Virus record (IMG/VR): IMGVR_UViG_3300031669_000157
Location: 1 to 31,186 of that record
Strand: one strand, 5' to 3'
Length of the DNA stretch: 31,186 bases
DNA from: a virus
Shown here: positions 1 through 31,186 of the stretch, in pieces
Layout of the letters: each line of letters begins with the position of its first letter
How positions within the stretch are numbered: position 1 is the first letter of the stretch
Position numbers and translations under genes: made by a program
Notes under the pieces: generated by a model
Databases searched by the model: none
Told to the model about the DNA's origin: nothing
The model's input: only the letters and a program-made list of their open reading frames with translations

Positions 1-26
1 CCTAATTGACTTCTTACTTTTATATG

Positions 27-36
27 TAAATATATA
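27..36 (+). promoter_or_regulatory. Putative late promoter
   Basis: TAAATATATA, a variant of the TAAATAWTTA motif found before many genes in this window. It lies 11 nt before the ATG at 48, and an AAAAGGA Shine-Dalgarno fits between the two. Assigned by analogy with T4 late promoters (TATAAATA). Confidence 0.5.
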
Positions 37-47
37 AAAGGATTACT

Positions 48-404
48 ATGACTATTAATGATACTGAACTAGAAGATACTCTTAAATACCTATTACAAAA
101 AAATCTAAAGTTATATATTAATAATAAGCAATATAGGAAAGGTAGGTTATTATTATTTAAACAGAATAATTATCATATTGAACTTACAATAAAAAAGAAT
201 GATACCGATATTAAAAAATTTGAAATTCCGATTCCATTTGCCGTTGAACTTTGGAAAGATGACGGGTTAGTTTATTTTGATTATAGACTTTTAACATTAA
301 CAAAAAAAAATACAATGGTATATAACATATTAAAACCATTATCAGTAGAAACTAATAATAAGTTTTATGATAAGATATTAGAAATACAAATTGTAGGAGA
401 ATAA
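48..404 (+). CDS. Hypothetical protein (118 aa)
   Basis: I do not recognise this protein. It is 118 residues, rich in Lys, Asn and Ile, with no Cys cluster, signal peptide or membrane segment. The alternating pattern of the centre (around residues 25-95) suggests a small beta-rich fold. The start is supported by an AAAAGGA ribosome-binding site about 7 nt upstream and a late-promoter-like motif at 27-36. Its TAA stop overlaps the next ATG (TAATG), so it is translationally coupled to the zinc-ribbon gene and then to the gp15-like gene. That suggests late expression and a virion or assembly-related role, which is inference only. Confidence 0.75.
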   Translation: MTINDTELEDTLKYLLQKNLKLYINNKQYRKGRLLLFKQNNYHIELTIKKNDTDIKKFEIPIPFAVELWKDDGLVYFDYRLLTLTKKNTMVYNILKPLSVETNNKFYDKILEIQIVGE

Positions 405-721
405 TGAAAGAATTAAAATTATTTTTTAGTTTAGTTAGTGGTGATATGTATTATATTGAACCTGATGAAATAAAAAATTTAAACAAATCACAGATTCCTC
501 TTTTAAAAAAACCAAATACAAGTTGTAAAAAATGTTTTGGTAGACTTTATGTGGGGTTTGATATAAAGAAAAAATATTATGTTCCGTGTCCTAGATGTAT
601 GCAAAAATGTGTTGATTGGATTGCGTTTAAAGAAAATGAAGTAGTTGTTGAGGCACCAAAATTAACAAATGAAATTGCTGATCATGATTTTATTAAAGCA
701 GTAGAAGAACTTAAAGTATAA
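404..721 (+). CDS. Small zinc-ribbon protein
   Basis: A 105-residue protein with two Cys pairs, CKKC at about residues 41-44 and CPRC at about 62-65, separated by a short beta-like stretch (GRLYVGFDIKKKYYVPC). This is the arrangement of a zinc ribbon, and a further Cys follows at about 69. Small proteins of this type with a KKPNxxCKKCxGR-like core are common uncharacterised genes of T4-like phages. It is joined to the upstream gene by TAATG, with AGGAG just before the start, and to the downstream tail-completion gene by another TAATG, so the three form one operon. Its biochemical role is unknown; metal binding is inferred from the cysteines. Confidence 0.8.
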   Translation: MKELKLFFSLVSGDMYYIEPDEIKNLNKSQIPLLKKPNTSCKKCFGRLYVGFDIKKKYYVPCPRCMQKCVDWIAFKENEVVVEAPKLTNEIADHDFIKAVEELKV

Positions 722-1890
722 TGAAACTAGAAACATATAATTTTGAAATAAGAACACTGATTGCACAAATGGTAGATGCATTTGATGACATTGTAATTAG
801 ACGTTATAATAATGCTATAAATAGACGAATACAAGATAAAATTAAATGTAATTTTGTTTATGCACCAAAAACTAGAACACTTCACGATCTTGTTAATAAA
901 GCAAAACATATTTCGTTACCAGTTATTTCTGTTAGTATTGCTAACATGAATAGAAATCCTGGAAGAGTGTTTAATAAAATAGAAGGTCCATATTATAACA
1001 TGGGTATTAATGATACTGGATTTACACATCCACTACAACCAGTACCAGTAGATATTACTGTTAATATGTCAATAATTACTAGATTTCAATCTGATATGGA
1101 TCAGATTGTTACTAATTTTGCACCATATAACGATCCGTATATTGTTGTAAGTTGGTTAGCACCATACACTAACCATGAAATGCGAACCATTATCAAATGG
1201 AGTGGTAATATTAATTTTGAATATCCAACAGATATTACCTCAAATGTTCCATATAGAATAATTGCAAATACATCCTTTGTTATAGAAGGTTGGTTGTTTA
1301 AAGATCCATCGGAGCCAGTAGGAAAAATTTATAAGGTTACTACTTCCTTTACAGCATTATCCTCTTTAAATGCAAAATATGAACAGATGGTAGAATTTGC
1401 AGATTCTGATAATACTGATACGTTTACAATTTCGGGTAGACCTCAATTAAAAACAGCAGACCCATGGCTTATGATTCCTTGTGTTTCTGATAAAATAATA
1501 ACAGTTTATGGATCATGGTTTGATACTCTATCTACATTATATCTTAGTGGATCACCAGGAGTGTTTGAAAATATCTCTTGGTATGATCCAGCAAGCGGTA
1601 ATCCAACAATTTCAGCGTTATATACAGGATTTTCTGGTATACAGCTTGATAGTTGGGCAGCAGTATCGGATAATGTATTAACATTTGTAATGCCAAGTGC
1701 AGTAGATGCAGGATATATAGATGTTATAGCATTTAATGAAGCAGGTTATGGTAAGTTGACGGTTGATGCCATTCGTCCAACATTAAATCCATATGTTTCT
1801 GGGACATCAGAATATAATAATTACGTTGAATATCAACATCCTTCAATTTCGGGGATTAGAGTTGATCCGTTTTATTATTATTGTAGTTAA
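721..1890 (+). CDS. 15: Tail sheath stabiliser / tail completion protein, gp15-like
   Basis: In T4, gp15 caps the tail tube and sheath and connects the tail to the neck. Residues 1-60 resemble the T4 gp15 N-terminus, including the VRRYN/VIRRY-like and FVYAPK segment. Residues 116-146 (IITRFQSDMDQIVTNFAPY followed by NDPYIVVSW) match the most characteristic gp15 stretch (T4: IFTRYEDDMFQIVEQILPYF). A conserved FVIEGWLF segment follows at about 186-194. T4 gp15 is 272 aa; this one is 389 aa because of an added C-terminal region. Residues about 250-350 (ITVYGSWFDTLS ... VDAGYIDVIAFNEAGYG) look like an IPT/TIG immunoglobulin-type domain. The start overlaps the preceding stop (TAATG). Confidence 0.85.
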   Translation: MKLETYNFEIRTLIAQMVDAFDDIVIRRYNNAINRRIQDKIKCNFVYAPKTRTLHDLVNKAKHISLPVISVSIANMNRNPGRVFNKIEGPYYNMGINDTGFTHPLQPVPVDITVNMSIITRFQSDMDQIVTNFAPYNDPYIVVSWLAPYTNHEMRTIIKWSGNINFEYPTDITSNVPYRIIANTSFVIEGWLFKDPSEPVGKIYKVTTSFTALSSLNAKYEQMVEFADSDNTDTFTISGRPQLKTADPWLMIPCVSDKIITVYGSWFDTLSTLYLSGSPGVFENISWYDPASGNPTISALYTGFSGIQLDSWAAVSDNVLTFVMPSAVDAGYIDVIAFNEAGYGKLTVDAIRPTLNPYVSGTSEYNNYVEYQHPSISGIRVDPFYYYCS

Positions 1891-1939
1891 TTATAAGGAA
1901 AAATAAAATATTTTAGTATTGATAATTTGATTCTTTAAC

Positions 1940-1949
1940 TAAATAGTTA
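1940..1949 (+). promoter_or_regulatory. Putative late promoter of portal gene
   Basis: TAAATAGTTA inside the palindrome TTAACTAAATAGTTAA, 18 nt before the ATG at 1968. A good AGGAGA ribosome-binding site lies between them. Matches the phage-wide late-promoter-like motif. Confidence 0.6.
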
Positions 1950-1967
1950 AAGACTATAGGAGAAAAT

Positions 1968-3752
1968 ATGCCATCACGTTCTGCGGGTAAACAAAATTCA
2001 TTGCTTGATCAATTAATAGCTAATCTACCATATACACATAGAATTATAAATGATATTTCAGCTTTAAACCCCAAGTATGACGATTTTAATGAACTTACAA
2101 AAAGAAAAGAAGAGAGAGTTTTACAACAATCTGTTGTAATACAAGGAGATAAAAGCGAGTCTACCAGTGCTGGTACTATAATGATCAATAAAGATTATCA
2201 ACAGTACATGTATTCTAATATGGATGTTGATAAGATCAGAAGGCTACAACAATATAGAAGAATGGCTGCATATGCAGAAGTCTCTGATGCAATAGACGAA
2301 ATTTGTGACGAAACAATTGTTAAAGATGATGAAGGCGATATTATAAAGATTAGTGTAGATGGTAAATATAAAGATAATATTAAAAAAGAGATTCGTAAAG
2401 AATGGCAAAAATTTGTTACCGTTTTTAAGTTGGAAGATAGAGGATGGGAACTTTTTCGTCAATTATTAATTGATGGTGAATTGTTTTTTGAAAATGTTAT
2501 TTCTCAAAATAGACCAGACCTTGGAATACTTGGTATAGTTAGTATTCCATCTGAACTTATTAATCCAGTTTATGATAATGTACAAAATGGATTAATAAAA
2601 GGATTTTTATTACGTAGATCCGTTCCACAAGGTAAACAAGGCGTTGGAAATAAAAAAGAAGACCTTATCGTATTTGATAAAAACCAAATTACATATGTTC
2701 ATTCTGGACTTTGGAACGAGGATCGTACAATGCGTGTTCCATATATCGAAAATGCACGTAGAGCATATAAGCAATTATCTCTTATTGAAGATTCAATTGT
2801 TATTTATAGATTGGTTCGTGCTCCAGAACGTTTAGTATTTTATATAGATGTTGGTAATATGCCAGCGGCAAAGGCTGAAACCTATATCCAAAAACTTATT
2901 AATCAGTATTGGTCTCGAAAAACATATAATGTACAAGGTAAAAGTGTGCAAAATGTTTATGATCCACAATCAATGCTTGATTCTTATTGGTTTGCCAAGA
3001 AAAATGGACAAGAAGGAACTAAGGTTGAGTTACTTCAGGGTGGACAAAACCTAGGACAACTTGATGACCTTATGTATTTTGTTAAAAAGCTTTATAAATC
3101 TCTTAAAGTTCCTATTGGTAGACTTAATCCAGAAGATACGTTTAAGGATGGAACAGAAGTTACAAGAGAGGAACTTCGTTTCGCAAAATTTGTAATGAGA
3201 CTTCAAAGACAATTTGTAATGGCATTAAAAGATTCTTTTATTGTACATTTAAAGCTTAGAAAGTTTTGGTTAAAATATAAACTAAAAGAACATCAAATTA
3301 TTCTTACTTTTAACACTCCTACACAATTTATGGTTATACGTGAACAACAAACATTCAATTTGAAGTTCGAAAATTATAATAACATGGGTAATAATGAATT
3401 GGTTTCACAATCATTTTCACAAAGACATTATCTTGGATGGAATGATGATATGATGGCGGAAAATAGGGAATGGTTACGTAAAGATAATGAACTTATGTGG
3501 GAAATTGAACAAATTCGTACTAATGGTCCAGATTTTAGAGAGACCCAGAATGAACTTAATGCTGCTGTTGGTGATATTAATAGTGCCGTTGGTGGTTCAT
3601 CTGGTTCTGGACTTGGATCTTCTCAAGCAGGATTAGATAAATTTAAACCAGATGTTCCACCAGAGTTTGGACCAGGACCCGCAAAAACTGGGGCAGTAGC
3701 AGGTGGAGAAGGTCAAAATGCCACGGAAGCACCAAAACCTACTACAACGTAA
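1968..3752 (+). CDS. 20: Portal vertex protein, gp20-like
   Basis: The gp20 dodecamer forms the DNA entry and exit ring at one capsid vertex, nucleates prohead assembly and docks the terminase and neck. This 594-residue protein (T4 gp20 is 524 aa) carries the T4-portal hallmark at about residues 89-120 (QQYRRMAAYAEVSDAIDEIC followed by DETIV). Other landmarks are the clip/stem-like centre (ERLVFYIDVGNMP ... AETYIQKLINQYWSRKTY) and the conserved RLNPEDTFKDGTEVTREELRF block near residue 385. The C-terminal 60 residues are a low-complexity Gly/Ser/Pro tail. The start is set by AGGAGA 6 nt upstream. Downstream are a host-like promoter and the ribonucleotide reductase genes, so the portal is separated from the protease/scaffold/capsid genes, unlike in T4. 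Confidence 0.95.
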   Translation: MPSRSAGKQNSLLDQLIANLPYTHRIINDISALNPKYDDFNELTKRKEERVLQQSVVIQGDKSESTSAGTIMINKDYQQYMYSNMDVDKIRRLQQYRRMAAYAEVSDAIDEICDETIVKDDEGDIIKISVDGKYKDNIKKEIRKEWQKFVTVFKLEDRGWELFRQLLIDGELFFENVISQNRPDLGILGIVSIPSELINPVYDNVQNGLIKGFLLRRSVPQGKQGVGNKKEDLIVFDKNQITYVHSGLWNEDRTMRVPYIENARRAYKQLSLIEDSIVIYRLVRAPERLVFYIDVGNMPAAKAETYIQKLINQYWSRKTYNVQGKSVQNVYDPQSMLDSYWFAKKNGQEGTKVELLQGGQNLGQLDDLMYFVKKLYKSLKVPIGRLNPEDTFKDGTEVTREELRFAKFVMRLQRQFVMALKDSFIVHLKLRKFWLKYKLKEHQIILTFNTPTQFMVIREQQTFNLKFENYNNMGNNELVSQSFSQRHYLGWNDDMMAENREWLRKDNELMWEIEQIRTNGPDFRETQNELNAAVGDINSAVGGSSGSGLGSSQAGLDKFKPDVPPEFGPGPAKTGAVAGGEGQNATEAPKPTTT

Positions 3753-3808
3753 ACTGTTTGAACAGAAAAACTTATAAATTTTAGATAGATTTTATCTTAT
3801 CGTTATGG

Positions 3809-3814
3809 TATAAT
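3809..3814 (+). promoter_or_regulatory. Host-type extended -10 promoter before nrdG
   Basis: TATAAT preceded by TGG (ATGGTATAAT), an extended -10 element of the sigma70 type with no clear -35. It would start transcription near 3821, just upstream of a late-type TAAATAGTTA motif. It probably gives early or middle expression of nrdG/nrdD. Confidence 0.5.
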
Positions 3815-3826
3815 AGATACAAAGGA

Positions 3827-3836
3827 TAAATAGTTA
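3827..3836 (+). promoter_or_regulatory. Putative late promoter abutting nrdG start
   Basis: TAAATAGTTA followed by only TATA and then the ATG at 3841. No Shine-Dalgarno lies between. If used, the transcript would have a leader of about 3 nt. Confidence 0.45.
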
Positions 3837-3840
3837 TATA

Positions 3841-4353
3841 ATGAACAACAATCTATCTAAAATTACAGAGATTAATACCATTTCAATGCAAATCTCCAAT
3901 ATTTCTACAGGATTTATAGAAATTCCTACACAAACATCCCTTAATATCTATGTTCAGGGGTGTAAAAAGCGTTGTGAGGGGTGTCAAAACCCAGAATTAC
4001 AATCATTTATAGGTGGAACTACTATAAAATTGGAAGATCTTCCTAAGATATTACAAAATAGGGACTTATCAACATGGATTTGCTGGCTTGGTGGCGATTC
4101 AGTATATCAAGAAGAAGGTTTTTTGGCTTTTAATAAGTTTTTTAAGGAAAATGGATATAAAATATGTCTTTATACTGGAAAATTATTTTCAGAAGTTGAA
4201 AACTTGTTGGAACATGTAGATCTAGTAATAGATGGTGCGTGGGAAGGTAAAAAAATAGAAGAAAAAGATACAAATCAAAAAATTTATATTAAAAATAATA
4301 ATAAATGGAATAAAATTAATTATAATGAATTAAAAAACATTTTGGAGGTGTAA
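3841..4353 (+). CDS. nrdG: Anaerobic ribonucleotide reductase activating protein
   Basis: NrdG is a radical-SAM enzyme that uses a 4Fe-4S cluster and S-adenosylmethionine to generate the glycyl radical on NrdD, enabling dNTP synthesis without oxygen. The cluster motif CxxxCxxC is present as C41, C45 and C48 (VQGCKKRCEGCQNPELQ). The family-typical LGGDSVYQEEGF follows at about residues 78-89 and KICLYTG at about 105-111. The length (170 aa) is normal. Typical NrdG N-termini align from residue 16 (a second ATG at 3886), so the first 15 residues may be an extension or the start may be later; neither start has a clear ribosome-binding site. The gene is immediately upstream of nrdD, the usual partner. 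Confidence 0.92.
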   Translation: MNNNLSKITEINTISMQISNISTGFIEIPTQTSLNIYVQGCKKRCEGCQNPELQSFIGGTTIKLEDLPKILQNRDLSTWICWLGGDSVYQEEGFLAFNKFFKENGYKICLYTGKLFSEVENLLEHVDLVIDGAWEGKKIEEKDTNQKIYIKNNNKWNKINYNELKNILEV

Positions 4354-4354
4354 T

Positions 4355-5143
4355 TTGCTAATTCGTCAATCATTTGATCAACGGTTTGTTTTAAAACTTA
4401 AAGAAATAGAAGAAAAATATGGGTCAGAAATGATCCGTTTAGATGGTATTGGTTCAGATAAATTAGATATTAATCAATTTGCTAAAGATTTTTTTAATAA
4501 TAATGTTATTTCAAATGTATCTAGTGATGGTAATGCTAATGTTGATGATAATTCAGTATTAACCTTTGAACATGAATTTGGTAAATCACTTCAAAAGGTT
4601 AATGCATATTATCATATGTGGAATATTATGGTTAAAGATAGTAATATTGGTATTAAACGAGCTAATAAAATTCTTGAATTGTGTATTAATGGTTCTCTTA
4701 AAATTCACGATAATCATATGTGGATGAAGCCGTATTGTTTTGCATTTTCTCTTGACGGATTAGTTATAAAGGGACTTCCTTTTATTTCCAAGGTAAAAAT
4801 TGGACCACCAAAACATTTTAAATCCTTTATTAATTTAGTTATACAGTTTACTGCATTTGCTAGTAATCAATTAGCCGGTGCAACAGCATTTTCAGATTTG
4901 CTTGTTTATATGGATTGGTATGCCCGTAAAGATTATGGTGAAAATTATCAAGAGAATGATATCGTTTTAACCGTTAATGGAAATAATTTTACTCTAATGG
5001 AAAGCGAAAATATAGAAATAATGAATAAAAACACTAAAGAAATTAGTATAACAACAGCTAAAGAATTTTATAATAATAATATGCAAGAAACGTATTTAAT
5101 TGATGATAAACATTTACAAAGAATATACAATAGAAAAATGTAA
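4355..5143 (+). CDS. nrdD: Anaerobic ribonucleotide reductase, N-terminal fragment (NrdD-a)
   Basis: This encodes the N-terminal part of class III ribonucleotide reductase (NrdD), which reduces ribonucleoside triphosphates anaerobically. Residues 1 to about 200 are NrdD-like, including KIHDNHMWMKPYCFAFSL and the conserved FASNQLAGATAFSDLLVYMDWYARKDYGENYQEN. The normal protein would then run directly into the segment encoded from 5192. Instead about 60 unrelated residues follow (from DIVLTVNGNN to the stop), so the reading frame ends early. I infer gene fission: the rest of NrdD is a separate cistron. The start is TTG with GGAGG six nt upstream, 1 nt after the nrdG stop. The tail lacks the nucleophilic Cys/Ser and terminal His-Asn of an intein. 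The two halves may assemble as a split enzyme. Confidence 0.85.
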   Translation: MLIRQSFDQRFVLKLKEIEEKYGSEMIRLDGIGSDKLDINQFAKDFFNNNVISNVSSDGNANVDDNSVLTFEHEFGKSLQKVNAYYHMWNIMVKDSNIGIKRANKILELCINGSLKIHDNHMWMKPYCFAFSLDGLVIKGLPFISKVKIGPPKHFKSFINLVIQFTAFASNQLAGATAFSDLLVYMDWYARKDYGENYQENDIVLTVNGNNFTLMESENIEIMNKNTKEISITTAKEFYNNNMQETYLIDDKHLQRIYNRKM

Positions 5144-5191
5144 AAACTTTTTTATAAATGATGTTGATATTAAAATAAAGGAGAAATAATT

Positions 5192-6839
5192 ATGGCATTT
5201 GTAGAAGTACAGAAAACAGAATGTAAAACTTCAAAAGTAATGGAGTCAATTCGTGAGGAATTACAATCACTTGTATTTTCTTGGAATTTTCCGTTTCGTA
5301 GTTTCTGCGCTTCAATATAGTAATATATTGTCGAAACTCTCTTAATTGCGAGGAACCCCTGAGAGCTTCAATACCACAATATGATCAGTAATGATGAAAT
5401 ATGATGGTTATAAAAAATTTGAAGATTGGACAATTCGCAGCCAAGTTATCCTATGGGATAAAAGGTTCAACGACTATCCGAAAGGAGTAGGATTACAAGC
5501 TATTGGTAATCCAAAATAGAGAGGTTCCTATTAGGAATTTGATATAGTCTCAACTTACAAGAAATTGTAAGCATCAACCGATGGTTTGTGCGTAGCGTCA
5601 TAAATAAAGATATTGGGATCACAATCAGCATTTGTGAATGTGAATTTGTATGATGATTACTTTCTTAGGGATTTATTTGTATCAACAATTTATCCAGATA
5701 TGTCTACACCAAACTTTGAAAGTATAAAAAAACTACAAGAATATTATATGCGTTGGTTTGTTAACGAGTCGAAACATCAAACACTTACTTTTCCAGTAAA
5801 TACTGCAACGTTTTATAAAAATGATGATGGTGAAATAATGGACAAGCAATTTCTTGATCTTGTTTCAGAGTTAAATTGTGTAAACGGAACATTTAATATT
5901 TTTACCGGACCATTAGGGGTCCTCTCATCTTGTTGTAGATTGCGAAATGATATGAACGAAACAAAAGAGTATATGAATTCGTTTGGTGCGGGAGGAACAT
6001 CTATTGGATCACATAGAGTTGTTACTATTAACCTTCCACATATTGGATATGAAGCTGAAGATGATGCCGATTATATGAAACGATTAGAATATAACATAAA
6101 AGCTGCACAAGATATTCTTGATATTCATAGAAAAATAATTACAGATAATATTAATAAAGGAAAACTTCCATTATATACACATCAGTTTATGGATTTGAAT
6201 CGTCAATTTTCTACTATTGGTTTTATAGGAATAAACGAGGCATGTGAAATACAAGGATATGATATAATGGATGAACAAGGATCAGTATTTGCAAAAAATA
6301 TATTAAATAAAATAAATAAATTAAATTCTGATAGAACACTTCAAGATGGGTTTATACGAAACCTTGAACAAATTCCTGGAGAATCTGCCGCAGTTATGTT
6401 TGCTAAAAAAGATAAACTGTTATTTACTAACCAACGATATAAAATGTATGGAAATCAATATATACCCCTTTGGAAAAATGTAGATATCGAAGATAGAATA
6501 AATGTTCAGGGTATGTTCGATAGTATGTGCGGTGGTGGTTCTATTGCTCATTTAAATTTAACAGATTCGTTAACTTCACAACAAATGAAACAAATAATTC
6601 TAACTGCTGCAAAAAGGGGTTGTATTTATTTTGCGGTTAATATGGCACAATGTAGATGTAAATCTTGTGGTAAATTATTTATTGGTAAATTTGAAAAATC
6701 TCCGTGTCATGATGCTGATGTTGATAAATACCTTCGTGTTGTTGGTTTTTTGACAAAAGTTGATAATTGGATACCGGAAAGACGAGAAGAATATAAACTT
6801 AGACAATTTTATAAATCCGCCAATATAAACCCAAATTAA
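5192..6839 (+). CDS. nrdD: Anaerobic ribonucleotide reductase, C-terminal part (NrdD-b), interrupted by a group I intron
   Basis: The predicted exons are 5192-5302 (37 codons) and 5616-6839. Joined, they read NFPFRS|GSQSAFVNVNLYD, the conserved NxPxRxGxQxxF NrdD motif. The protein has about 444 residues. Active-site cysteine region: GVLSSCCRLRND. Near the C-terminus are a Cys-rich zinc site (CRCKSCGK ... PCHD) and the glycyl-radical motif RVVGFLT, where the Gly should carry the radical made by NrdG. The start ATG has a strong AAAGGAG 9 nt upstream, so this half is translated independently of NrdD-a. Unspliced RNA would stop at the TAG at 5318-5320. Together the halves total about 706 residues, longer than T4 NrdD (605), mainly from the NrdD-a tail and the first 15 residues here. 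Confidence 0.88.
5303..5615 (+). ncRNA. Group I intron in nrdD-b
   Basis: A 313-nt self-splicing intron is inferred from conserved core elements in the right order: P-like AATTGCGAGGAACCCCT (5344-5360), Q-like CAATTCGCAGCCAAG (5431-5445), R-like GGTTCAACGACTA (5464-5476) and S-like GATATAGTCT (5541-5550). A CTTACAA/TTGTAAG hairpin follows as a possible P9. Boundaries come from restoring the NrdD protein motif: exon 1 ends in T (5302) and the intron ends in G (5615), as group I introns require. The P1 pairing at the 5' site could not be settled by eye. There is no endonuclease gene inside. T4 also has a group I intron in nrdD (sunY); whether the insertion site is the same needs an alignment. 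Confidence 0.88.
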
Positions 6840-6852
6840 TTGATTTTTTTAA

Positions 6853-6862
6853 TAAATAATTA
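6853..6862 (+). promoter_or_regulatory. Putative late promoter of gene 13
   Basis: TAAATAATTA, an exact match to the phage-wide motif, 18 nt before the ATG at 6881. A weak AGGAA ribosome-binding site lies between. Confidence 0.65.
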
Positions 6863-6880
6863 AAATAGGAATATTATATA

Positions 6881-8524
6881 ATGGCTGTAACTTTTGATAT
6901 TTTACCATCTAATCCAATAGTTTTTACGAGTCCGTCTGTAAGTTTAACCTTTACTGATAGTACACCAGCATTGTCAAGTGTTACAGAATGGTCATGGGCA
7001 TTCAATAATACCATTGTATCTACAGCAAGTTCATGGTCACACATATTTTTCGGTGCACAATCTTCTGTTATGGTGTTGAGTGTTACTGGTAATAATATAG
7101 GTTCTAGTTCACAAGTTAATGTTGTAATTGAACCAGCATGGCCTACATATCCATCGTTTAGATTGCTTCCATCAAATAATTTTTCGTTTACCCCAGGGAT
7201 TGGAGTTGCATGGCTATCTGGTCAGAATACTTCACCAACAAATATGGTCGGAACACAATTAGTTTCTTCTCTTACATATTTATCTGGAATGGTTTTGGGT
7301 ACTCCAAGTATTACAGGAATTAGTATTACAAGAACATATGAAACTGTTACAGCAACAGCATCAACATATGAATGGTATTTTAATAGTGTTCCTATTGCAT
7401 GGACAAGAGATTTGAGATATCAATTTTTTGATCCAATTTCTGGTACTGTTTATACTGATATGACTAGTATGTCATTTATGGGAACTGCATATTATACAAA
7501 CAGTACAGAGTTTAGTGCGGTTTCTTCAATTTGGCAAACGCTTTCTAGTGTTCCAGCATATACAGAAGTTCCTGGGGTATGTTCATTACCATCACAATCA
7601 ATTATTATTAATACAGCACCTGAATTTCCTACTTGTGAAAATTTTGAGCATGTAACACCAGTAGGAATTAGAGGTAGTACAACATTAAATTCTGTTGTAA
7701 CAAGTTATGAACTTCTTATGGAACGAATTAAAATGCAAATAGGTTGGCCCATGGTTAATATAGAAATTTGCGATGATCAAATTTATGATTTTATTAATCA
7801 ATCATGTGAATGGTATACAAAATATGCTGGACAAACAGAAGAATATTTAATGTTTAATTCTAGTATTTATGTACCAGGGTATGGTGTCAAACTTGATGTT
7901 GTTCTTAATAGAATAGCTGATTATTATTCTCCATATACTGCCCCTAGTCCAGTAGTTTCTGGTCAATATGTTGATTGTGATCTTAATAATCATAGAAAAG
8001 TTGTTGGAATTTTTTCTGCTGATCCCGCTGGTGGTTCTGGCGGTAGTTCAGAAATTTTATTTAACATGGATTATTTATTTGCACAACAAGCATACTTTGG
8101 ACAAATGATGGGTGGATTTGGTTATGATATTACAACATGGCATCTTCTTAAATCATGGATGGACCTTAGAAAGAAAATGTTTGCAACAAATATTTATGTG
8201 AACTTTAATCCAACAACTCAATTGTTACGATTGGTACCCGAACCAACTGGTAGAGGAAATTATGTTGGTATTATTGGTTGTAGAATGGAACGACCTATTA
8301 GTGGATTAGTACAAGAACGTTGGGTTCAACGTTATACATTAGCATTAACAAAAATTGCAGTAGCACATATTCGTGGAAAATTTGGTGGTGTAATTTTATT
8401 TGGGGGCGGTAATGTTAATCCAACCGATTTAATGACTCAAGGAATAAAAGAAAAGGATGAATTAGAAAAAGAATTGATGAATGGCTACGGTGAAGCCGAG
8501 CCACCTATATTCTTCTGTAGCTAA
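6881..8524 (+). CDS. 13: Neck protein gp13-like with Ig/PKD-like N-terminal extension
   Basis: gp13 forms part of the neck that seals the filled head and receives the tail. The C-terminal half (about 273-547) matches T4 gp13 at both ends. [21 protein letters not shown] corresponds to T4 [41 protein letters not shown] ... [14 protein letters not shown] ... [10 protein letters not shown] with a final PPIFF corresponds to RWVKDYATALAKELNG ... MLPGGVTIDG ... PPFGI. T4 gp13 is 309 aa; this protein is 547 aa. Residues about 1-85 look like a PKD/Ig-type domain (SLTFTDSTP ... [10 protein letters not shown] ... [10 protein letters not shown] ... [10 protein letters not shown]), and about 90-245 is further beta-rich, Ser/Thr-rich sequence. 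These extra domains are probably displayed on the neck surface. Confidence 0.88.
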   Translation: [547 protein letters not shown]

Positions 8525-8571
8525 TTAGTTATAAGTACCTTATAATAAATAACTTACAACTGAAGAAGTAA

Positions 8572-8772
8572 ATCCTACAATATTTTTACTTGAAATTTCA
8601 TAATTTTTATATACCCAAGGACAATTTGATTATAGAGGTTAAATCGTCTTATATATTGAAAAGACAAGGTGAAAACAAAAACAAAGCAAAACGAGATGCA
8701 ACTATAACACAAGGTTATGATTATTTGATGGTGTTAGACAATATATTCACAAAATTCATTAAAAAAGAGTAA
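8572..8772 (+). pseudogene. Remnant of a homing endonuclease (EDxHD/Vsr-like C-terminus)
   Basis: An open stretch of about 66 codons following a stop at 8569; the only start candidate is a TTG at 8590 with no ribosome-binding site. It reads FHNFYIPKDNLIIEVKSSY ... KNKAKRDATITQGYDYLMVLDN. From memory this is the C-terminal catalytic block of phage free-standing homing endonucleases of the Vsr-like/PD-(D/E)xK type (PDFYIP..NLIIEVKS.Y...K..AK......GY....V.DN). The N-terminal two thirds are absent, so I call it a decayed fragment between gene 13 and the next late gene. It could alternatively be a short expressed protein. The flanking 8525-8571 contains only a TTATAAG/CTTATAA hairpin. Confidence 0.6.
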
Positions 8773-8779
8773 ATATTTT
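8770..8779 (+). promoter_or_regulatory. Putative late promoter
   Basis: TAAATATTTT, one mismatch from the consensus, overlapping the stop of the endonuclease remnant. It is 29 nt before the ATG at 8809, which has AAGGAG 6 nt upstream. Confidence 0.45.
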
Positions 8780-8808
8780 AAAGTATATTTTATACAAGGA
8801 GATTTATC

Positions 8809-9708
8809 ATGCTTAAAAATAAAAAAACAACTAGAACTTCAAAAAAAGGATTTAGAACTAAAGACTTTGCGGTAAAGGATTTTAGCGCATTAGCCGTTGC
8901 TTCGTATACAACCGTATTTGAAGATAATGGTTCTAATCTTACTACTTCTATTGCTTATGGAACATCGTCTTCATTATTAACCGAACAAATTTCTGCTACA
9001 TTTAGTCCGACTTCTGGCATTTCCTCAGTTGATATATATGCACCCGCATTGTCTGGTGACACAACATATTTTGGTGCAATTTCATCAAATCAAACATTTC
9101 CATACACTCTTTTAAATGATGGTTTTGGAAATAGTCAAGTTGTAACAATTGGCGTAGTATATAATAATACTAGACTACATAGTGCTAATGAAATTGAATC
9201 CGTTAGATTTGTAGCGTCTCTTAGTGGTGCATCGTTGTATGCAACTGCTTCGGGTGATAGTATTAACCCTAGTTTAACAGGTTCTGTGTTGAATAGTTCA
9301 TCTTATGGTGCATTAACAGCGGTGGGTGATGCGGTTGCTCCTAGTGGAATTACGTTATTTAGAACCACACCATTTATTAATGGATTAAATATATATTGGA
9401 CAGATCCTACAGATTCTGATCTATCTGCTATTCAAATAAAATTCAGTACCGTTTCTGCGGTATCTGCTAGAAATGAAGGAACATTGTTAGCCAATGTTGC
9501 CGCAGGTATACAATCTACACAACATTATCCATTAACAGCTAATACAGTATATTATTACAGTGCATTTTCACAAGATAATGTTAATAAATGGAGTACAATA
9601 GCAGTTTCTGCTTATGGTGTTCCAATTGACAATGATATTGCTGGTGCATTTTCTTGGGAAACTACACAACAAACTCGTGCTAGATATATTGTTGAAGGTA
9701 TAATTTAA
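8809..9708 (+). CDS. Putative virion protein with FN3-like domain
   Basis: A 299-residue, Ser/Thr/Ala-rich, Cys-free protein. The first 20 residues are very basic (KNKKTTRTSKKGFRTKDF). Residues about 180-275 have the pattern of a fibronectin type III domain: PSGITLFRT ... GLNIYWTDPTDSDLSAIQIKFS ... YPLTANTVYYYSAFSQDNVNKWS, with the expected Trp in strand B and the Tyr/Leu core of strands E-F. Residues 30-170 are beta-rich and unassigned. It lies between neck and core genes and has a late-type promoter and a strong AAGGAG site, so a structural, surface-displayed role is likely. No specific T4 counterpart is recognised. Confidence 0.72.
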   Translation: MLKNKKTTRTSKKGFRTKDFAVKDFSALAVASYTTVFEDNGSNLTTSIAYGTSSSLLTEQISATFSPTSGISSVDIYAPALSGDTTYFGAISSNQTFPYTLLNDGFGNSQVVTIGVVYNNTRLHSANEIESVRFVASLSGASLYATASGDSINPSLTGSVLNSSSYGALTAVGDAVAPSGITLFRTTPFINGLNIYWTDPTDSDLSAIQIKFSTVSAVSARNEGTLLANVAAGIQSTQHYPLTANTVYYYSAFSQDNVNKWSTIAVSAYGVPIDNDIAGAFSWETTQQTRARYIVEGII

Positions 9709-9721
9709 TTAAGGAGCTATT

Positions 9722-10498
9722 ATGAGAGATAAGGATACCAAAATTTTAGAAGAACGTTATGAAAATCTTTATTCTGTTGGACAGATTAAAGAAGATGACA
9801 CTTCTCTTGATGCAATTCAAAATAAGAAAAACGATTCTGACGATGACGATAAAGAAGATTCTAAAGATTCAGATGATAAAGAAGATTCTAAAGATTCAGA
9901 TGATAAAGAAGATTCTAAAGATTCAGATGATAAAGAAGATTCTAAAGATTCAGATGATAAAGAAGATTCTGATGATAAAGAAGATTCAGACGATTCAGAC
10001 GATTCAGACGATTCAGATTCCGATGGAGATTCTGGTATCCAAAATAAAGTAAAACAACTTCAAAAACAATATAATGATTTGTTAGTTGATGCTTTTGAAA
10101 AATATGCTGCTGAATGTATTGAAACCGCCCTTGATGGTGTTGAATCTAGTTTTGGTGAAAACATTACTGATATTCTAGATAATGCACTACAAGATCTTAA
10201 AGGTAAAATACTTTTAGATTTGGGCGTTGAAGATACCATGAATGACATGGAAACTATAGATATAGGAAATACAGGTACTGGTGAAATGGAAGTAGATATT
10301 GGAGACGGTGATTCTGATGTTACTTTTGGTTCGAATGTTGGTGGAGTTCCAACGATGTCCGTAGATACTGAAAATGATATTAGTCAAGAATCCTGTAACC
10401 TTAAGAAAAAAACTAAAAAAGCTATTAAACTAAAAAATACAAAATTAACGGAATCCACAGAAGCAACTACCGTTGCTAAATTTTATGGATTTGTATAA
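9722..10498 (+). CDS. Highly acidic repeat protein, possible prohead core component
   Basis: 258 residues. Residues about 40-100 are almost purely Asp/Ser/Lys/Glu, made of DSKDSDDKE repeats followed by DSD repeats. About 105-165 is predicted alpha-helical (KVKQLQKQYNDLLVDAFEKY), and the C-terminus is basic (KKKTKKAIKLKNTK). The overall impression recalls T4 gp67, a short prohead-core protein with a long acidic Asp/Glu/Ser tail, but order and length differ, so homology is not established. The N-terminal DKDTKILEERYENL resembles the starts of other small proteins here. AAGGAG lies 7 nt before the ATG, and the gene is 13 nt after the FN3 gene and followed by a strong terminator. Confidence 0.75.
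   Translation: MRDKDTKILEERYENLYSVGQIKEDDTSLDAIQNKKNDSDDDDKEDSKDSDDKEDSKDSDDKEDSKDSDDKEDSKDSDDKEDSDDKEDSDDSDDSDDSDSDGDSGIQNKVKQLQKQYNDLLVDAFEKYAAECIETALDGVESSFGENITDILDNALQDLKGKILLDLGVEDTMNDMETIDIGNTGTGEMEVDIGDGDSDVTFGSNVGGVPTMSVDTENDISQESCNLKKKTKKAIKLKNTKLTESTEATTVAKFYGFV
9848..9970 (+). repeat. 27-bp in-frame tandem repeat in acidic gene
   Basis: Four identical 27-nt units start at 9848, 9875, 9902 and 9929, each encoding DKEDSKDSD. A partial fifth unit follows, then four 9-nt GATTCAGAC-type units to about 10018. Near-perfect identity at the nucleotide level implies recent expansion by slippage or recombination, so copy number is probably variable. Confidence 0.9.
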
Positions 10499-10517
10499 TA
10501 TTACAACGAAAATTACT

Positions 10518-10542
10518 AAGCCCTACTTCGGTAGGGCTTTTT
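10518..10542 (+). terminator. Rho-independent terminator
   Basis: AAGCCCTAC-TTCG-GTAGGGCTT: a 9-bp stem with a UUCG tetraloop followed by a T run, 20 nt after the acidic gene. It is the end of the operon starting upstream of gene 13 or at 8809. Confidence 0.95.
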
Positions 10543-10582
10543 GTTTGTACTTATTTGGTGTTGATATTGGTAATATCATTAT

Positions 10583-10592
10583 TAAATATTTA
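10583..10592 (+). promoter_or_regulatory. Putative late promoter abutting HNH start
   Basis: TAAATATTTA, then one nucleotide, then the ATG at 10594. The expected transcription start (about 6 nt after TAAATA) coincides with the start codon. Confidence 0.5.
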
Positions 10593-10593
10593 T

Positions 10594-10884
10594 ATGCAAC
10601 GTACTACCAAACGTAAGATTTGTAAAACTGGTTCTAAACCATGCCAAATATGTAATACTAAAGAGATATTAGTTGAACATCATATTAGAGGTAGAAACAT
10701 ACCAAATTGTAATAGTAATTCTAACTTAGCATATGTTTGTCCTAATTGTCATCAAAAAATCCATTACGGAATTATTGTTTTAGAGGGATATTTCATGACA
10801 ACTAGTGGAGTAGAATTGTTTTGGCATTATTATAAGGACGAAAGTTTTACTGGAGAAAATATTAAACCACATTTAATTAAGTAA
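10594..10884 (+). CDS. HNH endonuclease
   Basis: A 96-residue HNH nuclease, probably a free-standing homing or nicking enzyme. Residues: CQIC (C17, C20) and CPNC (C49, C52) form the structural zinc site. The catalytic ββα region contains EHHIRGR (H29/H30), N44 and HQKIH (H53, H57). The ATG at 10594 is chosen because the upstream in-frame TTG codons give a hydrophobic extension without a ribosome-binding site. Even the ATG lacks a Shine-Dalgarno and is preceded by a late-promoter motif one base away, so the message may be leaderless. The 3' end overlaps the convergent minus-strand gene by 8 bp. It sits isolated between a terminator and oppositely oriented genes, typical of mobile nuclease genes. 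Confidence 0.85.
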   Translation: MQRTTKRKICKTGSKPCQICNTKEILVEHHIRGRNIPNCNSNSNLAYVCPNCHQKIHYGIIVLEGYFMTTSGVELFWHYYKDESFTGENIKPHLIK

Positions 10885-12145
10885 GTTTAAGTCTAGTGAC
10901 TATTGTTTGTTTTTTGTTTTTAAATTCTTCTTGTTTTTTAACCGTTGCTTTAATTTTATATGTTTGTCCATCTTCTAAATATGTTGTTGTTCCAGATGAA
11001 AACCATTTTATGTTATTACCATTTTTATCTTCCATGTTATATAACGTAACTATTCCATAGTAAGAAGTTATAGGTTTAGAATATAATACTGTTACCGTTG
11101 TTTCTATTTTCTGACCGATAGTACCAACATATGCTGATGGGTTTTGGTTATTTAATGATTCATCTTTTTCTTTATTTTTCTTATGAATATACATACCAAC
11201 AGTTGCGGCGGCATAACCAAATGTTTTATATGAAACCACATTAGAATCAAATATAGCTTTTACGTTTCTCCAAAATTCAGGCATTGAAGAATTTGTTATA
11301 TTTTCTTCTTTTGATGTGAAATCTTTAACCCATTTTATTGTATCATCTGCAAGTGTTTTATCCTTTTCTGTTAAGGGTACTTGTCCTCTACCATCTATAT
11401 TAGTAGGAAACATAGCATTTAAAGCCAACGTTTTAGTTGTAGGTTCTTCATGTTCTTCAGCGTTTTTTACAGAAACATATCCAAACGAATTGGCAAAGTG
11501 TGAAACATATATCAGAAAGTCTTTTAGTGAAACTCTTTTTAAATTAGAAGAATTACCACCACCTAAATAGTCAATATTTTCTGCATTATAAAAAGACTCC
11601 ATAAAGTTTCTTATAAAAACAGCATATTTTAGAAATTTTTCAGGATCGTGACCCAGAAAATCTTTTAAACATGTTCTACCAATTTGTTTAATTTCATTAG
11701 TTTCTGTGTTTTGTATTAAAAATGTCTGTGTTCTAAATCTATTATATTGACAATGATCACATTCAGGCATTGATGTCCAATATGAATCAGGAATTTTTAC
11801 AGTTTCTGTTGGTACTTTATCAATAATGTTTTGTGTGATATTGGCATTATGATTAATGACTGCAATAAGTTTCCAACCAGGTAGTGTAGGTCCTTCACCT
11901 TCAAGTTTAATTTTTTTATATGTTACAATTTCTGGTACTATTAAGTCATTGCCATTTCTATCTTTTGTTATTGTTGCTTCTTTTTCTGAAATTATGTTTA
12001 TTTTTAATGGAGGAAGACCTAAATTACTAGAACGCTTGTTTAGTTTATTAATTTTGTTAACTAACCAGTCCCAATTGTAATGTGGAATTTCAAAAACGTT
12101 ATCATCGTTCTTGTTTTCTATTAAAAATTGTTTAAATGTTATCAT
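10877..12145 (-). CDS. Predicted internal head protein with Cys/His motif; unknown function
   Basis: 422 residues. The N-terminus MITFKQFLIE|N resembles the T4 capsid-targeting sequence MKTYQEFIAE that is removed by protease gp21 after a (L/I)xE site, so the protein is probably packaged in the head. About residues 128-165 contain ECDHCQYNRFRTQTFLIQN ... IGRTCLKDFLGHDP, a Cys/His motif I recall from uncharacterised phage and plasmid proteins. The C-terminal 85 residues (YVGTIGQKIETTVTVLYS ... YYGIVTLYNMEDKNGNNIKWF) look like an OB-type nucleic-acid-binding barrel. There is no Shine-Dalgarno; a late-promoter motif lies 2 nt from the start codon. The gene is in the same minus-strand unit as the methyltransferase. 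Function is unknown; action on host nucleic acid after injection is inference. Confidence 0.8.
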   Translation of the reverse strand: MITFKQFLIENKNDDNVFEIPHYNWDWLVNKINKLNKRSSNLGLPPLKINIISEKEATITKDRNGNDLIVPEIVTYKKIKLEGEGPTLPGWKLIAVINHNANITQNIIDKVPTETVKIPDSYWTSMPECDHCQYNRFRTQTFLIQNTETNEIKQIGRTCLKDFLGHDPEKFLKYAVFIRNFMESFYNAENIDYLGGGNSSNLKRVSLKDFLIYVSHFANSFGYVSVKNAEEHEEPTTKTLALNAMFPTNIDGRGQVPLTEKDKTLADDTIKWVKDFTSKEENITNSSMPEFWRNVKAIFDSNVVSYKTFGYAAATVGMYIHKKNKEKDESLNNQNPSAYVGTIGQKIETTVTVLYSKPITSYYGIVTLYNMEDKNGNNIKWFSSGTTTYLEDGQTYKIKATVKKQEEFKNKKQTIVTRLKLT

Positions 12146-12147
12146 TT

Positions 12148-12157
12148 TAATTATTTA
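12148..12157 (-). promoter_or_regulatory. Putative late promoter (minus strand)
   Basis: Reads TAAATAATTA on the minus strand, two nucleotides before the start codon at 12145 and overlapping the end of the upstream methyltransferase gene. It predicts a leaderless transcript. Confidence 0.55.
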
Positions 12158-13146
12158 TTAATTATATTAGCATCTTTTAACTGTTTTGCAAATATATTAC
12201 TTCTTCCAGATGGAGATGTAATACCAGCATTTCTATATGATTGACTTCTTTCTTTGGACTTTTCTACATCAAATCCTTTATAATTATCATCAACCCATTG
12301 CCATTTGTGGTGATATATCTGTGTTTCATTACGCTCTTTGGATATGCTTCCATCTTTGAATATTGTTATCATGCGACCAACTACTGGTTCACTAGAAGAA
12401 TCGAAGCCAGGAGCTTCCTGAAACGTTACTGCACCTGTTGTAAGGTCGTATGAAACTGTATTATAATTCCAGTCTAGTCCTGCGGCGTCAAAAACTGATT
12501 TAGCACGGATGTAATCTTTTCCAATCTGGCTTTCTGCATAGTTGCGATGGAGATAAATTCTCTTCCAAACCACTTTTCCAACACTAAAATTACGACCTAA
12601 AATAGTGCCACCACGCTTTAACGGTGTTGGCGTTATATTATGGGGTTGTCTGGCGTAAACTAACTCTCCTTTACGAACTACAGATGTAAACCTAGATTTC
12701 AAATCAGCTTCCAGTCTAGCTGGAGACATCCATTCTGCCTTTGGACCAGATGTGGGCATATTGACAATGAGTGATCCGTCTGTTGACGTAATTTTTTGTA
12801 AGAGGTTTAGTATAAAATTGTATGATGTCAGAGGGGTATCAGTTTTCGATTGTACGTTAAGAACATTACTTGCTAACACCACATTATACTTTTTAGTTAA
12901 GTCTCCAGTTATTCCATGTCCTGGGTCATGCGCTGTGTATATTCCACCACGGTTTTCTGTTATTTCTTTAGCACCACCGTATGGACCAGATCCAAAGTCC
13001 ATTACACTATCACCAGATTTAATAACGTCAGCAGCAGCAGCGTACACTTTCTGCTTTCCACCCCAATCACGAGCAGTTTTTGCCATTGCCATTTGAGATG
13101 ATGGTGTATGTGACATTTCGGCTAAAAAACGTTTAAAAGTAATCAT
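12151..13146 (-). CDS. SAM-dependent methyltransferase with capsid-targeting N-terminus
   Basis: 331 residues. MITFKRFLAE|M matches the first 10 residues of the neighbouring gene's product and the T4 internal-protein signal, with an LAE site for gp21 cleavage. A Rossmann methyltransferase follows: motif I SVMDFGSGPYGG at about 47-58, an acidic residue after strand 2 (TAHDPGHG, D74), and NVVLASNVLNV at about 88-98 as the motif IV region. Residues about 195-331 are an additional domain of unknown type (HHKWQWVDDNYKGFDVEKSKERS). The substrate cannot be told; there is no DPPY/NPPY, so an N6A/N4C DNA methylase is not directly supported. The gene appears less AT-rich than its neighbours. It is headed by a late-promoter motif 4 nt from the ATG. 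Confidence 0.82.
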   Translation of the reverse strand: MITFKRFLAEMSHTPSSQMAMAKTARDWGGKQKVYAAAADVIKSGDSVMDFGSGPYGGAKEITENRGGIYTAHDPGHGITGDLTKKYNVVLASNVLNVQSKTDTPLTSYNFILNLLQKITSTDGSLIVNMPTSGPKAEWMSPARLEADLKSRFTSVVRKGELVYARQPHNITPTPLKRGGTILGRNFSVGKVVWKRIYLHRNYAESQIGKDYIRAKSVFDAAGLDWNYNTVSYDLTTGAVTFQEAPGFDSSSEPVVGRMITIFKDGSISKERNETQIYHHKWQWVDDNYKGFDVEKSKERSQSYRNAGITSPSGRSNIFAKQLKDANIINK

Positions 13147-13150
13147 TACG

Positions 13151-13160
13151 TAATTATTTA
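13151..13160 (-). promoter_or_regulatory. Putative late promoter (minus strand)
   Basis: TAAATAATTA on the minus strand, four nt before the methyltransferase start codon. It lies back-to-back with the plus-strand copy at 13169-13178. Confidence 0.6.
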
Positions 13161-13168
13161 TTGATTAA

Positions 13169-13178
13169 TAAATAATTA
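13169..13178 (+). promoter_or_regulatory. Putative late promoter of gene 4
   Basis: TAAATAATTA, then AA, then the ATG at 13181. No ribosome-binding site is possible between them. Confidence 0.6.
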
Positions 13179-13180
13179 AA

Positions 13181-13645
13181 ATGACAAAGTACAAACAGTA
13201 TAGACAAGGCTTTTTTACCCCAAATAACGCACTTAAATATAAAGGAAGTTCCCCTGTCGTTTATAGATCATCACTTGAACTTTGTTATATGCGATGGTTG
13301 GATAATAATAGAAATATAGTCTCCTGGGGCAGTGAAAGTGTTGTAATTCCTTATATAAAACCCACAGATGGCAAGTTACACCGATATTTTATTGATTTTA
13401 ATTTTACTATTAAGGATAAGAATAAACAACTTCACAAGTTTCTTGTTGAGATAAAACCTGCTAAACAATGCAAAGCACCTAACACTAAAAACCGAAAAAA
13501 CAAGCAAAATCTATTAAAAGAACAAATTACGTATGCTGTTAATATAGCAAAATGGACCGCTTCCAAACAATGGGCTGATCATAACGGTTATAAGTTTGTA
13601 ATAGTAACCGAAATAGACATTAAAAACATTAAAAACAATAAATAA
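13181..13645 (+). CDS. 4: Head completion protein, gp4-like
   Basis: gp4 (with gp50) acts after DNA packaging to finish the head so that it can join the tail. 154 residues (T4 gp4 is 150). It matches T4 gp4 along its length: ALKYKGSSPVVYRSSLELCYMRWLD (T4 SKYRGDPKKITYRSNWEKFFFEWLD), NIVSWGSESVVIPYI, HRYFIDFNF and KFLVEIKPAKQ. The TnsA-like PD-(D/E)xK nuclease residues are present: E33, D72 and E90-x-K92, so nuclease activity is plausible. There is no Shine-Dalgarno before the ATG; a late-promoter motif ends 2 nt upstream. The stop overlaps the promoter motif of gene 21. Confidence 0.92.
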   Translation: MTKYKQYRQGFFTPNNALKYKGSSPVVYRSSLELCYMRWLDNNRNIVSWGSESVVIPYIKPTDGKLHRYFIDFNFTIKDKNKQLHKFLVEIKPAKQCKAPNTKNRKNKQNLLKEQITYAVNIAKWTASKQWADHNGYKFVIVTEIDIKNIKNNK

Positions 13646-13648
13646 TTA
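13639..13648 (+). promoter_or_regulatory. Putative late promoter of gene 21
   Basis: TAAATAATTA overlapping the end of gene 4, 25 nt before the gene 21 ATG, which has TGGAGA in between. Confidence 0.6.
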
Positions 13649-13673
13649 CACATTATAATATGGAGAATAGATT

Positions 13674-14363
13674 ATGAACCAAAACGCCTTAAAATTGTTA
13701 GTTGAAGAGCCAAATTATGATATTAATTTGCTTATAGAAGAAGAAGGTCCACATAAAAATCGTAGAATGTTTTTTGAGGGCATTTTTATGAGGGCAAATC
13801 AAAAAAACAAAAACAATAGGGTTTATTCTTTAGATGAAATGGTGCGTGAATTGGGTAGATATGATAAAGAAATGATTAAAACGGGTCGTTCACTCGGAGA
13901 ACTTTCGCATCCGCAGTCTGTTGAGATTAATCCTGAACGTTCTTGTCATATAATTACAGAATTGCGTCAAGATAATGAAAGTTTTTATGGTAAATCTAAA
14001 ATTTTAGAAACACCAATGGGACAAATAGTAAAATCTCTTATGCTTGATGGTGTTAAATTAGGTGTATCTACAAGGGCGTTAGGAAAACTTGAAGAAAACG
14101 GTGATCATAATGACGTATCAGATTTTAGATTAATTTGTTGTGATGTTGTTCATGATCCTTCAGTTGATACTGCATTTGTAGAAGGGATTTTTGAAGCTAA
14201 ACAATACATACTTAAATGTAACGGAACTGTTTGTGAATTTGTTGATAAAGCTTATGATGAATTAGAACAAAATCTTTGTACACTACCAAAACATTCAGAT
14301 GATAAACAAGAAAAGCTTTCTAATTCTATTATAGAATTTATTAATGCAATGAAAACCATGTAA
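13674..14363 (+). CDS. 21: Prohead core protease, gp21-like
   Basis: gp21 is the serine protease that matures the prohead by cutting scaffold, core, internal proteins and the capsid protein after (L/I)xE sites. 229 residues. Catalytic His in GELSHPQS (H79) and Ser in LGVSTRALGKL (S132) are in the usual context (MVRELGRYDKEMIKTGRSLGELSHPQ; TPMGQIVKSLMLDGVKLGVS), as in T4-type marine phage proteases. Its own N-terminus has LLVE|E and LLIE|E, possible self-cleavage sites. It has its own late promoter motif and GGAGA ribosome site. It is followed directly by small core-like genes, then scaffold and capsid, the conserved assembly block. Confidence 0.94.
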   Translation: MNQNALKLLVEEPNYDINLLIEEEGPHKNRRMFFEGIFMRANQKNKNNRVYSLDEMVRELGRYDKEMIKTGRSLGELSHPQSVEINPERSCHIITELRQDNESFYGKSKILETPMGQIVKSLMLDGVKLGVSTRALGKLEENGDHNDVSDFRLICCDVVHDPSVDTAFVEGIFEAKQYILKCNGTVCEFVDKAYDELEQNLCTLPKHSDDKQEKLSNSIIEFINAMKTM

Positions 14364-14723
14364 ATGTATGCACATATGAATAAAAAAGATATACAAATTA
14401 TCGCTGAAACATATATTAAAGAATATAATGCATCACTTCCTACTGGAGAATTAGGTGCTTTGGCACAGCGTGGTGTGGAAGAATATGAAGATACATCTAA
14501 TACAAAAGAAAGAGAAGAACTTAATAATGTAGATAGTAATAGAATAAAATCTACTAATATATTTGATATTTTTGTTAAATTAAAAAAGAATGACATTTCA
14601 AAAAAATTGGGTTTTATAGATATGGTAGATTTTCATGCTGCTGCTGATGGAATGGTAGCTACGTTTAAACATAAAGATGGAAATGATTACGAAATTTATA
14701 TTAAACCAATAAGAAATATTTAA
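14364..14723 (+). CDS. Small protein with gp21-type N-terminal motif
   Basis: 119 residues from the ATG directly after the gene 21 stop; a second in-frame ATG at 14376 gives MNKKDIQIIAETYIKEY and is an equally good start, with no ribosome site for either. That N-terminus contains IAE|T, a candidate cleavage site, and resembles the starts of the genes at 9722 and 26871 (minus strand). The C-terminal part (FHAAADGMVATFKHKDGNDYEIYIKPI) looks like a small compact beta domain seen in uncharacterised T4-like phage proteins. The position between protease and scaffold suggests a minor core or internal protein; this is inference. Confidence 0.72.
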   Translation: MYAHMNKKDIQIIAETYIKEYNASLPTGELGALAQRGVEEYEDTSNTKEREELNNVDSNRIKSTNIFDIFVKLKKNDISKKLGFIDMVDFHAAADGMVATFKHKDGNDYEIYIKPIRNI

Positions 14724-14735
14724 AAGGAGGAAATA

Positions 14736-15182
14736 ATGAAAGCAATTGATATAGGTTTTATGACAGAAAAATGGGATGTAAATAACTCAAGAAAACCATT
14801 TTGGGATAAAACACAAAAACGACAGGTAAAAGAGCAAACAATAAAAAATGATCCTATTAATGATAAAAATTTAATAGAAAAAATTAAATCTATGTTGGCA
14901 CAGGTTAAAAAGTTAGAAGATGGAGAAGAGAAAAAGGAACTTATTCGTAATATTATGCAGGAAATGTCGGCATTGTATAAACCAGAAGCCGAAGAAATTG
15001 TTGATATGTTTGAAAAGGATTCATTAAAAACAACTAGAGGTAATTACGGTAAATATATGTCGTTTCTTTCTAATCCAAAATTAGTTGGTATTCATCGTGG
15101 GGCTATGGTGATTGCACTTAGAGCCGCTGGTGCTGGACAAGGTTTAGAAGATGCACTTAAAATAATCGGAGGCAATTATTGA
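14736..15182 (+). CDS. Putative core/internal head protein with MKAIxxGFMTE leader
   Basis: 148 residues, mostly helical (LIEKIKSMLAQVKKLEDGEEKKELI). I do not recognise a family. The first 11 residues, MKAIDIGFMTE, are nearly the same as the first 11 of the next gene (MKAINVGFMTE), while the rest is different. The MTE ending fits a gp21-like cleavage site, so I infer a capsid-targeting leader. AAAGGAGG lies 5 nt upstream, among the strongest ribosome sites in the window. The C-terminus (HRGAMVIALRAAGAGQGLEDAL) is Ala/Gly-rich helix. Part of the 21-to-22 assembly operon. Confidence 0.78.
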   Translation: MKAIDIGFMTEKWDVNNSRKPFWDKTQKRQVKEQTIKNDPINDKNLIEKIKSMLAQVKKLEDGEEKKELIRNIMQEMSALYKPEAEEIVDMFEKDSLKTTRGNYGKYMSFLSNPKLVGIHRGAMVIALRAAGAGQGLEDALKIIGGNY

Positions 15183-15445
15183 AAGCAATTAATGTAGGAT
15201 TTATGACAGAAACCTATGGAAGAAGAACATGGCAAGGCAAGGGTGCATATCAACGAGAAGATCATTCTGAAGATTATGGAAGATTTCCTCTTGATACATC
15301 AGAACAAAATATTGTAGATGCATTTATAGGAAGAACAAAGTTGATAGACCTTTTAAAAAATTTAAAACAGGATGAACCAGAATTGTTTAATGAAGTAATG
15401 GAATATATTGTTCTTATGAACATTAAATCACCAAGTGGAATGTAA
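15179..15445 (+). CDS. Small protein with the same MKAIxxGFMTE leader
   Basis: 88 residues, beginning at a TTG that overlaps the previous stop by 4 nt; CGGAGG 7 nt upstream and the shared leader decide this start. MKAINVGFMTE|T repeats the leader of the upstream protein. The remainder (TYGRRTWQGKGAYQRED, then an acidic helical C-terminus NIVDAFIGRTKLIDLL) is unrelated to it. Family not recognised. A maturation-cleaved internal protein is inferred from the leader and the location beside gp21 and gp22. Confidence 0.75.
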   Translation: MKAINVGFMTETYGRRTWQGKGAYQREDHSEDYGRFPLDTSEQNIVDAFIGRTKLIDLLKNLKQDEPELFNEVMEYIVLMNIKSPSGM

Positions 15446-15467
15446 TTTAATAATGAGGTATATTTAA

Positions 15468-15899
15468 ATGAATAAAAAAGTACAAGAATCAAGAGGAATT
15501 CCACCAGTTAGAACATGGGTAGTAAAGTTTTGGAAAGATGGTAAGGTTTTTCATGTTGAAGAAGTAGATACAATTAATAAAAAATTTGCATATTGGATGG
15601 CAAATGAACAAAGTGGTTATAAATCACAAGAGTCAGATAAAGTAACGGTGGTATTAAGTAACCGACCAACATATCTGAAAAGAAATGTAAAAGAATCTAC
15701 ACTAAAACACAAAGGATTGCCTACTAAAAAGAGTAAAAAAATAAAGGAGTGTAGTATGAAAAAAGAAAAACGGTTAATGTTTGAATTTATTAATAATATT
15801 TGTGAAAAGAAGTATTCTTCAGCAAAAACAAATCTTGTTAATATTGTGGACGAGAAAATTAAGGGTAAAATTAGAGATATATCTAAAAAGAGTGCATAA
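15468..15899 (+). CDS. Hypothetical protein with a prohead-core-like C-terminus
   Basis: 143 residues with two parts. Residues 1 to about 75 (RTWVVKFWKDGKVFHVEEVDT ... VTVVLSNRP) form a small beta-rich domain of unknown function. Residues 97-143 are a Lys-rich helical segment resembling the repeat unit of T4 gp67/gp68-type core proteins (FEFINNICEKKYSSAKTNLVNIVDEKI). That second part has its own in-frame ATG with a strong AAAGGAG site (see 15756-15899). The upstream ATG at 15468 has TGAGG about 11 nt away. It may therefore be one gene making two products, or a fusion of two genes. Confidence 0.7.
   Translation: MNKKVQESRGIPPVRTWVVKFWKDGKVFHVEEVDTINKKFAYWMANEQSGYKSQESDKVTVVLSNRPTYLKRNVKESTLKHKGLPTKKSKKIKECSMKKEKRLMFEFINNICEKKYSSAKTNLVNIVDEKIKGKIRDISKKSA
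15756..15899 (+). CDS. Possible internally initiated 47-aa prohead core protein
   Basis: An in-frame internal start: AAAGGAG 6 nt before ATG, stronger than the ribosome site of the full-length start. The product (47 aa) has the pattern MFEFINNICEKKYSSAKTNL...VDEKI, like T4 gp67 (LIEAIKSNDLVAARKLF...) and gp68 helices. In T4 the core genes 67 and 68 sit near gene 21, so location agrees. Whether it is made separately needs N-terminal proteomics. Confidence 0.5.
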   Translation: MKKEKRLMFEFINNICEKKYSSAKTNLVNIVDEKIKGKIRDISKKSA

Positions 15900-15926
15900 T
15901 TTTGTATAAAATAACTTAATTTTTTG

Positions 15927-15936
15927 TAAATAATTA
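15927..15936 (+). promoter_or_regulatory. Putative late promoter of gene 22
   Basis: TAAATAATTA, 21 nt before the ATG at 15958, with AAGGAGA between. Confidence 0.65.
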
Positions 15937-15957
15937 TGAATATAAGGAGATTATATA

Positions 15958-16875
15958 ATGACTAAGAAGTTTGAAGATATTTTAAATGCTGTAAATAGTG
16001 ATGTTCTTAATGAACAATCCAAAAAAAGTATTGTAGAAGCTTTTGAAAATGCGGTTAACGAAAAGGTGGATTCTAGAGTAAAATTAGAAATAGACGATAA
16101 TATAAAACGTCTTGATGAAAAGCATACCGAATTACTTCAAACGCTTTTAGAGGCTATTGATGAAGATCATACAAATAAACTTAAAAAGGTTTTGCTTAAA
16201 GTAGATAGTGATTATTCTGATAAACTTACTAAAGTTATTGAAAAATACGAAGGTATGGTTAAAAAAGAAGCAATTGCTTTTCGTGATACATTAACTACTG
16301 AAATGTCTAATTATATGGATATGTATCTTGAAAAAATGATTCCAAGAGACCAAATTCAAGAAGCAGTTAATAATACACAGGCTAAAAGAATTATAGAAAA
16401 GGTTAAAGAGTTGGTATCTATTGATGAAGATTTTATTTCGGATACTATTCGTGATGCATTACAGGATGGTAAGAATCGTATAGATTCACTTACTCATGAA
16501 CTTAATGAAGCAATTAAATCTAATATTCAAATTAATCAAGATTTTAAAAAAACAAAATCGTTGTTAATATTAGAACAAAAAACTGCTGATTTTGATGATA
16601 ATAAAAGATGTTATGTTATGAGGGTACTTAATGAAAAGTCCCCTGAAGAAATCGAAGAAAATTTCGATTATGTTGTTGAGATGTTCGAGCGTGATGAGGC
16701 TGATGAGGCTAAAATTCTTACTGAACAAGCAACGTCTAAGGTTAAATCTAACACAATTGATACACCAGTAGACGATACTAAGACAGAGGATATTATCACG
16801 GAAACAACAGTTGTTTCTACAGAACAGAGACATGTTGCCGGATATCTAAATATGTTAAAAGAACAAGATGGGTAA
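15958..16875 (+). CDS. 22: Prohead scaffold/core protein, gp22-like
   Basis: gp22 is the main component of the internal scaffold and is degraded by gp21 during maturation. 305 residues (T4 gp22 is 269), lacking Trp, very charged and predicted long coiled coil, with heptad-like segments from residue 20 to 210 (LKLEIDDNIKRLDEKHTELLQTL; VKELVSIDEDFISDTIRDAL). Candidate protease sites include SIVE|A near residue 22 and LTE|Q near 258. The identification rests on composition and on its place directly upstream of the major capsid gene; the T4-type phrase MRVLNEKSPEEIEENFDYVVEMFERDEAD is also typical of marine T4-like gp22. Confidence 0.86.
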   Translation: MTKKFEDILNAVNSDVLNEQSKKSIVEAFENAVNEKVDSRVKLEIDDNIKRLDEKHTELLQTLLEAIDEDHTNKLKKVLLKVDSDYSDKLTKVIEKYEGMVKKEAIAFRDTLTTEMSNYMDMYLEKMIPRDQIQEAVNNTQAKRIIEKVKELVSIDEDFISDTIRDALQDGKNRIDSLTHELNEAIKSNIQINQDFKKTKSLLILEQKTADFDDNKRCYVMRVLNEKSPEEIEENFDYVVEMFERDEADEAKILTEQATSKVKSNTIDTPVDDTKTEDIITETTVVSTEQRHVAGYLNMLKEQDG

Positions 16876-16918
16876 CACCACTTGTTTAAACTAAAAAAGA
16901 AAAGGAGAATATAATTCC

Positions 16919-18409
16919 ATGATTAAACCTGGACCAAATTATATTAATAAAGATAGAGCAAGCGAACTTGTTGCAAAGTGGGGAGAAATTCTTAATTATG
17001 AATCCCCTAGTGTAAAGGCTATTACTGATGACCATACACGTCTAAATACTGCTATTCTTCTTGAGAACCAAGAGCATTGGTGTCTTACAGAAGCTAACGT
17101 AGGTTCAGACGGCGGTGTTTTTGGTACAACCCTTCAGGGTACACCAGGACAGGGTGGTAGTGTTGGTAATTCTGACTTCTACGCACAAGGTGACGCTCGT
17201 TTGCCAAAAGTATTGATTCCTATGATTCGTAGGACGTTCCCAGAACTTATTACGAATGAAATTGTCGGCGTTCAGCCAATGAGTGGACCTGTTGGTCTTG
17301 CTTTCGCATTGCGTTACAAGTATCAGCAAAACTCTCTTGGTCAAGTTGGTTCCTCTGGAGCACAACAATACCAAGACGGTGGAACAGTCCCTGACCATGC
17401 ATACGGTTTGACTAACACTGGTGGTGCCATGAACTTTAATGGCGTTGCTGGTTGGGGTACAAACTCGGATGAAATGGGTTATCAGAACCTTGATACCAGA
17501 TTTACTGGTACATCTTCTGCTGGTCTTAGTGGTCTTGGATCATCGGGTTCAGACTTTGACTTCATCGGTGAAGATGATGGTGTCGCAGACATTTTGGCTA
17601 ACTTCGAATTTACTAGCATGATTCCTCAGATGGAAATCTCATTCGAGAAGACCGCTGTAGAAGCTGGTACCCGTAGATTAGCAGCCAAGTGGAGTGTAGA
17701 ACTTGAACAAGATATCCGTAATATGAACGGTATTGATATTGATGCTGAAATGACTAACGCTATGAGTTATGAAATTCAGGCTGAAATTGACCGTGAAATG
17801 ATTATGCGTATGGTTCAAGTAGCTCTTAACGCTGGCGTAAACCAAGGTTATTCACTTTGGTACGCTGCATGTGCTGACGCTCGTTGGCTTGGTGAACGTA
17901 ACCGTGACTTTTATGCCAAGGTTATTGTTGAAGCGAATAGAGTAGCTATTCGTAACCGTAGAGGTGCTGCTAACTTTATAGTAGCAACACCACGAGTATG
18001 TGCCATACTTGAAATGATGCCCGACTTCAAGTTCATGGATGTTAATGGTAACGTTAACACGCAACCTGTTGGAATTGCTAAGGTAGGTTCAATAGGTGGT
18101 CGTTTTAGTGTTTATCGTGACACACGTACAGAGTCGCAATGGATGATTGGTAAACGTGCCAATTTGGAATATGCTCTGTTAGGTTACAAAGGATCAGAGT
18201 ATTATGACACTGGTATTATTTACTGTCCATACATTCCGGTTATGATACAGCGTACAATAGGACCTAATGACTTTGCACCAAGAGTAGGCTTGCTTACTCG
18301 TTATGGTGTAGTAGATAACTTGTTTGGCGCAGATTTGTACTACCATGTTATAATCTGTAAGGGTCTTGGACAATCATTTGCCCCAGGATCTGCTCATACA
18401 TATCTATAA
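16919..18409 (+). CDS. 23: Major capsid protein, gp23-like
   Basis: gp23 builds the hexamers of the icosahedral/prolate head. 496 residues (T4 precursor 521). The N-terminal propeptide ends in WCLTE|ANVG, predicting gp21 cleavage after E58. Hallmarks of T4-like capsids follow: RRTFPELITNEIVGVQPMSGPVGLAFALRYKY at about 100-131, KTAVEAGTRRLAAKWSVELEQDIRNMNGIDIDAEM at about 244-278 and the C-terminal YCPYIPVMIQRTIGPNDFAPRVGLLTRYGV. Codon use is visibly different from neighbours, with more C-ending and CGT/GGT codons, as expected for the most abundant phage protein. AAAGGAG is about 9 nt upstream of the ATG. The gene ends the head operon before a strong terminator. Confidence 0.97.
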   Translation: MIKPGPNYINKDRASELVAKWGEILNYESPSVKAITDDHTRLNTAILLENQEHWCLTEANVGSDGGVFGTTLQGTPGQGGSVGNSDFYAQGDARLPKVLIPMIRRTFPELITNEIVGVQPMSGPVGLAFALRYKYQQNSLGQVGSSGAQQYQDGGTVPDHAYGLTNTGGAMNFNGVAGWGTNSDEMGYQNLDTRFTGTSSAGLSGLGSSGSDFDFIGEDDGVADILANFEFTSMIPQMEISFEKTAVEAGTRRLAAKWSVELEQDIRNMNGIDIDAEMTNAMSYEIQAEIDREMIMRMVQVALNAGVNQGYSLWYAACADARWLGERNRDFYAKVIVEANRVAIRNRRGAANFIVATPRVCAILEMMPDFKFMDVNGNVNTQPVGIAKVGSIGGRFSVYRDTRTESQWMIGKRANLEYALLGYKGSEYYDTGIIYCPYIPVMIQRTIGPNDFAPRVGLLTRYGVVDNLFGADLYYHVIICKGLGQSFAPGSAHTYL

Positions 18410-18444
18410 GTCTATTAACGTCTTACAGAGATTGTAAGTATATT

Positions 18445-18478
18445 AAATCAGGCACCTCAAAAGGGTGCCTGATTTTTT
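18445..18478 (+). terminator. Rho-independent terminator after major capsid gene
   Basis: AAATCAGGCACC and GGTGCCTGATTT form a 12-bp stem (18445-18456 / 18464-18475) with a 7-nt loop and a run of seven T. A small hairpin, CTTACA/TGTAAG (18422-18438), precedes it. Confidence 0.96.
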
Positions 18479-18480
18479 TG

Positions 18481-18508
18481 TTGATTTTTAATCCAGGTAT
18501 GATATTAT
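18481..18508 (+). promoter_or_regulatory. Possible host-type promoter
   Basis: TTGATT (18481-18486), a 16-nt spacer and TATTAT (18503-18508), right after the capsid terminator and just before the ATG at 18515. A TATAAATA string also occurs here but overlaps the start codon. Confidence 0.4.
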
Positions 18509-18514
18509 ATAAAT

Positions 18515-18709
18515 ATGAAAAAAAGAAAAAATAAAACTAAAAGCAAAAAAATAATATGGGAAAATAGAATTAACGTTAAAAATTGTAAAGAAAAAGATTA
18601 TTGCGATTGTCCATATTGTGCAATTGGAGTTCATTGTATGCATGAAGATAGTGAAGATGGAGATTGTATAGAAGAAAGTTGTCCTCGTTTTAATGGTAAA
18701 CTAGGATAA
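18515..18709 (+). CDS. Small Cys-rich hypothetical protein
   Basis: 64 residues. The first 15 are almost all Lys/Arg/Asn. The rest has seven Cys and two His in the arrangement C-x4-(Y)CDCPYC-x4-HCMH-x7-C-x4-C, which suggests zinc binding. There is no visible ribosome-binding site and the promoter -10 almost touches the ATG, so the start may be leaderless or misplaced. Family not recognised. Confidence 0.62.
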   Translation: MKKRKNKTKSKKIIWENRINVKNCKEKDYCDCPYCAIGVHCMHEDSEDGDCIEESCPRFNGKLG

Positions 18710-18748
18710 CCTTATGTTTTCAGCAAGAATGATCTTTAAAGGATAATT

Positions 18749-18937
18749 ATGTCAAACGAAAAAACATTTACTATTGAACAAATACGATACTATCTTACGG
18801 GAAATTTGTTAAACAAATTTATTAATGGTGTATACACGGACGAGAATTCTTCTAATGATTCACTAAAAAATGCTATAACAGAACTTGAAGACTATGAAGA
18901 TGGTATTGACGCTGTTTGTGAACGTAGAGATTTTTAA
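18749..18937 (+). CDS. Small hypothetical protein
   Basis: 62 residues, acidic, helical (FTIEQIRYYLTGNLLNKFING; NAITELEDYEDGIDAVCERRDF). AAAGGA 7 nt before the ATG supports the start. The reading frame stays open for 24 more codons past the TAA at 18935-18937, up to the TnpB element, so this stop may be a premature one (see findings). Function unknown. Confidence 0.6.
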   Translation: MSNEKTFTIEQIRYYLTGNLLNKFINGVYTDENSSNDSLKNAITELEDYEDGIDAVCERRDF

Positions 18938-19010
18938 AAGAAACTTTGGAAACCGTTTATAATAACATGGAAGTCTCCTAGAATGTTATGGGTCATATCT
19001 GGTAATAGAA
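18938..19010 (+). pseudogene. 5' part of a gene interrupted by the TnpB element
   Basis: Open frame reading KKLWKPFIITWKSPRMLWVI and then SGNR, up to the predicted element end. The only ATG in this stretch is at 18983 (MLWVISGNR), with weak ribosome binding. Joining position 19010 to 20340 keeps the frame and gives SGNR-I-KGRIFTPLRED, so the two fragments probably belonged to one small gene. Confidence 0.5.
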
Positions 19011-19160
19011 TGAACTACCCAACGACTAAAGATCGTTGGGTTTCTATAGGATAGTCCCTACCCTTTTTGAAACTCATTTTTGTAAACGCAAAGTCTTTAA
19101 TGTTCTGAGCGGCGTTAATGTCTCTATCATGATGAGTATTACATTTTTGGCAAGTCCACT
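19011..19160 (-). ncRNA. Predicted omega RNA (reRNA) scaffold of TnpB
   Basis: In IS200/IS605 elements the guide RNA covers the 3' end of tnpB and the right end, and its guide is the flanking DNA. Here the scaffold should end at the hairpin 19017-19041 plus TAGTTCA. The guide would begin TTCTATTACCAGATATG (minus strand, from 19010 downward). The 5' limit at 19160 is only a guess. Confidence 0.4.
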
Positions 19161-20208
19161 CTCTTTCATCTCTTCTTAACTCATGATATATATTGCCGCA
19201 AACAGAACAAGTTTTACTGGATGGTTCAAATCTTCCTATTTTAATGAAGTTCTTACCATACCAATCCGACTTATATTGAAGTAGTCTGGTAAAATTATAC
19301 CATCCCATATCTCCAATAATTCTGTTTGTTGGCTTCTCATTATCCCTTTGCATTTTTTTAATAGATAAGTCTTCAATACAAATCGTCTCTACTTGGCTAT
19401 CGTGAGTCAACCTATATGATAACTTATCCAGAAAATCTTTACGCTGTCTACCTATTTTAGCATGTAGTTTACTTATTTGCTCTTTTTTAGAAATATAACA
19501 AGTAGACCACTTTGTTAGTTTCTCTAGTTCTTGTTGATGTTTTGCTAACTTATCCTGAGCCTGCTTAAAGAACCTAGGAGATTCTACCTTTTCACCATTA
19601 TCAAACGTAGTAAATGTTTTAACTCCAAAATCAATACCTATCGCTTTATCTCTTTTCATTTCTGGTTTAGTTGGCAATTCTATGTTTTGCTCTACTAAAA
19701 TAGATACATAATACTTATCAACATGTCTGGAAGCCGTACATTGTTTGATTTCTCCGTCAAACTCTCTGTCGAAGATACATTTTAGTCTATTATCGCTATT
19801 CTTTGTGTTTATGAATTTAGGGATATATAGACGTTTCTTGTCAAAATCTACTCTTATTGATTTAGGTTCAGGAATAGTAAAGGAGTGCTTATTATTCTTT
19901 TTAGACTTAAACTTAGGAAAACTCATATTAGACCGAAAGAAATTAGTATATGCATTATCAAGATGCCTGACTGTTTGCTGTAATGATTGGCTTCCTACTT
20001 CATTAAGCCAATCATATTTTTCCTTGAGAGGCTTGAGTTCATTTGCTAGTTCGCACCAACCTATAGTTTTCTTTGTTTTCTTATAATACTCTATCTTTCT
20101 TTGAAGAAAATAGTTATATATGAATCTATTGGAACCAAAATGTTTTTCAAGCAAAACTCTTTGGTTTTTGTTTGGATATAATCTATATTTATATGCTATT
20201 AGTTTCAT
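19015..20208 (-). CDS. tnpB: RNA-guided TnpB nuclease
   Basis: TnpB uses an RNA made from the element's right end (omega RNA) to cut DNA next to a short target-adjacent motif, favouring element retention. 397 residues, intact. RuvC catalytic residues: D193 (GIDFGVKTF), E279 (ICIEDLSIKKM) and D363 (HDRDINAAQNI). Zinc finger C334-C337-C353-C356 (CSVCGNIY ... WTCQKC). N-terminal helix-turn-helix and wedge region: AYKYRLYPNKNQRVLLEKHFG ... FIYNYFL. All motifs are present, so it should be active. The stop lies inside the right-end hairpin, as usual for TnpB/omega RNA overlap. Confidence 0.95.
   Translation of the reverse strand: MKLIAYKYRLYPNKNQRVLLEKHFGSNRFIYNYFLQRKIEYYKKTKKTIGWCELANELKPLKEKYDWLNEVGSQSLQQTVRHLDNAYTNFFRSNMSFPKFKSKKNNKHSFTIPEPKSIRVDFDKKRLYIPKFINTKNSDNRLKCIFDREFDGEIKQCTASRHVDKYYVSILVEQNIELPTKPEMKRDKAIGIDFGVKTFTTFDNGEKVESPRFFKQAQDKLAKHQQELEKLTKWSTCYISKKEQISKLHAKIGRQRKDFLDKLSYRLTHDSQVETICIEDLSIKKMQRDNEKPTNRIIGDMGWYNFTRLLQYKSDWYGKNFIKIGRFEPSSKTCSVCGNIYHELRRDEREWTCQKCNTHHDRDINAAQNIKDFAFTKMSFKKGRDYPIETQRSLVVG
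19017..19041 (-). repeat. Right-end hairpin of the TnpB element
   Basis: Perfect 9-bp stem ACCCAACGA/TCGTTGGGT with loop CTAAAGA. The loop is identical to the left-end hairpin, supporting a shared transposase recognition structure. Confidence 0.9.
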
Positions 20209-20293
20209 TCTACCAATCTACTTCTATAACTATTTAGTCTTTTCCTTCTTATTTCTTTGATTATTTTTAAGTATTTTTAGTTGTCGCTTACAT

Positions 20294-20316
20294 CCACGAC
20301 ACTAAAGATGTCGTGG
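20294..20316 (-). repeat. Left-end hairpin of the TnpB element
   Basis: Perfect 8-bp stem CCACGACA/TGTCGTGG with loop CTAAAGA, 85 bp upstream of the tnpB start. The region 20209-20293 has no gene and is the untranslated left part of the element. Confidence 0.88.
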
Positions 20317-20339
20317 TTTTACGCTCCACTGTATAAAAC

Positions 20340-20416
20340 TTAAAGGGCGAATTTTTACCCCGTTGAGAGAAGATCAAATTGACGAGTTTTGGGATTGGAT
20401 TGATAATTTAGATTAA
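20340..20416 (+). pseudogene. 3' part of the gene interrupted by the TnpB element
   Basis: Reads KGRIFTPLREDQIDEFWDWI and then DNLD followed by TAA at 20414-20416. There is no start codon of its own. The clean coding character and the stop overlapping the convergent Sel1 gene argue it is the original C-terminus of a small phage gene. Protein family not recognised. Confidence 0.6.
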
Positions 20417-20853
20417 TTAGTAAGTATATCAGTTAATATTTCTTGGGCTGGTTCATAATCATTATCAATAGCTTTTCGTAACCAAGCAATAGCAGTTTTT
20501 TTATCCTTTTGTATACCAGAACCAGAAAGATATGCAAATGCGAGTTCTACCATTGCTGGACTATAGCCTTGTATTGAAGCATTATTAAAATATGTAACAG
20601 CTTGTTCCATATTAGGAATCACCCCAATTCCTTCCTTATATATCATACCAAGGTTGTATGTGGCTAATATACTACCACTGTTAGCAATGTTTTTTGTTAA
20701 AGATATTAATGGGGTATAATTGTTATTTGAGGCATCTTCTAAACAATAAAAAACATTACTAAAAAACCATTCTAGTTTTTCGGTAACGTTTTTACCTTTA
20801 AACTTTATATCTATTGATTTTTTTACGTTTTTCTTTGGTTTTTTAGTATTCAT
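20413..20853 (-). CDS. Sel1-like repeat protein
   Basis: 146 residues. Two Sel1/TPR-type helical repeats at about 62-97 (ILATYNLGMIYKEGIGVIPN ... AVTYFNNASIQG) and 98-133 (SPAMVELAFAYLSGSGIQKD ... AIAWLRKAIDN), with the diagnostic G-x-G and A-x-x-W/Y positions, and a partial third. The N-terminus is very basic. Sel1 repeats mediate protein-protein contacts; in a phage this suggests interaction with a host protein, which is inference. A near-consensus sigma70 promoter (20878-20905) predicts early expression on the minus strand. The TAA end overlaps the stop of the interrupted gene opposite. Confidence 0.88.
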   Translation of the reverse strand: MNTKKPKKNVKKSIDIKFKGKNVTEKLEWFFSNVFYCLEDASNNNYTPLISLTKNIANSGSILATYNLGMIYKEGIGVIPNMEQAVTYFNNASIQGYSPAMVELAFAYLSGSGIQKDKKTAIAWLRKAIDNDYEPAQEILTDILTN

Positions 20854-20877
20854 TTAGCTATCCTTATTATTAATTAT

Positions 20878-20905
20878 ATTATATCACGTTTTTTAGCAAA
20901 GTCAA
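20878..20905 (-). promoter_or_regulatory. Sigma70-type promoter of the Sel1 gene
   Basis: On the minus strand TTGACT (20900-20905), a 16-nt spacer and TATAAT (20878-20883). This is the best host-like promoter in the window, 24 nt upstream of the gene start. Confidence 0.75.
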
Positions 20906-20930
20906 ATTATCATAATTACGGTAAAATGGG

Positions 20931-20940
20931 TAAATATTTA
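20931..20940 (+). promoter_or_regulatory. Putative late promoter
   Basis: TAAATATTTA, followed by TATA and the ATG at 20945. The predicted leader is about 3 nt. It is divergent from the Sel1 early promoter. Confidence 0.55.
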
Positions 20941-20944
20941 TATA

Positions 20945-21127
20945 ATGACTACATGTAATCCAAATTGTAAAGTATTAGGACAAGCTGTTATAGGTAATAG
21001 TTTTATAATAGGTTGTGTACAATGTCCAACATCAACGTTTTCGGTTGGTGCTAGAAAATGTGGTGGTATTGGTGAAGTAAAACTTTATAAGAAAAAATTT
21101 CAAAAAATAGGCATTATTGATAGATAA
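20945..21127 (+). CDS. Small Cys-rich hypothetical protein
   Basis: 60 residues with six Cys (C4, C8, C24, C27 and a CGG near residue 39), possibly metal binding: MTTCNPNCKVLG ... GCVQCPTSTF. No family is recognised. The start abuts a late-promoter motif with no Shine-Dalgarno. It is followed 16 nt later by the glutaredoxin-like gene, with AAAGGAG between, so they are co-transcribed. Confidence 0.65.
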   Translation: MTTCNPNCKVLGQAVIGNSFIIGCVQCPTSTFSVGARKCGGIGEVKLYKKKFQKIGIIDR

Positions 21128-21143
21128 ATAAAGGAGTGTTATT

Positions 21144-21371
21144 ATGTTATTAGTAGGATTGCAAGATTGTCCAGGATGTAAACTTATTCATGAAAAATAT
21201 CCAAAGGTACCTTATGTAGAAGTACCAAGACTAGTAGAAAATGCTGATAAGGATGTTTTTGAAGTGAAAAAAGCTATTGGTAGATTAGGAGTAACTGAAT
21301 TTCCGGTATTAATTAATGATGCAATGAATAGAATATTATCATTGTCACTTATAGACCCCTCATTAAAATGA
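21144..21371 (+). CDS. Glutaredoxin/thioredoxin-like protein
   Basis: 75 residues with the redox motif C9-P-G-C12 (GLQDCPGCK) after the first strand and the cis-Pro loop TEFPVLIND (P54), the two signatures of the thioredoxin fold. Slightly shorter than T4 NrdC (87 aa). A likely job is supplying electrons to a ribonucleotide reductase or reducing disulfides in the host cell; the anaerobic NrdD in this window does not obviously use it. AAAGGAG lies 8 nt before the ATG. The last 4 nt overlap the next start. Confidence 0.85.
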   Translation: MLLVGLQDCPGCKLIHEKYPKVPYVEVPRLVENADKDVFEVKKAIGRLGVTEFPVLINDAMNRILSLSLIDPSLK

Positions 21372-21724
21372 AAAGTAACGATACAAAACGTTTAGAATAT
21401 CTTTATGGTGCAATTAGTAATGCATCAACTGATCATCGTAGCTTGATTTTTGAAAACACAGAAGAAGTTGTTTTAAAAGAAGAAATTGTTAATGTGTTAG
21501 GAATGGATAATGCTAAGAAGTTGATTAGGTTAATTAAAAATGAAATTCCTACATGTAATGATGATATTTGTAAACAACGTTTAGAAAAAGAATCAAATAT
21601 ACTTATTACTGATATAAAAAACAATGTAGATAATAATATGATACAAAGAACCCTTTTTCAATATAAAGAAATACCTATGTTATCACAAGTTAAAATGCTT
21701 TATAACATACTTAAGCTTGCCTAA
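21368..21724 (+). CDS. Hypothetical helical protein
   Basis: 118 residues, predicted alpha-helical, charged, with a CNDDIC pair near residue 64. The N-terminus (NDTKRLEYLYGAI) is like the DT..L...Y motif of other small proteins here but lacks the Glu needed for a gp21 site. It overlaps both neighbours by short ATGA/TAATG-type junctions, so it is translationally coupled with the glutaredoxin and HNH genes. Function unknown. Confidence 0.68.
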   Translation: MKSNDTKRLEYLYGAISNASTDHRSLIFENTEEVVLKEEIVNVLGMDNAKKLIRLIKNEIPTCNDDICKQRLEKESNILITDIKNNVDNNMIQRTLFQYKEIPMLSQVKMLYNILKLA

Positions 21725-22188
21725 TGGATTTAAACCGATTATATATTAATTTTAATGCATTGTCTATTCCTACACAATGGCAAATGACAAAAGCAAAACG
21801 TGCATATGTTAAAACGCATCCGGTTTGTGCTGTTTGTGGTAATACAAAATATTTAGAAGTGCATCATTGTTTACCCGTACATAACTTTCCAGCGGTAGCT
21901 TGTGATCCAAACAATTTTATTACATTGTGTGATGGTCCTAACAATTGTTCATGTCATAAATACCAAGGACATTTTGGAAATTTTAAATCATGCTATAATC
22001 CATATATTAGAGAATATGCTATTATTAGTAGACTTATGATGATATATAGTGGTAATAAATCGCTTATAACTGATACTAAACAATTGATACATGAGTTTGC
22101 AAGAGCAAAAAAAATGTCTATTGAATTGTTTTTGTTACGTAGTAATACGTTAATAGATATTAATGCTTTGAATACCAATCAAAAATAG
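21724..22188 (+). CDS. HNH endonuclease
   Basis: 154 residues. Zinc and catalytic motifs: CAVCG (C35, C38), LEVHHCLPVH (H47/H48), DPNNFITLC (N64, C69) and CHKYQGHFGN (H78, H83). This is an HNH nuclease with a further helical C-terminus of 65 residues. It probably acts as a homing or packaging-associated nuclease; the spacing to terminase gp16 (next, on the other strand) is suggestive only, since HNH proteins assist terminases in some other phages. It is coupled by TAATG to the upstream gene, and its 3' end overlaps the convergent cupin-like gene by 29 bp. Confidence 0.85.
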   Translation: MDLNRLYINFNALSIPTQWQMTKAKRAYVKTHPVCAVCGNTKYLEVHHCLPVHNFPAVACDPNNFITLCDGPNNCSCHKYQGHFGNFKSCYNPYIREYAIISRLMMIYSGNKSLITDTKQLIHEFARAKKMSIELFLLRSNTLIDINALNTNQK

Positions 22189-22570
22189 ATGCGTCAAGCA
22201 TATCTACTTTTGTTTCATCGCCTATTCGTGCTATTAATATAGATCCAATATCGTTTGTTAGGTTATTAATCCCAAACCATGTGTTTTTTGGTATTTTAAT
22301 TACTTTACCATCAAATCCTGAAATAAAAAATTGATTAAATTTATATGCAGTGCCATGTTCATATGGTATTACAATTCTAAAATCACCTTCAATTGCTGTA
22401 AACATAAACAAACACGTATATCTAAAAAAAGCATCTACAATATTTCCCCAATATGATTTTATACAAATACTATCATAATTATTTTTACTTAATAGCTCTG
22501 GAATATGTTTTCCAGTATCATCTGTAAATGCTCTTTCATAAAACACAGTAACTTTAGGTTCTTCATTCAT
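22160..22570 (-). CDS. Cupin-like protein (RmlC/sugar-epimerase-like)
   Basis: 136 residues. The centre and C-terminus have a cupin-type pattern: FRIVIPYEHGTAYKFNQFFISG ... GKVIKIPKNTWFGINNLTND ... SILIARIGDET. The IPKNTWFG segment resembles the IPPGVWHG of RmlC-like dTDP-sugar epimerases, but the usual metal or catalytic His is replaced by Phe, so it may be a binding rather than enzymatic protein. Tail and adhesin-related sugar functions are possible. The start ATG overlaps the stop of the small terminase gene (ATGAATGA), so it is translated by coupling. Confidence 0.6.
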   Translation of the reverse strand: MNEEPKVTVFYERAFTDDTGKHIPELLSKNNYDSICIKSYWGNIVDAFFRYTCLFMFTAIEGDFRIVIPYEHGTAYKFNQFFISGFDGKVIKIPKNTWFGINNLTNDIGSILIARIGDETKVDMLDASIFDWYSKH

Positions 22571-23084
22571 CTAAATTGGTATTATCTCCTTCTAAGAACT
22601 TTTCTGTTTTGTCCTGTTCAGTATCTTCTTCGTTACATGGTACGTTTATAATGTTTTTATTCTTTTCTAAAAATTTATCTATTATTTCTTCTCTTGTTGC
22701 AATAAGAATATTAGTATTTCCTCTTCCACCAGTAAGTGATTTGTCGTTAGCTAACTCAAGTTGTTTAAGTTCTTTTAGTGTTTTTGATTTTTTGTTTTGA
22801 ATGTTTATCTTATTAAGTGTATCGGCGGCACGAGCAACTGATGTAATAAGACCCGAAAATGCTATTAATTCTTCTGCTTCAAATCCACTAGCAATAGTTT
22901 GTTGTATTGCTTCTACAGTTTCTATTCCAGAATCTATTAGCGTACTAACCTTTTGTATAATATAATTGTTTATGTTATCATCATCAAGACTTAGTTTTTT
23001 AGCACTTGGTTGTTTGTTTAATGTTGATGTACATTCTTCGTTTTTAAGATCTTCTAGTATTTTATCTAAATCTTCGTCTGGCAT
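22563..23084 (-). CDS. 16: Small terminase subunit, gp16-like
   Basis: gp16 binds phage DNA and stimulates the packaging motor gp17. 173 residues (T4 gp16 is 164). The central helical hairpin (TVEAIQQTIASGFEAEELIAFSGLITSVARAADTL) aligns with T4 gp16 ([37 protein letters not shown]). The C-terminal TNILIATREEIIDKFLE corresponds to ATVFMGSPTELMDEIGD. It is acidic at both ends, as in T4. A late-promoter motif lies 15 nt upstream with AAAAGGAAG. Gene 17 is not in this window, which is unusual because 16 and 17 are adjacent in T4. Confidence 0.78.
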   Translation of the reverse strand: MPDEDLDKILEDLKNEECTSTLNKQPSAKKLSLDDDNINNYIIQKVSTLIDSGIETVEAIQQTIASGFEAEELIAFSGLITSVARAADTLNKINIQNKKSKTLKELKQLELANDKSLTGGRGNTNILIATREEIIDKFLEKNKNIINVPCNEEDTEQDKTEKFLEGDNTNLDE

Positions 23085-23098
23085 ATAACACTTCCTTT

Positions 23099-23108
23099 TA
23101 AATATTTA
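23099..23108 (-). promoter_or_regulatory. Putative late promoter of gene 16
   Basis: TAAATATTTA (self-complementary, so usable on either strand), followed on the minus strand by AAAAGGAAG and the ATG at 23084. Confidence 0.6.
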
Positions 23109-23178
23109 TTAATTTTACCCAAAAAGGCTTATATTTATGGTGTTATTACAGTTTTATCTTAAATATATATTTTTTATA

Positions 23179-23206
23179 TTGAATATCTATTGTTTTATGT
23201 TATTAT
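23179..23206 (+). promoter_or_regulatory. Host-type promoter of the Smr-to-gp44 operon
   Basis: TTGAAT (23179-23184), 16-nt spacer, TATTAT (23201-23206) with an upstream TG (extended -10). The expected start, about 6 nt downstream, coincides with the second ATG (23213). Confidence 0.5.
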
Positions 23207-23440
23207 ATGAGTATGTTCGAGTTAGATTTACATGGTATTAAGCATATTATTGCTAGACAGTTGTTAGAAAAAACAATTAATAGACTGTGGGGCACAAATC
23301 AAGACCTTCATATCATAACAGGTCATAGTAATGATATGAAGAAAATTGTTATTGACCTTTTAACTGAATACAAGCTAGAATACACAATCGGAGACTTTAG
23401 TGGACAAAATACAGGCTTTATACGAACATATCTAGATTGA
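23207..23440 (+). CDS. Smr-domain protein
   Basis: 77 residues, essentially one Smr domain (the C-terminal module of MutS2): LDLHGIKHIIARQLLE with the LDLHG motif at 6-10 and HIITGHSND at about 35-43, then a short C-terminal strand (GFIRTYL). Smr domains bind or cut nucleic acid, acting on branched DNA or stalled-ribosome mRNA. A full-length Smr usually has GxG where GHS stands here. The first ATG touches the promoter -10, so the start at 23213 (third codon) is also likely; no Shine-Dalgarno. First gene of an operon running to gp44. Confidence 0.82.
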   Translation: MSMFELDLHGIKHIIARQLLEKTINRLWGTNQDLHIITGHSNDMKKIVIDLLTEYKLEYTIGDFSGQNTGFIRTYLD

Positions 23441-23450
23441 AAGGAATTAT

Positions 23451-23699
23451 ATGCCATATATTAAAAAAGATAAACGAGAAATAATGGATGCTGTTATTAA
23501 GAAAATGATCGATTGTAATGTTAAAGCTGATGGTGATTTAAACTATATTCTTTTTAAATTTTGTAAATATAATATAGAGCCAAGTTATAATAATTATAAG
23601 AATTTTTGTGGCGAATTAAGACAATGTGCTACAGAAATTGAAAGAAAACTATTAAGTGATTATGAAGAAACAAAAGAAAAAGAAAACGGTGTTATATAA
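23451..23699 (+). CDS. DUF6899-like small protein
   Basis: 82 residues, starting MPYIKKDKREIMDAVIKKMID and including GDLNYILFKFCKY and YNNYKNFCGELRQCATEIERKLLSDYE. This is the layout of a common uncharacterised phage/bacterial family (MPYIxxxxRxxLD...GxLNYxLT...YxxxxxxxGxLExxKxExYRRxxxxYE), which I recall as DUF6899. Function unknown. AAAGGAA lies before the ATG; the end overlaps the next start (TAATG). Confidence 0.75.
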   Translation: MPYIKKDKREIMDAVIKKMIDCNVKADGDLNYILFKFCKYNIEPSYNNYKNFCGELRQCATEIERKLLSDYEETKEKENGVI

Positions 23700-23956
23700 T
23701 GACTAACGATAGTATATCAGAATGTGGTTGGAGAGCGTTGCGTGGGATTGTATTGTTATGTGGGTTTTTGTGGGCGGCTATTATGGCAGCCTGTGCGGGA
23801 CTAGAACAACAATGGACTAAAGGAATATATTTCATACTTATAATGATGATTGTTGATAAGGGCATACATAATTTATATATAGAAATAAAAAGAAAAAAAA
23901 ATAAACAAAAAGGAGAAACAAAAATGAAAAGAATGAAAATAGAAAAGAGAATATAA
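23699..23956 (+). CDS. Small membrane protein
   Basis: 85 residues. Two hydrophobic segments at about 16-35 (GIVLLCGFLWAAIMAACAG) and 42-54 (GIYFILIMMIVDKG), then a strongly basic C-terminal tail (KRKKNKQKGETKMKRMK), predicting inner-membrane insertion with the tail in the cytoplasm. No holin motif is certain. Translationally coupled to its upstream neighbour. Inside the C-terminus, AAAGGAG precedes another ATG (23924) in the same frame, which gives only a short basic peptide. Confidence 0.65.
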   Translation: MTNDSISECGWRALRGIVLLCGFLWAAIMAACAGLEQQWTKGIYFILIMMIVDKGIHNLYIEIKRKKNKQKGETKMKRMKIEKRI

Positions 23957-23957
23957 T

Positions 23958-24557
23958 ATGAAATTTGATAAAATAATATCTACAATGTTAACAGAAGATA
24001 TAACAAATGATCAGTATAATAAAATGAAAGACTGGTTTGACAAAAGAACTAATAATCATATTAAGTTAGTTCAAAAATATTGTAAGAAAATTGAAGAATA
24101 TGATCCACAAAAATTTATGGGATTAAGTTTACAAGCAAAACCACATGATCAAAGTAAATTTAAACAACCAGAACTTGATCCATATCTTTATATTTCATGG
24201 GATTATAAATGTAAAGACGATGGAGTAGCTTTTGATATTCCAGATGATATAAATGATAAAATGAATAAGGCAACTGAACATCACGTTAAGACAAATCCAC
24301 ATCATCCAGACTATCATTCCGATAAAGAAGTTAATTTAATTAATAGAGCAGATAGAGATAAACCACCAGCAGAAATTATTGATGCTACAAAAATGCCTAT
24401 ATTAGATGTTGCTGAAATGGTTGCCGATTGGTGTGCTATGGGCGAAGAAAAGGGTACACAACCAAAAAGTTGGGCTAATAAAAACGTAAATATACGGTGG
24501 AAATTTACTCCCAAACAAACAAAGTTAATATATGAATTAATACAGGCAATATTTTAA
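23958..24557 (+). CDS. DUF5662-like protein
   Basis: 199 residues. The conserved pattern HDQSKF ... ELDPYLYISWDY ... EHHVKTNPHHPDYH ... ADWCAMGEEKG resembles the DUF5662 family, whose paired His/Asp residues suggest an HD-type metal site. The function of the family is not established. The N-terminus MKFDKIISTMLTE|D ends in an LTE site, so it might be a head-targeted protein, but this is weak. It follows the membrane protein gene with a 1-nt gap. Confidence 0.75.
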   Translation: MKFDKIISTMLTEDITNDQYNKMKDWFDKRTNNHIKLVQKYCKKIEEYDPQKFMGLSLQAKPHDQSKFKQPELDPYLYISWDYKCKDDGVAFDIPDDINDKMNKATEHHVKTNPHHPDYHSDKEVNLINRADRDKPPAEIIDATKMPILDVAEMVADWCAMGEEKGTQPKSWANKNVNIRWKFTPKQTKLIYELIQAIF

Positions 24558-24576
24558 AAGAAAGGAACAAAGAATT

Positions 24577-25320
24577 ATGCATGACCCAATGACAGTAGCT
24601 TTTGATATTAGGTATCCTTGGAAAACTAGATGTAAGATGGGGGATGGTTCTATAAAAAAAGGGAATTTTAGAAAACCTTTTATAACTATATGGCATGTTG
24701 ATCCAGAGAAAGATGGGACTGATGATTCATGTGGATGGTTTTTAAGGGCAAGACATTTAGATAAAGATATTTTGAAAAAAATTGTTAATGATTTTGAATT
24801 TGAATGGGACCGTACATTTCGTCCTTCAGGATTTGATACAATAGACGGTCAGGTGCTTCTACACCTATACCAGCCCCCTGTTTATTCGTGTGGTTGGTTT
24901 CATCCTAATGGTGATCCTCATTTATCTCCAATAGGTATAACTGTAAATATGTTTTGGAGAGCAGCATATAATTGTCTTGGTTCTAAAAGGGCTAAAAAGT
25001 ATATGAATAAAAATCCTTTTGGTATTATTCATTTCGCAGAGAATAATGTAGATTCTTTATATGATGGGATTATTAGAAAATTTGAAAAAGGATGTAATGA
25101 AGAATATACTAAAGAAGAAAGAAAAAAAAGAATTCATAGTATGGCTTCTTGTATATACGCTTATATTATGAGAGATGTTCGTCCTTGGTATAAACATCCT
25201 AAATGGCATATTCATCATTGGAGGGTTCAAATTCATCCATTACAAAAAACTAAAAGGTTGTTGTTTGATATATGTGATAAAAATAATAAAACCGAGGAAA
25301 CGAAAGGAAATAATAAATGA
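24577..25320 (+). CDS. Conserved hypothetical protein (HDPMTVAF family)
   Basis: 247 residues, unusually rich in Trp and His. The segments MHDPMTVAFDIRYPW, FITIWHVDPEKDGTDDSCGWF, SCGWFHPNGDPH and PWYKHPKWHIHHWRVQIHP are those of an uncharacterised family I recall from phages and prophages. The clustered His/Cys/Asp suggest metal binding. AAAGGAA lies 11 nt before the ATG. It overlaps the next gene by 4 nt (ATGA). Confidence 0.72.
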   Translation: MHDPMTVAFDIRYPWKTRCKMGDGSIKKGNFRKPFITIWHVDPEKDGTDDSCGWFLRARHLDKDILKKIVNDFEFEWDRTFRPSGFDTIDGQVLLHLYQPPVYSCGWFHPNGDPHLSPIGITVNMFWRAAYNCLGSKRAKKYMNKNPFGIIHFAENNVDSLYDGIIRKFEKGCNEEYTKEERKKRIHSMASCIYAYIMRDVRPWYKHPKWHIHHWRVQIHPLQKTKRLLFDICDKNNKTEETKGNNK

Positions 25321-25559
25321 AAAAAGAAAAGGAAATTAAATTAATAGAAATTGAATTAGATTTAGAGCAAGACATTATTGATCGTCTTATTGAACATGCA
25401 AAGAAAAATATTGTTAATGATAAACAAGCCTTGATTGATTGGTCTGTAAATGATATATTATTACAAATAGTAACTAACGCTAAAAACAAAGAAAAAGTAA
25501 AGAAAGCAACGAAAGTAAAGAAAGGAAAAAATAATGGCACACGTAAAAGTAACCGTTGA
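25317..25559 (+). CDS. Small helical hypothetical protein
   Basis: 80 residues, charged and helical (IELDLEQDIIDRLIEHAKKNIVNDKQALIDWSVNDIL) with a Lys-rich end. The pattern recalls the ribbon-helix-helix-type accessory proteins of phages, but this is uncertain. Starts within the previous stop; AAAGGAA lies 8 nt upstream. Its 3' end overlaps the next gene by 26 nt. Confidence 0.6.
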   Translation: MKKEKEIKLIEIELDLEQDIIDRLIEHAKKNIVNDKQALIDWSVNDILLQIVTNAKNKEKVKKATKVKKGKNNGTRKSNR

Positions 25560-25716
25560 GGGTGTAGGTAATTTTGAAATTGATACAATTAAAGTTGATG
25601 AATTGGTTTCATGGTTATCATGTAACAAAGCAGTAAAAATTGTTAAAGATAATACAATTAGTGAAGTTAAAGACGATAAATATACAGGTCGTATTTTATT
25701 GAACGAACAGATATAA
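25534..25716 (+). CDS. Small hypothetical protein
   Basis: 60 residues, a small beta-rich protein: MAHVKVTVEGVGNFEIDTIK ... ELVSWLSCNKAVKI. AAAGGAA is 9 nt before the ATG. Family not recognised; the sequence suggests a compact domain with two strands, a helix and strands. Confidence 0.62.
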   Translation: MAHVKVTVEGVGNFEIDTIKVDELVSWLSCNKAVKIVKDNTISEVKDDKYTGRILLNEQI

Positions 25717-25765
25717 TAACGCATATGAGAAACTTCGAGTGAAAGATGTCTAACCAGCAACCCCA

Positions 25766-25948
25766 ATGCAGAGGGGAATGTACGACCCTGATGGCGTGTC
25801 TGTGGTGGGCACGATATGTGCACAGTTGAATATGGAATTAAAAAGACATAATGAAAAGGTTAAAAGGCATAGATTGATAGCGATATTTGTTGGTTTTTTT
25901 ATTGGGGTTGTTATAGTACTAGGTGTTAAATGTTTGAAAATTTATTAA
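25766..25948 (+). CDS. Small single-span membrane protein
   Basis: 60 residues: a polar N-terminus (MYDPDGVSVVGTICAQLN), a basic stretch (ELKRHNEKVKRHR), then one transmembrane helix at about 37-57 (LIAIFVGFFIGVVIVLGV). The 3' end overlaps the gp44 start by 19 nt. The start is uncertain (25766 or 25778); an AGAGGGGA just before the second ATG is too close to be a normal ribosome site. The first 65 bp are much less AT-rich than the rest. Confidence 0.5.
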   Translation: MQRGMYDPDGVSVVGTICAQLNMELKRHNEKVKRHRLIAIFVGFFIGVVIVLGVKCLKIY

Positions 25949-26874
25949 TAGAAAAATATAGACCCAAAACTCTTGATGATATTGTATTATCTGATAAGAA
26001 TAGACAATATTTTGAACAAATTAAAAATAAACAAGAAATTCCACATATTATGTTTGCAGGGTCTCCTGGAATTGGAAAAAGTTCGCTTGCTAAAATTTTA
26101 GTTACTGATATTTTAGATTGTCAATATCTCTATATTAATGCAAGTGCTGAATCTGGTGTTGATGTAATTAGAACAAAGGTGACAAATTTTGCCCAAACAG
26201 GTTCCATTGATGGTAAGTTGAAAGTAGTAATACTTGATGAGTGCGATGGTTTATCACAAGCAAAAACTGGTTCGGGTACAAGTGCACAACAGGCACTTCG
26301 TAATGTAATTGAAGAATATTCATCTAATACTCGTTTTATAGCAACATGTAATTATCGTTCAAAAATAATTGAAGCATTAGATTCTAGATTTCAGGTGTTT
26401 GATTTAACACCACCATACGAGAAAGTTGTTGAACGTGCAATTCATGTATTAAAAGCAGAATCTATTGTTGTTCCAGAGGAACATAAACAAAAACTTTTAT
26501 CGTTAATTAAAACAAATTATCCAGACCTTCGTAAAATAATAGGTGAAATTCATAAAAACACTGTTGATGGTAAGTTAATTCTTTCAGAACAGCAAAACAA
26601 GCTTGATTTTGCTGAAACGGTGTTTGATAAAATAACTAATAAACAAATTAAAGATGTTAGATCGTTTGTTATTCAGAATGAAATTCAATTTGGGAATAAT
26701 TACCATACCCTATTAAGAAATTTGTTTGATGTTGTTTATAATAGCACTTTAGATTTTGATAAAAAACGGGCAGCTATGTTAATAATAGCAAATGCAATGG
26801 GACAACATGGACAAGTAATGGATGTTGAAATAAATTGTTATGCATGTCTGTTGGAACTTAGTGAAATTGTTTAA
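25930..26874 (+). CDS. 44: Sliding-clamp loader ATPase subunit, gp44-like
   Basis: gp44 (with gp62) loads the sliding clamp gp45 onto primed DNA for replication and for late transcription. 314 residues (T4: 319). AAA+ features: LIEKYRPKTLDDIV N-terminal box, Walker A GSPGIGKSS (44-52), Walker B VVILDECDG (99-107), sensor 1 ATCNYRSKI (138-146) and arginine finger SRF (R153), followed by an alpha-helical lid and collar domain. It has no strong ribosome site and overlaps the small membrane protein gene, so it is probably translated by coupling. It is the last gene of the operon from 23207; genes 45 and 62 are not in the window. Confidence 0.94.
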   Translation: MFENLLIEKYRPKTLDDIVLSDKNRQYFEQIKNKQEIPHIMFAGSPGIGKSSLAKILVTDILDCQYLYINASAESGVDVIRTKVTNFAQTGSIDGKLKVVILDECDGLSQAKTGSGTSAQQALRNVIEEYSSNTRFIATCNYRSKIIEALDSRFQVFDLTPPYEKVVERAIHVLKAESIVVPEEHKQKLLSLIKTNYPDLRKIIGEIHKNTVDGKLILSEQQNKLDFAETVFDKITNKQIKDVRSFVIQNEIQFGNNYHTLLRNLFDVVYNSTLDFDKKRAAMLIIANAMGQHGQVMDVEINCYACLLELSEIV

Positions 26875-27194
26875 GTTTTTGAAAACCAATCTTTACCTAT
26901 ACGATGTTCTAATGAACCGGAATGAAATTTAATCCAATATCCGTTATGTTCTGGGTTAATTGCTGATGCCCCGGAACCACTATATGATAATATCATTTGA
27001 GGATAATCACTAGGGTCTATATATGCATCCACCACAATATCATCTGGAGATATTAATGCTATTCCATATCCTTCATCTTTCCAATCATTAATAAAATCAA
27101 AGATGTTTATTGGTTTTCTTCTATCAGGAAGTTTATGTTGTTTTTTGATATTATTATATGCTTCTGCTAATAAATGTGTGTCTTTATCGTTCAT
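26871..27194 (-). CDS. Small hypothetical protein with LAE leader
   Basis: 107 residues. The N-terminus MNDKDTHLLAE|AYNNI matches the motif shared by several small proteins here and contains an LAE|A site typical for gp21. The remainder (INIFDFINDWKDEGYGIALI ... DDIVVDAYID ... YWIKFHSGSLEHRIG) is a compact alpha/beta protein of unknown family. AAAGG precedes the ATG. Its TAA overlaps the end of gp44 by 4 nt. Confidence 0.68.
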   Translation of the reverse strand: MNDKDTHLLAEAYNNIKKQHKLPDRRKPINIFDFINDWKDEGYGIALISPDDIVVDAYIDPSDYPQMILSYSGSGASAINPEHNGYWIKFHSGSLEHRIGKDWFSKT

Positions 27195-27204
27195 ATGTTA
27201 ACCT

Positions 27205-28113
27205 TTATGCTCCAATAGAAGGAGATCCACTAGCAATTTCTACACTCTTGTTTGGTTCAAATTCTGTAATATCATCTTGATCTTCACTAACATCCACTGT
27301 GCCATCTACAACATTGGTAATCATTTTTCTTAATGTTTCAGAATCAATCTCACCAGAAAATTTGATTTTAAGTGTATTATCATCAAGCCATTCTTTGTTC
27401 ATGTTATTACTCATGCCTTCCATACCTTCTATTTTATTTATAATAGCGTCTGGATTTTTACCGTATGGTTGACCAAATGTAATGGTATAACCTTTTAATG
27501 GTGTGTTGTTATTGTTTCCTGCTAATATGTTATCATAAACCGCTTCAAGTGTTAATTTGCCTTGATTTTTTTTGGTTACTTCTACAGGTCTTGTAATGTG
27601 TTTTCTTCCATCTGTTGGTGTAGGGTTAAATTCTGGTTTTGTGTTTTTATCTGGATTTTTACGATTCTTATCAGAAGAATTTACGGTTTGTGGCATTTCA
27701 ACTTTGTTCTTTCGTTTTAAACTGTCTGGAATTGGTGATAAATTACCATTAGTGTCTACAATCTCCAAAATTTCCAACGGTACGGTAATTGGGTCTCTCC
27801 ACAGCCCGGGTGCGTATTCGATAACTATATCTACAAAGTAATCTGTTGGTGCACGAGTACCAGCATTATGTCCACCGCCATAATTTCCAGTAGTAGTAGG
27901 TCTACTACTTTTAACGGCACAAACCCTTAAGTTAAGATCAGTATTCATAGCATTTTCTAGTGCTTTTTGATATGGTTCTGTATTTGCTTTAACTTTTTCG
28001 TTTTTTAATGCGTCTTTACGTATTTTTACCAGGTCCCCAGATAATACGCCGCCTTGTTCAAAGCGTGTAATGGTTGATTCAATTATAGTTTCGTATTTAC
28101 CAGTAAATTTCAT
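27205..28113 (-). CDS. Conserved T4-like phage protein, probably virion-associated
   Basis: 302 residues. The N-terminal part (GKYETIIESTITRFEQGGVLSGDLVKIRKDAL; NLRVCAVKSSRPTTTG; PTDYFVDIVIEYAPGLWRDPITVPLEILEIVD; PIPDSLKRKNK) is a pattern I recall from uncharacterised proteins of marine T4-like phages. The middle is low complexity. At about residue 193 it has LTLEAVYDNILAG, an LxxEA-type helix like the leader motif elsewhere in the window. The C-terminus is a beta/alpha region and an acidic tail. AAGGAG and a late-promoter motif lie upstream, so it is a late gene. Its exact role is unknown. Confidence 0.72.
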   Translation of the reverse strand: MKFTGKYETIIESTITRFEQGGVLSGDLVKIRKDALKNEKVKANTEPYQKALENAMNTDLNLRVCAVKSSRPTTTGNYGGGHNAGTRAPTDYFVDIVIEYAPGLWRDPITVPLEILEIVDTNGNLSPIPDSLKRKNKVEMPQTVNSSDKNRKNPDKNTKPEFNPTPTDGRKHITRPVEVTKKNQGKLTLEAVYDNILAGNNNNTPLKGYTITFGQPYGKNPDAIINKIEGMEGMSNNMNKEWLDDNTLKIKFSGEIDSETLRKMITNVVDGTVDVSEDQDDITEFEPNKSVEIASGSPSIGA

Positions 28114-28135
28114 TATAGTTTCTCCTTAATATACA

Positions 28136-28145
28136 TAATTATTTA
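28136..28145 (-). promoter_or_regulatory. Putative late promoter (minus strand)
   Basis: TAAATAATTA on the minus strand, 22 nt before the start at 28113, with AAGGAGA between. Confidence 0.65.
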
Positions 28146-28219
28146 CTTAATATAGGATAATTATTCAGAACATTTATCGTTTTTTACAATATAATACTGG
28201 ATAAATTACCCCATACGGT

Positions 28220-28229
28220 TAAATATTTA
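28220..28229 (+). promoter_or_regulatory. Putative late promoter of gene 25
   Basis: TAAATATTTA, then 7 nt, then the ATG at 28237. No ribosome-binding site fits. Confidence 0.6.
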
Positions 28230-28236
28230 TAACATT

Positions 28237-28737
28237 ATGGGAAGTATTACTTTAAATAACTTAAAAAACGTTACAAAAACGGATACTGGCTATACATATG
28301 TGGATTTACATCTAGATATTGAAGAAGCCACTATTCCTACTAGTTTTACTAGTGAACGATTACGTGGTAAAGATGTTAGAGTAGATTATGATATTGATGC
28401 TGTAGCAAATTCTCTTAATAATATTTTTAAGACTACTCCGGGTGAACGATTTTTAGTACCTACGTTTGGTATTAAGTTGAAACGGTATTTATTTAGTCCT
28501 ATTTCTAAACCTGTTGCAGAACAAATTGGGTTAGAAATTGTTAGGGCTATTGAATTATGGGAACCAAGAGTTACCGTGGACAGGGTTAATGTTATAGGTA
28601 TTCCAGAAAATAATGAATATGAGGTAACTATTATTATTACAATAAATGCAATTAAGCAACAAATCACCTTTAATAGTATTTTAAACCAAGGTGTTGATAT
28701 AGAAATAGCAAATTTAACTAGGGTTTGCTCTACGTAA
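28237..28737 (+). CDS. 25: Baseplate wedge protein, gp25-like
   Basis: gp25 is a small wedge protein of the contractile-tail baseplate; the family also includes TssE of type VI secretion. 166 residues (T4: 132), with about 40 extra at the N-terminus. Family features: DIDAVANSLNNIFKTTPGERFLVPTFGIKLKRYLF and the wedge-core motif IELWEPRVTVDRV (EPR), then paired strands YEVTIIITINAIKQQITFN. The ATG directly follows a late-promoter motif with no Shine-Dalgarno. Gene 6 follows 15 nt later, as in other contractile systems where gp25 precedes gp6. Confidence 0.93.
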   Translation: MGSITLNNLKNVTKTDTGYTYVDLHLDIEEATIPTSFTSERLRGKDVRVDYDIDAVANSLNNIFKTTPGERFLVPTFGIKLKRYLFSPISKPVAEQIGLEIVRAIELWEPRVTVDRVNVIGIPENNEYEVTIIITINAIKQQITFNSILNQGVDIEIANLTRVCST

Positions 28738-28752
28738 TAAAGGAGATTTAAT

Positions 28753-30579
28753 ATGGGCGATTGTCCTTCAACTAAAGATGGGTATTTAGCATTTTCAAGT
28801 TTGTCATTAAAACAACATATTAAAGACAGATTGAATGAAGCGGGTGTATTTAGCGATCAGAATTATGAAGGTTCAAATATTTCTGCTGTTATAGATATTA
28901 TTGCATATACTTTTAATGTATTAATGTTTTATTTGAATAAGACATCAACCGAATCCATGTTTTCTGATTCACAAATTTATGAAAACATGAATAGAATCGT
29001 AAAACTTCTTGATTATAAACCAGTTGGTCTTCAAACATCTACACTTTCATTCAATGCGGCTGTTTTAGGAAGTGGAGCTACTACAAATATTGGTCTTTAT
29101 ACTATTCCACGATATTCATATTTCCAATTGGGTGGTATTTCGTATTCTTTTAATGAAGATATTACGTTTGCTAAAACAACTAATGGTACAGATGAAGATT
29201 TAACAGGTCTTTCAAATGAAAAATTGTTATATCAGGGAAGATATGAAGAGTATCCATTATATAATGCAATTGGTGAAGAAAATGAAATCATGTTTTTGGT
29301 TCCTGGTGATAATGTATTGATTGATCATTTTAATATTGATGTTTATGTCCGTCCAAATCCATCAGAAGGTGGACAATGGGAACAATGGAGTTCAACTCCA
29401 TCATTATATATGGAAAATTCTGATGCTAAAAAATATGAAATACGACTTAATGAAAATAAACACTATGAAATTAAATTTGGTAATGGAATTAACGGTCAAA
29501 AGTTAGATGCTGGCTCTAACGTTGCTGTTTATTATCTTAAATCGAATGGTGTAAATGGAGAAGTTGGTGTTGGTGTATTAAACGGGCAAAATTTGACGGT
29601 TTATTCTACATCTCAATTTGATACTTTGTTAACAGAAGTTATAGATGGAGAATATACTGTTTTAAGTGATTTATCAACAATAGAATTTACTAATGATGTT
29701 GTTTCTACATATTCAAGCACAGAAGAAGATGCTAATAGTATTAGAGTTAACTCTCCAGGTGTTTTTAGATCTCAATATAGACTTGTAACTGAAACTGATT
29801 ATGAAAATTATATTAAAACAAATTTTGCTAATCTTATTAGTGACGTAACTGTAGTGAATAACTGGAGATATTTGTCAGAACAAATGAAATATTATTATGA
29901 TTTAGGAATTAATAATCCAAATTTAGCTTCTAGACCATTATTTAATCAAGTGATGTTTGGTGATTCATGTAATTTTAATAATGTTTATATACTTGCTGTT
30001 CCAAAGATTGTTTCTAGTTCAACACAACCAGTTGTTGTGTTATTACCTGCACAAAAAGAACTTATTATATCTTCAATGCGTAGTGAAAAGACACTTACAT
30101 CTGAAAGTATCATTGTTGATCCTGTTTATGTTGCAGTTTCTCCAGGACTTTCACTTAATGGAAGTGCCGTTACTCCATCGGATGCTGAAAAAACTGTATT
30201 AAATATTATTAAAGACGAAAATTCACGAAGAGACAATTCTTCTATAAAATTAGATATTGAAAATATTTTTATAGATTATTTTGATAGACAAAATGTTAAA
30301 TTGGGTCAGATTATTGATGTAAAAAGTATTACTTCGGATATACTTTCTGTAAATGGTGTAAAAACCTTTTATACACAACGAATTGATAATTCTAATATTA
30401 GATCTGAACTACTTTCATTGTTAGTTTGGAATCCAATTTATACAGGTGATGCGACTACATTACTTACTAATTATGTTTTGCCATATTTTAAGTTTGCATA
30501 TTTGTATAATTCTTCTAATTTTAGTAATTATATTAAAGTTACTAGTGAATCAAAAATCTTTGAGAATATTGAATTTTAA
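28753..30579 (+). CDS. 6: Baseplate wedge protein, gp6-like
   Basis: gp6 forms the inner iris ring of the baseplate that connects the wedges. 608 residues (T4: 660). The N-terminus (SLKQHIKDRLNEAGVFSDQNYEGSNISAVIDIIAYTFNVLMFYLNK) and following helix (IYENMNRIVKLLDYKPVGLQTSTLSF) are the standard gp6/BaseJ signature. A YEIRLNENKHYEIKFGNGINGQKL segment follows at about 230-255, and YRLVTETDYENYIKTNF at about 340-357. AAAGGAGA lies 8 nt before the ATG. Co-transcribed with gene 25. Confidence 0.93.
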   Translation: MGDCPSTKDGYLAFSSLSLKQHIKDRLNEAGVFSDQNYEGSNISAVIDIIAYTFNVLMFYLNKTSTESMFSDSQIYENMNRIVKLLDYKPVGLQTSTLSFNAAVLGSGATTNIGLYTIPRYSYFQLGGISYSFNEDITFAKTTNGTDEDLTGLSNEKLLYQGRYEEYPLYNAIGEENEIMFLVPGDNVLIDHFNIDVYVRPNPSEGGQWEQWSSTPSLYMENSDAKKYEIRLNENKHYEIKFGNGINGQKLDAGSNVAVYYLKSNGVNGEVGVGVLNGQNLTVYSTSQFDTLLTEVIDGEYTVLSDLSTIEFTNDVVSTYSSTEEDANSIRVNSPGVFRSQYRLVTETDYENYIKTNFANLISDVTVVNNWRYLSEQMKYYYDLGINNPNLASRPLFNQVMFGDSCNFNNVYILAVPKIVSSSTQPVVVLLPAQKELIISSMRSEKTLTSESIIVDPVYVAVSPGLSLNGSAVTPSDAEKTVLNIIKDENSRRDNSSIKLDIENIFIDYFDRQNVKLGQIIDVKSITSDILSVNGVKTFYTQRIDNSNIRSELLSLLVWNPIYTGDATTLLTNYVLPYFKFAYLYNSSNFSNYIKVTSESKIFENIEF

Positions 30580-30591
30580 TAGGATAATATA

Positions 30592-31186
30592 ATGAGTTTA
30601 GGAGATCCCACAAAACTTAAAGATGCCCTTGTGTTTGTTAATAATCCTCCACCATCAGAGGCTACACAAATAAATGCATGGCCATTTACTATATACGTAT
30701 CAGCAGCAGATACTGATGAACATTGTATTGATTTGTATTCACAGTATTCAAGATCACGTCCGTATCAATTTCCACAAGGTACATGGTCACATCTTCTTCC
30801 ACAATGGAGATTTGAAGATTTAAATGGCAATCCTATTGATAGTATTATAACAACGGATACTCAAATAACTGATGTTTCTGGTACTGTTATAGGGGTAACT
30901 GGTATAGCGCAATTTTATTATGTTGATGATATGCCAAGTTATGATTATTCATCACCATTAATGATTTGGGCAACACTTGAAGTGTCTGGACGTCCAGTAT
31001 TATATGATATACAAGGAATAGAACTTGCAGGTTATGCAAATAGTAAAATTATTAAGGGGGAACCATATTATATTAATGGGTTTCCACCAACACATTTAAC
31101 AATTACACGAAATGGTATTGATGATATTGCTAATATTAAATGGGTTGATAAACCATTTAGGTATACTACAGTTATTAAAAGTAATT
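30592..31186 (+). CDS. Partial gene downstream of gp6, putative tail/baseplate protein
   Basis: An open frame from the ATG (AGGA 10 nt upstream, 12 nt after the gene 6 stop) that runs past the window end; 198 codons are visible. It begins MSLGDPTKLKDALVFVNNPP; later pieces include TWSHLLPQWRFEDLNGNPI and GEPYYINGFPPTHLTITRNG. It is Thr/Ile/Pro-rich and beta-looking, consistent with a virion protein. In T4 gene 7 follows gene 6, but I see no clear gp7 similarity, so no gene name is given. Confidence 0.75.
   Translation, partial: MSLGDPTKLKDALVFVNNPPPSEATQINAWPFTIYVSAADTDEHCIDLYSQYSRSRPYQFPQGTWSHLLPQWRFEDLNGNPIDSIITTDTQITDVSGTVIGVTGIAQFYYVDDMPSYDYSSPLMIWATLEVSGRPVLYDIQGIELAGYANSKIIKGEPYYINGFPPTHLTITRNGIDDIANIKWVDKPFRYTTVIKSN

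Follow-up and report, generated by a model that had tools for sequence, protein, structure and literature searches.

The internal proteins of bacteriophage T4 begin with the capsid-targeting sequence MKTYQEFIAE, which is processed by gp21, and they act against restriction at time zero. To our knowledge, internal proteins of this kind have so far been known mainly from the T-even phages. Only the leader is common to the T4 proteins; IPI-III inhibit type IV restriction, Ip2 and Ip3 being injected inhibitors of type IV restriction enzymes (PMC12373910). Mutational analysis of the IPIII capsid-targeting sequence showed that targeting depends on residues 4 and 7, and processing on residues 8 and 10; ten leader residues were enough to package foreign proteins (reviewed in PMC9026906).

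Two leader-tagged genes near the head genes

The whole stretch of viral DNA analyzed here (31,186 nucleotides, referred to as the window) contains two minus-strand open reading frames, P1 and P2, located where the initial annotation had placed them (Table 1). The same annotation described their first ten residues as common to both proteins, with nothing else obviously shared. The leaders are identical at only 8 of 10 positions, differing at positions 6 and 9, but the second half of the statement holds, as the similarity detected by BLASTP is confined to the leader stretch. Both proteins have F4 and F7, and their residues 8-10 (L-I-E in P1 and L-A-E in P2) correspond to a (L/I)-x-E gp21 site. 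As in T4 IPI, IPII and IPIII, a ten-residue N-terminal leader with aromatic residues at positions 4 and 7, L or I at position 8 and E at position 10 can be observed on unrelated proteins, and the two systems also have in common a gp21-type protease, a late-type promoter box and variable cargo. They differ in the leader consensus (MITFKQFLxE here, MKTYQEFIAE in T4) and in the size of the cargo: whereas the T4 internal proteins are small, the window encodes a methyltransferase-HHKW protein of 331 aa and an OB-fold protein of 422 aa.

The P1 leader must be translated, because in-frame ATG, GTG or TTG alternatives are absent for about 50 codons. It is followed by a short linker and then by the core; in the AF2 model, residues 1-14 have a pLDDT below 50 and the first core strand starts at residue 17.

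Table 1. Positions and strands of the P1 and P2 features and of the neighboring head genes in the window.
Feature	Position	Strand	Evidence or remark
P1, leader and phrog_2319 core, 422 aa	10877..12145	-	phrog_2319 1e-68
P1 C-terminal OB-fold, about residues 340-421	10883..11128	-	AF2 strands 346-421
P1 invariant Cys/His cluster, C129-x-H131-C132 ... C159-L-K-D (residues 129-162)	11660..11761	-	alignment A5, 34 sequences
P1 leader MITFKQFLIE, predicted capsid-targeting sequence	12116..12145	-	predicted gp21 cut after E10, mature N-terminus N11
Late-promoter-like box TAAATAATTA upstream of P1	12148..12157	-	overlaps the P2 stop codon
P2, leader, methyltransferase and HHKW domain, 331 aa	12151..13146	-	
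P2 C-terminal HHKW domain, about residues 177-304, phrog_16075	12235..12618	-	phrog_16075 5.6e-22
P2 class I SAM methyltransferase domain, about residues 17-165	12652..13098	-	
P2 leader MITFKRFLAE, predicted capsid-targeting sequence	13117..13146	-	predicted gp21 cut after E10, mature N-terminus M11
Late-promoter-like box TAAATAATTA upstream of P2	13151..13160	-	back to back with the 13169-13178 (+) box of the head-closure gene
Head-closure gene (phrog_218), borders the cargo slot	13181..13645	+	phrog_218 3.8e-49
gp21-type prohead protease (Peptidase_S77), predicted processing enzyme	13674..14363	+	PF03420 2.8e-26; phrog_207 head maturation protease 4.2e-54
Scaffold (gp22) candidate	15958..16875	+	T4_CASP 0.0012, under the curated cut-off; between gp21 and gp23
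Major capsid protein gp23	16919..18409	+	PF07068 2.8e-89

P1 and P2 had been placed between head genes and next to the gp21 gene. The surroundings are indeed head genes, those of an uncultured T4-like phage, but the phrog_218 gene separates P2 from gp21. The gp21 gene and other core genes of the window also encode short N-terminal leaders, ending in hydrophobic-x-E. By analogy with T4, the gp22 candidate is the expected binding partner of the P1 and P2 leaders.

The genes had also been credited with late-type promoters. The canonical T4 late promoter TATAAATA was rejected as the late box of the window, since it was not enriched (8 found versus 9.9 expected). The sequence TAAATAATTA, by contrast, was enriched in the window (7 found versus 1.3 expected, with none of 100 shuffles reaching 7), and its seven copies are located upstream of P1, P2, the closure gene, gp21, the gp22 candidate, 6881 and 28113 (minus strand). 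At P1, P2 and the closure gene, just 2-4 nt separate TAAATAATTA from the ATG, a spacing that would leave the 5' leaders very short or missing altogether; a Shine-Dalgarno sequence was not seen at the P1 and P2 starts. The distribution of TAAATAATTA is consistent with late expression of P1 and P2, together with the head genes gp21 and gp22.

The two proteins and their relatives

The core of P1 (residues 17-421) matches the phrog_2319 profile across its whole length. The OB-like part of its earlier description was supported by the predicted fold (AF2 and Foldseek). The Cys/His residues, a probable metal site, are invariant in alignment A5. The best Foldseek match of the OB-fold was 1o7i, a single-stranded DNA binding protein (E 8e-3, probability 1.00); RPA, POT1 and LEF-3 also matched with a probability of 1.00 but with E values of only about 1e-2. 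The modelled C-terminus is thus suggestive of single-stranded DNA binders, and P1 probably binds nucleic acid. Searches of the P1 and HHKW families against profiles of solved structures gave no convincing relative.

Homologues of P1 were identified in KVP40, Aeh1 and SCTP-2 and in 191 IMG/VR stretches. The phrog_2319 members KVP40.0369, Aeh1ORF229c and SCTP-2 gp41 are homologous to the P1 core over its whole length but leaderless, and most of the 66 IMG/VR relatives examined likewise start at the core; presumably, the leaderless form is not packaged via a leader in those phages. The initial annotation had named leaderless homologues as a finding that would refute its prediction. They were found for P1, yet the prediction can stand, given that the leader behaves like a module that is added on; since the homologues are mostly leaderless, P1 appears to be an ordinary phage protein recruited to the virion by addition of the tag. 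It could be argued from the same wide distribution of leaderless homologues, and from the position of P1 directly after P2, that P1 is not cargo but an intracellular ssDNA/RNA-binding protein, whose leader-like N-terminus is a functionless recent fusion with the start region of the upstream P2. We consider this unlikely, as the P1 leader differs from that of P2 at positions 6 and 9 while keeping F4, F7, L8 and E10, no alternative start codon is available, and OB-fold proteins are plausible cargo. In KVP40, the neighbors of inh include relatives of P1 and of the HHKW domain, none of them with a leader, which indicates that the association of the two is old.

P2 had been described as a SAM methyltransferase with an extra domain. 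As the methyltransferase rows were out of place in a mixed alignment of P2 relatives (A4), it was divided into A6 and A7. In A6, the methyltransferase family keeps DxGxG, an acidic residue after strand 2 and SNVLNVQ, with G52, G54, D74, S93 and N94 invariant. P2 alone did not pass the Pfam search of the window, while members of its family match Methyltransf_23 (best 1.4e-12), and SAM methyltransferases are the leading matches of the family among PDB profiles (best E 6e-4). These family comparisons show the N-terminal domain to be a class I SAM methyltransferase and confirm the description. The motif (N/D/S)PP(Y/F/W) of DNA amino-methyltransferases (N6A/N4C), e.g. NPPY or DPPY, is absent from A6, the motif IV position of the family reading SNVLNVQ, so that P2 lacks the hallmark of that class; DarB-type methyltransferases differ in the same way, carrying NPP(Y/F).

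The extra domain is a previously uncharacterized one with the motif [YW]HHKWxWVxDDYxGFD, here named HHKW. Its AF2 model has a pLDDT of 95 and no significant PDB fold match, the fold search returning only a giant viral protein. Four loci (L382, L405, L413 and L439) encode HHKW and the methyltransferase as adjacent ORFs, L419 encodes a fusion in which their order is reversed, and in L451 and L453 both are part of large proteins; from these arrangements, it can be concluded that the two domains travel as a pair.

The locus L382, from a close relative, allows a direct comparison with the window phage. Its gp21, scaffold and closure proteins are 80%, 74% and 71% identical to those of the window, and the gene order is the same. 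HHKW and the methyltransferase are encoded there by separate genes, each leader-tagged (MITFKRFLVE and MITFKEYMLE, respectively), which lie as in the window between the gene of an acidic protein and the closure and gp21 genes, on the opposite strand. The bodies of the L382 proteins are only 36-44% identical to P2, whereas the HHKW leader is identical to that of P2 at 9 of 10 positions. A leader-tagged HHKW gene is also present in L433, in a slot as in the window, and in another phage (L004) both the HHKW and the methyltransferase proteins have the leader. On this comparison, the P2 site is a fast-evolving cargo slot in which the leader is conserved.

The leader in environmental phages

In the open-licence PMC literature, we found no earlier description of this leader from environmental phages. 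We scanned 2.9 million IMG/VR contigs with a degenerate DNA pattern for M-(LIVM)-T-F-K-(QE)-F-(LIVMF)-x-E, which matched at least 120 stretches. From the matches listed and from multi-leader genomes together, we collected 173 ORFs that are 50 aa or longer and begin with M-x-x-F-x-x-F-(LIVMF)-x-E; they fell into 75 clusters with no detectable similarity outside the leader. An alignment of 68 cargo proteins, in which F4 and E10 are invariant, was set aside as evidence for these residues, since the sequences had been chosen by the pattern itself. Because the pattern fixes residues, the alignment was replaced by IMG/VR scans in which a single position was left free, the sequences in these scans being partly non-independent, yet from many unrelated cargos. 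With position 4 free (complete scan, 99 stretches), F was found in 91 of 92; with position 7 free, F or Y was found in 82 of 85 (58 F, 24 Y); with position 10 free, E was found in 59 of 75 distinct sequences, the remaining 16 of 75 being leader-like N-termini without E10. The leader is written with all four codons for threonine and with both of those available for each of F, K, Q and E, and since synonymous codons vary freely, it is the peptide that is constrained and not the DNA or RNA.

When the generic leader pattern was run on 38 IMG/VR records with leaders, it gave 98 matches versus 1 for the reversed control. As a positive control, the same pattern matched the T4 genome at three places, namely ipII, ipIII and gene 61.1 (MKTFKEFIKE). 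Of the records with leaders, 16 have a length of 100 kb or more, and 14 of these encode Peptidase_S77. A looser N-terminal test for hydrophobic-x-E proved weak, being satisfied by 36% of the ORFs in the same loci, so that we relied on the strict leader, which was not found in Atu_ph07, a phage with a virion proteome. Taken from these scans, the leader is a constrained, modular, protein-level signal, and as its constrained positions are those mapped in T4, it is very probably a T4-type capsid-targeting signal. The T4-style layout with a gp21 site, proposed earlier from the two proteins of the window, is thus strongly supported by the 75 unrelated cargo clusters, the constraint at the T4-mapped positions and the co-occurrence with a gp21-type protease.

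Pfam searches of the leader-tagged proteins identified ART-PolyVal, ADPrib_exo_Tox, SAM lyase, Zeta toxin, GNAT, DnaJ, RNA ligase, HAD phosphatase, DUF6267 and Methyltransf_23. Two large leader-tagged families with FRG/RGM motifs look ART-like but gave no match in Pfam, and for that reason are not called ARTs here. The list resembles effectors and not assembly factors, as would be fitting for injected effectors.

The HHKW domain offers a second view of packaging. In phages without a detected S77 protease, it is mostly located inside proteins of about 700-3900 aa, one of these giant carriers being fused to a Mu-type portal and one containing LPD38 (a large-polyvalent-protein domain). Leader genes are present in 5 of 6 S77-positive HHKW records versus 3 of 28 S77-negative ones (Fisher p = 0.001, many of the records being fragments). 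Judging from this distribution, the domain appears to reach virions by two routes, either by means of the leader or as part of a giant or portal-fused protein, which provides independent support for packaging. Both domains of P2 also occur in the giant phage proteins described as polyvalent proteins, which include the DarB methyltransferase-helicase of phage P1 (Iyer et al. 2017, PMC5512222); P2 itself, being small (331 aa), two-domained and leader-tagged, does not belong to that class.

These observations bear on the proposal that the leader takes proteins no further than the prohead core, where they would serve in assembly or as partners of the scaffold and be degraded or leave after gp21 cleavage, none being injected, as in most of T4 gp22, gp67 and gp68. 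The leaders ending in hydrophobic-x-E on gp21 and other core genes of the window are in line with such a role, as is the departure of most T4 core proteins from the head during maturation (PMC9026906). On the other hand, the cargo consists mostly of enzymes without an assembly role (ART, SAM lyase, Zeta toxin, GNAT, RNA ligase and methyltransferase), and the giant polyvalent and portal-fused proteins in which HHKW also occurs belong to a class proposed to be injected (PMC5512222), so that an exclusive core function seems improbable. Finally, a leader unrelated to heads, serving as a translation, stability or localization tag on mobile 5' gene ends, would agree with its presence on many unrelated genes and with P1 homologues that manage without it, but is very hard to reconcile with the variable synonymous sites, which leave no conserved DNA or RNA element, with residues 4, 7 and 10 being constrained just as they are in the T4 capsid-targeting sequence, and with a leader that tracks the gp21-type protease and a pattern that recovers T4 ipII and ipIII.

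Proposed packaging and delivery

P1 and P2 have all the sequence-testable features of T4-type CTS-tagged internal head proteins, and we hold it to be highly probable that they are cargo of this kind. Points that weigh against this view are the mostly leaderless P1 homologues, the leaderless neighbors in KVP40, the leader-like N-termini without E10, and the closeness of the late box to the P1 and P2 start codons, where a Shine-Dalgarno sequence was not seen. Both would be made late with the ten-residue capsid-targeting leader M-I-T-F-K-x-F-L-x-E, whose aromatic residues 4 and 7 would dock the cargo on the prohead core; gp21 would then cut after E10, at the site L-x-E, leaving the mature protein loose in the head. 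Packaging and trimming by gp21 are very likely, given the homology of the signal and the co-occurrence of the gp21-type protease. Injection, targets and benefit are the steps that we infer: the mature proteins would enter the next host cell alongside the DNA, P2 delivering a SAM methyltransferase and an HHKW domain that may work as one unit, and P1 a Cys/His and OB-fold protein that is probably nucleic-acid-binding. The most likely purpose would be to shield the incoming DNA or to disarm host defence before phage gene expression.

The predicted P2 can be compared with the T4 ADP-ribosyltransferase Alt, which is injected and gp21-processed: both would be packaged enzymes acting at once on infection, with an N-terminal cut at a similar site. 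Alt is of a different enzyme class and its propeptide is shorter, and we know of no homology of Alt to P1 or P2. A counter-defence role is our leading guess for P2 and P1, by analogy with T4 Ip2 and Ip3 as injected inhibitors of type IV restriction enzymes (PMC12373910).

Since the same tag is found on dozens of unrelated enzymes, environmental phages with the leader probably inject a varied set of enzymes with their DNA. A tag of ten residues that can be read from the sequence would turn many "hypothetical" genes of uncultured environmental phages into predicted injected effectors, each leader giving an exact predicted mature N-terminus that can be checked by mass spectrometry, and the leaders could serve as ready-made tags for loading enzymes into phage heads. 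We lean towards the broader view that MITFKQFLxE serves environmental T4-like phages as a general tag for export to the virion, and that ten added codons would make any of their proteins an injected effector. Single phages would carry at least ten such proteins in rapidly changing slots beside the head genes, among them ADP-ribosyltransferases, a SAM lyase, Zeta-toxin-type kinases and the methyltransferase-HHKW pair, the latter delivered inside giant proteins or fused to the portal by phages with other head types. Ten strict leader genes are present in one record of 141 kb (G006), and a locus of 11.8 kb (L202) contains eight, mostly back to back.

Late-type boxes and start codons

Back-to-back late-type boxes, TAAATAATTA, lie between P2, one of the two leader-tagged minus-strand genes, and the divergent closure gene (phrog_218), and a further box can be observed at P1, the other. 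Each of these three genes has its box 2-4 nt away from its start codon, and no Shine-Dalgarno sequence was seen at any of the three starts. The late mRNAs of these genes are possibly leaderless.

Leaders on other proteins

Several proteins that otherwise differ start with a leader of a second type, M-(N/R/K)-x-K-D-x-x-(L/I)-(L/I)-x-E-x-Y; among them are a highly acidic, T4 gp67-like one and, in L433 (HHKW-domain gene in the P2 slot), the products of four small ORFs close to the prohead protease gene gp21. This second type may be a core-protein leader. A third type, MK(A/I)I(D/N)(V/I)GFMTE or MKHIKAHNVGF(L/M)xE, begins several small gp21-adjacent proteins.

The capsid-targeting pattern itself was also observed in the 54-aa product of T4 gene 61.1 (MKTFKEFIKE), a candidate unrecognised internal protein. 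Additionally, leader-tagged paralogues of ~200-310 aa with FRG/RGM motifs form tandem arrays in two multi-leader loci, one array (L202) adjoining a probable tail gene. These paralogues look ART-like; their representatives had no match in Pfam.

Coordinates of the features
Feature	Sequence	Position
TAAATAATTA boxes	window	13151-13178
Further box	window	12148-12157
Second-type leaders	window	9722; 14364 (probable start 14376); 26871(-)
Second-type leaders	L433, L382
Third-type leaders	window	14736; 15179
Third-type leaders	L382	1246-1701; 3821-4528
Gene 61.1	T4 (AF158101)	18966-19130
FRG/RGM array	L202	1906-11467
FRG/RGM array	L174 (G006)
HHKW giant proteins	L421	1531-6795
HHKW giant proteins	L451	1140-9584
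HHKW giant proteins	L383, L386, L395
nrdD-like gene	window	4355-6839
TnpB-like gene	window	19015-20208(-)

HHKW domain and other window genes

HHKW, the C-terminal domain of P2, is without a relative among solved structures and recurs in giant phage proteins, one of them a Mu-type portal fusion. We regard it as an undescribed domain of proteins that are probably packaged.

The nrdD-like gene of the window consists of two ORFs with additional sequence between them, whereas the syntenic relative L382 has a single 603-aa ORF; an intein or intron could account for the split. Downstream of gp23, a TnpB-like transposon protein gene was recognised by eye from its translation.
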